From Planctomycetota bacterium (lineage in GTDB: Bacteria > Planctomycetota > UBA1135 > GCA-002686595): 64,000 nt of DNA. The notes beneath the pieces are model-generated. The model had not been told where the DNA came from. It made no database searches and was given only the letters and a program-made list of their open reading frames with translations. Location of the stretch: positions 248,001 through 312,000 of the forward strand of contig JABACD010000001.1 in NCBI GenBank assembly GCA_014237855.1, read 5' to 3'. Positions within the stretch are counted from its first letter, which is position 1. Each line of letters begins with the position of its first letter. Shown here one piece after another: positions 1 to 64,000 of this stretch. Made by a program: the position numbers and the translations under genes.

Positions 1-980
1 GCAATGCGGTCTCTGATGACGGCACGCTCGTAGGTGGCTGGGATGAAGCCGGCAATGGTTCACGCAGAGCTGTCTACTGGGACAGCGCCGCTTCGCAGGC
101 ACAGACCTTTGTCGCCGTGAGTCTAACCAACCCTGACGGAGCTGGTGAGGTCCTCGGCTTCAGTAGCAACAACACCTTCGTGGCTGGCATCACCGAAGGT
201 GAGGGCTTTGTCTGGGATGCCACCAATGGCCTGACGAAGACCGGCGCGCTGCCTTCCAATGACCTCTTTGCTCTTGGAGGCGCTTTCTCCGCCTCGGATG
301 ATGGGGCCCGTGTCGTCGGCTGGTACCGAGTCGCCTTCCCCTTCGACAACCGCGCCACAATCTGGACCCCCGGTGGTGGTCTCGAGGAGCTCAAGGTCTT
401 CCTGGAGAACAATGGAGCCACTGGCGTGCCGGCCCTTAGCTTTGCCTATGCCATCAGTGCGGACGGCACCAAGGTGCTCGCATCCGGTGGCGGAAGCTGG
501 GGCATCGCCGACCTGAGCGGCCTCGGCGGAGTGGGAACGGCGTACTGCTTCTGTGCGAACACCGCCCCCTGCGGAAACATTGGTAGCCTCGATTCTGGCT
601 GCGCAAACTCCACAGGGTCTGGCGCGATTCTCAGCGGGTCCGGGACTGCCAGCGTCTCCACGGACGACCTGACCTTCGACTGCACCCAGATGCCCCCCAA
701 CAAGCCGGCCTTGATCTTTGCGGGCACCACCTCCGTGAACGGAGGAGCCGGATTCGTCTTCGGCGACGGCCTGCGCTGCGCAGGCGGCTCTGTACAGCGC
801 CTTGGCGTGATGACCTCCGACTCTGGAGGCAACGCGTCCTGGGGCCCCGGGATGATTGCAGCCGGTGGCTGGTCCAGCGGCCAGACCCGCTTCTTCCAGG
901 TCTGGCTCCGTGATCCCGGAGGACCCTGCGGAGGCGGCTTCAACCTCTCCAATGGCCTGGAGGTTCTCCTCCAGCCCTGA
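1..980 (+). CDS. Secreted HAF-repeat protein, 5' truncated, with shared C-terminal module
   Basis: The reading frame is open from base 3, so the start lies upstream of the window; the GTG at 117 is internal. The N-terminal part has repeats of the extracellular HAF type (motifs such as AVYWDS and GFVWDATNGL). The last 145 residues form the C-terminal module found on four other secreted proteins here: YCFC, a CGN...GC..S.G.GA stretch, PPNKP, FGDGLRCAGG, a QVWLRDP block and FNLSNG near the stop. The protein is therefore probably exported to the cell surface or medium. Catalytic function is not apparent. A perfect 18-bp stem-loop terminator follows the stop. Confidence 0.75.
   Translation, partial: NAVSDDGTLVGGWDEAGNGSRRAVYWDSAASQAQTFVAVSLTNPDGAGEVLGFSSNNTFVAGITEGEGFVWDATNGLTKTGALPSNDLFALGGAFSASDDGARVVGWYRVAFPFDNRATIWTPGGGLEELKVFLENNGATGVPALSFAYAISADGTKVLASGGGSWGIADLSGLGGVGTAYCFCANTAPCGNIGSLDSGCANSTGSGAILSGSGTASVSTDDLTFDCTQMPPNKPALIFAGTTSVNGGAGFVFGDGLRCAGGSVQRLGVMTSDSGGNASWGPGMIAAGGWSSGQTRFFQVWLRDPGGPCGGGFNLSNGLEVLLQP
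543..980 (+). repeat. Shared C-terminal module, copy 1
   Basis: This segment codes for about 145 residues from YCFC to the stop. It carries the FGDGLRC.GG, RL, SDS.GNA and Q.WLRDP...GFN.SNG blocks that recur in four other genes of the window. Confidence 0.7.
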
Positions 981-1002
981 GCCCAGCGAGTCCCACTCGA
1001 AC

Positions 1003-1045
1003 AGAAGCCACCCCGCGGAACGACGTTCCGCGGGGTGGCTTCTTT
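1003..1045 (+). terminator. Rho-independent terminator
   Basis: A perfect 18-bp inverted repeat (arms 1003-1020 and 1026-1043) with a 5-base loop ends in TTCTTT. It lies 23 bases after the stop of the HAF-repeat gene. Confidence 0.85.
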
Positions 1046-1308
1046 CCATGAGCAGCCCAACGCTCTCGCGTTCCACTCCTTCTCCAAGGCCGCTCCAGGA
1101 GCCACGGACTCCATGTCAGGACTGAATTGGGAAATGCCTGTCCCAAGGACGGCCTGGGTAGGGCTCAAGACCATGGCACCAGACCCCATCCCCGGGTGGG
1201 CCTGCTCCTGCCAGGAGGTGATCCCCCCTCAACTCGAGACCCCTCTGGCTGGCGTCTTGCGACACCAGCATTCACCCCACTTAGTCCTGCAGGATCAAGG
1301 AGAATCCG

Positions 1309-2967
1309 ATGCTCAACAGGTCACACTCGCCCCTGATCGCACTGATCGCACTGATCGCACTGACCCCCAGCGCAGCTGGTCAACTCCAGTTCACCGACAT
1401 CACCATGGAGAGTGGAGTCGAGTACATCCAGAACCAGCTGGACAGCCCTGGAATGTCAATAATGAGCGGTGGCGCCTCTGCCGGAGACATCGACGGAGAC
1501 GGCTGGGTAGATCTATTCGTGACTCGCTGCGGCCGCAGTTCGATCATGTTTCGCAACCTCGGCATCAATCGCGCGGGCGAGCACCTGGGTTTTTCGAGAG
1601 TGACCAGCCGGGCCTTTCCGCAAGGGCCTCTCCAGACTCGCTTGAACGGAGCCAGCTTTGGAGACGTGGATGGCGACGGAGATCTCGATCTCCTGGCAAC
1701 CGGGCTCCACACGGGTCAGCACTTTCTCTGGATCAATGATGGAGAAGGGCACTTCTATGAAGAAGGCGTCGCCAGGGGGTTGGTCTTGGCCGGCGCAAGG
1801 CAACAGAAGGGGTTCAGCTCGGCCTTTGGCGACTTTGACCGGGATGGTTACCTCGATCTCTACGTCACCGAGTGGGGGCATCTGACCGACAGCAATGCTC
1901 CAACCCCCTCGAACTCGCGTCTGCTGCGTAATCGAGGTGACGCAGCTCCCGGGTACTTCACGGACGTGACTGATCGTGCCGGTGTCGCCCTGGAAAGTGG
2001 GACTGCCCAGAGTGCAGACAGCTCCTGGACCGGGGTCTACTCATTCACTCCACGATTCGCTGATTTCAATGACGATGGCTGGCCGGACCTTGCCATTGTC
2101 GGGGACTTCGGGACCAGCCGGCTCTTCTGGAATCAGCGTGATGGCAGCTTCCTGGACGGAACCACCGATTCAGGTGTCGGCGGCGACGAGAACGGGATGG
2201 GAGCGACGATTGCGGACTTCGATAGAGACGGAAATCTGGACTGGTTCATCACATCCATCTATGACCCCTTCGATAACTGCCATCGAACCAGCTGCAGCTG
2301 GGGATCAACCGGGAACCGGCTCTACCTTGGTCAGGGCAATCGGAGCTTCGACGATGCCACGGACAGCGGTGTACGCAACGGCGGTTGGGGCTGGGGGGCC
2401 ACCGAGATCGACTTCGACAATGATGGCTGGCTAGACCTGGCCATGACCAATGGGTTCGAGTTCGGTGAAGGGGGGACCAGCGAGCAGCTCCTTCAATTCG
2501 AACACGACCCCACCAAGCTATGGCGGAATCGTGGCGGGACCTTTCGAGACGTCGGATTTTCGCTGGGCATCCAAGACCGCCGCGCAGGCAAGGGCATCGT
2601 CAAGTTCGACTTCGACCGCGATGGAGACCAGGACCTGTTCATCACCAACACCGGTGACCGCCCGATCCTCTACCGCAATGACGGGGGTAACGAGCTCGCC
2701 TGGCTGCAGGTAGACCTGCGCAGCTCAGGAACCAACTCCCGCGGCATCGGCGCCAGGGTTCGACTCTGGCCCGAGGAGGGCGACGCCCCCCTGGTCAGGG
2801 AGCAGAGCGCGAGCAGCAACTACCTGAGCCAGAATGAGACCCTCATCCACTTCGGCCTGGGCGCGGATGAGCGAGTCCGACGCCTGGAAGTCAGCTGGCC
2901 CAGCGGGCGCAAGTCAGTCGTGGAGAACCTGTCCGCCAGGCGGCGCATCCGCATCCAGGAGCCCTGA
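1309..2967 (+). CDS. Secreted FG-GAP/VCBS repeat protein with ASPIC/UnbV domain (CRTAC1-like)
   Basis: This 552-residue protein starts at ATG 1309, 6 bases after a strong AAGGAG (1297-1302). The signal peptide has an unusual hydrophobic core of three LIA repeats ending at SAAGQ. Six or more FG-GAP/VCBS blades follow, each with a calcium-loop-like DxDxDGxxD motif (DIDGDGWVDLF, DVDGDGDLDLL, DFDRDGYLDLY, DFDNDGWLDLA, DFDRDGDQDLF). The C-terminus has an ASPIC/UnbV-type domain (GARVRLWPEEGD, SQNETLIHFGLG, VSWPSGRKS). Such proteins are thought to be extracellular beta-propellers involved in binding or adhesion; no enzyme active site is seen. A second, larger relative lies at 6844-10041. Confidence 0.9.
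   Translation: MLNRSHSPLIALIALIALTPSAAGQLQFTDITMESGVEYIQNQLDSPGMSIMSGGASAGDIDGDGWVDLFVTRCGRSSIMFRNLGINRAGEHLGFSRVTSRAFPQGPLQTRLNGASFGDVDGDGDLDLLATGLHTGQHFLWINDGEGHFYEEGVARGLVLAGARQQKGFSSAFGDFDRDGYLDLYVTEWGHLTDSNAPTPSNSRLLRNRGDAAPGYFTDVTDRAGVALESGTAQSADSSWTGVYSFTPRFADFNDDGWPDLAIVGDFGTSRLFWNQRDGSFLDGTTDSGVGGDENGMGATIADFDRDGNLDWFITSIYDPFDNCHRTSCSWGSTGNRLYLGQGNRSFDDATDSGVRNGGWGWGATEIDFDNDGWLDLAMTNGFEFGEGGTSEQLLQFEHDPTKLWRNRGGTFRDVGFSLGIQDRRAGKGIVKFDFDRDGDQDLFITNTGDRPILYRNDGGNELAWLQVDLRSSGTNSRGIGARVRLWPEEGDAPLVREQSASSNYLSQNETLIHFGLGADERVRRLEVSWPSGRKSVVENLSARRRIRIQEP
1333..1363 (+). repeat. 9-bp tandem repeat inside a signal peptide
   Basis: Three copies of CTGATCGCA (1333-1341, 1342-1350, 1351-1359) are followed by a partial copy. 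They encode Leu-Ile-Ala repeats in the hydrophobic core of the signal peptide. Confidence 0.85.
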
Positions 2968-2998
2968 GCAGCCTGGAGAAAGGCGAGCTCGAGAAGCA

Positions 2999-3026
2999 TG
3001 CCCCGGGGAGCCTCCTCCCCGGGGCA
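2999..3026 (+). terminator. Stem-loop after the CRTAC1-like gene
   Basis: A perfect 12-bp GC-rich inverted repeat (2999-3010 and 3015-3026) has a 4-base loop. There is no T-tract, so it may be a weak terminator or an mRNA-end stabiliser. Confidence 0.55.
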
Positions 3027-3098
3027 CCTGATATCGGGTGAGTTGGCCGGCCCTGAACCACGAAGTGGGGAGGGGATCCGGATAGGCTGGGAGGCGAG

Positions 3099-4982
3099 AT
3101 GGAAACTGCCCCCCCCACCAGCACTGAGAGTCTGGCGACAAACCAGACACCTGAGCAACCCTGGCAGCGCTGGGTCCTACGTGCCGCAGCCATTGGACTG
3201 CTGGTGTCTGTGCCGCGAGCCATGCTTGTTCTCGCACGGCATGGCGACTTCACCCCAGATGTCAACGACCTCGCGGCGACCAGCGCGCTCCGCTCGTTGA
3301 GTCAGGGGCTCTGGATTTCGATCCCCGCCGCCCTCCTGCTCATAGCACTCTCCGAAGGCGCAGCAAGGCGGGGCCATCGCCTTGCCCCCTTGATCCTGGC
3401 GGGCATCCTGGCCATCGGCAGCGTCTTCTTCGTGACCTTTCGCCTGCCTCACTCCGCCCTCTACGCTTCAGGCCTGGAGACGAGTCGCGGCATCATGGTC
3501 CACCTGGCGGCTTCACTTGTGGCGCTCACTGCAGCCTGTTGCATGCGTCCACGATTCGCGGCCACCGGAATCACAGTCCTGGGCTCGTTCTCGCTCTTGT
3601 GCGCTGGCGGAATCCCGCTCCTGGTCATCGCCCAAGCACCGCCGCCCGCGAGCTGGCCTGAGCGACCCAACGTCGTGCTCATCTCTCTCGACACGCTCAG
3701 ACCCGACCGACTTCAGAGCTACGGCTACGAGCGAGCCACCAGCCCGAACATCGCGCGCTTCTTCGAGGAGGCCACACGCTTCGAGCAGGTCCTCGCGCCG
3801 GACTCCTGGACCCTCACCTGTCACGTGACGATGCTGACTGGACTCGAACCCAGCGCACACGGAGTCAATGAGGATCGGCCGCTAGCGCCCCTGGTTCCAA
3901 CCCTGGCAACTCACATGCTTGACGCGGGGTACAGCACGATGGCTATCGTCGATGACTGCCCGTGGGTTGACGCACGCTACGGCCTAGGGCGTGGGTTCGA
4001 GCTCTATCGCACCGTCCAAGAAGGGGCTGGCGAGAAGGTCCGTCAGGCCATCGAACTCCTGGAAGCCACCGGCGACCGGCCATTCTTGATGTTCCTGCAT
4101 TGCTACGACGCACACTCGGACTTTGCAGAACTGCCCTACGAATCAGCCCCTGATCACATGTCCAGCCTGGTGAACTCTGATCCTGGGACTTCCCAGGCAG
4201 GATTACCCGCTCAGGGCCAGGGAGCGTCTGCCTACCTGCAGGAGTTGAATGATCGCGGTGAGAGACCGGACCCCGCACAGCAAGTCTGGATTTCCGAGCT
4301 CTACGACGCCGGCATCGCCACCCTCGACAGAGAGCTGGGCACCTTGTTCGAGTTCCTCGAAGACAGTGGACGCACCCGGGACACGATTGTGATCCTGACC
4401 TCAGACCATGGAGAGGAGTTCTTCGAGCACGGTCGTTCACTCCACACCCAGTTCTATGCGGAACACCTGCTGGTACCACTGCTGATACGCACACCCGACT
4501 CCAAGGCAGAGAGCATCGGCACCCTGGCAGGACTGGTGGACATCACACCGACTGTGCTGGATCTCTGCGGGATTGAGTACCAGCTACAGGGTGACGCGCC
4601 CTCGAGTGGCCACTCGCTGGCTCCGTACACCAGCTCAACCGAACACCCGGCGGTGGACCGAAGCTATATCGCTGCGGAAGCCAAGGATCAGCTCGTCGGC
4701 GTGCGATCCCCCCATGGCGCCCTGGTCAGGCACGGAAGAGATTGGCGCCTCTACGACCGCAGGGAGGATCCGGGAGAGCACACGGAGCTCAGTGAAGATC
4801 CGAGCTTCAAGGAACTCGAGCAGGAGCTGAGGGCCTTCCTCGCGGAATCGAAGTTGAAGATCCAAGAGCGAGTTTCGAGGCGAGAGCAGCGGTCCGAGAG
4901 CATCGAGCTGGATCCATCAGAGCTCAAGCACCTACACGACCTGGGATACGCCGGCGAGACCAAGGAAGAGGGTAGTGACTGA
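3099..4982 (+). CDS. Membrane-anchored sulfatase-superfamily hydrolase or transferase
   Basis: This 627-residue protein has about five transmembrane helices in residues 25-190, then a sulfatase/alkaline-phosphatase-superfamily domain. The metal motif NVVLISLDTLRPDRL and the second motif SDHGEEFFEHG are clear. The usual C/S-x-P-S-R formylglycine site reads T-L-T-C-H (residues 238-242, just before VTMLTG). Thr238 therefore sits where the modified Cys/Ser would be. That pattern, with the helical N-terminus, resembles LtaS/phosphoglycerol- or phosphoethanolamine-transferase members with a Thr nucleophile more than classical sulfatases. The substrate cannot be named. ATG 3099 follows a GGGAGG-like stretch. 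Confidence 0.75.
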   Translation: METAPPTSTESLATNQTPEQPWQRWVLRAAAIGLLVSVPRAMLVLARHGDFTPDVNDLAATSALRSLSQGLWISIPAALLLIALSEGAARRGHRLAPLILAGILAIGSVFFVTFRLPHSALYASGLETSRGIMVHLAASLVALTAACCMRPRFAATGITVLGSFSLLCAGGIPLLVIAQAPPPASWPERPNVVLISLDTLRPDRLQSYGYERATSPNIARFFEEATRFEQVLAPDSWTLTCHVTMLTGLEPSAHGVNEDRPLAPLVPTLATHMLDAGYSTMAIVDDCPWVDARYGLGRGFELYRTVQEGAGEKVRQAIELLEATGDRPFLMFLHCYDAHSDFAELPYESAPDHMSSLVNSDPGTSQAGLPAQGQGASAYLQELNDRGERPDPAQQVWISELYDAGIATLDRELGTLFEFLEDSGRTRDTIVILTSDHGEEFFEHGRSLHTQFYAEHLLVPLLIRTPDSKAESIGTLAGLVDITPTVLDLCGIEYQLQGDAPSSGHSLAPYTSSTEHPAVDRSYIAAEAKDQLVGVRSPHGALVRHGRDWRLYDRREDPGEHTELSEDPSFKELEQELRAFLAESKLKIQERVSRREQRSESIELDPSELKHLHDLGYAGETKEEGSD

Positions 4983-5027
4983 GCAGTTCCCCGCGCTCGA
5001 ACCGATCAGGACACCCCGGCTCATGCA

Positions 5028-5055
5028 GACGGGCGCCCACTGGAGGGCGCCCGTC
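5028..5055. terminator. Bidirectional terminator hairpin between convergent genes
   Basis: A perfect 11-bp inverted repeat (5028-5038 and 5045-5055) with a 6-base loop lies between the stops of the sulfatase-like gene (+) and the MFS gene (-). Confidence 0.6.
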
Positions 5056-5093
5056 CAACGATCAGAGTTCACGGCCGACGAAGTCGACGCTCT

Positions 5094-6683
5094 CTAGGCT
5101 TTCATCTCCTCGGTCAGGACCACGGGCTTGTACCCGCCTCTTGCTCGGAACCAGATGGCGATGAGACCGAAGGCGAAGACCAGGATCAACGGGAAGCGCA
5201 CTGCATAGCGAAGCACATCACGACCGGCCTGCTTGTTGGCTTCATCGTAGCTGGCTTCAACCTGTGCTTGCTGAGCCGTGTCCGTCAGGCCCTCCAAGAA
5301 GGCGTCCTTCTTCTCTGGAATGATGACCTCATGGCTCATGCCCAGGAAGGTCTTCTCCTCGGTGGCAGCTGCGGCTAACGAGGGGGCCTCTTCAACGACC
5401 GTCTCATGGATCGATTCATCGAAGGCCACGCCCAGCAGCTGTCCACCGACGATGCCGGCCGAGAGCAGGCCAATGGCGGAGACCGTGTTGAGAGTCAGAG
5501 CCCCGCCCTTGGGGTAGCGCTCAGCGGTAAAGCCCAAGACACAGGGCCAGTAGAACGTCTGGCCGAGGGCATAGAGGGTGAAGGCGATGAAGATCGCCAT
5601 TCCCGTCGCTCCAGAGAGCCAGTAGAGCCCCGCGGCAGAGAAGACGCCGCTGATGCAGAGAAGCCCGGGAGGCGAGAAGAGCTTCAAGATACCGCCGGCG
5701 AAGACCCGGAAGATCAGCATGATCCCGGCGGAGAAGACCAGGGCCAGCGCAGAGCTCAGCCCCAGACCGGAGAGCACCGGGTTCATCAACTCCTTGATCC
5801 AGGCGTCCGTTCCTAGCTCCGCTGTGGCAACGGGAATCATCAACAGACACATCAGGAAGAACAGCGGCTGACCGACTCCGCGCACGGCTATTCCAAAGGC
5901 CAGGCCAACCCCGAGACCACTGTAGATGCTCAGGCTAAACCAGTTCGGAGGCAACTTCGTATCGGTCAGCTGGCCGTACTGATTGCCGATCTCGTAGATC
6001 AGGAGGCTCGACGCTAGCGCAGCGCCCAGAAAGCCGACCTGGCGCAGCATCTCCGAGAAGGGCACGCCAGCCTGGACCCGCTCGTCCACGGGGAACTTGC
6101 AGGGCCGGTACATCAACAGGTAGCCGATGCAGGGCAACACAATCCACAGGGCGTGGTAGTGCCAGCCCAGCCCGCCCTCTCCGGCAAGCTTGTCAGCTCC
6201 GATGATCAGCAAGGTCCCTACGACCAGTCCCGCAGGCCAAGCCGCGTGCAGGATAGTCAGCCACTTGGTCTTCTCCTTGTTGTAGACCGCCGCGCAGATC
6301 GGATTGATCACTGCCTCGACTATGCCGTGACCCAGGCCAGCGCAGAGTGCGAAGCAATACAACGCACCGTAGCTATTGGCGAAGAAGGTCCCCACGCCAG
6401 AAGCCACCTGGAGCACAAAGGCCCCGTACATCGGCAGTCGATACCCCGTCTTGTCGACCAGGAGGCTGAACCCGATCATCGTGATCGCGATCGGCCACAG
6501 GGAGGCTCCAAAGACCATCCCCACCTGGTGATTGGTCAGGCCGAGCTCAGCACCATAAGTCTCGCCCATCGCCACGCGAAAGGAGAAGCCGAAGCCTGCA
6601 GCAGCAAGGGATAGAAAGCTCGCCCAGAACAGCAGGCGCTTCTCCCTGTCGGACAGGTCCGAACCTCTGACGATCTCGCTCAT
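5094..6683 (-). CDS. MFS transporter
   Basis: This 529-residue polytopic protein of the major facilitator superfamily has about 12 hydrophobic segments. A conserved early loop reads SLLVDKTGYRLPM. An unusual soluble insert between the last helices (roughly residues 420-495) is rich in Ala, Glu and Lys. ATG 6683 is chosen because the mRNA has GAAGGAG just upstream; an in-frame start at 6758 would add 25 residues without such a site. The sequence resembles sugar or nucleoside permeases of the FHS type, but the substrate cannot be assigned. It stands alone, convergent with the sulfatase-like gene. Confidence 0.8.
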   Translation of the reverse strand: MSEIVRGSDLSDREKRLLFWASFLSLAAAGFGFSFRVAMGETYGAELGLTNHQVGMVFGASLWPIAITMIGFSLLVDKTGYRLPMYGAFVLQVASGVGTFFANSYGALYCFALCAGLGHGIVEAVINPICAAVYNKEKTKWLTILHAAWPAGLVVGTLLIIGADKLAGEGGLGWHYHALWIVLPCIGYLLMYRPCKFPVDERVQAGVPFSEMLRQVGFLGAALASSLLIYEIGNQYGQLTDTKLPPNWFSLSIYSGLGVGLAFGIAVRGVGQPLFFLMCLLMIPVATAELGTDAWIKELMNPVLSGLGLSSALALVFSAGIMLIFRVFAGGILKLFSPPGLLCISGVFSAAGLYWLSGATGMAIFIAFTLYALGQTFYWPCVLGFTAERYPKGGALTLNTVSAIGLLSAGIVGGQLLGVAFDESIHETVVEEAPSLAAAATEEKTFLGMSHEVIIPEKKDAFLEGLTDTAQQAQVEASYDEANKQAGRDVLRYAVRFPLILVFAFGLIAIWFRARGGYKPVVLTEEMKA

Positions 6684-6843
6684 GGGGTGGTCTCCTTCTT
6701 GGTCGTGGGAATCTGTTGGGACGAGGAAGCACGACAGGACGCGCAGTGGAATAGCCATCCGCCATGCGCCGTGTCAGCGGGGCGCATATTTAGCAGAATC
6801 ACCTTCCGCGCCGCACCTTCTGTCTGGGAGAGCCCAGGAATCG

Positions 6844-9800
6844 TCAGCCCTCATCCGCGATCAGGCGCTCCAGGAGCTTGATTCCACGCAATGCCTGGTC
6901 TTGTTCGGGATCGATGGCCAGGGCCCCCTCGAACGCCTCCTTGGCTTCTGAGTAGCGCTTGAGCTGCCCGAGGAGCTGGCCTCGCAAGACGTGGGAGCGC
7001 ACGTTCAACGGCGCAGCAAGGCTCGCGCGCTTCCAGGCCTCCAGAGCGAGCTCATATTCCTCCGCCACGAGCGCTGCCTCTCCGTAGGCCAGGAGCGTGT
7101 CCGGGTGCTCGCCACTGATCCGAAGCGCTTCTCGATAGGAAGCCAGGGCCTCCACAGCTCTCCCTGTTAGAGACCTCAGCACTCCTAGATTGTAGTGGCC
7201 GATGGCGTAGTCCGGATCTATCTCGACGGAGAGCTCGTAGGCGCGCTCCGACTCCTCCAGGTTTCCGAGCAGCCGTTGGCTGCGAGCTACACCCTCTGCC
7301 GCAATTGCCAGCTGCGGCGATTGGGCCAGTGCTCTCTCGAAGTAGGCCAGGGCCTCCTTGGGCTCCTGGTCCATGAGCCGTCGCCGGCCCGTCAGCACGA
7401 GGAGTTCGGGGAAGGGTGGCTCGTCACGCAAGCTCTCCAGCAGTCTCTCGAGGTCCTCCTTCGAAGGCATTCGGCGGAAGGCTCGCCTCAGTCGACCTCC
7501 CTCGTCGTGGACGAAGGTCTGGCCGGCATGCTCCGGGTCCACCACAACTCTCAGCTCGACATCTTCCTGTGCGTGCTCGGCTGCCTGTCGCTCACCCGCT
7601 TCCTCATCCTCGACGAGACAGACGACATTCAACTTCGAAGTGGCTCCACCGGTGGCTTGAGCGACCCCGCGCTCTTGCAGTTCCTCGAGGCTCGAGGTCG
7701 ACTCGGGCCAGCTCGGCACGAGCTCATCTCGAAATGAGCTGACGCCCTCTACCAGGTGCAAGAGTCTCCCAGTGGGCAGATTCTCCCAGCGCTGCGTCTC
7801 CCCAGAGCGCCAGGTCACCTCGACGAATTCGATGTTCTCCGCTCCAGGCAGGTTGAAGTGCAGGTCGAGCGGCACCTGGGTCTGAAAGCCCTCGACCGCC
7901 TGAACCATGTCATGGTGTGTCACACCGCCGGCCCGGAGCCGAACTCGTGCGCCCAGAGCTGCGGGATGGGAGGTGGTAGCCTCCAGCCTCAGCCGCGCAA
8001 AGGGCCCCTGCTCCCCACGGTTCTCGTAGAAGCGCAGTCCCTGCAGCGTCCACATGACCAGGTCCAGGTCCCCATCTCCATCAACGTCGAGCGCCAGCAC
8101 ACAACGCCCGTCCTCGATGTTGTCCAGGCCAAAGTGAAAGGCCACATCCACAAACCGTCCCTGATCCCCTTTCAGGGCATAGAACAATCTATCCCGCTGA
8201 AACCCCGCATAGGACCCCTCGAAGTTGAGGCCTGCATTGACGTCGAAGCTGGCTTCACCCCGATCGAGCAAGGCACCGTCGGTCACTACCTGCCGCCAGA
8301 AGTAGGGGTCCCAGTCGGGCAGGCTCGAGTTCGAGTGCGAGGTGAATCCATTCGTCGCCAGGAGCTCCTCATCACCATCTCCGTCCAGGTCGCAGAAGAG
8401 CGCCCCCCAGCCCCACTCACCCTCTGCACATCCCGATCCTTCCGTGACCTCGATCCACTCACCCGAATCGTCTTGCTCGTAGAGCTGGTTACCGGCAGCA
8501 ATCTGGCGCACACGAGCACGAGTTTCCTCACTGATGCCTTCGGCAACCTCACTGATTCGAGCTCCAGCCTCGGAAGACATGTTGACCACGTACATGCTCA
8601 GATGGCCATCGTCATCATGATCTGCGAGGGTGACGCCCATCGTGTAAGCCGACGCACCCGTGAAGACGGATGACTCGTCCTCAGCAAAGGACCCCGCACC
8701 GTCATTCACCCAGAGCACATTGGGACCAAAGTCATTCCCCTCGAAGAGGTCCTCATCACCATCTCCGTCGAAGTCCAGGGGCAGCGCGACGTAGGTGTAC
8801 TGACTGCCTTCGAGACCACGTTCAGCGCTCTCTTCGCTGAACCTCAAGGGCCGCACCTGAACAAACAGGTAGTTGTCTCCACCGTCGTGTGCCTCGACCA
8901 GGTTGTAGTCTCTGCCACGTGAGTTCTGATCACCATAGGAGCCCAAGAAGAGGTCCAGCAATCCATCATCGTTCAGGTCGAAGGGCACGATCGTGTTGAC
9001 AGAGATCCGTCGAAGCCCCACGGGATTCCTGAATCGAAGGCCCATCTTGTCGTAATCCCAGCCCTCTCCAGCTCGCTGATAGAGCCCACACCCGGCCCAC
9101 TCTCGGTGATAGCCCCGGACCCTCGTACTCGCCAGCTCCTCCGTTCCATCTCCGTCGAGATCCAGGTAGAGCATGAACACCGGACTCTCATCTGGAGAGC
9201 TGATGGGCAGGCTCCCACGCACGAACCCGCCGACGCCATCATTCAAGAAGAGGGTGCTGATCTGGCCGTTGAGGCTGGCGATCACATCCCAGAACCCATC
9301 TTCATTCCAGTCCACAGCCGAGAGCCCTCCCAGGGCCAGGGTGCGGTGCTCGTCGATGAAGGCCTGCAACATCGAGCTGTTCTCGCTCGAGATGTTTTGA
9401 TCCAGGCCAACCGCCGCTGTTGCATCAAAGAATCCTGGGAGGTCGGAACGAATCCAGAGGCCATCCACAAGGTCCAACCGCGCCAGCAACCAGCGCGAGG
9501 CGTCACGGGTGAACTCGGCCTCGCAAGTCATGCGCAGGTCAGCACGGCCTCCACCCTCGATCAGACCAGCGAGGTATAGCTCGGCTGTCCCCGTTGCCCT
9601 GTCACCGCTCTTCTCCAGCAGGAAGCTGTCCAGCTCGAACTCCGCGTGCACGATCGCTTGCCAACCGCGGGTATAGCTCTCGAGTTGCTCGATGAATCCC
9701 CGTGCATCGAGGATCCCAGCTGGAGATCTTTCGAGTGTGCGCACTTCGAGAATCGGATCGCGTATCTCCTGCGTCTCCTGCGGCCCTGGAAAACGGGCGA

Positions 9801-10041
9801 GGAAGTCAGAGCTCAAGGCGAAGGCGAGGGCCTGGGCATCCCCGGGTTGGATCTTCTCCAACCCCTTACGCAGCTCCTGGTGGCAGTGCCTGACGGTGGC
9901 CTCCAGCTTCAGGATTCCGCGCTCGACCTCCTTGGGAGGGGTGATACCGGGAAACTCCTCGCTTCCCGAGTCGCTACATCCCAAGACGGCACCAAGCAGC
10001 AGCACGGGGCACTGAAGCAAGAGTGCCCTGGCCCGCGCCAC
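6844..10041 (-). CDS. CRTAC1-like FG-GAP/ASPIC-UnbV lipoprotein with C-terminal TPR domain
   Basis: GTG 10041 gives a short lipoprotein signal with lipobox VLGC directly before SDSGSEE. ATG 10161 is also in frame but gives an overlong N-region. The 1065-residue protein has an alpha/beta N-terminal domain (about residues 30-200). Many FG-GAP/VCBS blades follow (DWNEDGFWDV, DLDGDGTEEL, DFDGDGDEDL, DLDGDGDEEL, DVDGDGDLDL). Next come an ASPIC/UnbV domain (GARVRLRAGG, VTWRSGETQRW), a thioredoxin-like stretch and about five TPRs at the C-terminus. It is probably anchored in a membrane facing the periplasm or outside. It runs divergently from birA. No enzyme activity can be stated. Confidence 0.85.
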   Translation of the reverse strand: MARARALLLQCPVLLLGAVLGCSDSGSEEFPGITPPKEVERGILKLEATVRHCHQELRKGLEKIQPGDAQALAFALSSDFLARFPGPQETQEIRDPILEVRTLERSPAGILDARGFIEQLESYTRGWQAIVHAEFELDSFLLEKSGDRATGTAELYLAGLIEGGGRADLRMTCEAEFTRDASRWLLARLDLVDGLWIRSDLPGFFDATAAVGLDQNISSENSSMLQAFIDEHRTLALGGLSAVDWNEDGFWDVIASLNGQISTLFLNDGVGGFVRGSLPISSPDESPVFMLYLDLDGDGTEELASTRVRGYHREWAGCGLYQRAGEGWDYDKMGLRFRNPVGLRRISVNTIVPFDLNDDGLLDLFLGSYGDQNSRGRDYNLVEAHDGGDNYLFVQVRPLRFSEESAERGLEGSQYTYVALPLDFDGDGDEDLFEGNDFGPNVLWVNDGAGSFAEDESSVFTGASAYTMGVTLADHDDDGHLSMYVVNMSSEAGARISEVAEGISEETRARVRQIAAGNQLYEQDDSGEWIEVTEGSGCAEGEWGWGALFCDLDGDGDEELLATNGFTSHSNSSLPDWDPYFWRQVVTDGALLDRGEASFDVNAGLNFEGSYAGFQRDRLFYALKGDQGRFVDVAFHFGLDNIEDGRCVLALDVDGDGDLDLVMWTLQGLRFYENRGEQGPFARLRLEATTSHPAALGARVRLRAGGVTHHDMVQAVEGFQTQVPLDLHFNLPGAENIEFVEVTWRSGETQRWENLPTGRLLHLVEGVSSFRDELVPSWPESTSSLEELQERGVAQATGGATSKLNVVCLVEDEEAGERQAAEHAQEDVELRVVVDPEHAGQTFVHDEGGRLRRAFRRMPSKEDLERLLESLRDEPPFPELLVLTGRRRLMDQEPKEALAYFERALAQSPQLAIAAEGVARSQRLLGNLEESERAYELSVEIDPDYAIGHYNLGVLRSLTGRAVEALASYREALRISGEHPDTLLAYGEAALVAEEYELALEAWKRASLAAPLNVRSHVLRGQLLGQLKRYSEAKEAFEGALAIDPEQDQALRGIKLLERLIADEG

Positions 10042-10194
10042 AATCGGGGATCGAGGATGCCTGTGCGTGCCTGGGCTTTCTCCCGACGCCTGGGGCTGTT
10101 CGCGAACAAGAAGATTCGGTCTCACGGGGGAATCATAAGCCCAGAGTAGGAGTGAGACCATCAGGCCTCTGACTCGGGCTTGTACACTGCCACC

Positions 10195-10953
10195 GTGAGC
10201 TTTCGCCTGATCCGACACGGAATGGTCGACTCCACCTCGGAGCGCGCCTTCTCCGCCCTTGAGGCAGGAGAGGCGCTCAATGGTGATGTTCACCTGGCTC
10301 GCGGTCAGACTGCTGGCCGTGGGCGGCGTGGTCGAAGCTGGCACAGTGCTCCGGACGAAGGCCTCTACATGAGCCTGATCCTCCTGCCCTCCCCACCGGC
10401 CTACAAGCCCTCCGCGCTGACCATTGCCACCGGGCTGGCCGTGATCGAAGCCTTGAATGACCTGGGGCTGGCGCCCTACTCCGAGCGTGCCCCACGCCTC
10501 AAGTGGCCCAACGATGTACTGGTCGGCGAAGCCAAGGTCTGCGGGATCCTGACCGAGAGTCGTGCCTTCAAGGCCGAGCACCCGCATTACGTTGTAGGCC
10601 TCGGCCTGAATGTACGGCAGCTCTCCTTCCCTGCAGAGCTCCAGGCCGAGCGCCCGGTGACCAGCCTGGCCCAGCTCGATCTCGATGTGACTGTCGAGTC
10701 TGCTTCCCGGGCCGTGCTGGAAAGGCTCGATGGACGCCTGACCCAGGTTCGTAGAGACCATCGCAGGCTTGCCGAGGACTTCCTCGCCGCGAGCGGTCTC
10801 TTACGCCGCCGGGTGATCGTCGGTTGCGGCAATGAATCCCAAGTCGGTGAGATCCATAGCCTGAGCCTGGCAGAGGGGCTGGAGCTCTTCAGTGATGAGC
10901 GCGGAGCTCAGCAGATCCCCCTGGAGTTCATCCAATCGGTCGAGCCCTGCTGA
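10195..10953 (+). CDS. birA: Biotin--[acetyl-CoA-carboxylase] ligase (class I, no HTH)
   Basis: The enzyme forms biotinyl-AMP and transfers biotin to the carrier lysine of biotin carboxylases. Motifs seen: VDSTSERA at the N-terminus, the ATP/biotin loop GRGRRGRSW, KWPNDVLV, the catalytic-lysine block AKVCGILTES and VGLGLNV. At about 252 residues it lacks the N-terminal DNA-binding domain of E. coli BirA, so it should not act as a repressor. GTG 10195 is preferred; TTG 10180 in the same frame is an alternative. The start faces the divergent lipoprotein gene. Confidence 0.9.
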   Translation: MSFRLIRHGMVDSTSERAFSALEAGEALNGDVHLARGQTAGRGRRGRSWHSAPDEGLYMSLILLPSPPAYKPSALTIATGLAVIEALNDLGLAPYSERAPRLKWPNDVLVGEAKVCGILTESRAFKAEHPHYVVGLGLNVRQLSFPAELQAERPVTSLAQLDLDVTVESASRAVLERLDGRLTQVRRDHRRLAEDFLAASGLLRRRVIVGCGNESQVGEIHSLSLAEGLELFSDERGAQQIPLEFIQSVEPC

Positions 10954-11063
10954 GAGACCGACCCTCGCCGGCATTGGGAGCACCATCGCCACCACAACCC
11001 AGAAGTCTCGCCGCTTCCCCTTGGAGCCCGAGCCCATGCGGGGCCGGCGAAATTGAGTTCGAA

Positions 11064-11660
11064 TCAGAAGTTGTAGCGAACTCCGAAGACAAGCTCATGG
11101 AACTCGAGTTCTTCCCAGAGATCAAGCAGCGTGAGGTACCGGAAGCCGAGGCTGAGATCGACCCGGTCATGAACACGATAGGAAGCACCAGCAATCACGT
11201 TGAGACCCAGCTCGACGTCTGAGAACCCCTCTGAGATTGAATCGGCCTCCGGCCTGTAGCTCAAGTCTGTGTCGACCCCTCCAAGGCCAAGCCCGAGGTA
11301 GGGCTTCAATTGAACGTCGGGATTGAAATCAAAATAGAAGTTAGCCATGTAGCTGGTAGCTCTTGTACTACCAACACCAGCCTGATTATCGACCTGGTTG
11401 ACATCAGCTTTACGGCCACTGATGTTGATTTCCGTTCGATAGCGCTGGTTGAAGCGATAGCCAATTGCACCCCCGAAATTGGAAGTACCGTCAAAGCTCA
11501 CCCGACTACCCTCATCCCACAAGAAATCGTCTTGATGGTAGTTACTGGTAAACGAGTATCCAGCGGCGATCTCGCCATAGAAACCGCTTGTTGACTGAGC
11601 GGCGGCATCGGGCACAACAGCCCCGAGAACGGCGAGGATGACCAGGTTGTAGCAATTCAT
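11064..11660 (-). CDS. Outer-membrane beta-barrel protein (OmpW/porin-like)
   Basis: This 198-residue protein has a signal peptide ending at DAAAQS and alternating amphipathic strands throughout (for example GFYGEIAAGYSF, NFYFDFN, LKPYLGLGLGGV). It ends in a strand with terminal aromatic residue, FGVRYNF, the typical insertion signal of outer-membrane barrels. ATG 11660 is supported by AAGGAAG in the mRNA leader; an upstream in-frame start at 11738 has no such site. The general role would be an eight-stranded surface barrel; cargo or function is unknown. Confidence 0.8.
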   Translation of the reverse strand: MNCYNLVILAVLGAVVPDAAAQSTSGFYGEIAAGYSFTSNYHQDDFLWDEGSRVSFDGTSNFGGAIGYRFNQRYRTEINISGRKADVNQVDNQAGVGSTRATSYMANFYFDFNPDVQLKPYLGLGLGGVDTDLSYRPEADSISEGFSDVELGLNVIAGASYRVHDRVDLSLGFRYLTLLDLWEELEFHELVFGVRYNF

Positions 11661-11773
11661 GACTTCCTTACTTCTATGGAGTTGTTGATCTCTAGCGGGG
11701 AGTGGGCACACGCGCCTCGATAGAGATCCTGAAAGCACGCGCCAAAGCGCACAAGCAGTTCGGGCAGAATCTA

Positions 11774-12244
11774 TCAGGGCAGCCAGACAATCTCATAGCC
11801 ATTCGTGGTGTTGAACTCGTTGGATCCCGAACCGCAGGGAGGGCTGGTCGTGCTCCTGTACCAGCACTGGTAGCGCTTGATATCACCCGCCACGATGTTG
11901 CCGGCCTTGACTGAGATGCTGATCGTGGTAGCCGAACCTCCCGCCCCATCGGAGATACGCACCTGCAGACGCTTCAAGCTTCCACCTGTACAGCGCAACC
12001 CATTGCCAAAGACGAGGCCAGGGGAGAGATCGTTGTCCGCCTGAAAGTAGAGTCCGCTGGTGTTTGGCTCCAGGTTGGAGGCGCTCAAGATCAGTGTATC
12101 CTCCGAGATCGAGGCGCCACCGGCACCCGAGAGCCTGGCTCCTGAGGCGAAGACTCCATTGTCACAGCCGGAACCCGGAACACTTCCATCGTTGTCGTTG
12201 CTGCATGGGCAGGGCGTGCCAGCTCCCGCATCCCCAAAACAGTA
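11774..12244 (-). repeat. Shared C-terminal module, copy 2 (on GH9 enzyme)
   Basis: This segment encodes YCFGD..., CPC, GARLSG, FGNGLRCTGGS, KRLQV, QCWYRS and FNTTNGYEIVWLP up to the stop. The block order matches the other copies. Confidence 0.7.
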
Positions 12245-14908
12245 GCCGCTGCCGGGCTGCAACTCCCCCTCGCCAAAGAAGCCAAGGGCAGCCGTCGCCA
12301 TCGCCATCTCCGAGATCGTGAACTCACTCATGTGCACGAGTTCGGAGATATCGTAGTAGCGGCGAAGTATCGGGTAGGGGTCACCAACCTGCTCTCCCGC
12401 TGGATAGAGGTTCTCCGTGGCTTGAGCCTGGTAGTAGTACTCATTGCTCATCGGAATGTGAGACATCGGTCCGAAGACCGGGAGGCCCGGCACAGGCTCC
12501 ACAACCCCATCGGCCATCGACGGATGCTGCAAGGGGTCCAGCGGGTACCGGCTCCCGACTCCGGTGATGTAGGAGAGCCCCTGGGGGTTGTTACCCAGCT
12601 GTGGTCCCAGGTTGATCTTGGCGTAGTCCAGGTAGCTCACGTCATCCAGTAGATAGCTACCCTTGATGCTGTCGAGGCTGTAGCGAGTGGACTGAGCGTA
12701 GGACCCCCACCCGATCCACTCGAGCACGTCCGACCTGTAGCCATTACGGTACAGGTTGTCCTCAGTACGCACGATGAGGTAGTTGTCGAGGCCGATTCGC
12801 CGTTCATCCTTGATGGCGGCGACCCAGTCCTGATCAACGGGAAAGGTCGTTGTGACGTAGGCCCACGACGCCTTCAGCTGGCTGTGTTGAAAATCGTTCC
12901 AGCCCCAGCCAGGGGGGTTCTGTGGCCAGTACAGGGCAAACGCATCGTGATAGGCCGTGTCCCCGGTTGTCTTGTACAGCTCAGCCGCCGCCCAGGCCCG
13001 CTCGTCCACGTCCCCAAGTGGATCTCCGTACTCACCACCACCGATGCCGGCAGGGTTGACGAAGCCGGCCGGCGGATAGGCGTCGGGGTGATTACCAAGG
13101 AAGGCCCATGCAGCCTCAGCCTGCTCCAGACAGCTGCTTGCAAGGTCAGGCAGGAACGGCGTGAAGCTACGGGAAGCAGCGGCCATCACCGCCGCAAATT
13201 GCGCGGTGGTGTGTGTGGTCTTCGGAGAGATCCAGAGAGTGTCCAGGTCATCCTCGGGCATCGAGTCCGCCCAGTCGGTCGTGGTCACCTTGAAGAACAC
13301 ACCGCCGTCTGCGCTCTGCATCGCGCTCAGCCAATCCAGCTCCCACTTGATCTCGTCCAGGAGATCCGGAATGCCATTGCCGCTCTCAGGAATACCCCAG
13401 GCATCATCGGGGTAGTTCTGTGGATAGAGCTCGTAGGCCGTCAGCAGGGCATGAAGAGCAACGGCCGCCGTCGGCACATACCTTCCATAGTCTCCTGCGT
13501 CATGCCAGCCACCTGGCATGGCGACGGCCGAACCGATCACCTCGCCCCCATGGAGTGCGGAGTCCACATGGGAGCTGTGGATGAGTGCGTCGGCCGTGTG
13601 ACACTCCCCGTGAGCCCAGCGGGGATCAGCGGCCGGCGGGACGAGCTCGATGCCGCAGCGCTGGTAGTAGAAGCCCCGGGCGGTCGTACGAAGTGCATCG
13701 GTGTAAGCCCCTTCCCCGATGGTGAACTCGTGGGAACGACCCAGGCCAGGAACATGGAGGTAGTAGCTACCGGGCTCGGTCAGGCCAGCAAAGTCGCAGC
13801 TGTAGACCTCTTCCCCACTGAGCACCTGGTCATCTCCACGGAGCAGAGGAGTACCGACGAAGGCCGATTCGTCGTCCAGGACATTTCGAACCACAAAGGT
13901 AGTGGGAGCGATATCCATCGCCCCTGCGTCCCCGAGATAGTTTCCGGCATAGCCGAACTTCGGCCCGTCGGGGAGATAGCCGACCTGGTTCGCCTTGACC
14001 GTCCCGTTGACCTGGTTGATCTCGGAGTAGATAAACGAATGGCTGAAGGGCTCTTCGAATCCATTACCTGCAGGGTCATCGATGCTGTCGACCGTCAGCA
14101 GGTAATCACTTCCCGTGCTCATTGCCTGGGAGAAGATCAGGAAGATCTCGTAGGAGATCTGAGGAACTGGCCCACTGTCAGAGAAGCCCTCGACGTAGTG
14201 TCGAATCCCTACCTGGGTGGGCATCACCGCGCTGGCAAAGGCAGGATCTGTTGAACTGGTCAGCGAGTAGTGGCTTGCGATGCGAGCATCGTCCAGGTCG
14301 AAGCGATCCTGCATCTCGAGCTTGAGAACATGACCAGCAAGCGCCTCGACACCCTCGATTGCGGTGGGGCTCAGGTCCATCGCCCAGACGTCATCAATGA
14401 AGATCTGGTGCCCATCCGAGGGCTCAGCATGGCCGAAGTACAGGATCTCGATCCGATCGACCTCCCACTCCGGGGTCTTCAGGGCGTCGATTGGAATGCT
14501 GACCATCCTGTAGGTCGTATCCAGTGCCCCACCCTCGATGTAGTCGTCGATGTAGATCGGGTTGCTCTCATGAGGCCAGCCGTAGATTCGGAACTGAAAG
14601 GTCCGGCCCGGCATGTCTGACTTCGCCGCGAAGCGAATCTCGTCGAGACCGGAGATATCCGCGCGCCAGGTGTCCTGGCACTGAAGCACGATCCCCGGTG
14701 AATGCCACGGGTCCGGGCTTCCCTGAAAACACCACTGGCCCTCGTGAGCATCGGTGTTGTTCGACTCGCCGTAGTGAAAGACGCAGTCCGGAGTGATCGC
14801 TTCACTATCCCAGACCTTGAGGTTCTGGGCGCTGGCCCCAGTCGAGAGAATGGCCGCAGCTGCCAGCATGAGACCTGCCGACGAAGAGAACAATTCAAGA
14901 CCCACCAT
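11774..14908 (-). CDS. Secreted glycoside hydrolase family 9 endoglucanase-type enzyme
   Basis: This 1044-residue protein has a signal peptide (residues 1-27, cut near GASAQ). A jelly-roll carbohydrate-binding-like domain follows (about 30-180), then a linker domain. The GH9-associated Ig-like domain is at about 303-398 (KANQVGYLPDGPKF). The GH9 (alpha/alpha)6 catalytic domain is at about 400-890. The acid/base region GGWHDAGDYGRY (466-477) is intact, and the C-terminal HMSEFTISEMAM block carries a candidate catalytic Glu. The last 157 residues are the shared C-terminal module. The enzyme should hydrolyse beta-1,4-glucans (cellulose or related) outside the cell. No other glycan genes are adjacent. 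Confidence 0.9.
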   Translation of the reverse strand: MVGLELFSSSAGLMLAAAAILSTGASAQNLKVWDSEAITPDCVFHYGESNNTDAHEGQWCFQGSPDPWHSPGIVLQCQDTWRADISGLDEIRFAAKSDMPGRTFQFRIYGWPHESNPIYIDDYIEGGALDTTYRMVSIPIDALKTPEWEVDRIEILYFGHAEPSDGHQIFIDDVWAMDLSPTAIEGVEALAGHVLKLEMQDRFDLDDARIASHYSLTSSTDPAFASAVMPTQVGIRHYVEGFSDSGPVPQISYEIFLIFSQAMSTGSDYLLTVDSIDDPAGNGFEEPFSHSFIYSEINQVNGTVKANQVGYLPDGPKFGYAGNYLGDAGAMDIAPTTFVVRNVLDDESAFVGTPLLRGDDQVLSGEEVYSCDFAGLTEPGSYYLHVPGLGRSHEFTIGEGAYTDALRTTARGFYYQRCGIELVPPAADPRWAHGECHTADALIHSSHVDSALHGGEVIGSAVAMPGGWHDAGDYGRYVPTAAVALHALLTAYELYPQNYPDDAWGIPESGNGIPDLLDEIKWELDWLSAMQSADGGVFFKVTTTDWADSMPEDDLDTLWISPKTTHTTAQFAAVMAAASRSFTPFLPDLASSCLEQAEAAWAFLGNHPDAYPPAGFVNPAGIGGGEYGDPLGDVDERAWAAAELYKTTGDTAYHDAFALYWPQNPPGWGWNDFQHSQLKASWAYVTTTFPVDQDWVAAIKDERRIGLDNYLIVRTEDNLYRNGYRSDVLEWIGWGSYAQSTRYSLDSIKGSYLLDDVSYLDYAKINLGPQLGNNPQGLSYITGVGSRYPLDPLQHPSMADGVVEPVPGLPVFGPMSHIPMSNEYYYQAQATENLYPAGEQVGDPYPILRRYYDISELVHMSEFTISEMAMATAALGFFGEGELQPGSGYCFGDAGAGTPCPCSNDNDGSVPGSGCDNGVFASGARLSGAGGASISEDTLILSASNLEPNTSGLYFQADNDLSPGLVFGNGLRCTGGSLKRLQVRISDGAGGSATTISISVKAGNIVAGDIKRYQCWYRSTTSPPCGSGSNEFNTTNGYEIVWLP

Positions 14909-14998
14909 TTTCAGATACTACCAACCCATTCCTGGCATGGTGCGCAAGCGCGCCAACAATGGCCAGCACCCCCGATCCCGCCCCGCACGGGCTGTTGA

Positions 14999-15889
14999 CT
15001 ACTCGCCTAGCTTTGACTGTAGGTCCAGGTCGTCGGGAAAGAGCCCAAGCCCCTTCTTCCAGACAGCTTCAGCCTCCTTGATGTCTCCCGACTGCGCGTA
15101 GAGGTTTCCAAGCAGCAGGTAGCTCTGCGAGTGCCGACTCTCCACCGGACCACTCTCCTGTTGCTGGATCAGCGTATTAAAGTGCGAGATCGCCTCCCTC
15201 TGCTTGCCAAAGATAGGGGGCCAAAACGACAGGCCGATGGCCTTGCTGAAGCGGGCATTCCAGTGGTGGTCATCCAACTCCAATGCACGGTCGAGAGACC
15301 TATCAGCCTTGGTTGCCCAGAGGCCAGCTTCGGGGCCCTCACCCACCTCAAAAATCTTCTGCACATAGGCTGATGCCACATCGACCTGGGCATCAGGGTC
15401 ATTGCTAAACTCCTCGGCACGTGCCTCGAGCAACGCAATCGCTTCGTCGAGCTTGCCGCTCTCACGAATGCGATTCCAGATCTCCTGGCGTCCCTGCTCG
15501 TCGAGGTTGGGAGCTTCGAGCATCTCGAGCCACTCCTGTGCGTCCTTCTCGGACTTGCTCGCCGTTGCCTCGATAGCATCGACTCCGGTCGCCGTAGCTC
15601 CTGGATCTAGCTCGGCAAAGTAGCGGCGAACAGCCTCGTCCACGTCTTCCACCTGAAGGCGCCCCTGAGCAATCACCGAGGGCAATTGACCCTGTGCCTC
15701 TCGCTGCCTCAACTCCTTCAGCTCCGAGGCCATCAGGTCCAGCTGGGTTCGCAGGTCCGCCAGCTCCTCGGAAGCGCCACCGTAGGGCTCCGGGACTATC
15801 GGGGCATCTTGACGCAATGCATAGCTGGTAATGGCGCCAGCGCCGACCGCGAGGACGGCAGAAAAGATGAGTACCTGATTCGTGTTCAT
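14999..15889 (-). CDS. Membrane-anchored TPR protein
   Basis: The 296-residue protein has one N-terminal hydrophobic segment (VLIFSAVLAVGAGAITSYAL), then a short coiled coil (about residues 40-65). TPR-like helical repeats run over the C-terminal half (for example YLLLGNLYAQSGDIKEAEAV). ATG 15889 has AGGA in its leader; an upstream in-frame start at 15964 lacks one. It is probably a periplasm-facing scaffold. Partner and role are unknown. Confidence 0.7.
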   Translation of the reverse strand: MNTNQVLIFSAVLAVGAGAITSYALRQDAPIVPEPYGGASEELADLRTQLDLMASELKELRQREAQGQLPSVIAQGRLQVEDVDEAVRRYFAELDPGATATGVDAIEATASKSEKDAQEWLEMLEAPNLDEQGRQEIWNRIRESGKLDEAIALLEARAEEFSNDPDAQVDVASAYVQKIFEVGEGPEAGLWATKADRSLDRALELDDHHWNARFSKAIGLSFWPPIFGKQREAISHFNTLIQQQESGPVESRHSQSYLLLGNLYAQSGDIKEAEAVWKKGLGLFPDDLDLQSKLGE

Positions 15890-16325
15890 GGTCCTGATTG
15901 GGTCAGAAGTAAGGGGTTGCCTGGAACTCAGATGAGCCGCCCTACGGCCAGGCGATCCCCCCATTCACCATACACCATGAGTATTTGAGGAGACTTCCAG
16001 TCCCTCTACACCCCCCTGAAAGGGCCGGGAGGGAGCCTGAACAGACACTTGGCCCCAGCTGGGCACTCTCTCGCCAGGGCTCGACGGGGCCCTCCTACCG
16101 GTGAGCAGTACTCGCCATGCATTCAGGACCCGTCAGCCTCGCGACCAGCACCTGCCTCATGGAGCTGATCAGCCGTGCGCCCTCACGCCTGGCCCGGGTG
16201 AATGAGCCGCCCTGGCCCAGCCACCCGTTGGAAGGGAGGCTGGTGAACCTCTGGGACCGTCGGTAGGGGTAGCCGAACCGACCACAATCTGCATGACAGG
16301 TGTAAACTTGGGGACGATCCTCTGC
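15890..16325. other. Intergenic region between divergent genes
   Basis: These 436 bases separate the TPR gene (-) from the secreted-protein gene (+). They presumably hold both promoters. I see a TGTAAACTT stretch near 16302 that could be a weak extended -10, and no RNA gene or strong repeat. Confidence 0.4.
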
Positions 16326-17639
16326 ATGCAATTCACCATGAATCAACGAATCACCCCGTCCGTTCCCGGACTCTTGATGCTCCTTGCTGCCCCTCTCGCC
16401 GCACAGGACTTCGATTTTCAAATTGATCCAGGATCGAGCTCGTCAATTGTCGACAACGAGATCGACCTGGCACTTCCCAGCAGCGCCATAGGTTACTTCG
16501 ACGCCACAACGAATCCGACCGGGACCTCGACCATCCCCGGTCTCTTCGGCGGCAGCGGAAACAATGTGATCCCGATGGATCTTGGACTGACCCTGGACTC
16601 GCTCTTCAGTGGCGCGACCTCCGGTGAGTTCCAGCTCTCGGTGAACACCGGCACCCTGAGTCTGTCCATGGACAATCTGTCCATTGACCTCCTCAATGGC
16701 GCCAGTGCGAGCACGTCGATCTCCCTCTCGATGCTGTTCAACAACTTCCACACCGTGCAGCCCACATCCGTGTACGTGGGAGGGCTGCCAATCGAGATAC
16801 CGCTTGGAACAACGGGCGTCTCGAACCTCCAACTGACACAGAGTAGCCCCGCCGCCCCCGGAGTCATGGTTCCGACCGCGACGCCGAATGAGTACAGCTT
16901 CGCTCTCAGCGTTCCTGCAGAGATGAGCTTCATTGTCGACTTCCAGGGGCAAATGACCCCGGTGGGACCGTCGCCTGTTCTTCTGCCCATGACCGGCACC
17001 ATCCTCGTCACCGGCAATACGGCCCAGGTAACTCTCGACCTGGTCGTCAACGACCAGCAACAGATCGTTGATCCAGTGCCTGGCTTTGCAATTGTTGATC
17101 AACCCTTGCCCCTACCAACGATCCTGCCGCCGGGCGACACGGCCAACCTCCTGCTCTCGGCCACGATCAGCCAACTGGACACCGACTTGCTCCTGGATGT
17201 TGGCCTCGTTGCCAATGGAGGGCCGGCTTGCGGTATCGAGAGCTACTGTGATTCCGCGACGAACTCCACGGGGCAGACCGCGCTACTCGGCGTGACCGGT
17301 AGCCTCAACGTGAGTGATGCGCAGCTGGACTACAGCGTCACTGACCTACCGCCAAACCGCCCAGGCATCTTCTTCATGTCCCAGGCCACCACGAACCTAC
17401 CTGGCTTCGGTGGGAGCCAGGGCGTTCTCTGTGTCGGTGCCCCGCAGCTGCGCTACGACGGAGTTCAATTCTCGGACTCCAACGGTCAGGTCTCCTTCTC
17501 ACCGGACTTTGGCAATCTGCCACAAGGCGCCGTGTTCAGCCCAGGCTCGACCTGGCACCTGCAGTTCTGGTATCGCGATTCGAATCCCAACCCGACCTCA
17601 AACACCTCCAACGGCGTCCGAATCCGCTTCTGTAATTGA
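16326..17639 (+). CDS. Secreted protein of unknown function with shared C-terminal module
   Basis: The protein has 437 residues from ATG 16326, which has GGGGA about 10 bases upstream; ATG 16338 is the other candidate. The signal peptide ends at PLAAQD. The body is Ser/Thr/Leu/Pro-rich and predicted beta, with no catalytic motif I recognise. From SYCDS onwards (17244) it has a divergent copy of the shared C-terminal module (LPPNRPG, GVLCVGAPQL, FSDSNGQVSF, QFWYRDSNP, NTSNGVRI), lacking the FGDGLRC core seen in other copies. It is probably extracellular. Confidence 0.7.
   Translation: MQFTMNQRITPSVPGLLMLLAAPLAAQDFDFQIDPGSSSSIVDNEIDLALPSSAIGYFDATTNPTGTSTIPGLFGGSGNNVIPMDLGLTLDSLFSGATSGEFQLSVNTGTLSLSMDNLSIDLLNGASASTSISLSMLFNNFHTVQPTSVYVGGLPIEIPLGTTGVSNLQLTQSSPAAPGVMVPTATPNEYSFALSVPAEMSFIVDFQGQMTPVGPSPVLLPMTGTILVTGNTAQVTLDLVVNDQQQIVDPVPGFAIVDQPLPLPTILPPGDTANLLLSATISQLDTDLLLDVGLVANGGPACGIESYCDSATNSTGQTALLGVTGSLNVSDAQLDYSVTDLPPNRPGIFFMSQATTNLPGFGGSQGVLCVGAPQLRYDGVQFSDSNGQVSFSPDFGNLPQGAVFSPGSTWHLQFWYRDSNPNPTSNTSNGVRIRFCN
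17244..17639 (+). repeat. Shared C-terminal module, copy 3 (divergent)
   Basis: This copy retains SYCDS, NSTGQTA, LPPNRPGIFF, SDSNGQ, PGSTW..QFWYRD and TSNGV. It has GVLCVGAPQL in place of FGDGLRC.GG. Confidence 0.55.
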
Positions 17640-18044
17640 GATCACCCTCGGACGTATCTTCCTGAGGCCGCAACTCAACTCGATTAACTCTCCATTGACT
17701 GCTGGATTGAGGCCCCGATGCCTCAGAGCGATGGTTCCTGCCTGGAATTGTCGCTGAAGTCCTGGTGGTGGCCCTCGCCGCCCGATCAGCCCAGGACGCG
17801 AGCTCAAGCTCAGGCCAGCCCTGGCTCGGGAGCTGCAGAGTTCGCTGCAAGACCCCCAGCGCCCCCCTCCCAGCTCGCTCCACAGGCACAGACAAGAGCC
17901 TGCTCGACCGCTGCAGTTGGTGACTTCTGCCCTCGCATCCTGAATTCTGGACGGAGGACGAGCAGAATCCCGCCAGCGTCTGCCGGTGGGGCCGCGGCCT
18001 ACCTATAATGCCGCGCCAAAAACCACCCAGAAGACCAGCCCCAG
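17640..18044 (+). promoter_or_regulatory. Intergenic region with a -10 consensus before rph
   Basis: This gap of about 400 bases has no gene I can support. It ends with a perfect TATAAT at 18004-18009, 36 bases before the rph start; no convincing -35 accompanies it. This is the likely promoter region for rph-rdgB-lepA-lepB. Confidence 0.4.
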
Positions 18045-18764
18045 ATGACCAGAAAAGACGGACGCGCGCCCAACGACATGCGCCCCATTAGCTTCGAGCG
18101 AGGGTTCACCAAGAACGCACCGGGATCGGTCCTGGCGAGCTTTGGTGACACCCGAGTGCTCTGCACCGCGACCTTCGTCGACGGGGTGCCCAACTTCCTG
18201 CAAGGCAAGGGCCAGGGATGGATGACCGCCGAGTACTCGATGCTTCCCTCCTCAACCAATCGGCGTAAGGCCCGTGACCGCACCGGCCGCGTGGATGGAC
18301 GATCAGTCGAGATCCAGCGCTTGATCGGGCGGAGCCTCAGAGCCGTCATGGATTTCAAGCAGATGAACGAGCGCACGATCTGGCTCGACTGCGACGTCCT
18401 CCAGGCCGACGGAGGGACTCGCACGACCGCCATCAGCGGAGCCTGGGTTGCCCTCCATGACCTCCTGATGGACATGGATCGATGCCGAATCCTCCGTGGC
18501 TGGCCCCTCGTTGGGCAAGTTGGTGCCGTCTCAGTGGGACGAGTTGCAGGTGAGGAACTGTGCGATCTCGACTACTCCGAGGACAGTGTTGCAGAGGTCG
18601 ACTTCAACGTCGTGATGACTGGTGACCAGGAGTTCATCGAGGTGCAGGGCTCTGCCGAGGGAGCCCCCTTCTCCCGACCCGCCCTTGATGCGATGCTGGA
18701 GATGAGTGCCTCAGGGTGCCTTGAGATCTTCAAGGCGCAGAAAGCAGCCCTCGGGATCGAATAG
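18045..18764 (+). CDS. rph: Ribonuclease PH
   Basis: This 239-residue phosphorolytic 3'-5' exoribonuclease trims tRNA 3' ends. Family motifs: RKDGRAPNDMRP at the N-terminus, GSVLASFGDTRVLCTA, the phosphate-binding block GRSVEIQRLIGRSLRA, LDCDVLQADGGTRTTAI and the C-terminal VQGSAEGAPFSR. Length is normal for the family. It is the first gene of a tight cluster and its stop is 4 bases before the rdgB GTG, suggesting co-transcription and translational coupling. Confidence 0.97.
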   Translation: MTRKDGRAPNDMRPISFERGFTKNAPGSVLASFGDTRVLCTATFVDGVPNFLQGKGQGWMTAEYSMLPSSTNRRKARDRTGRVDGRSVEIQRLIGRSLRAVMDFKQMNERTIWLDCDVLQADGGTRTTAISGAWVALHDLLMDMDRCRILRGWPLVGQVGAVSVGRVAGEELCDLDYSEDSVAEVDFNVVMTGDQEFIEVQGSAEGAPFSRPALDAMLEMSASGCLEIFKAQKAALGIE

Positions 18765-18768
18765 CGAC

Positions 18769-19404
18769 GTGACTACCTCGACCGCCCGAATCCTGCTTGC
18801 CAGCGGGAATCCGAAGAAGGTTCGTGAGCTCGACGCTCTCCTCGCACCTCTGGGCATCTGCCTGGCGAGGCCTGAGGATGTTGGTGGGCTACCCGAGGTG
18901 ATCGAGGACCAGCCCGACTTCAAGGGAAACGCCGCCAAGAAGGCCATCTCTGCTGCCCAGGCGACGCAGTCCTGGGCCCTGGCGGATGACTCGGGGCTGG
19001 AAGTGGACTTCCTCGGTGGTGCCCCGGGAGTCCACTCCGCCCGCTACGCGGGCACTCACGGAGATGACGAGGCCAACAATCGCAAGCTGCTCGAGAGCCT
19101 CGAGGGGGTCCCTGACAGTCAGAGGGGGGCGCGCTTCGTCTGCGCCCTGGCACTGGCGCGGCCGGATGGGAGCCTGGCTCTAGAGATTCAGGGCACCTGC
19201 AGGGGAACCATCCTGAAGGAACCACGTGGCAACCAGGACTTCGGCTACGATCCTCTCTTCGAGTTTGCAGAGCCCGGGCACGAGGCCACCGGCAAGTCCT
19301 TTGCCGAGCTCGTACCCGCTCAGAAATCCCACGTCAGCCACAGGGGACGAGCCCTCGCCCAGCTGACAGGTCGTTTGAAGGACATCCTGGCGTCGGACGC
19401 CTGA
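18769..19404 (+). CDS. rdgB: XTP/dITP diphosphatase (HAM1 family)
   Basis: The enzyme hydrolyses non-canonical purine triphosphates (ITP, dITP, XTP) to monophosphates and cleans the nucleotide pool. Motifs: LLASGNPKKVREL at the N-terminus, ADDSGLEVD, GGAPGVHSARYAG, FGYDPLFEF and SHRGRALAQL. GTG 18769 is chosen because it directly follows the rph stop and places the LLASGNPKK motif near residue 10; the in-frame ATG at 18706 would overlap rph. Confidence 0.95.
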   Translation: MTTSTARILLASGNPKKVRELDALLAPLGICLARPEDVGGLPEVIEDQPDFKGNAAKKAISAAQATQSWALADDSGLEVDFLGGAPGVHSARYAGTHGDDEANNRKLLESLEGVPDSQRGARFVCALALARPDGSLALEIQGTCRGTILKEPRGNQDFGYDPLFEFAEPGHEATGKSFAELVPAQKSHVSHRGRALAQLTGRLKDILASDA

Positions 19405-19413
19405 TCTGTACCC

Positions 19414-21213
19414 GTGGATACCAAGCACATCCGTAATTTTTCCATCATCGCGCACATCGACCACGGCAAGTCGACGCTCGCGGACCGCATGCTCGAAACC
19501 ACAGGGTCGGTCGAGAAGCGCGACATGCGTGACCAGCTCCTGGACGACATGGAGCTCGAGCGGGAGCGTGGAATCACCATCAAGGCCCGCGCGGTCACGA
19601 TCTATCACGAGTTCCAGGGCGAGAACTACCAGCTCAACCTGATCGATACTCCAGGGCACGTGGACTTCAACTACGAGGTCGAGAAGAGCCTCCAAGCCTG
19701 CGAAGGTGCTGTCCTGCTCGTGGATGCCTCCCAGGGCGTTGAAGCACAGACCGTCGCCAATGCGTACCTGGCCATCGAGCAAGACCAGGAGATCATCCCT
19801 GTACTCAACAAGGTCGATCTGGCACATGCGCGACCGGATGAGATTGCCGAGGAGATCGAGAACAGCCTGGCGATCGAAGCGACTGATGCCCTGCAAATAT
19901 CGGCCAAGACAGGAAAGGGCGTTGCAGAGGTCCTCGACAGGGTAGTCGAGCGAATTCCCGCCCCCTCTGGAGATCCGGAGGGCCCCCTACGTGCCCTGAT
20001 TTTTGACGCGGTCTATGACGAGTACCGCGGCGTGATCGTGTACCTGAGGCTCTTTGACGGGGCCCTGCGCAAGAGAGACCTGGTGAAGATGCTCGGCTCC
20101 GATGCCGAGTACGAGGCCCTGGAGATCGGCCGCTTCGCACCCAAGATGGTCAAGAGCGACGACCTCTCGGCCGGAGAGGTCGGCTATCTCGTCTCCAACA
20201 TCAAGCGCCTCGGCGACGTACGCGTTGGAGATACCCTGACCCTCTCCAAGGGGCCCGAGGTAGCGATGCTCGAGGGCTATCAGGAGCCAAAGCACATGGT
20301 CTTTGCGGACTTCTACCCGACAAACCCAGGTGACTACGTTCACCTGAGAGACGCACTCGAGTCTCTGTCCCTCTCGGACTCCTCACTCTCCTTCTTTCCA
20401 GAGACCTCTGATGCTCTGGGGTTTGGTTTCCGCTGCGGGTTCCTGGGACTCTTGCACATGGAGATCATCCAGCAACGATTGGAACGCGAGCATGATCTGG
20501 ACATGATCCAGACAGCCCCCTCAGTGACCTACAAGATTCGCAAGCATGAGGGTGAGCTCGAGGAGATCCGCTCACCGGGGACCCTGCCCGAGCGCGACAA
20601 GTTCGAAGCCCTTCTCGAGCCGATCGTCCGTGCAACCATGATGATTCCAACGGAGTACATCGGGGTCCTGATGCAAATCTGCGTCGAGCACAGGGGAATC
20701 TTCATCCGGCAGGAGCACCTCTCTCCCACGCGAGTCCAACTCACCTACGACATTCCTCTCGCCGAGATCATCTATGACTTCTACGACAAGTTGAAGTCGG
20801 CCACGCGCGGGTTTGGCACGCTGAACTACGAGATCGTCGAGTTCAAGGAGGACAACCTCGTCAAGATGCGCCTCCTCGTGAATGGCGATGATGTTGATGC
20901 ACTCTCCTCGATTTGCCATGCAGACCAGGCGCAAATGCGCGGTCGAGCGATCTTGAAGAAGCTCCGCAAGGAAATCCCCCGACACCTGTTTGAGGTACGC
21001 CTGCAGGCAGCCATCGGTAGTAAGATCATCGCCCGTGAGAGCATCGCCGCCCTGCGCAAGGATGTCACTGCCAAGTGCTACGGTGGAGACATCACTCGCA
21101 AGCGAAAGCTGCTAGAGAAGCAGAAAGCTGGCAAGCGGCGGATGCGTCAGGTCGGCAGCGTAGAGATCCCTCAGAAGGCCTTCCTCGCCGTACTCGGCGG
21201 CGACGAGAAGTAG
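19414..21213 (+). CDS. lepA: Elongation factor 4 (LepA)
   Basis: This 599-residue translational GTPase acts on the ribosome. G1 is AHIDHGKST, G2 lies in ERERGITIKA, G3 is DTPGHVDF and G4 is NKVDL. The EF4-specific C-terminal domain is present, ending in KQKAGKRRMRQVGSVEIPQKAF. It begins at GTG 19414 (protein starts MDTKHIRNF), 9 bases after rdgB, and is followed 18 bases later by lepB. The lepA-lepB order is common in bacteria. Confidence 0.97.
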   Translation: MDTKHIRNFSIIAHIDHGKSTLADRMLETTGSVEKRDMRDQLLDDMELERERGITIKARAVTIYHEFQGENYQLNLIDTPGHVDFNYEVEKSLQACEGAVLLVDASQGVEAQTVANAYLAIEQDQEIIPVLNKVDLAHARPDEIAEEIENSLAIEATDALQISAKTGKGVAEVLDRVVERIPAPSGDPEGPLRALIFDAVYDEYRGVIVYLRLFDGALRKRDLVKMLGSDAEYEALEIGRFAPKMVKSDDLSAGEVGYLVSNIKRLGDVRVGDTLTLSKGPEVAMLEGYQEPKHMVFADFYPTNPGDYVHLRDALESLSLSDSSLSFFPETSDALGFGFRCGFLGLLHMEIIQQRLEREHDLDMIQTAPSVTYKIRKHEGELEEIRSPGTLPERDKFEALLEPIVRATMMIPTEYIGVLMQICVEHRGIFIRQEHLSPTRVQLTYDIPLAEIIYDFYDKLKSATRGFGTLNYEIVEFKEDNLVKMRLLVNGDDVDALSSICHADQAQMRGRAILKKLRKEIPRHLFEVRLQAAIGSKIIARESIAALRKDVTAKCYGGDITRKRKLLEKQKAGKRRMRQVGSVEIPQKAFLAVLGGDEK

Positions 21214-21231
21214 CGGCCCACACCCAAGCCC

Positions 21232-22659
21232 ATGGCAGACAAGGCAGCAAAGACCGGCAAGGAGAAGAAATCCGCCCACCCGTGGAGAGACAACATCGAG
21301 GCGATCACGATGGCCATCATCATGGCCGTGATGCTCAAGTACTTCATCGTCGAGGCCTACAAGATACCCACGGGGTCGATGCAGCCCACGCTGATGGGTA
21401 ACGACGAGACTGGCCTCAAGGATCGTATTCTCGTCGACAAGCTCTCCTATCACTTCCGGGATCCGGAGCGCTGGGAGGTGACGGTCTTCAAGTACCCGCT
21501 CGACCTGTCAAAGAACTTCATCAAGCGCTGCGTAGGCATAGGCCCCGAAGAGCTGAAAATTCAGAACGGCGATCTGTGGAACCGCCCGGGACCTGAGGCC
21601 GAGTGGAAAGTGCTACGTCGCCCCCAGCCGGTCCAGGAAGAAATCTGGAAGCCGCTCTATCTGGGCGAGGAGGGACTGCCCGGCTGGAAGGCGCTCGGCG
21701 ACGCCCGCAAGTGGAGCTTCTCCGGGCCAGAGGTCAGCGCTCGTGGCACGGGAAGCCTTCGATATCCGGCGACCGGCTCGGTGATGGACGACTACCGGCA
21801 CGGCTACCCCCCCCGGGTCCGCGAGGACATCAGGCCCAACCGCCTCTCCTCACAGAAGCCCGTCGGTGATCTGAGGATCGTTGGCGAGGTCGAGGCTTTG
21901 CCGGGTTGCACCGAGGTGATGATCGAACTGCGCGAGGGAACCCGCAAGTATCAGTTCAGCCTCCCCGGTCCTGCGGCGCGCTCTGGTGCCAGGCTCACCA
22001 TCAGCGCCACTGACATGGTTACCAGGATCACCTCACCGCTGAAGGAGCCCCTGGCGACCTCCCTGCCGGAAGATTGGCGACTCGAGGCCGGCAAGAGCAT
22101 CGACTTCGCCGCCCAGAACATGGACGACCTCCTCAGCCTGGATATAGATGGCGAGACCATGCTCGAACTCGAGATTCCCGCCGCCACGGACCAGGCGTCT
22201 GTGATCTTCTTGCATGTAGAAGGGGAGGGCGCGGATTTCGAGGACCTGGAGATCTACAGGGACATCTACTACGTCGGAGACGCGATGAAGCGCTCCGAGT
22301 GGCAGATCCCCGAGAATCACTACGTCATGCTCGGAGACAACACTCAGGACTCGAGCGACTCCAGAGAGTGGATGCTGGCACGAATCCAGTACCCGGCCGA
22401 GAACGGTGAGATCTACCGGGGCAATCATCGGGGCAACAACGAGAACCCCCGCACCGTGCCCGGTATGCCCGGGGGCGCCATGCAGTGGTTCCGGGATGAG
22501 TTTGGTGAACTGCACCACTGGCGAGCCGCTGAGGCCCGCACGGTCACCCCCGAAGCAGTTCCATTCGTGCCTCGAGAACTCGTCACGGGACGGGCCGTGG
22601 TCGTATTCTGGCCGCTCTCCCCGAGCTACCGGCTCTGGAGATTGCAGTGGGTCCACTAG
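21232..22659 (+). CDS. lepB: Signal peptidase I with a very large insert
   Basis: This membrane serine protease removes signal peptides from exported proteins. One transmembrane helix spans about residues 22-42. Catalytic Ser49 lies in PTGSMQPTL and catalytic Lys98 in FIKRCVG. The C-terminal box YVMLGDNTQDSSDSREW is at about 364-380. About 250 residues separate the Lys box from the GDN box, and another 95 residues follow it, making 475 residues against roughly 180-330 in most bacteria. The catalytic dyad is intact, so it should be active. The insert (about residues 115-355) looks like beta-rich soluble sequence. Confidence 0.93.
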   Translation: MADKAAKTGKEKKSAHPWRDNIEAITMAIIMAVMLKYFIVEAYKIPTGSMQPTLMGNDETGLKDRILVDKLSYHFRDPERWEVTVFKYPLDLSKNFIKRCVGIGPEELKIQNGDLWNRPGPEAEWKVLRRPQPVQEEIWKPLYLGEEGLPGWKALGDARKWSFSGPEVSARGTGSLRYPATGSVMDDYRHGYPPRVREDIRPNRLSSQKPVGDLRIVGEVEALPGCTEVMIELREGTRKYQFSLPGPAARSGARLTISATDMVTRITSPLKEPLATSLPEDWRLEAGKSIDFAAQNMDDLLSLDIDGETMLELEIPAATDQASVIFLHVEGEGADFEDLEIYRDIYYVGDAMKRSEWQIPENHYVMLGDNTQDSSDSREWMLARIQYPAENGEIYRGNHRGNNENPRTVPGMPGGAMQWFRDEFGELHHWRAAEARTVTPEAVPFVPRELVTGRAVVVFWPLSPSYRLWRLQWVH

Positions 22660-23191
22660 GAGGCCGGCCGAACTTGACAGGCCAGAAAGGCCAAGATCAC
22701 GGGATTTACACACCCAATTGAAGACACAGCCGGGTCCCATGAACTCCTGCCCCCCGGGTTGTCCACACGAATCGCAGTGGAGATCCTGGCCATTCACAGG
22801 GGTTGTCAAGCGCAAGTTGTGGAGGACTTGGGAAAGACCGCGCTCTCCCAGGCTAGAGACAACAATGCGACTCCCTACCACAAATGTCTTCGGGGCAGGA
22901 ACTTATGATCGGGCCAAGAAACCAAGCCCAAAACCGTCGGCCTAAGTCCGGAAACAGCACCGGCTTCTCTACCAGCTGCCCATTTCACGGTGCCCTTCTT
23001 TCTTTCCCCATGTTGTCCACACAACACAAATTGACATCGAAGCTTGCGGAGGCTCTGAACCGTGATCTGAACCAGGCTTCAAGACCTTCGAAAAGGGTCT
23101 CGCGAGCCCTCGTTCAGAGAGCAGTTCACGAACCGAAGTCACGGTCAGCTTCAGGCTTAGGGCATTCACCTGGTAGCGCTAGGATCATCGT
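22660..23191 (+). promoter_or_regulatory. 532-bp intergenic region with DnaA-box-like sites
   Basis: No gene is supportable here. TTGTCCACA occurs twice, at 22759-22767 and 23013-23021; it matches the DnaA-box variant used by some GC-rich bacteria such as Streptomyces. The second copy lies in the 16-bp palindrome TGTTGTCCACACAACA (23011-23026). A partial inverse match (TTGTGGAGG) is near 22817. The region may be a DnaA-regulated control region upstream of lptB, or chance. Confidence 0.35.
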
Positions 23192-23992
23192 ATGAATCTC
23201 ACCCAGGACAGCGTCTCAGGGGAACTCCTGCTCGACGTCGAGGGACTACAGAAGGCCTTCAAGGGCCGCAGGGTCGTGGATGATGTCCACTTTCGAGTCC
23301 ATGCCGGCGAAATCGTCGGACTCCTCGGCCCCAATGGTGCTGGAAAGAGTACGAGCTTTCGGATGGTCGTTGGTCTCATCAAGCCGGATGCGGGCTCCGT
23401 CGAGCTGCGGGGCAGGGACTGCGCCAAGCTCCCCATGTTCAAGCGGGCACGGCTCGGGATGGGATACCTACCCCAGGACACGAGCATCTTCCGGCGCATG
23501 AATGTTCAGGACAACATCCTGGCAGTCCTGGAGACGATGAGGCTCTCGCGCAAGGAGCGTATCGCCGAGATGCACCGCATTCTCGAGAACCTCGAGCTCG
23601 ACCACCTCTGCAAGAACCAGGCGGCCACCCTCTCGGGGGGCGAGCGCCGGCGTCTGGAACTGGCCCGTGCCCTGGCCACGCGGCCGTCAGTCCTGCTCCT
23701 GGACGAGCCCTTTGCCGGGGTCGACCCGATCAATGTCCAGGAAATCCAGGGGTTGATTCACCAGCTCAAGGAGCAGGGGATCGGCATCTTGATCACGGAT
23801 CACAATGTCCGCGAGACGCTTCAGAGTACGGATCGCGCCTACATCATCCACCAGGGTCACATCCTGCGTGAAGGAACCGGCGACGAGCTGGTCACGGACC
23901 CAGAGGTTCGCCGGGTCTACCTGGGCGAGAGCTTCGAGGTGTCGGTCAACAAGGTGACCATGCAGGAAGAAGCTGGCCTCTTCGAGGAGTGA
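23192..23992 (+). CDS. lptB: LPS export ABC transporter ATPase
   Basis: This 266-residue ABC ATPase belongs to the LptB2FG complex that extracts lipopolysaccharide from the inner membrane. Walker A is GPNGAGKST, the Q-loop region GYLPQDTSIFRRM is typical of LptB, the signature is LSGGERRRLE, Walker B is LLLDEPFAGVDP and the switch is TDHNV. AGGA precedes the ATG. Its presence suggests a Gram-negative envelope, in keeping with the beta-barrel protein at 11064. It ends 5 bases from the convergent channel gene. Confidence 0.92.
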   Translation: MNLTQDSVSGELLLDVEGLQKAFKGRRVVDDVHFRVHAGEIVGLLGPNGAGKSTSFRMVVGLIKPDAGSVELRGRDCAKLPMFKRARLGMGYLPQDTSIFRRMNVQDNILAVLETMRLSRKERIAEMHRILENLELDHLCKNQAATLSGGERRRLELARALATRPSVLLLDEPFAGVDPINVQEIQGLIHQLKEQGIGILITDHNVRETLQSTDRAYIIHQGHILREGTGDELVTDPEVRRVYLGESFEVSVNKVTMQEEAGLFEE

Positions 23993-23997
23993 GCACC

Positions 23998-25692
23998 CTA
24001 CTCCACGTAGCGCGCAAAGAAGCTCGCCTCGGACTCTCTCGTTCCAATCAGAACGATGTCCGCCTCCGCAGGCAGCTGTAGCGCAGGGTTAGGGTTCGTT
24101 CGCATCCCTTCGATAGTCTTCAGTGCGACCACGGTGCAGCCTGTCTCTCGGCGTAGATCGCTCTCGGAGAGAGTCCTGCCAACCAGCCTTGAAGGCACAG
24201 GAACCTGGAAGATCTCGAGTCCCTCAGTGATGGTTACCGAGCCACTTCCCTCCAGGAGATTGAAGATCGCGCTCGCCCCCATCGATGCCGTGGAAAGTAC
24301 AAAGTCCGCACCAGCCCGGTGTAGGGTCTCCACGTTCTTGTTGAAGGTAGCCCTTGAGACGATGTGGACATCTGGACGCAATCGGCGCACGTAGAGCGAC
24401 AGGAAGATATTCATGTCGTCATCGTGGATCGTGATGATCACCGTTGGCGCCTTCTTGATTCCAGCCGATTCGAGAACAGCGGGATCGGCTGCATCCCCCT
24501 GAACGAAATGCTCGTCCAGACAGCGCTCCCGCTTGCTCTCCACCACTCGGTAGTCAATTCCGCGGTTCGACAGCGCCTGGGCCGTTGCACGCCCCACACG
24601 CCCCCCTCCGATGACGAGAATGGGCTCCGCAGAGACGTTGTAGATGGCCATTATTGCGCTGTAATCCAACAGCTGCTCACGAGTCCCAGCGAGCATCAGC
24701 ACGGTGTGAGGGCCGATCTCAGTCTCCGGACCAGCAATCTCGAAGTCCCCGCGCTCCCACTTGCCCACCACGCTCACGTCCACCAGATCTCGCAGATTAC
24801 TCTCCATGAGGTTCTTCCCAACCAGTGGAGTTCGCGCTGCATTGGCCTCCGCAACCAGGACCTCTCCGAAGCGCCCAATCACATGGGCCTGGGCGTCTCC
24901 CCCGATCACCCGTCGAGCAAGCCCGCGCCCCATCAGACTTGAGAGCTGAACGACACGGGTGCTTCCCGCCAGCTGCAGGACCTCCGTGGACATGGCTCGA
25001 TCGGCGGTGGAAAGGATGGAGACATCCGGTGCAACGCCACGAGCGGTGAATACTGCGTTCGAGTTACGCACGTCAGTCCCAGTAGCCGCCATCAAGCTGG
25101 CCTGATCCAGGCGAGCAGCCCTGTAGGTATCGGGGCTGTCCAGATCACCGACCATGACCGACCAGCCAAGATCCGTGAGCTTCAGGGCCTCCTCGATGTC
25201 GCTGACAATCAGGACATAGGGGGTGCCATACAAGACCAGGCGCTCGACAAGGTACTGCGTGATTGGATCCCGATGCGTCAGCACAACGTGGCCTGTCAGC
25301 TCCTCCGGCATCTCCTTGCGGACCCGTGAGGCCCCCTTGGCCTCCACCCACTGCGGAAAGCGAACCAGAAGGAGAGGGAGCAAGACCAGCATGAACACCA
25401 ACCCAACCATCACGACCAGGGCGGTCAGCAGCTGTCCAGGCCACATATTGAAGGAGACATCCCCCAGTCCCAGGGTGGTCATCGTGCTGACCGTCCAGTA
25501 GGGGCCAATCCACCAGACCTGCTCGCGGCCCTCTACGGACATGGCCAGGTGAAACAGCACGGAGCTGATCAGCACGGTGAGGCTCAGGTACCCGAGGTAG
25601 CGTCGAAGAAAGGTCACATGACGCTGCCGAGAGCGCACCATCAGCTCTCTCAGCCACCCAGAGGATTGGGAGTTGTGTGCAGGCTCGTTCAT
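23998..25692 (-). CDS. Two-TM potassium-channel protein with two RCK/TrkA domains
   Basis: This 564-residue protein (from ATG 25692) has TM1 at about residues 32-52 and a pore helix and filter STMTTLGLGD (about 69-78). TM2 spans about 88-110. Two Rossmann RCK domains with TrkA_C-like parts follow, the second with nucleotide motif VIGGGRVGRA. The filter reads TLGLGD where K+ channels usually have TVGYGD. It is probably a ligand-gated K+ channel in the cytoplasmic membrane. In-frame starts at 25725 (ATG) and 25821 (TTG) are possible but would only add a non-conserved tail. It runs divergently from etfB. Confidence 0.85.
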   Translation of the reverse strand: MNEPAHNSQSSGWLRELMVRSRQRHVTFLRRYLGYLSLTVLISSVLFHLAMSVEGREQVWWIGPYWTVSTMTTLGLGDVSFNMWPGQLLTALVVMVGLVFMLVLLPLLLVRFPQWVEAKGASRVRKEMPEELTGHVVLTHRDPITQYLVERLVLYGTPYVLIVSDIEEALKLTDLGWSVMVGDLDSPDTYRAARLDQASLMAATGTDVRNSNAVFTARGVAPDVSILSTADRAMSTEVLQLAGSTRVVQLSSLMGRGLARRVIGGDAQAHVIGRFGEVLVAEANAARTPLVGKNLMESNLRDLVDVSVVGKWERGDFEIAGPETEIGPHTVLMLAGTREQLLDYSAIMAIYNVSAEPILVIGGGRVGRATAQALSNRGIDYRVVESKRERCLDEHFVQGDAADPAVLESAGIKKAPTVIITIHDDDMNIFLSLYVRRLRPDVHIVSRATFNKNVETLHRAGADFVLSTASMGASAIFNLLEGSGSVTITEGLEIFQVPVPSRLVGRTLSESDLRRETGCTVVALKTIEGMRTNPNPALQLPAEADIVLIGTRESEASFFARYVE

Positions 25693-25995
25693 CTGGGATG
25701 CAGTGGCGTGTTGATAACGAATCATCAGCCCCAGTTCAGCCCTGAACCTGTCGATCCCGGCTCCCGACCAACCCTCTCTCGGCACAGAGGTGCCTTCGAG
25801 ATCAAATTCCAGGCTTTCCAATCCAGTGCCCGGCCCAGTTCGTTGCTCAGAAGCATCCAGCGAGCTAACTTGTTTGCCGAAATCTGGCGCGGGAGGCCCA
25901 ATTCCAGGCCATATTCCCGCGGAGCTCCGTCCGGTACTCCCGGCTCCAATCGAGCATTCCGTTAGCTTTCCCCTTCAACGTAGCCCCGCAAGAAA

Positions 25996-26748
25996 ATGAA
26001 TATCGTTGCCTGCATCAAGCGGGTCCCCACGACCGACGCACAAGCCAAGGTCAATGCGGACGGCAAGAGCCTCGACACGTCAGGCTTCCAGTACATGACC
26101 TCCTTCTATGACGAGATCGCAGTCGAGGAGGCAATCAAGACCAAGGAAGCCCACGGCGGCGAGGTGACGGTTCTCACCGTCGGGCCGACGGAAGGCACCA
26201 AGGAGGTTCGTGAGTGCATCGCGAAGGGTGCTGATGGGGGAGTCATCCTGACTGATCCCGATTGGGGCCAGCGCGACAACCTCTCTACAGCCAAGGTCCT
26301 GGCGGCCAGGTTGTCCGAGATGGGGGCAGAGCTGGCCTTCTTTGGCAAGGTGGCCACGGACAGGGACAACAATGCCGTAGGTGCCATGACGGCCACCAAG
26401 CTCGGCTGGGCGTGCGTCACTGATGTCATCGAGCTGTCCCTGGCCGATGGAAGAGGCACGGCAAAGCGCGAGTCCGAGAGCGGTGTCGAGTCCGTCGAGT
26501 TCTCCCTACCCGCCATCATCACCTGTGACAAGGGACTCAACGAGCCTCGCTACGCCGGCCTCAAGGGCATCATGGCTGCCAAGAAGAAGCCCCTCGAAGA
26601 GGCTCAATTCGAGAACGTGCCCAATCAGATAGAGGTCGAAAGCCTCGAGCTCCCGGCGCCTCGCAAGGAGGGCCGCATCGTCGGCGAGGGCCCCGAGGCC
26701 GTCGCCGCGCTCATCGACGCCCTCCGCAACGAAGCCAAGGTCCTCTAA
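25996..26748 (+). CDS. etfB: Electron transfer flavoprotein subunit beta
   Basis: This 250-residue ETF beta subunit binds AMP. With EtfA it shuttles electrons from acyl-CoA dehydrogenases to ETF:quinone oxidoreductase. Motifs: CIKRVPTTDAQAKV at the N-terminus, YDEIAVEEAIKTKE, FFGKVATDRDNNAVG and the family signature region TCDKGLNEPRYAGLKGIM. Length is normal. etfA follows after 17 bases, as in most bacteria. Confidence 0.95.
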   Translation: MNIVACIKRVPTTDAQAKVNADGKSLDTSGFQYMTSFYDEIAVEEAIKTKEAHGGEVTVLTVGPTEGTKEVRECIAKGADGGVILTDPDWGQRDNLSTAKVLAARLSEMGAELAFFGKVATDRDNNAVGAMTATKLGWACVTDVIELSLADGRGTAKRESESGVESVEFSLPAIITCDKGLNEPRYAGLKGIMAAKKKPLEEAQFENVPNQIEVESLELPAPRKEGRIVGEGPEAVAALIDALRNEAKVL

Positions 26749-26765
26749 GCACAAGGAAAAGCAGA

Positions 26766-27722
26766 ATGTCCACCATCCTCGTCTTCGCCGAACACGGCGC
26801 TGGAACCGTCCGCCGCGCCTCTCTGGAATGCATCGCCGCTGCCAAGGCCACGGGAAGCGACGTCGTCGCAATCGTCACGGGCCAAGGCGCTACCGATGCT
26901 GCCGAGAGCCTTGGGAACCACGGCGCCTCCAGGGTCGTCTGCCTGACAGGCGCCGATCAGTACAGCCCCGATGCCACTGGCGTCGATATTGCCGCGGTCG
27001 CCTGCGACCTGGGTGTCAGGGGATTCCTGGCAGCGGCCACCAGCACCGGCAAGGACCTCGCTCCTCGAGTGGCGATGCACCTTGACTCGGTGCTGTTCAG
27101 CGACTGCACCGGTCTCGAGGCAGCCGGAGACTCCTTCAAGATCTCCCGCCCATGGCTCGCCGGCAAGGCCATCGCGAACTGCACCTCCACAGGTCCGGTC
27201 TTCTGTGCCACGACTCGCCTCAACTCGTTCGCCACCAACGAAGTTGGAGGGACTGCTGAGGTCAGCGAACGCCCGGCATCCACCGATGGAAAGGTGATCG
27301 TGACGGGGATCACGGCCAAGGAAGGCGGCAAGCTCGATGTGGCAGAAGCGCCGATCGTCGTCTCGGGTGGTCGTGGGCTCAAGGAACCGGAGGGCTTCAA
27401 GATCATCGAGGACCTGGCCGAGGCCCTTGGTAACACTGCGGTCGGTGCCAGCCGCGCAGTCGTCGATGCAGGCTGGAGACCCCACTCCGAGCAAGTTGGC
27501 CAGACTGGAAAGGTCGTCTCCCCTGGGCTCTACATCGCTGTTGGCATCTCGGGAGCAATCCAGCACATTGCCGGAATGAAGACCTCCGGAGTCATCGTCG
27601 CCATCAACAAGGACCCCGATGCTCCGATCTTCAAGCTTGCCGACTACGGCATCGTGGGAGACGCCTTCGAGGTCGTGCCCGCACTCACAGCTGCAGTGAA
27701 GGAGCTGATGGCAACGGCCTAG
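26766..27722 (+). CDS. etfA: Electron transfer flavoprotein subunit alpha
   Basis: This 318-residue FAD-binding ETF alpha subunit has the C-terminal FAD domain motifs [44 protein letters not shown] and [10 protein letters not shown]. The ATG is preceded by AAGGAAA. It forms an operon with etfB and is followed by a hairpin terminator. It would serve fatty-acid or amino-acid oxidation. Confidence 0.95.
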
Positions 27723-27745
27723 CCCGGCCATCGACCATGAATCGG

Positions 27746-27785
27746 GAGGTCGCCTGGTCCTGAGGCCGGGCGACCTCTTCTCTAT
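27746..27785 (+). terminator. Terminator after etfBA
   Basis: A 9-bp perfect inverted repeat (27746-27754 and 27769-27777) is followed by TTCTCTATTT. It lies between the convergent etfA and DUF309 genes. Confidence 0.65.
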
Positions 27786-27852
27786 TTGGGGAGGTCCAAC
27801 CTGCCCCAGAGTAGCCAGCAGAACCACACCCACTCGGGATCCGATCAGTGGA

Positions 27853-28374
27853 TCAATCCTCCAACTCGAGTTGAGGGCGCCCCTCGATCGTGCCGGGGTC
27901 CGTGGCCGCGAACTCCAGCAGCTCACCGGTAAACCCTGTGATCGAGACTCCCATGTACTGGTCTCCGACCTCGCGCATCACTCCATGCAGGCGCCCCACC
28001 CCCTGCTCGAAGAGCTTGTTCATCCCACGCTTTTGTCCCATGCGGATCTTGAGGCAACCCGCGGCGCACTGGATCAATCCCTGGATGAACTGGGCCTGAA
28101 CCGCATCGTGCTTGGAAACGTGCCAAAGCCCTTCCCAGGCCTCGTGAGCCTCCCACAGGTAGCCAGCGTTGTAGAGATCGACGCCGTAGAGATAGTCTGC
28201 CGAGCCACGCCAATCTGCAGGCTCGACCGATTCCACAGAAGCCTCGCCCTCCTCGCTGTAGGAGTGCCCACGCGGGTCGCGGGTCGGGTGCGGATGCTCC
28301 CCGGGTACGAAGGCATAGGGTGGAAAGGATGTCTGGGTGTAGCGCACGCGCAGAGGATAGCGTCTCGGGCGCAC
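27853..28374 (-). CDS. DUF309-family protein
   Basis: This 173-residue protein starts at GTG 28374. It has the DUF309 core YGVDLYNAGYLWEAHEAWE and QAQFIQGLIQCAAGCLKIRMG, a small all-helical domain often found alone. The N-terminal arm has PGEHPHPTRDPRGHSY, which I recall from longer family members. Function is not established for the family. It is convergent with etfA. Confidence 0.8.
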   Translation of the reverse strand: MRPRRYPLRVRYTQTSFPPYAFVPGEHPHPTRDPRGHSYSEEGEASVESVEPADWRGSADYLYGVDLYNAGYLWEAHEAWEGLWHVSKHDAVQAQFIQGLIQCAAGCLKIRMGQKRGMNKLFEQGVGRLHGVMREVGDQYMGVSITGFTGELLEFAATDPGTIEGRPQLELED

Positions 28375-28608
28375 TGCCGCAGAGGTTCACCGCCAGCCCC
28401 TCTTGCTTGCGGTGAATCCACACCATTTCGGAGCAGGCAGCTCAATGAGGGGTCAGTCGGCCTTGTGAAATGCGCCCCCGTCCACCTTGGCGACCCCTGA
28501 GAGTTCCCGAATGCCCACGCGAGAAGCACCTGCAGTGTCACATCAACCAGCGATGTCCGGAGCTGACGTTGACACCCCTGAGGCTCACCCCCCAAGCTGT
28601 AGCCGGTG

Positions 28609-30534
28609 ATGGAGGAACAGGAGACGCAGAGCGGGACTCGAACCTGCGGCCCATGGCTCGACGCGCTCGTGCTTGTGGTCCTCGTGGCCCTTGGTAGCTG
28701 GATCCGGCTTGATACCGCGGCCCGCGATGGGGTGCTCACTCGAGCGGACGAGCAGGGCCTGATGAAGAGCGATCCTGGCCTGCTCTTCTACCTGACCAAA
28801 GAGGTCGCAAACGCGGAGGGACTGGTTCCAGGGAGCTGGGAAGCCAATCCCCGCATCGCCCATCCCGGAACCGTTGACGTGCCGGCGGACTACACCGTCG
28901 GCCAGGAGTTCCTGTTCGGCTGGACCTGGCGCCTGTTCGGCGAGGGAACCTCCCTGCTGCGCTGGTGCCACGTGGGCTCGGCCATTCTCGCAGCCCTCAC
29001 CGCCCTGGGAGTCTGGGGCTTGGCACGCGAACTGTGTAGAAGCAGGGCAGCTGCGCTCTCAGCAGCGCTGCTCTACCTCCTGCTTCCAGCCAGCTATCGT
29101 ACGATCGGGTTCGTCCTGATTCGTGAGGACCTGGGCTTGCCGCTCCTTGCGATGCACCTCTGGCTCGCGGCCCGGGCCCTGCGGTTGGGCACGCGGACTT
29201 CGGTAGTTCTGGCTGCCATCGCTGCCTGCCTGGCCCTCGCCACCTGGCATGCGATGTCGTTTGTGCTTGCCATCGAGGCTGCGGCAATCCTTGCCATCTA
29301 CCTCCGCCATGGTCCACCACGCACTGGAGGGTACCTGGCGGTGGTCATCGGAAGCCTGGCGCTCACCTGGCTGCTGGTTCCCGCTGTTGGAGGAAGCGCT
29401 CTGCTTGCAGTCATCCTCCTGCTGACCTGTATTGGAGTCGGCCCCCTCCTCAGACCCCGTCAGCCACGAATGGCCAGCCTGGCCCTGCTGCTGGTCATCG
29501 CCACTGCAGGCGCGCTCTGGCCAGGGACGGGCCATTCTGACTTCAGCCATGTCTACGAGGTGCTCCTGGCGAAGCTCCTTCATGGTGGTTCCCTACCCCT
29601 CGACCCAGCTGAGCTCTCGTTCGATGCCCGCCTCCTCTGGCAAGGCCCCTTCGCCACACTCGCTCCCGAGGCCGCCTTCCTGGTCCTTGGGCTGGCCCTG
29701 ATCCTCGCCATCCCCACCTTGCTGGTGGCTCTCGGGTCTGAGTCGATCCTTCCCTTTGGCCTCGGCGTCTTCACCTCGGTCTCCCTGTTCGCCAGCTGGT
29801 TGGTCTATCGAGTCTCTGCAATACCAGCGATTCTCCTCCCTCCATTGATCGTCTACGCCTACCTGTGGGCCAGGACGAAGCTGCAGACTGCGAGTCCACG
29901 CCCTGCATCCGACAAGGAGCCGCGCGGCCTGGCCGAGCTCGCGAAGAGAGCCCTCCCAGTGGCAGCAATTCTGGGCCTCCTCTGGCAGGCAGAATCCTTT
30001 CATTCCTGGCGTACGAACTACCGCCTCGCCTGGTACAGGCCTGAAGTGCACACCAGGGAGATCGCCGAGATGATCGCAGCGGTCCAGAGACTCGTGCCGG
30101 CCGATGCAGCGATCGCAGCAGACTTCATGAACTCCACGGCAATTCTCGCCTGGACGGACAACCCGGTCGTCCTGCAGCCCAAGTGGGAGAGGGATGCGGC
30201 CAGGAGACGAGTGGAGAGCTTCTGGTCATCACTGTACGGAGGCTCACCCGAGGAGCTTCGCTCGCTCCTGGTTGACGAGCTGCACTGTCGCTACCTCGTG
30301 ATCGACCGGGAGACCCTCTGGGTGCTGAATCCCTCGCGCTACTGCGCCGGACTGCCTCTTGATCAGGCACGCCCCACTCCAGGCACGGCAGCCGCATCTC
30401 TGCTTGCCGAGGACCCCACCTCGATCGAGGCGCAGCTGCCCGGCTTCGAGCTCATCTGGAGTAGCCTCCGGACCGATGGGAAGCCCCCTGGCCCCGCGTT
30501 TCGCCTCTATCGCCTGGCCGAGGCATCGCACTAG
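28609..30534 (+). CDS. Polytopic membrane protein, GT-C glycosyltransferase-like
   Basis: The 641-residue protein has about 12 transmembrane helices and a soluble C-terminal domain of about 160 residues. A large periplasmic loop lies between TM1 and TM2 (ADEQGLMKSDPGLLFYLTKE). The Asp/Glu residues in that loop and the overall architecture resemble GT-C enzymes (PMT/GT39 or STT3-like), which use lipid-linked sugars. No family-specific motif confirms it. GTG 28606 is adjacent to ATG 28609; I chose the ATG. Confidence 0.55.
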   Translation: MEEQETQSGTRTCGPWLDALVLVVLVALGSWIRLDTAARDGVLTRADEQGLMKSDPGLLFYLTKEVANAEGLVPGSWEANPRIAHPGTVDVPADYTVGQEFLFGWTWRLFGEGTSLLRWCHVGSAILAALTALGVWGLARELCRSRAAALSAALLYLLLPASYRTIGFVLIREDLGLPLLAMHLWLAARALRLGTRTSVVLAAIAACLALATWHAMSFVLAIEAAAILAIYLRHGPPRTGGYLAVVIGSLALTWLLVPAVGGSALLAVILLLTCIGVGPLLRPRQPRMASLALLLVIATAGALWPGTGHSDFSHVYEVLLAKLLHGGSLPLDPAELSFDARLLWQGPFATLAPEAAFLVLGLALILAIPTLLVALGSESILPFGLGVFTSVSLFASWLVYRVSAIPAILLPPLIVYAYLWARTKLQTASPRPASDKEPRGLAELAKRALPVAAILGLLWQAESFHSWRTNYRLAWYRPEVHTREIAEMIAAVQRLVPADAAIAADFMNSTAILAWTDNPVVLQPKWERDAARRRVESFWSSLYGGSPEELRSLLVDELHCRYLVIDRETLWVLNPSRYCAGLPLDQARPTPGTAAASLLAEDPTSIEAQLPGFELIWSSLRTDGKPPGPAFRLYRLAEASH

Positions 30535-30586
30535 GCTTCAGACCTCGGGGCACCCATCAGGGTGACAGTTGCAGAGCGGCGGCCGG

Positions 30587-30946
30587 CTAGACCAGTTCCG
30601 TGATCCTTGCCAGAGGGCGACCGATCGCCGCGCGGCCCTCGTTGATGAAGATGGGGCGCTCCAGGAGAATCGGACTGGAGGCCATCACGACGAGGTGCTC
30701 TTCGTTGCTGGAATTGGCCGTGAGCCCCGCCTCGCGATAGGCGCTCTCGCCACTACGCACCCACTCTCGAGCGTGCTCGCCCAGGTAGCCATGCAGCTCC
30801 TGCAACTCCTCCAGATCCAGGGGATCGTCGAGATAGAGGCGCTCATTGAAGGTGATGTTGTTTTCCTCCAGCCAGCACCTGGCAGCTCGGCTCTTGGAGC
30901 AATTGGGGTTGTGCAGGAGAAGCGGTTGAGAATCTGAGAGGCTCAC
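30587..30946 (-). CDS. ArsC-family thioredoxin-fold reductase
   Basis: This 119-residue protein belongs to the ArsC/Spx thioredoxin-fold family. The catalytic Cys is in HNPNCSKSRAA near the N-terminus, and the C-terminal block ILLERPIFI...AAIGRP carries the conserved Arg. GTG 30946 is chosen because it lies 16 bases after the kynB stop; the ATG at 31012 would overlap kynB. As last gene of the tryptophan operon its role is unclear. It may be a glutathione/glutaredoxin-dependent reductase and need not act on arsenate. No other ars gene is near. Confidence 0.75.
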   Translation of the reverse strand: MSLSDSQPLLLHNPNCSKSRAARCWLEENNITFNERLYLDDPLDLEELQELHGYLGEHAREWVRSGESAYREAGLTANSSNEEHLVVMASSPILLERPIFINEGRAAIGRPLARITELV

Positions 30947-30962
30947 GTGGTTCTGGAATCGG

Positions 30963-31592
30963 TCAGGAGGTTTCAGGGAGAAGAGCTGCCCGGACCGGAG
31001 AGGCGTCAGCACCCTCGAGCTTCAGGGGCAAGGCAATCAAGGTGTAACGGCCCGGTGGAGCAGCCGTGAGAACGAGGCCTTCCAGGATCGCCAGGTCCCG
31101 GGAGTAGAGAACCTGATGCGACTCCAGCTGCTTGTCCAAGAAGAGGTCAGCCGATGGAGTATCAATCCCAACAAGCCTGACTCCCTGGTCGGCCAGGTGC
31201 TCGAGCAGCTCGGGCGAGAAAGAAGCAAAGTCCTCATTGAACCTGTCGGGGTCTGGATACGTCCCTGTCTTGAAGAGCAGTCGTTCGACGAATGGGCCCG
31301 GCGGGAGGTCAGCGACTTGAATCCGCTCGCCACGACCAACATCGACCGCGATCACCTGGCAGGGGCCGTAGTAGAGATCGAGGTCACGCCCTTCGATCCC
31401 CACACCATCGGCGTGGTAGTGACTGGGGGCATCTGCGTGTGCCCCCAGGTGAACGGTCCCGGTGATCTCGCCAAGGTCGATGTTCTCGCCATCAGCAATG
31501 CGCAGGTTGGCCTTGTACGAATACGGCGCATCCCCAGGCCAAACGCCGATGCGTGACGAGATCGTCGGTGTGATATCGATCAGCCTGGACAT
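30963..31592 (-). CDS. kynB: Kynurenine formamidase (cyclase family)
   Basis: This 209-residue metal-dependent enzyme hydrolyses N-formylkynurenine to kynurenine and formate. The metal motif HLGAHADAPSHYHADG (HxxxHxD) is intact, with LIDITPTI at the start, WPGDAP, and GIDTPSADLF in the C-terminal half. Length matches bacterial KynB. A GTG directly before ATG 31592 (31595) is also possible. Membership in the operon with tryptophan 2,3-dioxygenase supports this role over other cyclase-family amidases. Confidence 0.9.
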   Translation of the reverse strand: MSRLIDITPTISSRIGVWPGDAPYSYKANLRIADGENIDLGEITGTVHLGAHADAPSHYHADGVGIEGRDLDLYYGPCQVIAVDVGRGERIQVADLPPGPFVERLLFKTGTYPDPDRFNEDFASFSPELLEHLADQGVRLVGIDTPSADLFLDKQLESHQVLYSRDLAILEGLVLTAAPPGRYTLIALPLKLEGADASPVRAALLPETS

Positions 31593-31603
31593 CACAGGGA
31601 AGA

Positions 31604-33055
31604 TCAGGCGTCTCCGGCTGCGGCCAGCACCTTGAACTCCACGGCGATTGGCGTGGGCAGGGCACGAATAGCGATCGTGGTGCGGGCTGCCCCGATGCCC
31701 TCAAAGGCCTCCTTGTAGGCCCGGTTGAACTCCTCGAAGTCGCGATCCATGTCCACCAAGAACACGGTCACATCCAGGACCTTCTCGAGACTCGAGCCGG
31801 TGGCCTCGAGGATGCTCCTGATGTTCCCGATCACTGCCTGAGTCTGAGCGTAGACATCGTAGTCACGAGGATTTCCCTCCGCATCTCGGATCGGTCCTCC
31901 TGGAATCGAATTGTCCGCTGCCTGACGAGGGCCAACCCCTGAGAGAAAGAGGAGGTCTCCAACACGACGGGCATGGGGATAGGCGCCGACGGGCTTGGGG
32001 GCCGCGCTCGTACGTAGGGCTGTCTCGGGCTCATTCTCGGGCACTTCGGAGACTGGCGCGGCACCGAGGTGGGCTGCATGGCTCGAGCCCCCCACCGGCA
32101 CGGTGGCCGCTGCAGGTTCGGTAGCTCTTGCCTCCGAGTTCGCAGATCCACCGAGTACATCTCGATTGCCTGTAAAGACCTCCACATCGGCCTCGTCGAA
32201 CTCCTTGACCCCAACCCCGGCCTCCGCAGGAGTCAGGGAGATGACTGCCCCTCCGGTGCCGTAGAGCGCTCCATATCCGTGCACGGTACCCGCGTAGTTG
32301 TTGTGGGCACCCATGACCGCCGACAGCCACCACATTGGCTTGAAGTTGACCACCTTGGGGATGCGGATCTGCTTGTGAATCTCTCGGGAGAGCTGCGCAA
32401 CATCCTCGAGCCTGCCCTCCGCGAAGAATTCCAACAGCTTCTGGTTCCACTCCTCGTCCTTGTCGGAGTGGATGTGGTCCTCTGCGGGGTCAATGAACCT
32501 GGTGAAGAGCCTGTTGGACAGCGTCATGACCACAACGACCGCTGCCTTCTTGCCCTGCGCTGCCAGGGCATCGACAACGGACTTTCCGAAGACGACCGTC
32601 TCGCTGCGATCCGCATAAGCGTTGCTGGAGAGGATGACTGCCGGCAGCTCGTTGTTCGGGTTCAGGAGCTCAAGAGCCACCACCGATCCCGTATCGATAG
32701 GAAAGCCGTGGTAGGCCACCGTTCTCGCGCAAAGCCCACGCCCCTGGGCACTCTCGCAGATCCCGCCTGCGAGCTCCGAATCGATACGAAACTTGTAGGG
32801 GATCGAGCCCAGGTCATGGAAGAGCTCATCCACATGGGTCCACTCAGGCTCGGGAAGCGCCTGGACCTGATGACCGATGATCGAGGGCCACATGGTCGAG
32901 TAGACGATGAGGACATCAGCCTCACTCTCCTGGATCTCCTCTCTCGCTTTCTCGAAGGCTCCACGCAATCTGGAGTAGCCCTCGTTGGCTTCGGGAGTCA
33001 GCAGGGGTTGAGGTAGACCGGGGACGATCAGTCCCTTGACGACGGGATGACTCAT
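31604..33055 (-). CDS. 2-Aminophenol 1,6-dioxygenase alpha-like subunit fused to RidA-type 2-aminomuconate deaminase domain
   Basis: The protein has 483 residues. Residues 1-275 match the LigB-superfamily alpha subunit of 2-aminophenol 1,6-dioxygenase (VPGLPQPLLTPEAN, GHQVQALPEPEWTHVDE, AYHGFPIDTGSVVAL, NFKPMWWLSAVMGAHNNY). As expected for an alpha subunit, the iron ligands are missing (PQP and STMW replace PHPPH and SPHW). A low-complexity Ala/Glu/Pro linker (276-350) leads to a RidA/YjgF domain (352-483) with AYPHARRVGDLLFLSG, the family Arg in GAARTTIAI and a late Glu in VEFKV. That domain resembles 2-aminomuconate deaminase (AmnD). ATG 33055 overlaps the beta-subunit stop by 4 bases. The fusion joins steps separated by the dehydrogenase. 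Confidence 0.85.
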   Translation of the reverse strand: MSHPVVKGLIVPGLPQPLLTPEANEGYSRLRGAFEKAREEIQESEADVLIVYSTMWPSIIGHQVQALPEPEWTHVDELFHDLGSIPYKFRIDSELAGGICESAQGRGLCARTVAYHGFPIDTGSVVALELLNPNNELPAVILSSNAYADRSETVVFGKSVVDALAAQGKKAAVVVVMTLSNRLFTRFIDPAEDHIHSDKDEEWNQKLLEFFAEGRLEDVAQLSREIHKQIRIPKVVNFKPMWWLSAVMGAHNNYAGTVHGYGALYGTGGAVISLTPAEAGVGVKEFDEADVEVFTGNRDVLGGSANSEARATEPAAATVPVGGSSHAAHLGAAPVSEVPENEPETALRTSAAPKPVGAYPHARRVGDLLFLSGVGPRQAADNSIPGGPIRDAEGNPRDYDVYAQTQAVIGNIRSILEATGSSLEKVLDVTVFLVDMDRDFEEFNRAYKEAFEGIGAARTTIAIRALPTPIAVEFKVLAAAGDA

Positions 33056-33948
33056 GAGACCGCCACTCCTTCGGGGAACCAACCCACGACCGCATTCCCC
33101 GTTCCAATCACCGTGCCGTAGGCGTAGACCTCTCCAGGCTCGGTTGGGTAGTCCAGCGCAGACATCAGCCAGGCAAAGCTGCCTGCGTCCATCTCCGACT
33201 TCGCCTGGGTGATGAACTCCGGCATGACGTCGACCATCTGCCGGGTCTGGCCCTTGCGAACCATCTCGAGCAGCTGCATATCCCAGAGATACAATGCGTG
33301 GCTCGTGATGTGCTCGCGGCTCATGTCCTCGGGGATCTCCGCCTCGGTGGTGAAGTGCCTGTGCGAGAGCGAGGAGCTGCACAGCAGGGCCGCTTTCTTC
33401 CCGGATTGCTCCACAGCGCGGCGAGTCGCCTTCCCCAGCGCAGTGGCCATCTCCTGCATGACCTCGACTCCATAGTAGGATTCGGATCTGTTGGACGAGA
33501 TTGAAACGATCGGCAGGTCCCACTGAGGTCGGGTCAGGTGACAACAAACGATCGTGCCGTAGTCCACGCGGAAGTCCGGGTTCCGCATCATCTTCATCTC
33601 GAGGCCTTCACTGACGGCCTCATCGTGAATGGCCTCGGCCAGCTCCACATCCACGTTCATCTCGTAGTGGTAGCGGAAGAGGTTCGGGAAGATCGGGTCA
33701 ACCGACAGGGAGTCGAACTTGGGCACTCCCAGGAGATGCGTACCGACGTAGGTCTGCCAGTGTGGTGAGTGCACCACGAGAACATCCACATCGCGCTTGT
33801 CGATGTCCGCACGCAGACGCTCGTACCCCCAACGCAGGGTCTCCCACCCGCACTCCGCTGTGGGTTCGTTTTGCGGAGGGTTCTCCGCGTAGATCAGGTG
33901 CGGAGGATGGGGCGCAAGGGCGCCCGCGACGATACGTCCGTTAGGCAT
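33052..33948 (-). CDS. amnB: 2-Aminophenol 1,6-dioxygenase beta-like (catalytic) subunit
   Basis: This 298-residue class III extradiol dioxygenase cleaves the ring of 2-aminophenol to 2-aminomuconate 6-semialdehyde in the known family. The start LAPHPPHLIYAENPPQNEP and VDPIFPNLFRYHYE are characteristic. Predicted Fe(II) ligands are His14, His63 (HSPHW) and Glu252 (SEMDAGS), with His196 (LSHRH) as acid/base. These sit one residue after the positions I recall for the Comamonas/Pseudomonas enzymes. ATG 33948 lies 10 bases after the ALDH stop; the longer frame to 34032 overlaps it. Related substrates such as 3-hydroxyanthranilate cannot be excluded. Confidence 0.88.
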   Translation of the reverse strand: MPNGRIVAGALAPHPPHLIYAENPPQNEPTAECGWETLRWGYERLRADIDKRDVDVLVVHSPHWQTYVGTHLLGVPKFDSLSVDPIFPNLFRYHYEMNVDVELAEAIHDEAVSEGLEMKMMRNPDFRVDYGTIVCCHLTRPQWDLPIVSISSNRSESYYGVEVMQEMATALGKATRRAVEQSGKKAALLCSSSLSHRHFTTEAEIPEDMSREHITSHALYLWDMQLLEMVRKGQTRQMVDVMPEFITQAKSEMDAGSFAWLMSALDYPTEPGEVYAYGTVIGTGNAVVGWFPEGVAVS

Positions 33949-33958
33949 GGTAGTACTC

Positions 33959-35434
33959 TCAGAGCTGTATGCAGATGTTTCGACTCTCGCTGAAGAACTC
34001 GAGTGAGTGGCGGCCGCCCTCACGCCCCACACCGCTGTCCTTCATCCCTCCGAATGGAACCCTCAGGTCACGCAGCAGCCAGGTGTTGACCCAGACCATG
34101 CCACTCTCGACCTCGGAGGAAACCCGGTGAGCCCGCTTCAGATCCTTGGTCCAGACCGAAGCGGCAAGACCGTACCTGACGCCATTGGCGATCTCGATTG
34201 CTTCGGCCTCGGTGTCAAAGGGGTGCAGGGTAACGATGGGGCCGAAGATCTCTTCTGTTGCACAGCGACTGTCAGGAGAGAGCCCCGCAATGACCGTGGG
34301 TGAATAGAACGCACCGGCAGCGAGATCTCCCGTGAGCTCGGGCCGCTTGCCCCCCAGAAGGACCTCGCCGCCCTCCTCGATTGCCAATTGCGCGTAGCCT
34401 TCAACCTTGTCGCGGTGACCTGTGCTGATGAGCGCTCCAAAATTTGTCTTGTCGTCCTGGGGGTCACCCGGATGAAGAGCGCCCACGCGCTCGACAAATG
34501 CTGAGACGAATCGATCGTAGATCGAGCGCTCGATCAACAGGCGCGAGCCGCAAAGACAGACCTGCCCCTGATTTGCGAATGAAGCACGAGTCACTCCCTC
34601 GATCGTCTCGTCGAAGTCACAGTCTGCAAAGACGATCGTCGGGTTCTTCCCGCCAAGCTCCAGGGAGAGCTTCTTGAACATCGGCGCAGCAGTTGCCGCG
34701 ACCTGCTTACCCGTGGAAGTACCTCCGGTGAAGGAAATGCCGGCTATCTGGGGGTGCTCAACGATCGACTGGCCAACTTCTGCGCCAAGGCCATGCACGA
34801 GATTGAAGCATCCGGCAGGCGCATCGATCTCGGCAAAGATCTCCGCCAGCGCCGAGGCCGTCAGCGGCGTCAGCTCGCTCGGCTTGGCAACCACACAGTT
34901 CCCCATCGCGAGGGCTGGCGCGGTCTTCCAGCTGAGAAGGTAGAGGGGTAAGTTCCAGGGCGTGATCAGTCCGAAGGTCCCGACCGGCTTGCGCAAGGTG
35001 TAGTTGAGCGCACTCTGCATCGAGTGACAGTCCGTGCTCTGATGCCTGACTGCCCCCGCGAAGAAGCGAAAATTGGCCACGGCTCGAGGAATATCGACGC
35101 TACGCGCGAGTGAGATTGGCTTGCCGGTATCGAGTGACTCCAGGTGCGCAAACTCCTCCAACCGCGACTCGATTGTGCCGGCCACCGCATCCAGGAGATC
35201 GGCTCGTTCCGCATTGCTCGACTTGCCCCAGGAACCTCGCCGAGCAGCTTCAGCTGCTCGCACTGCGGCCTCGACGTCTGAACTATTGGAGCGAGGAATC
35301 CTGGCAAGTTCGATATCGCGAGCCGGATCGAGATCCTCCAGCCACTCTCCCCCCGTCGCAGGGACGAACTCGCCGCCCACGAAGTTCGGGACGCACTCAC
35401 CGCTCGCATGCTTCAAGAGGCTCAACGGGCTCAC
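33959..35434 (-). CDS. amnC: Aldehyde dehydrogenase, 2-aminomuconate semialdehyde type
   Basis: This 491-residue NAD-dependent ALDH has the oxyanion/NAD motif TPWNLPLYLLSWKTAPALAM, Glu259 in LELGGKNP and catalytic Cys293 in NQGQVCLCGSR. The C-terminal WLLRDLRVPFGGMKDSG carries the Arg pair typical of ALDH8/hydroxymuconate- and aminomuconate-semialdehyde dehydrogenases, which bind substrate carboxylates. In the 2-aminophenol route it oxidises 2-aminomuconate semialdehyde to 2-aminomuconate, the substrate of the fused RidA domain. It starts at GTG 35434, overlapping the previous stop as GTGA. Confidence 0.88.
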   Translation of the reverse strand: MSPLSLLKHASGECVPNFVGGEFVPATGGEWLEDLDPARDIELARIPRSNSSDVEAAVRAAEAARRGSWGKSSNAERADLLDAVAGTIESRLEEFAHLESLDTGKPISLARSVDIPRAVANFRFFAGAVRHQSTDCHSMQSALNYTLRKPVGTFGLITPWNLPLYLLSWKTAPALAMGNCVVAKPSELTPLTASALAEIFAEIDAPAGCFNLVHGLGAEVGQSIVEHPQIAGISFTGGTSTGKQVAATAAPMFKKLSLELGGKNPTIVFADCDFDETIEGVTRASFANQGQVCLCGSRLLIERSIYDRFVSAFVERVGALHPGDPQDDKTNFGALISTGHRDKVEGYAQLAIEEGGEVLLGGKRPELTGDLAAGAFYSPTVIAGLSPDSRCATEEIFGPIVTLHPFDTEAEAIEIANGVRYGLAASVWTKDLKRAHRVSSEVESGMVWVNTWLLRDLRVPFGGMKDSGVGREGGRHSLEFFSESRNICIQL

Positions 35435-36597
35435 TGAAGCCTCCCGAAGCCGCTGTCGTCGTGACGCTCCATGTCGTAGTACCAGCGATCGTCATCAGGG
35501 TCCCACTCGTCCCAGGTAGGGTGGTCCTCCAGGGCTGACACGAGATCGTCCGGCACCACACCGGGAACAATGAACGCCTTCTGACGATGCATCTTGTAGG
35601 GGTTACGAAGGTCGAATCCGAGCACGCCCAGCACTGCCCTCGCAATGTACCAGGTCGCCTGGCTATCCCATCCGTGCGCGATCTTGATCACGATACCGAG
35701 CCCCTCTGGATAGTCGGGGTGCTCGATGGCCATACCCAGGAGGCCGTCTGCTCCTTCCTTGGCGATCACGCGTCCGTCGCAGGCCTTGATGATCGAGCTG
35801 TCGAGTCGATTGAACCCTCCGATCAGATCTGGGTGTCGAACCATGGCCTCCCAGGTCCAGTCCTTGCCACGCTCGGTTACCAGGCTCGCGTAGAGCCTCG
35901 CCAGCTCGTTCACAGTGTTCGAGGTGGTCGGCAAACCACAGCCATCACGAGCTACCCGGAGGGGCTTCCAGTCATCGCCAAGAGTTCTCCGGAGCACCTC
36001 GAGATAACCCTCGAAGATCGGATGCTGGGGCAGGGTATAGCCGGCCCTCGTCCAGCCCTTCAAGCGACAGCCACGCAAGAGCGCGGCATGCTCTCCTGAA
36101 CAGCAGTGATACCAGCGGCGCGCTCTCCGAACCTGTCGCCCGAATTGCACAAGAGGCACATCGAGTGGCGTCAACATCAGGGGACGCTCTTGCTCGCTCA
36201 GAATCGACTGCGCTGCCGCCACGTGTTCGGTGTCCCCATTGTGCGAGGCGCAGCCGATTGCCTTCTGTTTCCAGTCGAGCACCGGCTCAAGCTCCTCGGC
36301 GAAGACCTTCATCATGAAGGGCTTCATCATGCTTCGGCCGTAGCAGAGGACGTTCCCGCCAAAGGAGTGAACTATCTGACTGCCTGAAGCCCAGGCCACC
36401 GCACCATGAATCGTGGTCTCGCTGACATCGTTCCTCCGGTAATCCACCAGCGGTTCCCAGGCGACATCTCGACCGGTTGCAATCCCCTCGTGCTGTTCAC
36501 CCAGCGCGCTTCGAGGATAGATCGCAGAGCCTGGCCGCCCCTGATTGATAGCGGAATAGCCGGACGAACCATCGACGCCAGAACGAGCCTTACTCAT
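35431..36597 (-). CDS. Asparaginase-II-family hydrolase with altered signature
   Basis: This 388-residue protein belongs to the thermolabile (Rhizobium-type) asparaginase II family. Ser89-x-x-Lys92 (GRSMMKPF), Ser118 (CASHNGDTEH), Cys166 (HCCSGEHAALL) and DGCGLP at 218-223 match the family blocks. The usual CSGKH reads CSGEH (Glu169), suggesting changed substrate recognition. These enzymes cleave the beta-amide of aspartate derivatives. In this operon I infer cleavage of a beta-aspartyl ester or anilide made from kynurenine. ATG 36597 overlaps the monooxygenase stop. Plain asparaginase activity remains the conservative call. Confidence 0.75.
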   Translation of the reverse strand: MSKARSGVDGSSGYSAINQGRPGSAIYPRSALGEQHEGIATGRDVAWEPLVDYRRNDVSETTIHGAVAWASGSQIVHSFGGNVLCYGRSMMKPFMMKVFAEELEPVLDWKQKAIGCASHNGDTEHVAAAQSILSEQERPLMLTPLDVPLVQFGRQVRRARRWYHCCSGEHAALLRGCRLKGWTRAGYTLPQHPIFEGYLEVLRRTLGDDWKPLRVARDGCGLPTTSNTVNELARLYASLVTERGKDWTWEAMVRHPDLIGGFNRLDSSIIKACDGRVIAKEGADGLLGMAIEHPDYPEGLGIVIKIAHGWDSQATWYIARAVLGVLGFDLRNPYKMHRQKAFIVPGVVPDDLVSALEDHPTWDEWDPDDDRWYYDMERHDDSGFGRLQ

Positions 36598-37844
36598 CCG
36601 GAAACCTCCTGCCTGGCCACCATGAGCGGAGCTACCTCCTCCATGAAAGCCCGCATATTTCGCATGACTCGCGCCGAGTCATGATTGAAGAAGTCGAACC
36701 AGAGCATCAGCCGGTCCTCAGGATGAAAGCGCTCGGCCATTTGATCGGCGACTTCCTGGACATTTCCCACCAGGGCATTGTTTGCAGCGCCTGAGACCTT
36801 CTTGGGGTCGATCGTCCCTTCCAGGGCATGCCAGTACTCACCAAGCGCCCGAGTGGCCTCGTCTTGAGCAGCGAGGCTGCGCTCTTCATCGGAGAGACCT
36901 TCCTCGTGGTTGAGGAAGACGAAAACGGTTCGAGGCATGTAGGTACGCTGCCAGTCACCGCCCGAGGGATGGTACTTCTCCCTCAGCCTCGAGTGTGTCC
37001 CCTCGATTATTTCTGAACTCGTGATCGAGAGGTTGAACACCTGCACCGGCATGAACTTGTTGACGTACTCCTGGAGGGCGGGGTCGTGTGAGCCGATCAC
37101 GGGCTGCAAGAGCTCACGCCGAAAGTCCTGGGGGATCAGCTTGATCTCCTCGAAGACCCAGCGCTTGGCCACGTCCACCGAATCAGGCCTGGCCTCCAAA
37201 GCATCGCGCTCCATCGCGGCCTCCTGAACTCGCTGCCAGTCCTCATCGCTACGGAAGTTGGCCCGAGTGAAGCTCTGAGCAGGAACGTCCTCACTACTCA
37301 GGACCTCTCCCGAGAGGAGGCGCAAGAAGATCTCCGCGGCCTCCTTGAGGATCAACCCCTTGAGTGCTGGCCAGGCAGCCTCCTCGACCCCATCCCGAGG
37401 CACAATCCCGCTTGCAAAGTTCATGAACTCGAAGCGCCCCAGGGCGAAGCCGTAGTTCAGCCGGCGCCGCTCCTTTGGGTCGATGCCATGCAAGGTCAGG
37501 AAGGTCGCCGCTCGCTCGGCGTGAGCAATCGGCCCTCCCATACAGACGATGTTGCTGATAGCCGATCCGACCTCGATCTTCTTCGTGCGGGCAAACACCC
37601 GTGTTGCCAGCTGCAGGATGTCCGCGTTGAGCCCAACCTCACCCTTCCAGTGAGGGATGACCGGCTTGCGGTTACGCTTTTGAACCTCCGAGGAGAGGTG
37701 CGACTCGGCTATCCAGGCAGTACCGAACCCCAGCTCATCAGCCAGCTCGACCTGCTCGAAGAAGTTACGGAACATCTGCGCCTCATCCGGAAGGTCGCCC
37801 CCCACAGGTGTGTGGCAGATACTGAAGAAGACGTCGTACTTCAC
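36594..37844 (-). CDS. Luciferase-like (LLM) flavin-dependent monooxygenase
   Basis: This 416-residue member of the bacterial-luciferase/F420-FMN TIM-barrel superfamily shows the conserved N-terminal block (FFEQVELADELGFGTAWIAE), SHLSSE, and VGSAISNIVCMGG with AERAATFLTLHG. LLM enzymes use FMNH2 (or F420) from a separate reductase; some are type II Baeyer-Villiger monooxygenases. GTG 37844 (protein MKYDVFFSICHTP) is chosen, 8 bases after the SDR stop; the in-frame ATG at 37994 lies inside the SDR gene. Its position directly before the asparaginase-like gene suggests consecutive reactions. The substrate (kynurenine) is inferred. Confidence 0.8.
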   Translation of the reverse strand: MKYDVFFSICHTPVGGDLPDEAQMFRNFFEQVELADELGFGTAWIAESHLSSEVQKRNRKPVIPHWKGEVGLNADILQLATRVFARTKKIEVGSAISNIVCMGGPIAHAERAATFLTLHGIDPKERRRLNYGFALGRFEFMNFASGIVPRDGVEEAAWPALKGLILKEAAEIFLRLLSGEVLSSEDVPAQSFTRANFRSDEDWQRVQEAAMERDALEARPDSVDVAKRWVFEEIKLIPQDFRRELLQPVIGSHDPALQEYVNKFMPVQVFNLSITSSEIIEGTHSRLREKYHPSGGDWQRTYMPRTVFVFLNHEEGLSDEERSLAAQDEATRALGEYWHALEGTIDPKKVSGAANNALVGNVQEVADQMAERFHPEDRLMLWFDFFNHDSARVMRNMRAFMEEVAPLMVARQEVSG

Positions 37845-37852
37845 GATGAGAA

Positions 37853-38650
37853 CTAGATGGACTTCAGGCGGCCACCATCGACCGGAATGGAGTGCCCTCG
37901 AATGTAGGCAGCTGCGGGTGAGGCCAGGAAGGCAATGGCCTCGGCTGTTTCTTCGGGCTGTGCAAGGCGCCCCTCGGGTATCTGGGCAATCCAACCCGAG
38001 CGCACATCATCGACACTCTTCCCGAGGCGGTCGGCCGTGGCCGCACCGAGTGACCCCAGGCGCTCGGTGTCGGTAAAGCCAGGCAACACGTTGTTGATGG
38101 TGACCCCGGGAGGCAACTCACTGGAGAGCGTCTTGGCCCAGGAAGCGACCGAAGCTCGTGTCAGATTACTGACGCCAAGGTTCGGGATCGGCTCACGGAC
38201 CGAGGTAGAGAGGACATTGATGATCCGGCCGTAGCCACCCTCGCGCATCCCCGGCAGGAGCTTCTGCACAAGCAGATGGGAGCAGAAGAGATGGCGTCCC
38301 AGCGCGATCTCCATGGCTGAGGTTTCTGCGGCCAGCAGCGGACCACCAGGAGGGCCCCCGGAGTTGTTGATCAATATCTGGATCGTCGGCGCATTGGCAA
38401 TGAGGTCATCGATCACCTCACCCAGCGCCTGGCGGTCGTCGAGGTCAGCGGAGATGACCCGAGCTGTCCCTCCAGCTGCGGACAGGTCTGCAGCAAGCTC
38501 TTCGAGGGAGTCGACTGAGCGCGCCAGGAGGCTCACCTCAGCCCCTCGGCTGGCGAGCAAGATCGCAGTAGCGCGACCGATTCCCTTGCTCGCACCACAG
38601 ACGAGTGCATGCTTGCCATCGAGGCGCAGATGGTCGTAGGCGTTATTCAT
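37853..38650 (-). CDS. Atypical short-chain dehydrogenase/reductase-fold protein
   Basis: The 265-residue protein has a clear Rossmann motif VCGASKGIGRATA and NNSGGPPGG in place of NNAG. At the catalytic site, the canonical Y-x-x-x-K is replaced by S-N-L-T-R (GVSNLTRASVASWAKTL), so the usual Tyr and Lys are both missing, as in a known divergent SDR subgroup. The C-terminal IRGHSIPVDGGRLKSI is typical. ATG 38650 overlaps the TDO stop by 4 bases. Its task in the operon is unknown; non-standard chemistry or a cofactor-binding helper role is possible. Confidence 0.82.
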   Translation of the reverse strand: MNNAYDHLRLDGKHALVCGASKGIGRATAILLASRGAEVSLLARSVDSLEELAADLSAAGGTARVISADLDDRQALGEVIDDLIANAPTIQILINNSGGPPGGPLLAAETSAMEIALGRHLFCSHLLVQKLLPGMREGGYGRIINVLSTSVREPIPNLGVSNLTRASVASWAKTLSSELPPGVTINNVLPGFTDTERLGSLGAATADRLGKSVDDVRSGWIAQIPEGRLAQPEETAEAIAFLASPAAAYIRGHSIPVDGGRLKSI

Positions 38651-39771
38651 GCGTCGGATTCCTTCGATGCGTGGAAGCCGTAGAACTCGGAGTTCGACAG
38701 CTCAGGCAAGGCCTTGCGGGGTAAGAGAATGGTGCGCACCGTCCAGAGGTCTGTGAAGATGCGGTACTTGAGGGTGCCCTCGAGGTAGTCGACACCAGAA
38801 GAGCCGCCGGTCCCCATGCGGCGCCCAATGACACGCTCCACCATGCGCACGTGGCGCGTTCGGAAGAGAACCATCAACTCCTCGAGGTCTACGATCGCGT
38901 CAATCAGGGTGCGAGGCCAGGCGAGCAAGGGGAGCTCACGATAGGACTCGATGAACAAGAGGGCGCAACGGACTCGAGAGCGCACCTGGCGACCATCCCC
39001 GGCAATATCCGTGGCCCGCAGGAAGGCTTGGGTCTCATCGAGAGACTTGCGTAAGCGCTGGGTCGCCTCCTCCGCGGTGACCGTGCCCTGACTGCCGTAG
39101 ATTCGAGCCTGGCTCTCATGATGTGCGCTCTGTGCTGCCAGGTACTCCTCGATAAAAGACTCAATGACCTCAGGGTCCCCGGGGTCCCGTGGGACCGAGG
39201 CCCGGATCGGCGTCCGGTAGAGCCATTCGTTGAGTGCATCCGCAAGGCTGCTCTCTTTCATTGCCGCCTGCAGACTTTGCATGGCTACCTTGCCGCCGCT
39301 TGAGTCATCGGCCAGCTCGTAAATAGCGCGAACCGGATCGCCAAAACCGGAGGACTCTCGTTGAGCGGGATCCAGCCCGAGCAAGATCTCGAGTTCGCGT
39401 AACTGGTAGGACTGGAAACCACTTGCCGGAACCAGCTTGTCGCGAAAGGCAAGAAAGTCCTGTGGAGTGAGGGTCTCCATGACCGCCCACTGACTCATGC
39501 TGTGCTCGAAGATCTTGGCCACGCGCTGCAGGTGACGTACGACGAGCGGAACGCTCTCTTCCTGCACCAGTTCGGCCGAGACCGCATCCCGTGCCAACCG
39601 GACCTCCCGCAAGACGAGCTTGAACCAGAGCTCGAAGACCTGGTGCACGATGATGAAGTGCAGTTCGTCAGCGCTCGGCTCCTCTCCATCCGGCAGGCCA
39701 TCCTGCAGTGAGAGCAATTGCTCGAGGCCCAGATAATCCCAATAAGTGGGCTTTTGCTTGCTCGTAGGCAT
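38647..39771 (-). CDS. kynA: Tryptophan 2,3-dioxygenase
   Basis: This 374-residue heme dioxygenase opens the indole ring of L-tryptophan to N-formylkynurenine. Family blocks: YWDYLGLEQLLSLQDG, DELHFIIVHQVFELWFKL (with the active-site His), SGFQSYQLRELE, and the C-terminal heme-ligand region RHVRMVERVIGRRMGTGGSS then DYLEGTLKYRIFTDLW. The length is longer than some bacterial TDOs because of an insert near residues 190-215. The ATG has GAGGG in its leader. It is the first committed step of the pathway encoded by this operon. Confidence 0.96.
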   Translation of the reverse strand: MPTSKQKPTYWDYLGLEQLLSLQDGLPDGEEPSADELHFIIVHQVFELWFKLVLREVRLARDAVSAELVQEESVPLVVRHLQRVAKIFEHSMSQWAVMETLTPQDFLAFRDKLVPASGFQSYQLRELEILLGLDPAQRESSGFGDPVRAIYELADDSSGGKVAMQSLQAAMKESSLADALNEWLYRTPIRASVPRDPGDPEVIESFIEEYLAAQSAHHESQARIYGSQGTVTAEEATQRLRKSLDETQAFLRATDIAGDGRQVRSRVRCALLFIESYRELPLLAWPRTLIDAIVDLEELMVLFRTRHVRMVERVIGRRMGTGGSSGVDYLEGTLKYRIFTDLWTVRTILLPRKALPELSNSEFYGFHASKESDA

Positions 39772-39807
39772 GGTTTCCCTCGCTCCCGGATTTGCTTGGG
39801 AGACCGG

Positions 39808-40401
39808 TCAATCGCTGTAGCAGAGACTCTTGTGCTTCTTGACGTAACCCTGGCCGCCTTCAATCGGCTCGAAGACATTACTGCCGTTCATCTCCCCACC
39901 ATAGACATGAATGGTGACCGCTGTCTCCGACTTGGGATTCTCGATCACATGATGATCATGCGGGGGGATCAATGCGCCGGCTTCACCCAGGCAGGCTCGC
40001 TGCTCCTTGCAGACCTCAAAGAGAACCTCGTCTTCGCTGGAGCTGGGGCTCATCTCGTAGGAGGTCACGTGAATCTCACCCTGGTAGACGCACTCCACAC
40101 ACCACATGTCGTCGTGATCATGGATCGGCGTCCCCTGACCTTCACCCCAGATCATGGCGACGACGGAGTAGCGACCATCGGGATCCAGGTGCAGCAGGCG
40201 TCGACCATAGCCGTTCTCGCATGGCTGAAGCACGTCTTCTGAGAGCACGAACTCCCCCGCCCTGACCGTCTCGATCAGCGCGTCCTTGACGGAGGCCGTG
40301 ATCGACTCGAAACAGCCCTCGTCCGCGGCCTCGTCGAGGCGCTTGATGAGAGCCTGGGTCCTGGATTCTGATTCCGGCATGGGGTCATCGTATCCAGCCA
40401 T
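39808..40401 (-). CDS. Cysteine-dioxygenase-type cupin protein
   Basis: The 197-residue cupin is related to cysteine/3-mercaptopropionate dioxygenases. Predicted iron ligands are His94 and His96 (GTPIHDHDDMWCVE) and a third His at about 151 (HHVIENP). RRLLHLDPDGRYSVVAMIWG matches the bacterial CDO-like group. ATG 40401 is used; ATG 40380 (MPESESRTQ) is equally possible. It is the first gene of the tryptophan operon, divergent from the YceH gene. It is not of the 3-hydroxyanthranilate-dioxygenase (HAAO) cupin type as far as I can see, so its role in the pathway is unexplained. Confidence 0.75.
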   Translation of the reverse strand: MAGYDDPMPESESRTQALIKRLDEAADEGCFESITASVKDALIETVRAGEFVLSEDVLQPCENGYGRRLLHLDPDGRYSVVAMIWGEGQGTPIHDHDDMWCVECVYQGEIHVTSYEMSPSSSEDEVLFEVCKEQRACLGEAGALIPPHDHHVIENPKSETAVTIHVYGGEMNGSNVFEPIEGGQGYVKKHKSLCYSD

Positions 40402-40474
40402 TCAACGCAGGGAAACCCTCCCCCCCTGAGAGGCAGACTTGCGGGCCTACCGGTGCTCCAGGCACACTACAGCC

Positions 40475-41164
40475 ATGGAAGAGATCGTACCCCTGGAGCC
40501 CAACGAGGCGCGCATTCTCGGCGTCCTGGTCGAGAAGGAGCTGACGACTCCTGACCAGTACCCACTATCGTTGAATGCCACGACCGCTGGCTGCAACCAG
40601 AAGTCCAATCGCTCCCCCGTGCTGAACCTCAGCGAGACAGAAGTCCAGATGCAACTGGACAAGCTCGTGGTTGCAGGCCTGGTCGGCCGGGTTCACCCCG
40701 CCAGCAGCCGAGTCGAGCGCTTTCGGCACAACTTTCGAGAGCACTACGAGCTCGACTCCACCAAGGCTGCCATTCTTGCGGAGCTGATGATGCGCGGACC
40801 ACAAAGCCGCGGAGACCTTCGCACCAGGGTCAACCGCATGTCATCAGTGGAGAATCTGGAGCTCCTCGCAGCCAACCTTGATCCTCTGATCAAGAGAGGC
40901 TTGGTCAGGCGCATCCCACCGGCAGCTGGCTCTCGAGCCGAACGCTTCGCCCAGTGCCTCGCCCCCGATGCTCATCCCCTCGAGGCGACGCCACAGGCCG
41001 ACATGGCTGCTGGAACGACAGCCCGGGCTCCCAGATCCACTCCTCCTGATGATGCCGTCGCCATGCTCGAGAAGCGCGTCACCAGGCTCGAGCGGCAGCT
41101 GGCCGACCTCGCGGAAAAACTGGGTGAGCCGATCGAGAGCGGTGACGGCTCCCTCGAGAACTGA
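40475..41164 (+). CDS. YceH-family (DUF480) winged-helix protein
   Basis: This 229-residue protein has the YceH/UPF0502 core: LEPNEARILGVLVEKELTTPDQYPLSL, NQKSNRSPVLNLSE, then RGPQSRGDLRTRVNRM in the second winged-helix domain. A C-terminal coiled-coil-like segment (MLEKRVTRLERQLADLAEKL) is present. ATG 40475 places the conserved start at residue 1. Function is poorly known. It is divergent from the tryptophan operon with a 73-bp gap, but nothing shows it regulates that operon. Confidence 0.88.
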   Translation: MEEIVPLEPNEARILGVLVEKELTTPDQYPLSLNATTAGCNQKSNRSPVLNLSETEVQMQLDKLVVAGLVGRVHPASSRVERFRHNFREHYELDSTKAAILAELMMRGPQSRGDLRTRVNRMSSVENLELLAANLDPLIKRGLVRRIPPAAGSRAERFAQCLAPDAHPLEATPQADMAAGTTARAPRSTPPDDAVAMLEKRVTRLERQLADLAEKLGEPIESGDGSLEN

Positions 41165-41201
41165 CCAACCGCCTTCTCGAGAAGACCGCCTGGTCGCCCT
41201 C

Positions 41202-42005
41202 TCAAGTGCCAGCTTGCGCCTCAGAGGCGTTCAGCAGCTCGAGCAGCTCGGCCGCCACCGAGATGGCAATGGCCGAGGGTTCCTTTGACGTCTTCGAGGC
41301 GCCAATTGGACAGCGCACCGTCGCGAGCTGCTCAGCGCTGAATCCACGCTCACCCAGGCGATCCTGGAACCGCTTCCACTTGCGGTCAGAGCCGATGAGC
41401 CCCACGTAGGGAAAACAGCCCCGGCGAAGAGCCTGCTCCAGCACCCTGAGATCGAGAGCATGGTCATGGGTCATGATCAAGACCAGGGCATCTTCACTCA
41501 GGCCATCGATCTCTTCCTCGGGGTCGTCGACACATAGGATCGACCAGCTACGCTCCTGGGGTAGCTGTGGCCGGATCTCCTCCTCGACGCGGCTATCGAT
41601 CAGCTGCACATCTGCCGCGAGGTAGGGCTGCAGGCCGGCCAGAGACTGAGCCACATGGCCAGCCCCGAAGATGACGACCTGACGCCGAGCCCAGGAATAG
41701 GTCTCGTAGAAGAGCGCCACCTTGCCCCCACAGCACTGACCGGTCTTCTCGGCCAGGGGATACTCACGACTCTCCGTCAGTCGACCACCGCGCTCGAGGA
41801 GCTCGGTAGCGTGCTCGATTGCCATCAGCTCGAGCCTTCCCCCACCGATCGTTCCCCAGGCAAGCTCGCCATCAGCGACGATCAGACGGGCCCCGGTCTC
41901 CCGAGGTGCCGAGCCCAAAACCTCGGTGACCACGACCACTGCACAGGGCCTGCCCTCAGCGTGCAGTGCCGAGAGTGCCTCGAACCAGGTAATCCCATGC
42001 TCCAT
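41202..42005 (-). CDS. xdhC: XdhC/CoxI-family molybdoenzyme maturation protein
   Basis: This 267-residue protein has the XdhC_CoxI N-terminal domain (VTEVLGSAPRETGARLIV, GTIGGGRLE, GQCCGGKV). The Rossmann-type C-terminal domain follows (VVIFGAGHVAQSLAGL, MTHDHALDLRVLEQAL, YVGLIGSDRKW, CPIGASKTSKEPSAIAISVAAEL). Such proteins insert sulfurated molybdenum cofactor into xanthine dehydrogenase-type enzymes. No molybdoenzyme is encoded in the window, so the client is elsewhere. Confidence 0.9.
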   Translation of the reverse strand: MEHGITWFEALSALHAEGRPCAVVVVTEVLGSAPRETGARLIVADGELAWGTIGGGRLELMAIEHATELLERGGRLTESREYPLAEKTGQCCGGKVALFYETYSWARRQVVIFGAGHVAQSLAGLQPYLAADVQLIDSRVEEEIRPQLPQERSWSILCVDDPEEEIDGLSEDALVLIMTHDHALDLRVLEQALRRGCFPYVGLIGSDRKWKRFQDRLGERGFSAEQLATVRCPIGASKTSKEPSAIAISVAAELLELLNASEAQAGT

Positions 42006-42073
42006 CTGTAAGAGCCTACCCGGTACAGAGCCGGCTGTGGACTAGATCCATCCCGTCCATGAGGGCCCCGGGT

Positions 42074-42149
42074 TGGTGGGCGATACTGGACTCGAACCAG
42101 TAACCTCCACGCTGTGAACATGGCACTCTACCAATTGAGTTAATCGCCC
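42074..42149 (-). tRNA. tRNA-Val (anticodon CAC)
   Basis: Read on the minus strand, the 7-bp acceptor stem GGGCGAT pairs with ATCGCCC, followed by A and an encoded CCA (42074-42076). The D-arm has AATTGGTA. The anticodon stem CCATG/CGTGG encloses loop TTCACAG, giving anticodon CAC. The T-arm loop contains GGTTCGAGTCC. All four arms fold. Confidence 0.93.
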
Positions 42150-42161
42150 GGCGGGCCGCAA

Positions 42162-42190
42162 ACTCTAGTTCGAGGCCCACCCGCTGGCAA
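42162..42190 (-). promoter_or_regulatory. Sigma-70-type promoter for tRNA-Val
   Basis: On the minus strand, TTGCCA (42185-42190) and TAGAGT (42162-42167) are separated by exactly 17 bases and end 12 bases before the tRNA 5' end. Confidence 0.6.
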
Positions 42191-42243
42191 GGCTTGGGAG
42201 AGCGAAAGCCGGGCCTGCCCCCCCCCGGGAGAGGGCAGTTGAG

Positions 42244-42918
42244 CTAGTCCTCGGTCTCCAGGTCCCGCTTGCCAAAGGTGCCCTTGAGGATATCCCCCAA
42301 CCGGGCCTCGGCCCGACGCAGCAGCATCCTCACGGCATCCTCGCTACGACCGTCCATCTGCACCCCGGCCTGCCTCAGGGTCAATCCCTGGAAGAACACC
42401 AGGGTGATCGCCTTACGGTGGTCATCAGAGAGCTCAGCCAGAGCCTCCCGCACCATGTCGAAGTCCTCCTCACGCTGGACCTGCATGGTGACCGTCAGGT
42501 CATCTGCGGGGGGTTCGATGCGCTTGATCTCCTCGCTCCCCTCCGCGGGAACCTCCATCGAACGCTCCTTGGAGAGGTCGCGCTTGCCCGCCGAATAGAA
42601 CTCTGCCCGGTCACGAATCTTGTTCTGCAAGATCTGGATCAGCCAGCGCAGCAAGCTGCCTTCGCCGCGATAGGTGTAGTTTCCAAAGTCCCGATGGGCC
42701 TCACGAAAGGTCGTCTGGGCAAGGTCAACAGGCTCCTCCTTGGAGCGGAGACGCGCGCCGAGCCGCCGCCGTGCCACATCAAGCATGGTCTGGTAGTGAC
42801 GAGCGAAGAGCTCGTTGAGGGCCTCGACGTCACCCGACTGCGCCTTGTCAACAAGGCGCTTGGTCTCATCGGTCAGTTCATCCCCGTTGAATGGGGTCTG
42901 TCTTTCTGTCTCTGTCAT
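42244..42918 (-). CDS. ECF-type RNA polymerase sigma factor (planctomycete style)
   Basis: This 224-residue sigma-70-family factor has region 2 with DLAQTTFREAHRDFGNYTYRG and LLRWLIQILQNKIRDRAEF. Region 4 holds LSDDHRKAITLVFFQGLTLR and GRSEDAVRMLLRRAEARL. The central linker is long and acidic. The wording resembles the large ECF group common in Planctomycetota. No anti-sigma gene is adjacent. Target promoters are unknown. Confidence 0.85.
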   Translation of the reverse strand: MTETERQTPFNGDELTDETKRLVDKAQSGDVEALNELFARHYQTMLDVARRRLGARLRSKEEPVDLAQTTFREAHRDFGNYTYRGEGSLLRWLIQILQNKIRDRAEFYSAGKRDLSKERSMEVPAEGSEEIKRIEPPADDLTVTMQVQREEDFDMVREALAELSDDHRKAITLVFFQGLTLRQAGVQMDGRSEDAVRMLLRRAEARLGDILKGTFGKRDLETED

Positions 42919-43115
42919 TGCTCTACCAGGAGCCTCTAATTGGCCCCGAGATCATGCCCGAAGGATAGTCCACCCCGGCAAGGGAATGCGATGGAATGAG
43001 GATCATCCTGGAGGTAGAGGCAAAAAGTGGCTGAACAAGGAGCCCTGCGGGAGCCCCCAGATGCACCATGGAGAGTCAGCGAGGATCACCACCACCACCT
43101 GTAACCAACCTGTGA

Positions 43116-45227
43116 TCATCCCGGCAGGCGCCCCAAGAACGCCTCCTCGAGCAAGACGGTCACCCCCATCTCCTCGGCCTTCTTCGCCTTGCTACCCGGC
43201 TTGCCCCCCACGATCAGGAAGTTTGTCTTCTTACTCACCGAGGAGGCCACCTTACCCCCTTGGCTCTCCACCACGTGCTTGGCCTCGGCCCTGGTCATGC
43301 CCTCCAGGGTCCCGGTGAAGACCACGGTCTTGTCGGCGAAGGCGCCTCCCGTGGGGATTGAGGAACCGTAGACGAGTTCGACCCCTCCCTCCTCCAGGCG
43401 AGCGATCAGGGCCTGGTTCTCGTCTCCAGCAAACCAGGCCACGATCTGAGCCGCGACCTCCTCGCCAATCCCGTCAATCTCGATCAGATCCTCCGGAGAG
43501 GCCCCCCGCAGCTCATCGATCGTCTTGAATCGTTGGGACAGGAGGCGCCCTGTCGCCGTCCCCACCTCGGGGATACACAGGGCCACCAGGAATCGCTCGA
43601 AGGGGACACGGCGACGCTCCTCGATCTGGGCCAGCAAGTTCTCGACGCTCTTCTCACCCCAGCGCTCGAGAGCCAGGAGCGCGGAGCGCTCCTCGTCGAG
43701 GAAGAACAAGTCTGCGGGACTCTCCAGCAACCCGGCATCGAAGAGCTGTGCAATTTGCTTCTCTCCAATGCGGTCGATCTCAAAGCCCCTGCGACCAGCA
43801 AGCTGCCAGGTCCGGCCAACCAGCTGGGGCCTACAGCCAAAGAGGTTCGGACAGCGCCAGTACTTGCCCTCCTGCACGGAGGCAGTGCCACAGGCAGGGC
43901 ACTCGCGGGGAGCGTGAAACTCCTGGGCATACTCGTGAAACACGCCGGCGCGCTCCTCACCATCCTCGTCGAGGAGATCCTCGGGCAGCCCCTCATCCCA
44001 CCCGGCCGGTGCACGCCCTGCAGCTGCCTTTGCGACCCCTGTGATCTGGGGGATGACATCACCCGCCCGGTGAACGAACACACGATCACCTATCTTGATC
44101 CCGAGCGACTCAACGTGCTCGGCATTGTGCAGGGTGGTGTGACGCACCGTGACCCCACCCACCTCAACAGGATCCACATGGGCCCGGGGGGTCAGGCGCC
44201 CGTTCGTACCGACCGAAATTTCGATCGCACGGAGCACCGTCGTCGCCTCACGTGGTGCGAACTTCTGAGCGTACTGCCAGCGATGCGCTCTCGCCGTCTT
44301 GCCCAGACGCCGGCGCAAGCCAAGCTCGTTGAGCTTGGCCACAATTCCATCCACCTCGAAGGGCAGATCATCGCGAGCAGCCTCCAGGGAAGAGTGGTAG
44401 GCGAGACAGGCATCGATCCCCGTCACGGTCTCGGAGTATCCGGAGAACGGCAGACCCCAGTCCGCCAGCGCCTCGAATAGCTCGTCCTGTGTCGAGAATT
44501 CGACTCCTGAATGACGTGGCGCTGCGTAGGTATGGAACTCGAGAGGAACGCGAGCGACCTCCGCAGGGTCATTCCGGCGGACCGCACCAGAGGTCGTATT
44601 GCGCGGATTTGCAAAGAGCTCTTGCCCCCTGGCAGCACGATCTGCGTTGAGCTGCTTGAACCGAGCCAGCGCAATCAGAACCTCACCGCGTACCTCAAGT
44701 AGCTCGGGAACCGGGCGAATCGACGTATCCAGAGCCATCGGGATGTTCCGAACGGTCCGCAGGTTCTGGGTGACATCCTCACCAACCCTGCCGTCTCCCC
44801 GAGTGAGCGCCCTCACGAAGAGGCCATCCTCGTAGATCAGCGCAGCACTCACCCCGTCGAACTTGGGCTCCACTGACCACTCCAGCTCCGCACCACTCTC
44901 CAGCTTCAGGAAACGCAGGATGCGCTCCTCGAAGTCTCGGACCTCCTCTTCAGAGAAGAGGCTATCGATTGAGATCATGGGCTCTGTGTGCTCGACCTTC
45001 TCGAAGCTCTCGCCGTCGGGAAGTGGCGCTCCGACTCTCTGAGTCGGACTCTGAGGAGTCCGCAGCTCCGGATGAGCCTGCTCCAGTTCCTGTAGCTCTC
45101 GGAACAGGCGGTCGTACTCCGCATCCGAGATCTCGGGAGCGCTCTCGGTGTAATAGAGGCGGCTGTGTCGCTCCAACTCCACCTGAAGCTCCTGGGCACG
45201 CTTGCGCGCCTTGGCCGGGGTGCTCAT
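43116..45227 (-). CDS. ligA: NAD-dependent DNA ligase LigA
   Basis: This 703-residue ligase seals nicks using NAD+. Domain Ia has YYTESAPEISDAEYDRLF. The adenylation site EPKFDGVSAALIYEDG holds the catalytic Lys, and the OB-fold, the Cys4 zinc finger (CPACGTAS...CPN..GC) and HhH motifs (EIDGIGEEVA) follow. A C-terminal BRCT domain is at about 620-703 (GKVASSVSKKTNFLIVG). ATG 45227 overlaps the cdd stop by 4 bases, indicating coupling. Confidence 0.97.
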   Translation of the reverse strand: MSTPAKARKRAQELQVELERHSRLYYTESAPEISDAEYDRLFRELQELEQAHPELRTPQSPTQRVGAPLPDGESFEKVEHTEPMISIDSLFSEEEVRDFEERILRFLKLESGAELEWSVEPKFDGVSAALIYEDGLFVRALTRGDGRVGEDVTQNLRTVRNIPMALDTSIRPVPELLEVRGEVLIALARFKQLNADRAARGQELFANPRNTTSGAVRRNDPAEVARVPLEFHTYAAPRHSGVEFSTQDELFEALADWGLPFSGYSETVTGIDACLAYHSSLEAARDDLPFEVDGIVAKLNELGLRRRLGKTARAHRWQYAQKFAPREATTVLRAIEISVGTNGRLTPRAHVDPVEVGGVTVRHTTLHNAEHVESLGIKIGDRVFVHRAGDVIPQITGVAKAAAGRAPAGWDEGLPEDLLDEDGEERAGVFHEYAQEFHAPRECPACGTASVQEGKYWRCPNLFGCRPQLVGRTWQLAGRRGFEIDRIGEKQIAQLFDAGLLESPADLFFLDEERSALLALERWGEKSVENLLAQIEERRRVPFERFLVALCIPEVGTATGRLLSQRFKTIDELRGASPEDLIEIDGIGEEVAAQIVAWFAGDENQALIARLEEGGVELVYGSSIPTGGAFADKTVVFTGTLEGMTRAEAKHVVESQGGKVASSVSKKTNFLIVGGKPGSKAKKAEEMGVTVLLEEAFLGRLPG

Positions 45228-45667
45228 CCGCCGAGGTCTCCGGGCTCGAACGCCTGGGGGAGAAGATCCCGCAAGGAGTGGACCAGCGTACTGCCATCCG
45301 CGCCTTCACAAAGCACGATCAAGTCCGGGGCGAACTCCATCAAGACCTGTCGGCAAGCTCCACAAGGCAAGAGCGGAGCTTCGAGGCTGGAGATGATCGC
45401 AATGGCAACCAGGTCTCGCGCCCCTTCCATCACAGCCCGACCGATTGCATTGCGCTCGGCACAGATCGTCAGGCCATAGCTCGCATTCTCGACGTTGCAA
45501 CCGGAGAAGATCTGCCCGGAACGATCAACCAGTGCCGCGCCAACGCGAATGTCGGAGTACGGGCTATGAGCATGCTCGAGCGCCGCTCGAGCTGCACTCA
45601 ACCAATCCTCACGATCGACGAGTAGCCCATCGAGAGCCTCATTCCAGTCCTTGGGGGGAGGGTTCAT
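45224..45667 (-). CDS. cdd: Cytidine deaminase
   Basis: This 147-residue homotetrameric-type zinc enzyme converts cytidine/deoxycytidine to uridine forms. Zinc motifs: TICAERNAIGRA and LLPCGACRQVLMEF; NVENASYG is also present. ATG 45667 is chosen because upstream in-frame sequence is not conserved and the family starts here. It overlaps ligA by ATGA. Confidence 0.93.
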   Translation of the reverse strand: MNPPPKDWNEALDGLLVDREDWLSAARAALEHAHSPYSDIRVGAALVDRSGQIFSGCNVENASYGLTICAERNAIGRAVMEGARDLVAIAIISSLEAPLLPCGACRQVLMEFAPDLIVLCEGADGSTLVHSLRDLLPQAFEPGDLGG

Positions 45668-46042
45668 GGGCACATGATTCGGACTCCTTGCGGTCTGGTC
45701 AACGGACGGCTGAGGTCTGTGGTGGATCCCTCTGGGCGCTGGAGCGAGCCAGGCTTGCTGGAGCCCCTCAAGCACGATTCTTGGCCAGGAGGGCTCCACC
45801 ATCTCTCCAGACCAGAGCATCCTGGACCGGATAGGCCTGGGGAGACATGTCATCGTGAGGGCCTCTCCCCAGGCTCTACACACATCTCAATGAACGTGTT
45901 CCGGAGCCTCACCACAGGAACCTCACCGCCCCTCCTCGAACCGGCCAGGAGTCCGAATTCCAGCGGGCGAACCACACCAAGCGGCGGGCAGGTGACCTGC
46001 AAACCCGCTCATCGCCAGACCCCAGAGAGTATCCTCAACTCG

Positions 46043-46690
46043 GTGTCAGGTACCACGGTCCCCCGATTCCTCCTTCGCTTTGCGCGGTTGCAGCTAGGGC
46101 TGTTCGTCTTCGCGATATCGATCTCATTGATGCTCGAGGCACACATCGGGCTCGATCCCTGGTCCGCCCTACATGACGGACTCTCAAGGCAATCGGGAAT
46201 GACCTTCGGTCGAATCAGTCAGTTCACGGGTCTCGCACTGATCCTCATCAGCGCCCTGTTCTTGCGAGTCCGCCCAGGTATCGGAACCCTCTTCAACATG
46301 GCGACCATCGGCCCATGGCTGGACTGGCTTCATGTACAGCCCTGGTTTCCAACCGCCGATGGGGGCTCTCTTGGACTGCTGCAATTTCTGGTTGGAATGC
46401 TCCTGATGGGCTTCGCAACGGCGCTCTACATTGGCGCGAACCTCGGCGCAGGACCTCGTGATAGTTTCATCCTGGGCTTGTCCCAACGCCTGTCGAAGAG
46501 CATTCGTCTGACCCGGGTGGTGATCGAGACCAGTGTCCTGATTGGAGGCTGGCTCCTGGGAGGTGGGATTGGGTTGGGAACAGTGATCTTTGCCCTTGGA
46601 ATGGGTCCGATCATGCAAGCTTGCCTCCGCTGGATGCGAGTCGTCCCCCCCATTCGTGAACCCGCGCCCACGGGCCTGATCCGGACCTGA
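46043..46690 (+). CDS. YczE/YitT-type integral membrane protein
   Basis: This 215-residue protein has about five transmembrane helices. It resembles the YczE/YyaS group: LQLGLFVFAISISLMLEAHIGLDPWSALHDG, GFATALYIGANLGAGPRDSF and TRVVIETSVLIGGWLLGG. GTG 46043 gives the usual family length. An upstream ATG (45890) would add a Pro/Ser-rich tail. Function is unknown; it is likely in the cytoplasmic membrane. Confidence 0.8.
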   Translation: MSGTTVPRFLLRFARLQLGLFVFAISISLMLEAHIGLDPWSALHDGLSRQSGMTFGRISQFTGLALILISALFLRVRPGIGTLFNMATIGPWLDWLHVQPWFPTADGGSLGLLQFLVGMLLMGFATALYIGANLGAGPRDSFILGLSQRLSKSIRLTRVVIETSVLIGGWLLGGGIGLGTVIFALGMGPIMQACLRWMRVVPPIREPAPTGLIRT

Positions 46691-46762
46691 GCAAGGGGTC
46701 AATCACGAGCAATCGCCAGGGCGCATCAGCTCGCCTCGATCCCCCTCCCGTCGGTTCCGGGC

Positions 46763-47224
46763 TCACGGAAACACCTCAGGAAGAGCCACACCCCCGGATT
46801 GTTCTCGTTCGCAAACGGTTCCCGCTGCGGCAAAGCCATCGTACGGAACAACATTGCGCCTCTGTCGTCGTCCCGTAACGGGGTTCTCCCACTCCTCGGG
46901 CATGAGCTCGACGTCCAAGACCCGACCGAGGAGGTCGAGGGGTTCAAGAGTCACCTCCCCACTGACCTCAAAGGCCAGGGCTTCCAGCAAGCGCTTGGCT
47001 CGAGGCGACCCACGATCACTCCAGACCAGGCCGTCCCAGGCTGCGATTCGCCCCGCGAAAGGCCCGTCCGAGACGGCCAGCTTCAGCCCCCAACGACTGT
47101 CTCCGTCCCGGGTTCTACCCTCTCGAACTTCCTCGACCTTGACGGTGTACCAGCCTGCGGGCAGCGAGGCGAAGTCCTCGGTCTCATCCACGTCTCCGAA
47201 ATCCCATCTCATGCTTGTCTCCAT
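46763..47224 (-). CDS. DUF669-like protein
   Basis: This 153-residue protein has WDFGDVDETEDFASLPAGWYTVKV at the N-terminus, then RWGLKLAVSDGPFAGR, LLGRVLDVEL and RRNVVPYDGF. It matches my memory of DUF669, a domain found in phage recombination/replication loci and thought to be an OB-fold ssDNA-associated protein. No phage genes are adjacent. The C-terminal tail (CEREQSGGVALPEVFP) is short and acidic. ATG 47224 or the ATG four codons later could be the start. Confidence 0.6.
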   Translation of the reverse strand: METSMRWDFGDVDETEDFASLPAGWYTVKVEEVREGRTRDGDSRWGLKLAVSDGPFAGRIAAWDGLVWSDRGSPRAKRLLEALAFEVSGEVTLEPLDLLGRVLDVELMPEEWENPVTGRRQRRNVVPYDGFAAAGTVCEREQSGGVALPEVFP

Positions 47225-47363
47225 CGAGTGACGACCTTCAGTGCTTGAAGTGGGACGACTCGCGGATCAACTGGTAACCAGCTAGTTCTCTTTCTCCGAG
47301 AACCCACCCTGGGGTGGCACGCCAGCGACTCCAGCGGAGGGAGCTCGCGGATGAGGCTGGCGT

Positions 47364-48470
47364 CTACTCGGCCGGCAGGACGGCCTCGAGGACACGCTGC
47401 AGGTTGCCTCCCATCACAGCCGCAATCTCTCCATCATCGAGGCCCCGTCGTCGCAGGGGCTCGATCAGGCTGCCGTAGCGACCGGCGTCTTCGAGCCCCT
47501 CCACCGTCGTGGTGATCCCATCGAAGTCAGAGCCCAGTCCCACATGCTCGATACCGGCGACTTCCGCCACGTGCACGATGTGATCCACGAGGCGCTCGAT
47601 GGAGAGCGGCGAGCGATTCCTGGCCATGAAGGCAGTGCGCGCAATCTCCAGTGCCGCCGAGCTCTCCGCCCGTAGCCCGCGATACCCCTCGGTCGCCCGC
47701 AGGCGGGCTGCTTCGGCCTGAGCGTCCCCATCCAGGAAGGAGGGCAAGAAAGGCATGCCGACCACGCCTCCATTTCGAGCGAGCGCTCGGAGCTGATCAT
47801 CATCGAGGTTGCGCTGGTGATCATGGAGAGCCTTGCACGCTGAGTGACTGGCGATCACTGGCTGAGAGCTGGCCTCCAGGGCATCAAAGAAAGAGCTGGG
47901 CGCGGTGTGCGAGAGATCCACCAGGATTCCCAGCTCATTCATGGAGCACACCAGATGCTGTCCCAGTTCGTCGAGCCCCTCCGGGGCAACTCCTGAAGGG
48001 TCTGGCTCGCAGGAACGGATCCAGGGCAGGTGGTTGTTCCAGACCAAGGTGAGCACCCTCAGACCACGCCCATGGAAGTGCTCCAAGCCGGACAACCAGT
48101 CACCGGCGCCCGCTCGGCTCTCGAGGGGGTGACCTCCTTCGATACCGGCAAGCGCTGCGAGTCGCCCCGTCTCCCGGGCTTCAGCGAGATCGGAGCGCTT
48201 ACGAACGAACAGGACCTCTCCTGGATGGCGAAGGCTCAGGCTCTCCAGCTCGTCGAAGAGAGCATCTGCCCTGGCCCTGGCGCCCCCGCGTTCGGCCGAT
48301 ATGTACCGCGGGTCCACCCAGCTGGCGAAGACCACCGCGCCCAGACCGGACTTTCGAGCCCGCGGAAGATCGAGCTGACCCGGAGATGCCTGGCCCAGGT
48401 CGCTGCTCAACTCCAGGGCAACCTGCAAGGAGTCGACGTGCGCGTCGAAGGAAAAGAAAGGGGAGGACAC
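47364..48470 (-). CDS. Membrane dipeptidase, M19 family
   Basis: This 368-residue zinc dipeptidase is related to renal dipeptidase. Metal and active-site motifs: DAHVD (residues 9-13), the bridging-Glu block GIEGGHPLE, VDLSHTAPSSFF, ASHSACKALHDHQRN and GLGSDFDGI. No signal peptide is evident, so the protein is probably cytoplasmic. The substrate would be dipeptides, possibly including D-amino acids. Confidence 0.93.
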   Translation of the reverse strand: MSSPFFSFDAHVDSLQVALELSSDLGQASPGQLDLPRARKSGLGAVVFASWVDPRYISAERGGARARADALFDELESLSLRHPGEVLFVRKRSDLAEARETGRLAALAGIEGGHPLESRAGAGDWLSGLEHFHGRGLRVLTLVWNNHLPWIRSCEPDPSGVAPEGLDELGQHLVCSMNELGILVDLSHTAPSSFFDALEASSQPVIASHSACKALHDHQRNLDDDQLRALARNGGVVGMPFLPSFLDGDAQAEAARLRATEGYRGLRAESSAALEIARTAFMARNRSPLSIERLVDHIVHVAEVAGIEHVGLGSDFDGITTTVEGLEDAGRYGSLIEPLRRRGLDDGEIAAVMGGNLQRVLEAVLPAE

Positions 48471-48530
48471 CCCGTCACCCTACCTGACGAAATGCCCTCC
48501 CAAGAAGCTCCTCTCTCGATCAACCGGAGT

Positions 48531-49031
48531 TCAAAGAACCTCCCTTGCCGACCAAACGAAACGGGTTTCCGTCCCGTCCCCCAGGCCGAGAACCTGGAGA
48601 GAAGCTCCTCCACTCATGTTGAGGACAGCGGTTTGACCCACAGAGGCCGGTATCTGGGTCAGCTGAGTAGCACTCCCTCCGGAGTGCTTGACCAGCTGCA
48701 GCGTGTTGTCCCCGAGGTTCTGGATATGGAATGAATAGCGGCGGCTCGCCATCCCCGAATCCAAGGCCTTGTAGACCGTGGGATTTGCATTCGCGGGCCC
48801 CGCGAACATGCCAGGACCGAGCGAGGCACCCTGGGAGAGCCCTCGGATGAGCTGACTCTCAAGACTATCGCCGGCCACCGTGGCAGATTGGGCTCCCCCG
48901 CCCTGAGTGGATCTGGGCAAGTTCCCCTGGGCAGGACCGGGCAAGCTGAAGAGCAACCCTCCCAGGAGCAGGGCAGCCATGGCCACGGCGGAACTGGAAG
49001 CCAGGTAGCTTTGGGATTGAGTGGTGATCAA
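48531..49031 (-). CDS. Secreted hypothetical protein
   Basis: The 166-residue protein has a predicted signal peptide (AVAMAALLLGGLLFSL, cut near GPAQG). A Gly/Ser/Gln-rich stretch follows, then a small predicted beta domain (RYSFHIQNLGDNTLQLVKHSG...). I do not recognise a family. It lies just upstream of the M19 gene on the same strand (60-base gap), so the two may share a transcript. Confidence 0.6.
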   Translation of the reverse strand: MITTQSQSYLASSSAVAMAALLLGGLLFSLPGPAQGNLPRSTQGGGAQSATVAGDSLESQLIRGLSQGASLGPGMFAGPANANPTVYKALDSGMASRRYSFHIQNLGDNTLQLVKHSGGSATQLTQIPASVGQTAVLNMSGGASLQVLGLGDGTETRFVWSAREVL

Positions 49032-49357
49032 GAAGCTGGGGTCGGGTTGGATCTGAAAGGGGCCCTTGAGTACCCGGGACGCTTTCTCGGCAGCCGAGAG
49101 GGCTGAACTGAGGCGAATTAACAGTTTTGAAAGGTGCGGTATTTCGGACCGTAAGGGCTACTTGGGCCCGTACGGGGCCGATCCACCGCCGGAGACTGTC
49201 ACTGTGACAGGCCGATCGGCCCCCCCTCCCAGGCCCTGCCAGAGTGGCAGCCCCTATTCACCCGGGATCGCCGGGGACCGTCCGGAGAGCCCGTTCCCTA
49301 CACCGGCACGCCGTTTGCTTTGAGTGACCCCACGGGGCCCCGTCCCCGAGAAGAACC
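49032..49357. promoter_or_regulatory. Divergent intergenic region with abutting palindromes
   Basis: This gap of 326 bases lies between the hypothetical gene (-) and the response-regulator gene (+). It contains CTGTCACTGTGACAG (49196-49210), which shares its final G with the perfect 12-bp palindrome GGCCGATCGGCC (49210-49221). It also holds an AT-richer patch near 49117-49130. These are candidate operator and promoter elements; no gene is seen. Confidence 0.4.
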
Positions 49358-49756
49358 ATGTCTCTTGACCGCAGAATCCTCATCGCAGACGACGACCTCG
49401 AGGTCCGCCTGGGCACCGCCGAGCTGCTCGGCCCCCTGGGTCTGAAGATCGTCCTGGCCGAGTCCGGCAGCGAAGCCGTTCAGATCATCCGCGGCGGCGG
49501 CCTCGACCTGGCCCTGCTCGACTACAGGATGCCAAGCCCCAACGGGCTCGAGATCATCGAGATGATGAATGCAGAGCTGATGGGCATCCCCGCCATCCTC
49601 TGCTCGGCAGACGCCGCCGGTGAAGTCGGAACCCTCGCCAGACAAGCGGGGGCCTTCGCCGTCCTCACCAAGCCCGTCCTTCCTGCGCGCCTCAAGAGCG
49701 AAGTGGTTCGCGCCCTCGAGCTACCTCCCACGATGGGGCTCAGCGGGCTGGCCTAG
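49358..49756 (+). CDS. Stand-alone response regulator receiver protein
   Basis: This 132-residue single-domain receiver has the acidic pocket ADDD (10-13), phospho-acceptor Asp55 in LALLDYRMPS, Ser at the Thr switch position (LCSADA) and Lys105 in VLTKPV. No output domain is present, so it acts in a phosphorelay or by protein contact. No histidine kinase is adjacent. It ends 108 bases before groES. Confidence 0.88.
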   Translation: MSLDRRILIADDDLEVRLGTAELLGPLGLKIVLAESGSEAVQIIRGGGLDLALLDYRMPSPNGLEIIEMMNAELMGIPAILCSADAAGEVGTLARQAGAFAVLTKPVLPARLKSEVVRALELPPTMGLSGLA

Positions 49757-49796
49757 GGCCGACCGCAACAAGCCGCTCTAGCACAAACACCGATCA

Positions 49797-49836
49797 ACCG
49801 GCGTCGAGCACGCCGGTCAGTTCCAAGATTTTTTCA
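49797..49836 (+). terminator. Hairpin between response regulator and groES
   Basis: A 7-bp stem (49797-49803 and 49811-49817) encloses a 7-base loop. A run of six T lies 11 bases downstream, making it a possible weak terminator. No CIRCE element is seen before groES. Confidence 0.4.
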
Positions 49837-49864
49837 AACCATCTCAGCACCAAGAAAATTCGAA

Positions 49865-50197
49865 ATGGCCGCCAAGACCAAGACTGCCCCCAAGAAAACC
49901 AAGACCGTCGGCATCCGTCCCCTCGGCGAGCGTCTGCTCGTCAAGCGCATGGAAGCCGAGACCACCAGCGCCGGAGGCATCATCCTTCCGGAGTCCGCCA
50001 AGGAGAAGCCCAAGGAAGGCAAGATCATCGCCCTCGGCGACGGCAAGCTCCTCGAGAACGGCGAGCGCGCAACCTGGTCCGTCAAGAAGGGCGACCGCGT
50101 GCTCTTCACTTCCTACGGCGGCACCGAAGTCAAGTTCAACGGTGAGGAGTACCTCATCATGGAAGAGCGCGACATCCTCGGCGTGATCGAAGGCTGA
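49865..50197 (+). CDS. groES: Co-chaperonin GroES
   Basis: This 110-residue GroES forms the heptameric lid of the GroEL chamber. Core: IRPLGERLLVKRMEAETTSAGGIILPE, the mobile-loop region, and VKKGDRVLFTSYGGTEVK through EEYLIMEERDILGVIE. A Lys/Thr-rich N-terminal tail of about 14 residues (AAKTKTAPKKTKT) precedes the normal start. groEL follows after 48 bases. Confidence 0.96.
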   Translation: MAAKTKTAPKKTKTVGIRPLGERLLVKRMEAETTSAGGIILPESAKEKPKEGKIIALGDGKLLENGERATWSVKKGDRVLFTSYGGTEVKFNGEEYLIMEERDILGVIEG

Positions 50198-50245
50198 GTT
50201 CTCCACCGACCAACCAACGACACCAACACGCTAGGAGCTCATTCG

Positions 50246-51862
50246 ATGGCCAAGCAAATTTCTTACGACGCGAACGCGCGTGAACACATCAAGAACGGCG
50301 TAACGCAGTTGGCGCGCGCCGTGAAGACCACCCTTGGCCCTCGTGGCCGAAACGTCATCATCGAGAAGAACTTCGGCAGCCCGACGGTCACCAAGGACGG
50401 TGTCACGGTCAGCAAGGAGATCGACCTCGAGGATCCCTACGAGAACATGGGCGCCCAGCTCGTGAAGCAGGTTGCCTCCCAAACGAACGACCAGGCGGGT
50501 GACGGCACCACGACGGCAACGGTCCTGGCCGAGGCGATCTTCCTCGAGGGCCTCAAGAACGTCACGGCTGGAGCCAATCCGGTCGCCCTCAAGCGCGGCA
50601 TCGACGCCGGCGTCGACGCTGCCGTCGCCTCCCTCAACAAGGACGCGAAGGTGGTCAAGACCAATGAGGAGATCACTCAGGTCGGAACGATCGCCAGCAA
50701 CAATGACCCCGAGGTTGGCAACATGATTGCCAAGGCGATGGAGCGGGTCGGCAAGGACGGCGTGATCACCGTTGAAGAGGGCAAGGCACTCGACACTGAG
50801 GTCGAGTGGGTCGAGGGTATGCAGTTCGATAAGGGCTTCCTCTCACCGCACTTCATCACCGACCCCGCCTCCATGGAGTGCGTGCTCGAGAATCCCTACA
50901 TCTTGATCCACGAGAAGAAGGTGTCCTCCATCAAGGAGATGATTCCGCTTCTCGAGCAGATCGCTCAGAAGGGCCGTCCCATTCTCATCATCGCCGAGGA
51001 CATCGAGGGTGAAGCCCTCGCCACCCTGGTCGTGAACCGCCTGCGTGGGTCATTCCCCTGCTGCGCCGTCAAGGCACCTGGCTTTGGCGATCGTCGCAAG
51101 GCCATGATGGAGGATATCGGAGTCCTCACCGGGGCTACCCCGGTCCTCGAGGCCATCGGTGGAACCCTCGAAGCAACCACGATTTCAGACCTCGGCACCG
51201 CCAAGAAGGTCATCGTCACCAAGGACGAGACCCTCGTCATCGAGGGTGCTGGCAAGAAGGCAGCGATCACCGGTCGCATCGCCCAGATCAGGAATGAGAT
51301 CGAAGCCTGCAAGTCCGACTACGACGGCGAGAAGCTCCAAGAGCGTCTGGCCAAGCTGTCCGGTGGCGTTGCCCAGATCAACGTGGGTGCCGCTACAGAG
51401 GCAGAGATGAAGGAGAAGAAGGCTCGCGTCGAAGACGCGCTGCACGCTACCCGCGCAGCAGTCGAGGAGGGCATTGTGCCCGGTGGCGGAACCGCCCTCG
51501 TCAACGCGATCTCTGCAGTGGAGGCACTCAAGCTCTCTGGTGACGAGCGCGTTGGCTCCATGATCATTCGCCGAGCCCTCGAGGCTCCCATGCGTCAGAT
51601 CGCTGCAAACGCTGGTCAGGATGGCTCCGTGATCCTGCAAAACGTTCGTGCCGGAAAGGGCAAGGGCTACGGGTTCAATGCCTCCATCGGCGAGTACGAG
51701 GACCTGATCAAGTCCGGCGTCATCGACCCCAAGAAGGTCGTTCGAGTCGCCTTGCAGAACGCCGCATCGGTGGCCAGCCTGCTGCTCACCACCGATGCCC
51801 TCGTGAGTGAGATGCCGGAGAAGGAGAAAGCTCCCGCCGGCGGCCACTCACACGCGCACTAG
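50246..51862 (+). CDS. groEL: Chaperonin GroEL
   Basis: This 538-residue chaperonin has [28 protein letters not shown], the ATP site [14 protein letters not shown] and the signature region [15 protein letters not shown]. The ATG has AGGAG upstream. The C-terminus ends in GGHSHAH where GroEL usually has a GGM-repeat tail, so it is His-rich and short. A strong terminator follows. Confidence 0.97.
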
Positions 51863-51905
51863 CCTCGAAGCGGGCGGCAGACTCCATTCCGGCCGTCCAG
51901 TCCAC

Positions 51906-51951
51906 AAGACCGCAGCCGCTCCTCATCGCGAGGGGCGGCTGCGGTCTTTTT
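51906..51951 (+). terminator. Terminator after groES-groEL
   Basis: An 18-bp inverted repeat (51906-51923 and 51931-51948) with one G-T wobble and a 7-base loop runs into a T-tract. Confidence 0.85.
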
Positions 51952-52015
51952 CAGGTAGAGGGCTTCATCAAGTTGTTGGCGAGCGGTCGCCCCGTACGCG
52001 TAACATCTCCATGCC

Positions 52016-53149
52016 ATGAGTGACTTTTCGATTCCCACCAGAGTCCGCATCGCCCCTGGGTGCAGTACTGGTCTGACCGGAGCGGTGATTGGGCTTGGAG
52101 GTCAACGCGTCCTCTTTGTCACCGACTCCGGACTCGCATCAGGGCCCTTGGTCAGGCGAGCGCTCGACCTCTTCACAGCCCACGGCCTTGATTGGGAGCT
52201 CTTCGTCGAAGTCCCGAGTAATCCGCGAACCGCAACCGCGGAGAAACTCGCCACCCTCACCAGACCCGGCGACGTACTCGTTGGCTTCGGCGGCGGCAGC
52301 GTGATCGATGCCACCAAGGCAGCCGCAATGCTGGCAACAAATGGTGGCCAGGCTCGAGACTGGGTCGGCAAGACCGAGTTCCCGAACCACCCCCTGCCCT
52401 TGATTGCTGTCCCCACGACCTGTGGCACTGGAAGCGAGGTGACCTGGGTCTCAGTACTGAGCGATACGGAACACAGGACAAAGATCAGCATCAAGGGGCG
52501 CCAGATGTTTCCCGACCTTGCCCTTGTTGATGCTGACCTGATTCGAAAGCTGCCGCCCGAGCTCATCGCGAGCACGGGAATGGACGCACTGACCCATGCC
52601 CTCGAGGCCACCACGGGCAAGCCTCGCAACCCGATCTCGGACATGATGGCCGAGACAGCGATCTCCCTGAGCCTGCGCTACCTCTTGCGTGCAGCCCGAG
52701 ACTCCAATGGTGATCACGAGGCCCGCGAAGGCATCGCTCGCGCATCTACACTGGCTGGCCTGGCCTTCGGAAGCACCGACGTTGGAGGGGTTCACTGCCT
52801 CTCCGAGTCCTTGGGCGGTCTCTACGATGTCGCTCATGGCCTGGCAAACGCTCGCCTCTTGGTGCCGGTCATGCGCAGCCACGGCGAACACGTCGAGCAG
52901 CGCCTCGCTCAACTCGACTCCATGAACCGCCCTGACGGATCTAGCGCTCCACAGCCCTCAGGCGAGGCCTTCCTCGATCGAATTGAAGCTCTCCTTGCGG
53001 AGCTTCCACTCCCGCAAGTCTCCGCACTCGGGATCCAAGCGGTCGATCACGAGAGGATTGCCCAGATGGCAATCGAGAATGGATCCAACTCGTCCAATCC
53101 CCGTGAGATGGGTACAGCGCAGTACCGCGCGATCCTCGAAAGCCTGTAG
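52016..53149 (+). CDS. Iron-containing (type III) alcohol dehydrogenase
   Basis: This 377-residue protein has the NAD motif GGGSVIDATKA and PTTCGTGSEVTWVSV. Metal-binding residues appear in MDALTHALE, and GGVHCLSESLGGLYDVAHGLANA supplies two more His. It is an NAD(P)-dependent alcohol or aldehyde oxidoreductase in the cytoplasm. The substrate cannot be assigned. It stands alone between groEL and a DNA methyltransferase. Confidence 0.9.
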   Translation: MSDFSIPTRVRIAPGCSTGLTGAVIGLGGQRVLFVTDSGLASGPLVRRALDLFTAHGLDWELFVEVPSNPRTATAEKLATLTRPGDVLVGFGGGSVIDATKAAAMLATNGGQARDWVGKTEFPNHPLPLIAVPTTCGTGSEVTWVSVLSDTEHRTKISIKGRQMFPDLALVDADLIRKLPPELIASTGMDALTHALEATTGKPRNPISDMMAETAISLSLRYLLRAARDSNGDHEAREGIARASTLAGLAFGSTDVGGVHCLSESLGGLYDVAHGLANARLLVPVMRSHGEHVEQRLAQLDSMNRPDGSSAPQPSGEAFLDRIEALLAELPLPQVSALGIQAVDHERIAQMAIENGSNSSNPREMGTAQYRAILESL

Positions 53150-53204
53150 GCGCATCCGCCCCCTGGAAGCGACCATCATGGAAGGCTAGCCTGACAGGCC
53201 ATCC

Positions 53205-54083
53205 ATGAGCTCTCCAAACCGCATCGTTCAGGCTGACAACCTTGAGTTCCTTCCTACCCTGCAAGATGGTGTCGCCGAGCTGATCTATATCGACCCGCCG
53301 TTCAACACCGGCCGCAAGCAGGAGAGGCGACGCACACGCTCAGTACGAGACGAGCAGCAGGGTGATCACATCGGCTTCGGTGGCAAGCGTTATCGCACGG
53401 TCGAGATCAGTAGCTCCGGCTATGACGACACCTTTGAAGACTACCAGGCATTCCTACGTCCGCGCTTGGAAGAAGCCCACAGGCTACTGGCCACGAATGG
53501 CAGCTTCTTTCTTCATATCGACTACCGCGAGTCACACTACAGCAAGGTGGCCCTCGACGAGGTCTTCGGTCGTGATTGCTTCATGAACGAGATCATCTGG
53601 GCATACGACTATGGCGCGCGTACCAAGAAGCGCTGGGCACCAAAGCACGACAGCATCCTCTGGTACGCCAAGAACCCGAAGGACTACATCTTTGACTTCG
53701 ATGCCATGGACCGAATTCCCTACATGGCACCAGGCCTGGTCAACGCCGAGAAAGCTGCGCGAGGCAAGACACCTACCGATGTGTGGTGGCACACGATTGT
53801 CAGTCCCCAGGGCAAGGAGCGCACGGGCTACGCCACCCAGAAGCCACTTGGCGTATTGGATCGCATCGTCAAGGTTCACTCCCGTGAGGGCGGCCTGGTA
53901 CTCGACTTCTTCGCTGGAAGTGGCACGACGGGTGCCGCGGCAGCCGGGAATAGGAGAAAGTTCCTGCTGGTCGACCTCAATCCAGAGGCCATCAAGGTCA
54001 TGAGCCAGCGCTTGGCCACTTATCAACCAAGCATCGAGAGCCACGGCCCCCGTGCCCAGGAAGTCGCTGATAGGATTAGGTAG
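53205..54083 (+). CDS. Orphan DNA methyltransferase, amino-methylating, beta-type order
   Basis: This 292-residue site-specific methyltransferase has catalytic motif IV DPPFNTG at residues 30-36 before the AdoMet motif I DFFAGSGTTGAAA at about 234, the motif order of beta-class N6-adenine/N4-cytosine enzymes. LLVDLNPEAI follows. No restriction endonuclease or specificity subunit is nearby, so it may be regulatory or chromosomal. The recognition site is unknown. Confidence 0.88.
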   Translation: MSSPNRIVQADNLEFLPTLQDGVAELIYIDPPFNTGRKQERRRTRSVRDEQQGDHIGFGGKRYRTVEISSSGYDDTFEDYQAFLRPRLEEAHRLLATNGSFFLHIDYRESHYSKVALDEVFGRDCFMNEIIWAYDYGARTKKRWAPKHDSILWYAKNPKDYIFDFDAMDRIPYMAPGLVNAEKAARGKTPTDVWWHTIVSPQGKERTGYATQKPLGVLDRIVKVHSREGGLVLDFFAGSGTTGAAAAGNRRKFLLVDLNPEAIKVMSQRLATYQPSIESHGPRAQEVADRIR

Positions 54084-54119
54084 CCCCCCCCCAAACGGTA
54101 TTGGCCCACCTCTGTCCAC

Positions 54120-56579
54120 ATGCTCTCAATCCTATTTCGTGCCTGCACTCCACTCCTCCTGATCAGTGCTCAGGCACCCCCAGCAGCAGAACCCGAGGGC
54201 CTCGAAGCCCTGCGGATCGGTCATTGGGATGAGATCGAACTCGACCTGCCCTCTGTAGCACCCGAGCACCTGGAGGTCATCGTCCATGGCCCTGAGGGGC
54301 CCAGGACACTCCTTCTCGTCAGGCACTCGAATCGCTCGGAGGACTTCCGCCTCCTCGTCCAGGTCGAGGATGGAAGCCTCGTCGATGTTCCTCCCCCGCC
54401 CGTCTCGACCTATCGCGGCCTGATCGCCGAGGACCCCACCTGGAACCTGGCCGCAACGCTCCTCCCCACAGGCCTCAAGCTCTGTGCACGACGAACGGAT
54501 GGCTCGGCCTGGTACATCGAACCCATGCGGGTCATCAACCCTCGAGCTCGACGTAGCCAGCACCTTGTCTACACACAGAGCGACCTGACCCTGGGCTCTG
54601 GATTCTGCGGGACCGAACAGCTCGATATCGCGCCCGTGAGCACGCCCACCTCGAATTCATCGGTTGGAAGCGGCTGCTTCAGAGAGGCACAGATTGCCTT
54701 TGACGCAGACTACGAGAACTTCTTGCTCAACGGTTCAGACATCAGTGCAACATCTCTGAACATCGAGGCGTCTCTCAATGCCGTCAACGACATGTACGCC
54801 CGAGAGGTTGCTATCTCCCATGTTCTGACCCAGGTAATCGTCCGCTCCGTCGAGCCTGACCCCTACCCGTCTTTCGTACCAGGAACGCTCCTCGACAGCT
54901 TTCGCCTGCACTGGAATTCGCAGCAGAGTGGGGTCACCAGAGACATGGCTCACCTTGCCACAGGCAAGGAGATGGACGGCAACATCATCGGTCTGGCCTG
55001 GGTCGGCGTCGTCTGCAACCAGGCCTGGTCCTACGGCCTTACCCAGTACAACCTGGGGTTTGGCGGGATAGTCTCCGTGCTCGCCCATGAGCTTGGTCAC
55101 AACTGGAACGCACCCCACTGCCTCGACTTCAGCTGTGTGATCATGTGCGGTGGATGCATGCAATTCGGGCCGATCACGACGCAGGTCGTGCTCGACTTCC
55201 GAGACAACGTCGGCTGCCTCGATACAACCAACGGCCACGCAACGGCCGTACCCCCGAAGGTTCGCAACGAGTCCCTGGAACTGGACGGGCCGGTGACCAT
55301 CGATGTGCTTGCCAACGACTTCGATGGAAACTGTGACCCCCTGGTAATTCAGAGCTTTGACGCCATCAGCTCGGGAGGAGCAGTCGTAACCCTGTCTCCA
55401 GGTACCGGCCCTGATGGACGGGATGAGCTGGTCTACACGCCATCGGAGACCTTTGAGGGCCTGGACACGGTCAGCTACGAGGTCGCCGACGGGACAGGCC
55501 TGTCAACCGAAGGCCTGATCTCGATAGAGCTCTACGACGACTTCGCAGACCTCGCCCTGCACTATCGCTTTGACGAGACCTCGGGATCCGAGTTCATCGA
55601 CTCGTCGGTGCACGGCATCGACGGCAACCACGTCGGGTCGCCAAATCTCGGGCTCGGCGGGGCAGCTCCGGGTACCCTGACAGCAGTGGCGTTCGACGGT
55701 GCCTTCGCGCGAGGCACGGCGCCGGGGCTTGCGCCCCTCAACGGGCTCGATAGCGAACTCTGCGTTGCTCTCTGGGTACGCCCAGAAAATCTCAATGGCA
55801 GTCAGTTCCTCTTCGGAAACTCGGACAGCTGGGACCTGAGGCTCATCGATAGTGATCTGATGTTTCGGACGAGCAGGCTCGATTACGTCCTCAGCCCGGG
55901 GCCAAGCGCGGGGGTATGGACTCACGTGGCAGCGGTCTACGACAGCAATAACGACGTGAGCTTCTACATCAATGGGGCCCTCGCAAGCCTCGTCCCCGGT
56001 GACGAACCAACCACCCCCCCTCAGGGCCAGTGGCTGATTGCCGGCGGAGGCACCTCCTTTGCCGCCTACCATGGGAGATTGGATGACCTCCAGGTCTACG
56101 ACAACGTCCTGGATGCTGCAGACATTCTGTGGCTCTTCCAGAATCCCGGGCAGACGATTGTGGAGTGCGAGCCAATGGACAGCTTCTGTGCCGGCGCCCC
56201 CAATTCAGTCGGGCCTGGCGCCGTCATCGGAGCCTCGGGCAGCCCCAGCCTTCAGGTCAACAACCTGGCCCTCAGTGCCCTGGGATGTCCGCCGAACAAG
56301 ACGGGTCTCTTCTACTTCGGGAGCAATGCGATCTCGGTTCCCTTCGGCGACGGCTTGCGCTGTGTCGGAGGATCGATCAAGCGGCTGGCGCCGATGCAAA
56401 CCGACGCCCTGGGATTCGCCTCCCAACCCATTGATTTGAGCGCTCCCCCCTTCGATAGCGGATCCGGAGCCGCCATTCCGGGCCAGACCCAGCGTTTCCA
56501 GTTCTGGTACCGAGACCCCGACGCCGGTGGCAGTGGATTCAACCTCAGCGACGCCGTGAGCGTAAAATACTGCCTCTGA
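54120..56579 (+). CDS. Secreted metzincin (reprolysin-like) protease with Ig-like, LamG and shared C-terminal module
   Basis: The 819-residue protein has a signal peptide (MLSILFRACTPLLLISAQA), then a propeptide-like region (about 25-180). The M12-type catalytic domain has zinc motif HELGHNWNAPHC (His323, His327, His333, catalytic Glu324); the usual Gly of HExxHxxGxxH is Asn330. A cadherin-like/Ig domain follows (VTIDVLANDFDG...), then a LamG/concanavalin-like domain (about 480-680, HYRFDETSGSEF...RLDDLQVYDNVL) and the shared C-terminal module from 56184. It should be an extracellular zinc protease. Confidence 0.87.
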   Translation: MLSILFRACTPLLLISAQAPPAAEPEGLEALRIGHWDEIELDLPSVAPEHLEVIVHGPEGPRTLLLVRHSNRSEDFRLLVQVEDGSLVDVPPPPVSTYRGLIAEDPTWNLAATLLPTGLKLCARRTDGSAWYIEPMRVINPRARRSQHLVYTQSDLTLGSGFCGTEQLDIAPVSTPTSNSSVGSGCFREAQIAFDADYENFLLNGSDISATSLNIEASLNAVNDMYAREVAISHVLTQVIVRSVEPDPYPSFVPGTLLDSFRLHWNSQQSGVTRDMAHLATGKEMDGNIIGLAWVGVVCNQAWSYGLTQYNLGFGGIVSVLAHELGHNWNAPHCLDFSCVIMCGGCMQFGPITTQVVLDFRDNVGCLDTTNGHATAVPPKVRNESLELDGPVTIDVLANDFDGNCDPLVIQSFDAISSGGAVVTLSPGTGPDGRDELVYTPSETFEGLDTVSYEVADGTGLSTEGLISIELYDDFADLALHYRFDETSGSEFIDSSVHGIDGNHVGSPNLGLGGAAPGTLTAVAFDGAFARGTAPGLAPLNGLDSELCVALWVRPENLNGSQFLFGNSDSWDLRLIDSDLMFRTSRLDYVLSPGPSAGVWTHVAAVYDSNNDVSFYINGALASLVPGDEPTTPPQGQWLIAGGGTSFAAYHGRLDDLQVYDNVLDAADILWLFQNPGQTIVECEPMDSFCAGAPNSVGPGAVIGASGSPSLQVNNLALSALGCPPNKTGLFYFGSNAISVPFGDGLRCVGGSIKRLAPMQTDALGFASQPIDLSAPPFDSGSGAAIPGQTQRFQFWYRDPDAGGSGFNLSDAVSVKYCL
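56184..56579 (+). repeat. Shared C-terminal module, copy 4 (on metalloprotease)
   Basis: Blocks FCAGAPNS, CPPNKTGLFYFG, FGDGLRCVGGSIKRL, PGQTQRFQFWYRDP and GFNLSDAVSV run to the stop. Confidence 0.7.
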
Positions 56580-56900
56580 AGGGGTGTCAGAGCCCCTCCC
56601 TGCCTGGCCTGGCCACCAGTTCGAAGAAAAAAAACCGCAGCCAGCAGCCCTAACCCCATTCGGAGTCAGCAATAATGGTCTGGTGCCGAGATCTTGGACC
56701 ACATCAAGGCGCAAGTGACGATCCCGTGCCGCCCCCAGTTCACGGAATCTCAGGGCTTTGCTTGAGAAGGCCCACCAGCGCTGGGTTGAGACGTTCGCCA
56801 CCCCCGAGGAACCCAACGTATGGAACCCCTTACCTCCATCGAGGTATGGGGTTCCGCCTCTTTTTAGGAATGCGCTACTGGGTCCCCCCTCCCCTCCTCA
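56580..56900. other. Intergenic region between convergent secreted-protein genes
   Basis: These 321 bases carry no supportable gene. The region has an A8 tract near 56627 and ends with the strong hairpin at 56822-56865. The distance from the metalloprotease stop to that hairpin (about 240 bases) leaves room for a long 3' UTR or small RNA. Confidence 0.4.
56822..56865 (+). terminator. Rho-independent terminator
   Basis: A 15-bp inverted repeat with one mismatch (56822-56836 and 56841-56855) and a 4-base loop is followed by GCCTCTTTTT. Confidence 0.75.
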
Positions 56901-57350
56901 CTAGGGAAGGATGGTCAGCTGCATTGCCTGGGAAGTGTTGAAGCCCGCCCCGCAGGGTGACCCTCCGAGGTCCTGGTACCAGACCTGCAGGCTGCGACTA
57001 TCCCCTGGCGCCCACTGTGCTGTGGATGTGAGCCCCGGACCCCAGCCTGCATTTCCATTCGAATCTGCCATGCGGACGCCAAGTCGACGAACCTGACCGC
57101 CGGCACACCGCAGGCCGTCTCCAAAGACCATCCCACTGCCAGCATTGAGAGACTGATGGCCGGCAAACAAGACGCTGAGAGAGCCGGGAACAAGCTGAGT
57201 GCCCTGTGCCAGCAGGTCATCCATACCGAAGCTTGCGGAACCCGTCAGCAGCAGCTTGGCTCCACGACCAGTGGAGTTGACGCAGCCGTCTCCCGAGGAT
57301 CCAAGATTTCCACAGGGGCAGTTCGTCGCGGAGCTGTCTCCAAAGCAGTG
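56901..57350 (-). repeat. Shared C-terminal module, copy 5 (on LamG protein)
   Basis: Blocks HCFGD, NCPCGN, GCVNSTGRGAKL, FGDGLRCAGGQVRRL, ADSNGNAGWGPG, SLQVWYQD and GAGFNTSQ run to the stop. This copy is closest to copy 1. Confidence 0.7.
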
Positions 57351-58076
57351 GCTAAGTCCTGGCGTCTGAGAAACCGACGCGCCAGGGTTCTGGAAGAGGA
57401 AGGCGATCTGTGCACTTGTCAGTGCATCCTTGTAGACCTGCAGATCATCCATGTAGCCGTGCCAGTACTCGACGGTCTGGTTCCACGAGCCGATCACGTA
57501 CGCGCCAGTGGGCGTGTTTGATGGTGAGCTGCCAGTACGAAAACCAACCTGAACACCATCGACGTAGTAGGTCACATCGAAGTTCTCGTCGAAGACGAAG
57601 GCCAGGTGGTACCAGACCGAATCAGCAAGGGTGAATGGCAGATCGTAGTCGAGGATTCCCTTTGTCGTGAATCGCAGGCCTCCCCCCGTGATTCCACAGG
57701 ACCAGCCAGCGCTGGTAGTACCAAACACTCGGCGAAGCCCAGAGGGGGCTCCTGGCTCGTTCCGAACCCAGGCCACAACCGTCAGGTCAGCTACCATGCT
57801 GCTGAGAGGCGGAAGGTTGGGGACCTTTGCATTCCCCTGGGCGTTGGCGTCGAAGAAGGCAGCCGCTCCGGTCGAGGGAAACCCACCCGGCTGATTGAGT
57901 GTGATCCCCGGTCCGATCGAGGCATCGAATCCCAGACCACTGCTGTCACCGAAGAACATCCCGGAACTCTCATCGAACCTCCAATGAGCTACAAGTGCAT
58001 CTGCCTGCAAGGCAGCGGCCGGTGCTGTGAGGAGTGTCGATGCGAGAAGCACCAAGAGGAGGGCATATTTTTTCAT
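56901..58076 (-). CDS. Secreted LamG-domain protein with shared C-terminal module
   Basis: The 391-residue protein has a signal peptide (MKKYALLLVLLASTLLTAPAA), then a LamG/concanavalin-like fold at about 25-235 (AHWRFDESSGMFFGDSSG, VAWVRNEPGAP, YYVDGVQVG, YMDDLQVYKDALTSAQIAFL). The shared module follows from SHCFGD to the stop. It has the same LamG-plus-module end as the metalloprotease that lies convergently beside it, suggesting duplication. ATG 58076 has AAAGGA in its leader. It probably binds glycans or matrix outside the cell. Confidence 0.83.
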   Translation of the reverse strand: MKKYALLLVLLASTLLTAPAAALQADALVAHWRFDESSGMFFGDSSGLGFDASIGPGITLNQPGGFPSTGAAAFFDANAQGNAKVPNLPPLSSMVADLTVVAWVRNEPGAPSGLRRVFGTTSAGWSCGITGGGLRFTTKGILDYDLPFTLADSVWYHLAFVFDENFDVTYYVDGVQVGFRTGSSPSNTPTGAYVIGSWNQTVEYWHGYMDDLQVYKDALTSAQIAFLFQNPGASVSQTPGLSHCFGDSSATNCPCGNLGSSGDGCVNSTGRGAKLLLTGSASFGMDDLLAQGTQLVPGSLSVLFAGHQSLNAGSGMVFGDGLRCAGGQVRRLGVRMADSNGNAGWGPGLTSTAQWAPGDSRSLQVWYQDLGGSPCGAGFNTSQAMQLTILP

Positions 58077-58242
58077 GGTCCTTTACAGGTTTGGCCCAGG
58101 TAGGCCTCCGCGTCCTATCTCAATCCTACTAGCGAAATCCAAATCCGGTGAGCGCAGGCGTCCGGTACCCCTCCAGCCTGGCCTTGGGGCCGACTTCCTG
58201 GCCTCCCCAGACGCCTTGATCCGGCGTGGGCTTGGGCCAGCC

Positions 58243-59439
58243 TCACTTCTTCTTGCCCTTGCTGGAAGGGATCGGGCTGCGCTCAAGGGTCTCGATGGCG
58301 CCGTCAAATCGGCCCTGCATGCCCCGCATGAGTGACTTGAACACGACCTGATTTCCGCGAGCGTTGAAGTGTCGCCCACCCTTTCTTCCATCTGGGATGT
58401 AGAAGACGCCGAGGCTCTCCTCACCTGATTGCCGGCGTTCCTTCTGCAGAGCTCGGTTCGCCAAGACCCAGGGAATCTCGAGTTCATCAAGCGTCAGGGC
58501 GAGGAACTCCCTTCGCCAGGTCTGACGCTTTCGGTTTACTCCAATCCGAGGACCTTCGAAGATGATGAAGAAGTAGTCGAGCTCGCGCGCCTCGAGCTCC
58601 CCACGAATCTCTCTCAGGAGAAGCCTCGAAGTGTCCGTCTTGAGCTTGATTCCCTCGCTGCTCTCAATGCCCAGGCCCGTCCAGCTGCCAGGCAGTAGTC
58701 CTGAGCTGTGAATGAGCATCGCTCCCAGGTAGCTGGTGATGGATGGAGGGTGCTCTTTCATCCACTCCTCGATGGATACATCTCCGGGATAATCGATGGT
58801 CAGTTCTTCACCCGACACCCCGAACCTGGGCTTTGGTCCGCCCCGGAATTCATAGACCACCCGATCGAGATCATCATCCAGGAGAACCCCGACAATGACC
58901 AGCGGATCGCGATCTTGCCACTGATCCAGGGAATCACGCAGCATCAGGTAGATCTGCCCCAGGCCATACCCACGCACGCCGTAGTTGATCAGCCCCACCT
59001 TTCTGCTCAGTGCCGAATCTTCGACCAGTCCCTGCCAGCACTCTTCCTCGGGCGTCATGCACGCCACGAATGAATCCCCGTACATCAGGACCGGACGTCG
59101 GTCTCCGAGGTTTTCTGCGTCCAGGTGACCGAGTTCATCCCCGGTCACGAGAGCCGAGTGCCAGCCCAAGACTGGATGCAGACGATGGGCGCCCAGACTC
59201 TTGTCCACATCCATCCAGATCTGCCTCAGCTTGAAGTAGTCCTCATCGGTCTTGGGATCCGCAAACCGCCGGGGCACTCGAAGGTGTCCACCCCATGAGA
59301 GGGCCAGCGGGCTGTCGGAAAAGATCAGGTAGCGCACCAGGCCCTCAGCCACGACGAGCCCCAGAGTCGTGCCAAGCCCGATTGCCACGAGGGCACGCAA
59401 GAGACGGCCTAGCTTTCCTCGCGGGACATCATCAGCCAT
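58243..59439 (-). CDS. Membrane-anchored SGNH-hydrolase-like protein
   Basis: The 398-residue protein has an N-terminal transmembrane anchor (about 15-38). SGNH block I follows (PVLMYGDSFVACMTPEEECW, Ser123), and the C-terminal block GGRHFNARGNQVVF has the His (HFNARG). It is probably a periplasmic esterase, acyltransferase or lipase of the GDSL type. The tail ends Lys-rich (SSKGKKK). It starts 36 bases after the M16 gene on the same strand, so the two may be co-transcribed. The substrate is unknown. Confidence 0.75.
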   Translation of the reverse strand: MADDVPRGKLGRLLRALVAIGLGTTLGLVVAEGLVRYLIFSDSPLALSWGGHLRVPRRFADPKTDEDYFKLRQIWMDVDKSLGAHRLHPVLGWHSALVTGDELGHLDAENLGDRRPVLMYGDSFVACMTPEEECWQGLVEDSALSRKVGLINYGVRGYGLGQIYLMLRDSLDQWQDRDPLVIVGVLLDDDLDRVVYEFRGGPKPRFGVSGEELTIDYPGDVSIEEWMKEHPPSITSYLGAMLIHSSGLLPGSWTGLGIESSEGIKLKTDTSRLLLREIRGELEARELDYFFIIFEGPRIGVNRKRQTWRREFLALTLDELEIPWVLANRALQKERRQSGEESLGVFYIPDGRKGGRHFNARGNQVVFKSLMRGMQGRFDGAIETLERSPIPSSKGKKK

Positions 59440-59475
59440 ACCGTTACTCTAATTGCAAATCTCTCGCCAGCTCAA

Positions 59476-60813
59476 TCAACATCGGGCTTGAGCTATCGCT
59501 CTTCTCAATTCTGCGATCTTTACTGGACCAGCCGCACTCAGGCAACAGCGCTCAGGGAAGAGGTGTTCTCGAGACACCCGCTGCAGATCTTCGGGAGTGA
59601 CCGCCTCAAAGAGTCGAGGCAATCTCTGAAGGTTATCTGCGGGGTGCTCATGGACCTCCGCAGAGATCAGGTAGCCCGCACGGCGCGAGGCACGCTCGAA
59701 GCCCATCGAGAATGAACCGATGAGGTAGTCCTTTGCGATGCGCAGCTCTTCCACGGGAACGAGTTCATCTTGGATCCGACGCAATTCCAGCAGGAAGTGA
59801 TGGATCGCCGTCGTGACGTGCTCCGGCGAGGTTCCGATGTAGGCAGTGAAGGTTCCAGGACTCAGACCAGCGCTGGCCGTCATCCCTGCACTCACTGTGT
59901 AGGCCAGTCCCAGCTCGTCGCGCAACCGTCTCGAGATTCTATCGGTGAAGCCTGGGCCCTGACCAAGCACGTGGTCCAGCACGACCAGCGCCGGATAATC
60001 GGGGTTGGAACGCCGAATGCCGAGATGCCCGAGGTAGAGATGAACCTGTTTGCGCTTGGCACGAACCACCTTGACGGACTGGCGAGGGCTCGGAAACTCG
60101 AACTCTCTCCTGATGAGTGGTCTACCTTTCTTCCAGCCGCCAAGTCGCCGGTCGAGGAAGCTCTTCACCGCCTGCGGGTCAACATCACCAGAGACCGCGA
60201 TGATGGCCCGTGAAGCTACCCAGTGCTTCCGGTGGTGGGCCCGTAGGTGGCGGGGCTCAATGCACTCCACGCTCTCGACCGACCCGTAGGCTGGTCGTCC
60301 CAACCAGTGATCTCCGTAGATCTGGCGTCGGAAGGCCATGGCGCCCTGCTGACGTGGATCCGAGCTCTCGTTGTGCAAGCGTTGCAAGATCCGCTCCTTC
60401 TGCCGGCGTACCTTTGGAGCCGGGAAGGTCGGTTCGATCAACATCTCGGCCATCAGGCCCAGCAGGAGCTTCCACTCGGAGCTGACTATCGATCCATTCA
60501 GCCCGGTCGAGTCGCCACGAATCTCTCCACCAGCGGGCTCGAGCAGGTTGGCAATCGCTGACTCATTGTGGGTCGATGTGCCCTGATCTGTCAGGCCGCC
60601 AGTGAGGAAAGCAAGGCCCTCGAGGCCAGCAGGGTCGAGCGAGGGGCCGCCCCCGATGTGTGCCTCGACCGCAGTGATCGGCATCCCAGACCGGGCGGAG
60701 ACCAAGAGGAGCGCTCCGCAACGCAACCTGAAGCGCTCACACGGAATCGTCTGCGTGGGAAGAGCAGGAGCCCGCTGACCGACAGGCAACTCGAAGCTGG
60801 GGACAGAGGTCAT
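59476..60813 (-). CDS. M16-family peptidase homologue lacking the zinc motif
   Basis: The 445-residue protein has the M16 fold (ITAVEAHIGGG, NGSIVSSEWKLLLGLMAEML, FGFERASRRAGYLI-like C-terminal part). Where HxxEH should be, the sequence reads FLTGGLTDQGT, so it cannot bind zinc there. ATG 60813 overlaps the stop of the upstream active M16 gene by 4 bases. It is most likely the non-catalytic partner of a heterodimeric M16 peptidase. Confidence 0.82.
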   Translation of the reverse strand: MTSVPSFELPVGQRAPALPTQTIPCERFRLRCGALLLVSARSGMPITAVEAHIGGGPSLDPAGLEGLAFLTGGLTDQGTSTHNESAIANLLEPAGGEIRGDSTGLNGSIVSSEWKLLLGLMAEMLIEPTFPAPKVRRQKERILQRLHNESSDPRQQGAMAFRRQIYGDHWLGRPAYGSVESVECIEPRHLRAHHRKHWVASRAIIAVSGDVDPQAVKSFLDRRLGGWKKGRPLIRREFEFPSPRQSVKVVRAKRKQVHLYLGHLGIRRSNPDYPALVVLDHVLGQGPGFTDRISRRLRDELGLAYTVSAGMTASAGLSPGTFTAYIGTSPEHVTTAIHHFLLELRRIQDELVPVEELRIAKDYLIGSFSMGFERASRRAGYLISAEVHEHPADNLQRLPRLFEAVTPEDLQRVSREHLFPERCCLSAAGPVKIAELRRAIAQARC

Positions 60814-62102
60814 CTGCTGGGAGGCTCCTCTACCATGGGCAGCGACCAGCCAGTGACTCGCCTCTCCGGTCGCAGGAAGCGCTGAACCGTCTTCCGTAGA
60901 AGGGCTGGCTTGATGGCGGCCAGGCAATCGGCACTCTGAAGCGAGAGGCGCCAGTCAATATCGATGGCATAGGAGCCCAGGTCCTCGGCAAGATCAGTGA
61001 CTGTCTCATTCTCATGGGCCTCGGATGCCATCAGGATAGCCCGTGCCCTGGAGAGCTCCTTGGCGGTCACGAGCTCGGTCGAGAGGCGCCCAAGCTCCTC
61101 ATCGATAGCACCCTCGAGCTGCTCAGGAGACGAGCCTGCTGAGCACTCAGCGTAGAGCCAGAGGGCTCCGCCGTCGACGCGGGTGTCGTTTGACATGGAG
61201 ACGGAGGTAGCCAGGCCCTCGTCTTGAACCAATCGGCGGTAGAGCCGAGACAGTCGACCCGAGGCCAGGATCACGTTGATCAGGTCAAACGCCCAATCCT
61301 CGACTGATCCAACTGACGAGGTCGGCCATGCCATGCAGAGCCTGCGTGCATCATCGTCCCAGTGGCAGATGACACGCTTTTGAGAGCGCGGCTCCTCAAG
61401 TGGGCGCCGATAGGGCCCTGGCTCCAGGCTTGAAGGGGAGTCGGCGATCGATCCGAAGTGCTCACGCACCAAACCCATCGCCCGACGCTCCTTCACATCA
61501 CCGCAGATGATCAAGGTCGCGTTCGAGGGACGATAATGGCTCTGATAGTAAGCCAGCATGTCCTCTCGACTCATGTGTTCGAGCGTATCCGCAAAGCCGA
61601 TCACGGGGCGACCGTACTCGTGGCTCGGAAAGAGCAGCTGCGCCACCTCACGGGAGAGTTCGCGCCAGGGATCATCCTCGGTCATGGCGAGTTCCTCGAG
61701 GACGACGGCTTTTTCCGCCTCGAACTCCTCGGGCTCCAGCAACAGTCCCTGCATCCGGTCAGCCTCCAGCTCGAGAGCCCGCTCCCACCTATCTGAGGCG
61801 AACTCGAACCAGTAGCCGGTGTGGTCATAGCCTGTGAAGGCGTTATTGCTGCCACCGAGCATGGTGGTAATCAAGTCGATCTGGCCCTTACCAAATCCCT
61901 CGGTTCCCTTGAACATCATGTGCTCGAGGAAGTGACTGATACCAGCAAGGTGCCTCGGTTCATCACGGACACCAACCTTGTAGTAGAGCAGCACCGAGAC
62001 CACCGGTGCATTGTGACGCTCGACCAGCAGCACCTTTAGACCATTGGTCAGCTTGCGCTCGACGATCCTTGCGCCGGCCTTGTGGGCAGCTTCAGCCTTC
62101 AT
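60810..62102 (-). CDS. M16-family zinc metallopeptidase (active subunit)
   Basis: The 430-residue protein has the inverted zinc motif HFLEH (in ISHFLEHMMFKGT) and the downstream Glu in the helix EKAVVLEELAM; FTGYDHTGYWFEF is also typical. It pairs with the next gene, which lacks the motif. ATG 62102 overlaps the rluB-like stop by 4 bases. Either periplasmic or cytoplasmic action is possible; no clear signal peptide is seen. Confidence 0.9.
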   Translation of the reverse strand: MKAEAAHKAGARIVERKLTNGLKVLLVERHNAPVVSVLLYYKVGVRDEPRHLAGISHFLEHMMFKGTEGFGKGQIDLITTMLGGSNNAFTGYDHTGYWFEFASDRWERALELEADRMQGLLLEPEEFEAEKAVVLEELAMTEDDPWRELSREVAQLLFPSHEYGRPVIGFADTLEHMSREDMLAYYQSHYRPSNATLIICGDVKERRAMGLVREHFGSIADSPSSLEPGPYRRPLEEPRSQKRVICHWDDDARRLCMAWPTSSVGSVEDWAFDLINVILASGRLSRLYRRLVQDEGLATSVSMSNDTRVDGGALWLYAECSAGSSPEQLEGAIDEELGRLSTELVTAKELSRARAILMASEAHENETVTDLAEDLGSYAIDIDWRLSLQSADCLAAIKPALLRKTVQRFLRPERRVTGWSLPMVEEPPSR

Positions 62103-63076
62103 TGAGAGCCGCGGCGGTTTGACCCGGCCTTCCTGACTGTACGCTTGGTTCGACGCTGCGTCTTCTTGCGACCACGTCCCTTCGGGGCACTCTCGGGCTC
62201 TTCCCCAGCAGAGAGGGCCAGGAGGTCCTGGACCTCGTCAAGTTCCAGGTAACGCCAGTAGCCGATCTTCAGCTTGCGGTCCGAGAGGGTTCCGATGTGC
62301 GAACGCCTGAGCTCGACCACCTTGAAGCCGACCGAGAGGAAGATCCGTCGAATTTCTCGGTTCTTGCCTTCATGCAGCGTTACTTCGAGGTGTGAGTACT
62401 CTCGCGACCGCTTCTTGATCAGGACACGCGACTGCGCTGCGCGACCCTCTGCGAGAAACACACCCTCTCGAACTCTCTGAACATCTTCGTCCGAGATTCG
62501 ACCACGTAACTTGACGGCATAGGTCTTGGTCACCCCGAAACGAGGGTGCATCACTCGATTGGCAAAGTCACCATCGTTGGTGAGGATCAAGAGCCCCTTG
62601 CTCTCCTCGTCCAGACGACCGACTGTGTAGATGCGCCCCTTGGCACGGTCGGTGATCAGGTCGATCGCCCTGGGACGCGTCTCCCTGCGCTCATTCGTAC
62701 AGACGACTCCCGCAGGCTTGTTGAGGAGATAGTATCGCTTACGATCGCTCTTCGAAGGCGCCAGCGGTTCACCATCGATCTCGATCACCTGATCTTGTGG
62801 GTCCACCCGCAGGCCCAGCTCCTCGACCGTAACACCATCGACGGTCACATGCCCCTCCTCGATCATGGTGTCCGCAGCCCGCCGCGATGCGACCCCCTGA
62901 TCAGCAAGGTACTTGTTCAGGCGCACACCATCCGGACGCGACTCGATCGTCCGCCGTGCCTTGCGGGTCACCTTCTTCTTGGTCGTCTTCTTGCGACCAC
63001 CGGGCTTACGCCCCTTGGCATCACCGCCAGAGGAACCCCGTCTTACCGTTGCCTTTTTCTTTCTCGCGTACGACAT
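62099..63076 (-). CDS. rluB: rRNA pseudouridine synthase (RluB/RsuA family) with basic tails
   Basis: The 325-residue protein has a Lys/Arg-rich N-terminal tail of about 50 residues, then an S4 domain (VRLNKYLADQGVASRRAADTMI). The catalytic domain has GRLDEESKGLLILTNDG (catalytic Asp) and LHEGKNREIRRIF. The C-terminus is again basic (RKKTQRRTKRTVRKAG). It isomerises uridine in rRNA (RluB/RluE/RluF group, target base not assignable). ATG 63076 starts 4 bases after the manA stop. Confidence 0.88.
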   Translation of the reverse strand: MSYARKKKATVRRGSSGGDAKGRKPGGRKKTTKKKVTRKARRTIESRPDGVRLNKYLADQGVASRRAADTMIEEGHVTVDGVTVEELGLRVDPQDQVIEIDGEPLAPSKSDRKRYYLLNKPAGVVCTNERRETRPRAIDLITDRAKGRIYTVGRLDEESKGLLILTNDGDFANRVMHPRFGVTKTYAVKLRGRISDEDVQRVREGVFLAEGRAAQSRVLIKKRSREYSHLEVTLHEGKNREIRRIFLSVGFKVVELRRSHIGTLSDRKLKIGYWRYLELDEVQDLLALSAGEEPESAPKGRGRKKTQRRTKRTVRKAGSNRRGSQ

Positions 63077-63080
63077 GGGC

Positions 63081-64000
63081 TCAGGCCTTGGTCTCGATTG
63101 AGAGGAGCTTGACGACGCCTCCGGATTCGGTGCAGTCAATGCGGAAACTGCCAATTACGGCGGGAATGAGCCAGGTATCGCCCTGCTCCATCAGCCAGGG
63201 TTCCTCAATATCTGGGAGCCACAAGCGAGCGGGTCCCTCAGTCAGGACCAGAGCGCGGGCCACGCCGTCAGTATCGAGGTCGGTGTGGCTGTGTATCTCG
63301 TGAATCGAAAGCTGGTAGTGCTCGCAATCGACAAGAACTGCCCCGCGGTTGTCTCCGTCGAGCACTTCAAGCTCTGGAGTCACCGGGCCCGTGATCGGGT
63401 GCTCGTAGTTGATTGCAAGGAGACAGTGGTCCACGTGGGTCTCACGCGGTTGTCCGTCCAGGCCGACCCTACCCCAGTCGTAGAGCCGATAGGTCACATC
63501 TGAGTTCTGCTGAACCTCGACAAGAGTGATCCCCTCTCCGATTGCGTGGAGCGTTCCGGCCGGCACATGAACAAACTGCCCGGCCCTGACAGGCCAGGGC
63601 CGCAAGAGATCGACCAGTCCGGGTCCAGAGGCAACCGCTCCGAAGCTTCCGAGGTCGACGCCATCTTGAAGCCCCAGGTAGACCAGGCTCCCCGGCTCTG
63701 CATCGAGGATGTACCAGGACTCGGTCTTGCCACACTCTCCAGCGTGGAGGCTTTGCGCTGTCCTGTCGTCAGGGTGAACCTGAACGCTCAGGGGCTTGCA
63801 AGCAGACAGGTACTTGATCAGCACCGGGAACCGCTCGTCGATCGTCGCCGAGGCCTCTCCCAAGAGGGCCTCCCGATCTGTGGCCATGAGGTCGCGAAGA
63901 GCGCTGTCCGCATGCGGGCCGCCGCGTACCATCGAGTTGTGATCGACGCGATCCACCAGCTCCCAGGTCTCGCCCACCAATCCGGAAACGTCGAGTTCGA
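63081..64000 (-). CDS. manA: Mannose-6-phosphate isomerase type I, 5' truncated
   Basis: The frame is open to the window edge; the TTG at 63980 lies within GLVGETWELVD, so the true start is outside. This zinc enzyme interconverts fructose-6-P and mannose-6-P. Motifs: KPLSVQVHPDDRTA, GKTESWYILDAEPGS, HVPAGTLHAIGEGI and VEVQQNSDVTYRLYDWGR. It feeds GDP-mannose synthesis or uses mannose. It heads the rluB-M16-M16 set on the minus strand, with a 4-base gap to rluB. Confidence 0.92.
   Translation of the reverse strand, partial: ELDVSGLVGETWELVDRVDHNSMVRGGPHADSALRDLMATDREALLGEASATIDERFPVLIKYLSACKPLSVQVHPDDRTAQSLHAGECGKTESWYILDAEPGSLVYLGLQDGVDLGSFGAVASGPGLVDLLRPWPVRAGQFVHVPAGTLHAIGEGITLVEVQQNSDVTYRLYDWGRVGLDGQPRETHVDHCLLAINYEHPITGPVTPELEVLDGDNRGAVLVDCEHYQLSIHEIHSHTDLDTDGVARALVLTEGPARLWLPDIEEPWLMEQGDTWLIPAVIGSFRIDCTESGGVVKLLSIETKA

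Follow-up and report, generated by a model that had tools for sequence, protein, structure and literature searches.

A conserved operon in Planctomycetota and other microbes that may convert kynurenine to 2-aminophenol and aspartate

In textbook tryptophan breakdown the side chain of kynurenine is split by kynureninase. The operon considered here raises the question of how kynurenine could instead be carried to 2-aminophenol and aspartate. It lies in a window (the whole stretch of DNA analysed) of 64,000 nt from a Planctomycetota bacterium (GCA_014237855.1, JABACD010000001.1, positions 248,001–312,000), and coordinates are given within that window. The original prediction was that a luciferase-like monooxygenase (LLM) oxidises kynurenine and an asparaginase-like hydrolase (AspII) cleaves the product. 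The genes are listed from the upstream end.

39808–40401, minus strand: cysteine-dioxygenase-like cupin, first gene upstream, probably accessory (PF05995, 43 bits)
38647–39771, minus strand: tryptophan 2,3-dioxygenase (TDO), 374 aa (PF03301, 206 bits)
37853–38650, minus strand: atypical SDR oxidoreductase, proposed lower-pathway reductase (PF13561)
36594–37844, minus strand: LLM, proposed FMNH2-dependent Baeyer-Villiger monooxygenase of kynurenine (PF00296, 46 bits)
35431–36597, minus strand: AspII, class-3-asparaginase-like hydrolase (PF06089, 169 bits)
33959–35434, minus strand: 2-aminomuconate-6-semialdehyde dehydrogenase (ALDH; PDB matches of 496–511 bits)
33052–33948, minus strand: 2-aminophenol 1,6-dioxygenase (APD) beta, catalytic subunit (3vsg_B, 372 bits)
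31604–33055, minus strand: APD alpha fused to a 2-aminomuconate-deaminase-like RidA domain, 483 aa (8ihg_B and 6izh matches)
30963–31595, minus strand: kynurenine formamidase KynB (TIGR03035, 188.5 bits; PF04199)
30587–31012, minus strand: ArsC-like protein, end of the run, probably outside the pathway (PF03960, 49 bits)

The genes named in the original prediction were found where it had placed them, all on the minus strand and with almost no gaps between them. Its inventory was right as far as it went, but the SDR gene between TDO and LLM had not been discussed. Both dioxygenase genes are present; the beta subunit had been started at 34032, the beginning of a long ORF, but probably starts at 33948, at an ATG aligning with the start of its solved relatives. 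The alpha subunit and the RidA domain are likewise both present, but as a single fusion gene (31604–33055), and RidA is a stand-alone gene in at least six relatives. The predicted 4-base overlap of LLM and AspII was confirmed, and is shared, with the AspII frame open, by 36 of the 61 fetched loci holding both genes. At the thresholds used, the cupin was found upstream of TDO in one of 80 related loci (L052) and the ArsC gene in none of the 80.

Enzymes of the TDO and KynB families yield L-kynurenine. Against the strict NCBIfam models both proteins fell below the cut-offs (TDO, 177 bits against 390.7 for TIGR03036; KynB, 188.5 against 223.05 for TIGR03035). In relatives the same TDO slot is filled either by the window type or by a different TDO of about 280 aa (29–41% identity), the type switching between loci while the remaining gene set stays constant. 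Where long flanks were available (47 loci), TDO was present in 17 and KynB in 21.

The downstream enzymes were compared with solved structures. APD beta matched 3vsg_B (372 bits) and 8ihg_A (363 bits), with the homoprotocatechuate dioxygenase 8iq8 at just 35 bits. Residues 5–275 of the fusion protein resembled the APD alpha subunit 8ihg_B (157 bits), and residues 349–478 the 2-aminomuconate deaminase 6izh (92.5 bits; next RidA-type match, 62). The top seven PDB matches of the ALDH were all 2-aminomuconate 6-semialdehyde dehydrogenases (496–511 bits; next match, 394). Since dioxygenase, ALDH and RidA domain all best match solved enzymes of the 2-aminophenol pathway, the predicted end product of the kynurenine split, 2-aminophenol, is well supported. 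No 4-hydroxy-2-oxovalerate aldolase (TIGR03217) scored above the cut-off in any of 19 LLM genomes (best 67 against 286 bits), and the pathway therefore probably does not end in pyruvate and acetaldehyde.

In the SDR the canonical YxxxK is replaced by SxxxR (S161, R165) in 14/14 aligned orthologs, and the same holds for all four orthologs from canonical kynurenine clusters. Its nearest sequence matches were the unassigned SDRs 5va8, 5vps and 5idx, which likewise carry SN..R where YxxxK would be expected. An SDR-ALDH-RidA trio was found beside KMO, KynU, ACMSD and HAO in 4 of the 17 kynureninase-type loci examined. Because the SDR accompanies ALDH and RidA in these clusters too, it probably serves the lower pathway, and the new and the canonical route therefore appear to converge at 2-aminomuconate semialdehyde, a point absent from the original prediction. 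The SDR perhaps reduces 2-oxohex-3-enedioate or 2-aminomuconate to 2-oxoadipate, a step that to our knowledge has long been without an assigned bacterial gene.

The gene set recurs in Planctomycetota, Myxococcota, Acidobacteriota and other bacteria, and in Marine Group II archaea; since it is found in many genera of several phyla, the arrangement is not due to chance. Relatives of LLM were confirmed in 214 cases among 84,980 species genomes. The conserved co-occurrence expected for LLM and AspII was observed: genomes of 74 of 80 LLM loci have an AspII ortholog, 61 within the locus and 13 elsewhere in the genome. AspII is the next recognised gene after LLM in 59/80 loci, and it overlaps LLM or starts within 150 bases of it in 54 of the 61 loci with both. 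The SDR is present in 64/80 loci, is the next recognised gene before LLM in 63/80, and ends within 150 bases of LLM in 54. In two loci (L094 and L113) the order is changed to SDR-LLM-ALDH followed by Rid-KynB-AspII-APDb-APDa, and the set is kept. Departures from the full set were also seen. Three genomes of one Planctomycetota genus (G140, G183 and G323) and G399 keep LLM and have no orthologs of AspII and APD, and the LLM neighbours looked at in these were unrelated. Among draft genomes, G396 and G407 have AspII and no APD beta match, and G392 and G405 have APD and no AspII ortholog.

The canonical enzymes were sought in a survey of 392 genomes from the window's phylum, with LLM counted at 60% identity or more (19 genomes). 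TDO was present in 19/19 LLM genomes. Kynureninase was found in none of the 19, against 127 of the 150 other TDO genomes (Fisher p = 7e-14, uncorrected for relatedness, so that independence is overstated, the surveyed genomes being related). The other 23 of the 150 had no kynureninase above 100 bits, and TDO without kynureninase is therefore not unique to the LLM route. An AspII ortholog was found in 16 of the 19 LLM genomes and in no genome lacking LLM; APD beta was present in 16/16 genomes with LLM and AspII and in 0/21 kynureninase genomes. Conversely, 3-HAO (PF06052) and KMO (at 300 bits or more) were each found in 0/19 LLM genomes (best KMO score, 33.5 bits) and in 21/21 chosen kynureninase genomes. 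The KMO query was a Planctomycetota protein encoded next to KynU and HAO; it was named from this position and from its 39% identity to the L041 protein, for which the top ten PDB matches are KMO without exception. The query had no match in the window's own genome (G000). Copies of kynU and kmo elsewhere had been named as what would speak against the proposed route, and neither was found genome-wide, nor was 3-HAO. ACMSD was not found within the 80 fetched loci.

Two candidates from the window's own genome were set aside. Its sole kynureninase-profile match (TIGR01814, 20 bits, cut-off 246.4) belongs to an IscS cysteine desulfurase, which scores 631 bits and so passes the cut-off of that family. 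Its best FAD_binding_3 match comes closest to a flavin halogenase, with 166 bits for CmlS, below the cut-off for CmlS.

LLM had no sequence match in the PDB, profile search included. Its predicted structure (pLDDT 91.8) matches in fold those of bacterial luciferase and type II Baeyer-Villiger monooxygenases, and LLM may by inference be a Baeyer-Villiger monooxygenase of kynurenine. Against that reading, enzymes with this fold catalyse other reactions as well. In two genomes a 47%-identical LLM overlaps a KMO-like gene by 4 bases, an independent link of LLM to kynurenine; these two genomes also carry kynureninase, KMO and 3-HAO. An FMNH2-dependent enzyme requires a flavin reductase; there was none among 20 annotated neighbouring proteins, and the partner may be encoded elsewhere.

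For AspII, the best 41 matches in a fold search were all Rhizobium etli asparaginases, ReAV or ReAIV. PMC8602277 and PMC12292245 describe for ReAV the nucleophile, the two tandems of Ser and Lys, and an arginine by which the alpha-carboxylate of the substrate is held; PMC12951835 adds to the residue roles of class 3 asparaginases. In all 41 aligned AspII sequences the equivalents of Arg47, Ser48, Lys51, Ser80, Asp187 and Lys263 are kept, both Ser-Lys tandems and Arg47 thus being present in 41/41. The zinc ligands Cys135 and Cys189 occur in 39/41, and the third zinc ligand, Lys138, is replaced by Glu in 39/41 and by Gln in 2/41. With the nucleophile, the tandems and the substrate-holding arginine all retained in AspII, the assignment as an asparaginase-like hydrolase gains strength. 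Another class 3 asparaginase in the window's own genome (L182) carries the usual CSGKH motif, as do six other ordinary class 3 paralogs. The proposed substrate of AspII is a 2-aminophenyl aspartate ester or N4-(2-hydroxyphenyl)asparagine.

Taken together, it is likely that the operon encodes an entire route for tryptophan breakdown in which KMO, kynureninase, 3-hydroxyanthranilate dioxygenase and ACMSD are all circumvented and kynurenine is converted to 2-aminophenol and aspartate through LLM and AspII. TDO and KynB would produce L-kynurenine. LLM, as a two-component FMNH2 monooxygenase, would place a single oxygen atom between the ketone of kynurenine and its aryl ring in a type II Baeyer-Villiger step; the product would be L-aspartate beta-(2-aminophenyl) ester, which may shift to N4-(2-hydroxyphenyl)asparagine. 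AspII would bind the aspartyl portion in the manner of class 3 asparaginases and hydrolyse the beta-acyl bond, so that L-aspartate and 2-aminophenol are set free. Judged by their best matches to solved enzymes, APD alpha-beta would then form 2-aminomuconate-6-semialdehyde, the ALDH 2-aminomuconate, and the RidA domain, by deamination, 2-oxohex-3-enedioate; less certainly, the SDR would probably reduce this to 2-oxoadipate with NADPH.

Gene-set logic fixes the start and end points of this route, not the order or chemistry between them. LLM and AspII might thus yield 2-aminophenol and aspartate by other oxygen chemistry, either ipso hydroxylation, with a flavin hydroperoxide attacking the acyl-bearing carbon of the ring, or oxidation of N-formylkynurenine before KynB acts, the hydrolase substrate then not being the proposed ester. 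KynB is encoded in this operon too, and AspII would find an aspartyl group in formylated intermediates as well. Ipso hydroxylation, with the side chain released by LLM itself, would however need no conserved asparaginase-like enzyme, which is kept in 74/80, and the overlap of the 47% homolog with a KMO-like gene suggests free kynurenine or 3-hydroxykynurenine as the substrate; we regard this alternative as unlikely. The substrate range of LigB-type dioxygenases covers several o-aminophenols, and some LLM-fold enzymes are hydroxylases, so that the dioxygenase could act on another o-aminophenol, for example 3-hydroxyanthranilate or a hydroxykynurenine, with LLM a ring hydroxylase replacing KMO and AspII a side activity, for instance in amide salvage. 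The best PDB matches, however, are 2-aminophenol enzymes by a wide margin; with kynureninase in 0/19, hydroxykynurenine would be left with a side chain still to be cleaved off; the AspII type occurs only alongside LLM in the 392 genomes (16/16); and the window's genome has its separate CSGKH asparaginase. This version has a slim chance. That LLM and AspII do unrelated jobs, placed together by regulatory convenience or shared inheritance of the neighbourhood, has a slimmer one still: one genus keeps LLM alone and AspII lies elsewhere in the genome in 13/19 checked, but the set persists across several phyla through changes of gene order (L094, L113) and TDO type, and the LLM set and kynureninase exclude each other.

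The conversion of kynurenine to 2-aminophenol and aspartate by LLM and AspII, as originally predicted, is strongly supported by comparative genomics as an interpretation of the sequences, and the route appears to have no match in the literature searched. On balance we favour an undescribed branch of tryptophan breakdown in several bacterial phyla and Marine Group II archaea, in which a type II Baeyer-Villiger monooxygenase of L-kynurenine, an aryl-aspartyl hydrolase derived from class 3 asparaginase and APD alpha/beta would replace KMO, kynureninase, 3-HAO and ACMSD, and an SDR without YxxxK would lead to 2-oxoadipate. If so, a widespread group of microbes, most of them known from metagenome bins, would split kynurenine oxidatively and would recover aspartate instead of alanine. 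Two orphan enzyme subfamilies would gain functions, automatic annotations (monooxygenase, asparaginase) would be corrected, and possible tryptophan use by cluster-bearing Planctomycetota, Myxococcota and Marine Group II archaea would be explained. Enzymes would also be at hand for the Baeyer-Villiger oxidation of an amino acid and the cleavage of aspartyl aryl esters or anilides.

Among known systems, the 2-aminomuconate (glutarate-type) branch of the canonical kynurenine pathway has its start (TDO, KynB) and end (AMSDH, RidA deaminase) in common with the operon, and four canonical clusters in Planctomycetota have the same atypical SDR; LLM, AspII and the two APD subunits stand where KMO, kynureninase and 3-HAO would. 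The 2-aminophenol meta-cleavage pathway (AmnAB and CnbC family; 3vsg, 8ihg, 7txy), known from aminophenol and nitroaromatic degradation, shares the alpha-beta APD, the semialdehyde dehydrogenase and the RidA-type deaminase, whereas the window operon joins this module to TDO and KynB and is without 4-hydroxy-2-oxovalerate aldolase. Class 3 L-asparaginases (ReAV, ReAIV; PF06089) share with AspII the fold, the Ser-Lys tandems, Arg47, Asp187 and, in most sequences, two Cys ligands. AspII differs in Glu for Lys138 (39/41), an N-terminal extension and an invariant RQVRR segment, and is about 25–35% identical to ordinary class 3 enzymes of the same phylum. Type II Baeyer-Villiger monooxygenase and bacterial luciferase (3,6-diketocamphane monooxygenase, 4uwm; 1luc) share the luciferase-type fold with the window LLM, but at 14–15% identity in fold alignments and without a PDB profile match, and the proposed substrate of LLM is an aryl ketone amino acid. 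Finally, YwfH/BacG (3u49) and 6jh7, which we take to be AerF, rank high among the profile matches of the SDR; both presumably lack the catalytic tyrosine and perform conjugate reductions, in a different pathway.

The genes of the operon and a gene pair near it were read as listed below, with positions given in the window.

40401-30587, minus strand: operon comprising, in order of transcription, genes for a cysteine-dioxygenase-like cupin, tryptophan 2,3-dioxygenase (TDO), an atypical oxidoreductase (SDR), a luciferase-like monooxygenase (LLM), a class-3-asparaginase-like hydrolase (AspII), 2-aminomuconate-6-semialdehyde dehydrogenase (ALDH), 2-aminophenol 1,6-dioxygenase beta subunit (APD beta), a fusion of the alpha subunit with a 2-aminomuconate-deaminase-like domain (APD alpha-RidA), kynurenine formamidase (KynB) and an ArsC-like protein
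39808-40401, minus strand: cysteine-dioxygenase-like cupin, first gene of the operon
37853-38650, minus strand: SDR
36594-37844, minus strand: LLM
35431-36597, minus strand: AspII
33948, minus strand: probable start of APD beta
25996-27722, plus strand: electron-transfer-flavoprotein-like pair, beta then alpha

The gene list of the original prediction was correct, and the SDR was absent from its discussion. APD beta was matched to solved enzymes with 372 bits (2-amino-5-chlorophenol 1,6-dioxygenase beta) and 363 bits (2-aminophenol 1,6-dioxygenase beta), and homoprotocatechuate dioxygenase scored just 35 bits. In the fusion, the alpha part matched the corresponding solved alpha subunit with 157 bits, and the RidA part matched 2-aminomuconate deaminase 6izh with 92.5 bits. 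The top seven matches of the ALDH were all 2-aminomuconate-6-semialdehyde dehydrogenases (496-511 bits; next match 394). TDO and KynB were clear family matches, yet fell under the strict NCBIfam cut-offs. The cupin was common, among the 80 loci described below, only to the nearest relative (L052). The flavoprotein-like pair lies about 3 kb from the end of the operon, and its NCBIfam matches were below their cut-offs.

In the LLM clusters 2-aminomuconate semialdehyde could be formed from 2-aminophenol by APD. The step from kynurenine to 2-aminophenol was assigned to LLM and AspII because that step and those two genes alone remain unexplained. On this pathway logic, LLM and AspII very probably convert kynurenine to 2-aminophenol and aspartate; the specific order, Baeyer-Villiger oxidation followed by hydrolysis, is likely, though held with somewhat less confidence. 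Among the literature matches listed (titles and abstract starts, with few subscription papers and no preprints covered), no paper described oxygenation of kynurenine to 2-aminophenol, which does not establish its absence from print.

The occurrence of LLM was compared with that of kynureninase in 392 genomes of Planctomycetota, an ortholog being defined by at least 60% identity. TDO was found in 171 genomes and LLM in 19, with a 47% homolog in two more (G101 and G338). All 19 LLM genomes had TDO and none had a kynureninase match. Of the 150 other TDO genomes, 127 had a kynureninase of at least 100 bits (Fisher p = 7e-14, a value that overstates certainty since the genomes are related, that omits both genomes with the 47% homolog, and for which G234, at 97.9 bits, and G116, at 69 bits, were counted as lacking kynureninase). 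The switch from kynureninase to LLM occurs within families. In family f1 four genomes (G000, the window's own, G140, G183 and G323) have LLM without kynureninase, and ten TDO genomes (G030, G196, G240, G268, G293, G335, G340, G355, G359, G367) have kynureninase without LLM; in family f23 LLM is found in G134, G149 and G178 and kynureninase in G018, G118, G164 and G191, the last alone of these four having a TDO match. A further tryptophan route may exist in the 23 TDO genomes with neither LLM nor a kynureninase above 100 bits (e.g., G092, G259, G342, G387).

For other enzymes the LLM genomes were compared with 21 kynureninase genomes, namely the two with the 47% homolog and 19 chosen above the kynureninase cut-off. 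Both 3-hydroxyanthranilate dioxygenase (3-HAO) and kynurenine 3-monooxygenase (KMO, at least 300 bits) were found in 0/19 LLM genomes vs 21/21 kynureninase genomes. APD beta was present in all 16 survey genomes with both LLM and AspII, in 0/3 of an LLM-only genus and in 0/21 kynureninase genomes. Named loci led to another 16 genomes; 13 of these also have APD beta, and two of the three without it (G396, G407) have AspII. The window genome itself was searched for kynureninase and KMO encoded elsewhere. The one kynureninase candidate, a 20-bit TIGR01814 match, was the cysteine desulfurase IscS, above the IscS cut-off, and the best FAD_binding_3 match was closest to the halogenase CmlS (166 bits, below cut-off); the claim that neither gene is present thus held.

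LLM relatives numbered 214 across 84,980 species genomes, and the best 80 were fetched as loci, overlapping with the survey genomes. By submitter titles, from which all group names were taken, these were Planctomycetota (23), Myxococcota (15), Pseudomonadota (13), Acidobacteriota (7), Thermoplasmatota (7), Methanobacteriota (4, titled Euryarchaeota or euryarchaeote), Krumholzibacteriota, Latescibacterota and Bdellovibrionota (1 each) and 8 unplaced. One cluster (L076) came from a metagenome bin titled Klebsiella pneumoniae, a label that is evidently wrong. On the LLM tree the taxonomic groups were intermixed, a pattern suggestive of transfer though not proof of it.

SDR was the nearest recognised gene before LLM in 63/80 loci, and in 54 loci no more than 150 bases separated the SDR end from the start of LLM; AspII was the nearest recognised gene after LLM in 59/80. 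Where LLM and AspII shared a locus (n=61), the 4-base overlap seen in the window, with the AspII frame checked as open, was found in 36; AspII started within 150 bases of LLM in 18 more and lay elsewhere in the locus in 7. Long flanks, at least 2.5 kb before LLM and at least 6 kb after it, were available for 47 loci; ALDH was found in 41 of these, SDR in 40, AspII in 39, APD beta in 30, APD alpha in 29, RidA in 27, KynB in 21 and TDO in 17. Two loci (L094 and L113) had an altered gene order with the same gene set, and two TDO types occupied the same slot among related loci. For 13 of 19 genomes lacking AspII in the fetched stretch, an ortholog of 66-76% identity was found elsewhere in the genome. 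The conserved linkage on which the original prediction turned was therefore found, AspII being present in the genomes of 74/80 LLM loci. In the survey the AspII ortholog occurred in 16/392 genomes, every one with LLM, and the next best match in any genome had 34% identity (98 bits).

Extra neighbour genes were clustered, the first 70 groups were viewed and 20 genes were named by Pfam; no flavin reductase or meta-pathway gene was found among these 20. A formyltransferase-family gene (L123:8415-9170), one of a group of relatives spanning 10 loci, lay directly upstream of SDR. In L123, from a Euryarchaeota-titled bin, KynB was not seen in the locus, and this gene could stand in for the formamidase.

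Seventeen kynureninase-type loci were examined for comparison. Four (L144, L146, L156, L159) held TDO, KynB, KMO, kynureninase, ACMSD and HAO together with the trio SDR-ALDH-RidA, the SDR having SxxxR as in the LLM clusters. The ACMSD of L144 gave 461 bits to solved ACMSD, and its HAO was above the NCBIfam cut-off. The trio was not seen in L150-L152 (strong kynureninase; stretches of 5.9 to 14 kb), and ten of the 17 had just a divergent kynureninase beside TDO, with KynB too in one. Because the same trio sits in canonical kynurenine clusters, it probably serves both routes as a common module acting on 2-aminomuconate semialdehyde. The SDR was considered as the flavin reductase of LLM, given its missing YxxxK; the same SDR accompanies ALDH and RidA in canonical clusters whose fetched stretch holds no LLM, so a role in the lower pathway fits better. 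One of the four trio-bearing genomes, G101, has the 47% LLM on another contig.

For the lower end of the pathway, pyruvate and acetaldehyde were rejected as products, no 4-hydroxy-2-oxovalerate aldolase above cut-off being found in the 19 LLM genomes. An HglS-family gene (2-oxoadipate dioxygenase/decarboxylase; L092:17043-17849) overlaps KynB by 4 bases in one case in the 80 loci, hinting at 2-oxoadipate as the end product. One paper states that 2-oxo-3-hexenedioate may undergo reduction to 2-oxoadipate (PMC7842363). A reductase role for the SDR would fit, with chances about even.

The predicted model of LLM (pLDDT 91.8) matched luciferase-fold enzymes, among them RslO1 (7bip, E 1e-14), bacterial luciferase (1luc, E 2e-13) and a type II Baeyer-Villiger monooxygenase (4uwm, E 1e-10), with TM-scores near 0.6 and 14-17% identity. 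By sequence, the Pfam match was weak (46 bits) and a 20-sequence profile found no match in the PDB. The predicted luciferase-type fold is compatible with several chemistries. In G101 and G338, which also have kynureninase, another KMO and 3-HAO, the 47% LLM overlaps a second, KMO-like gene by 4 bases (L041:4996-7682, L042:4954-7580); upstream lies a gene read as cyclic-nucleotide-binding-type and, in L042, also an aminotransferase-like gene. This overlap shows an independent tie of the LLM family to kynurenines, but with another use, possibly oxidation of 3-hydroxykynurenine toward a different product. LLM was kept without AspII and APD orthologs in G399 and in one Planctomycetota genus (G140, G183, G323; loci L037, L038, L039 = L091, L100, L105). 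In this genus LLM is 60-61% identical, and no alternative hydrolase was seen adjoining TDO, whose neighbours were read as response-regulator- and histidine-kinase-like.

AspII was modelled with pLDDT 82.3, and its 41 best fold matches were all ReAV or ReAIV, the class 3 asparaginases of R. etli. Three reports on ReAV identify Ser48 as the nucleophile, with Arg47 gripping the alpha-carboxylate of the substrate and the metal serving as anchor for the alpha-carboxy and alpha-amino groups (PMC8602277, PMC12292245, PMC12951835). The equivalents of Arg47, Ser48, Lys51, Ser80, Asp187 and Lys263 were invariant in 41/41 AspII sequences. AspII would thus still be equipped to grip an aspartyl group and attack its beta carbonyl; where it departs from ReAV is around the metal. 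At the ligand positions Cys135 and Cys189 were kept in 39/41. Lys138, which another report describes as highly conserved and with a strong activity drop in K138A (PMC11024299), was replaced by Glu in 39 sequences and by Gln in the other 2. These two exceptions, the AspII of L080 and L090, differ at all three ligand positions at once, with Ser for Cys135, Gln for Lys138 and Asp for Cys189 in ReAV numbering. A role as an ordinary asparaginase was rejected, the genome having another with the usual motif. The ordinary class 3 asparaginase paralogs, the window genome's own included, carry CSGKH.
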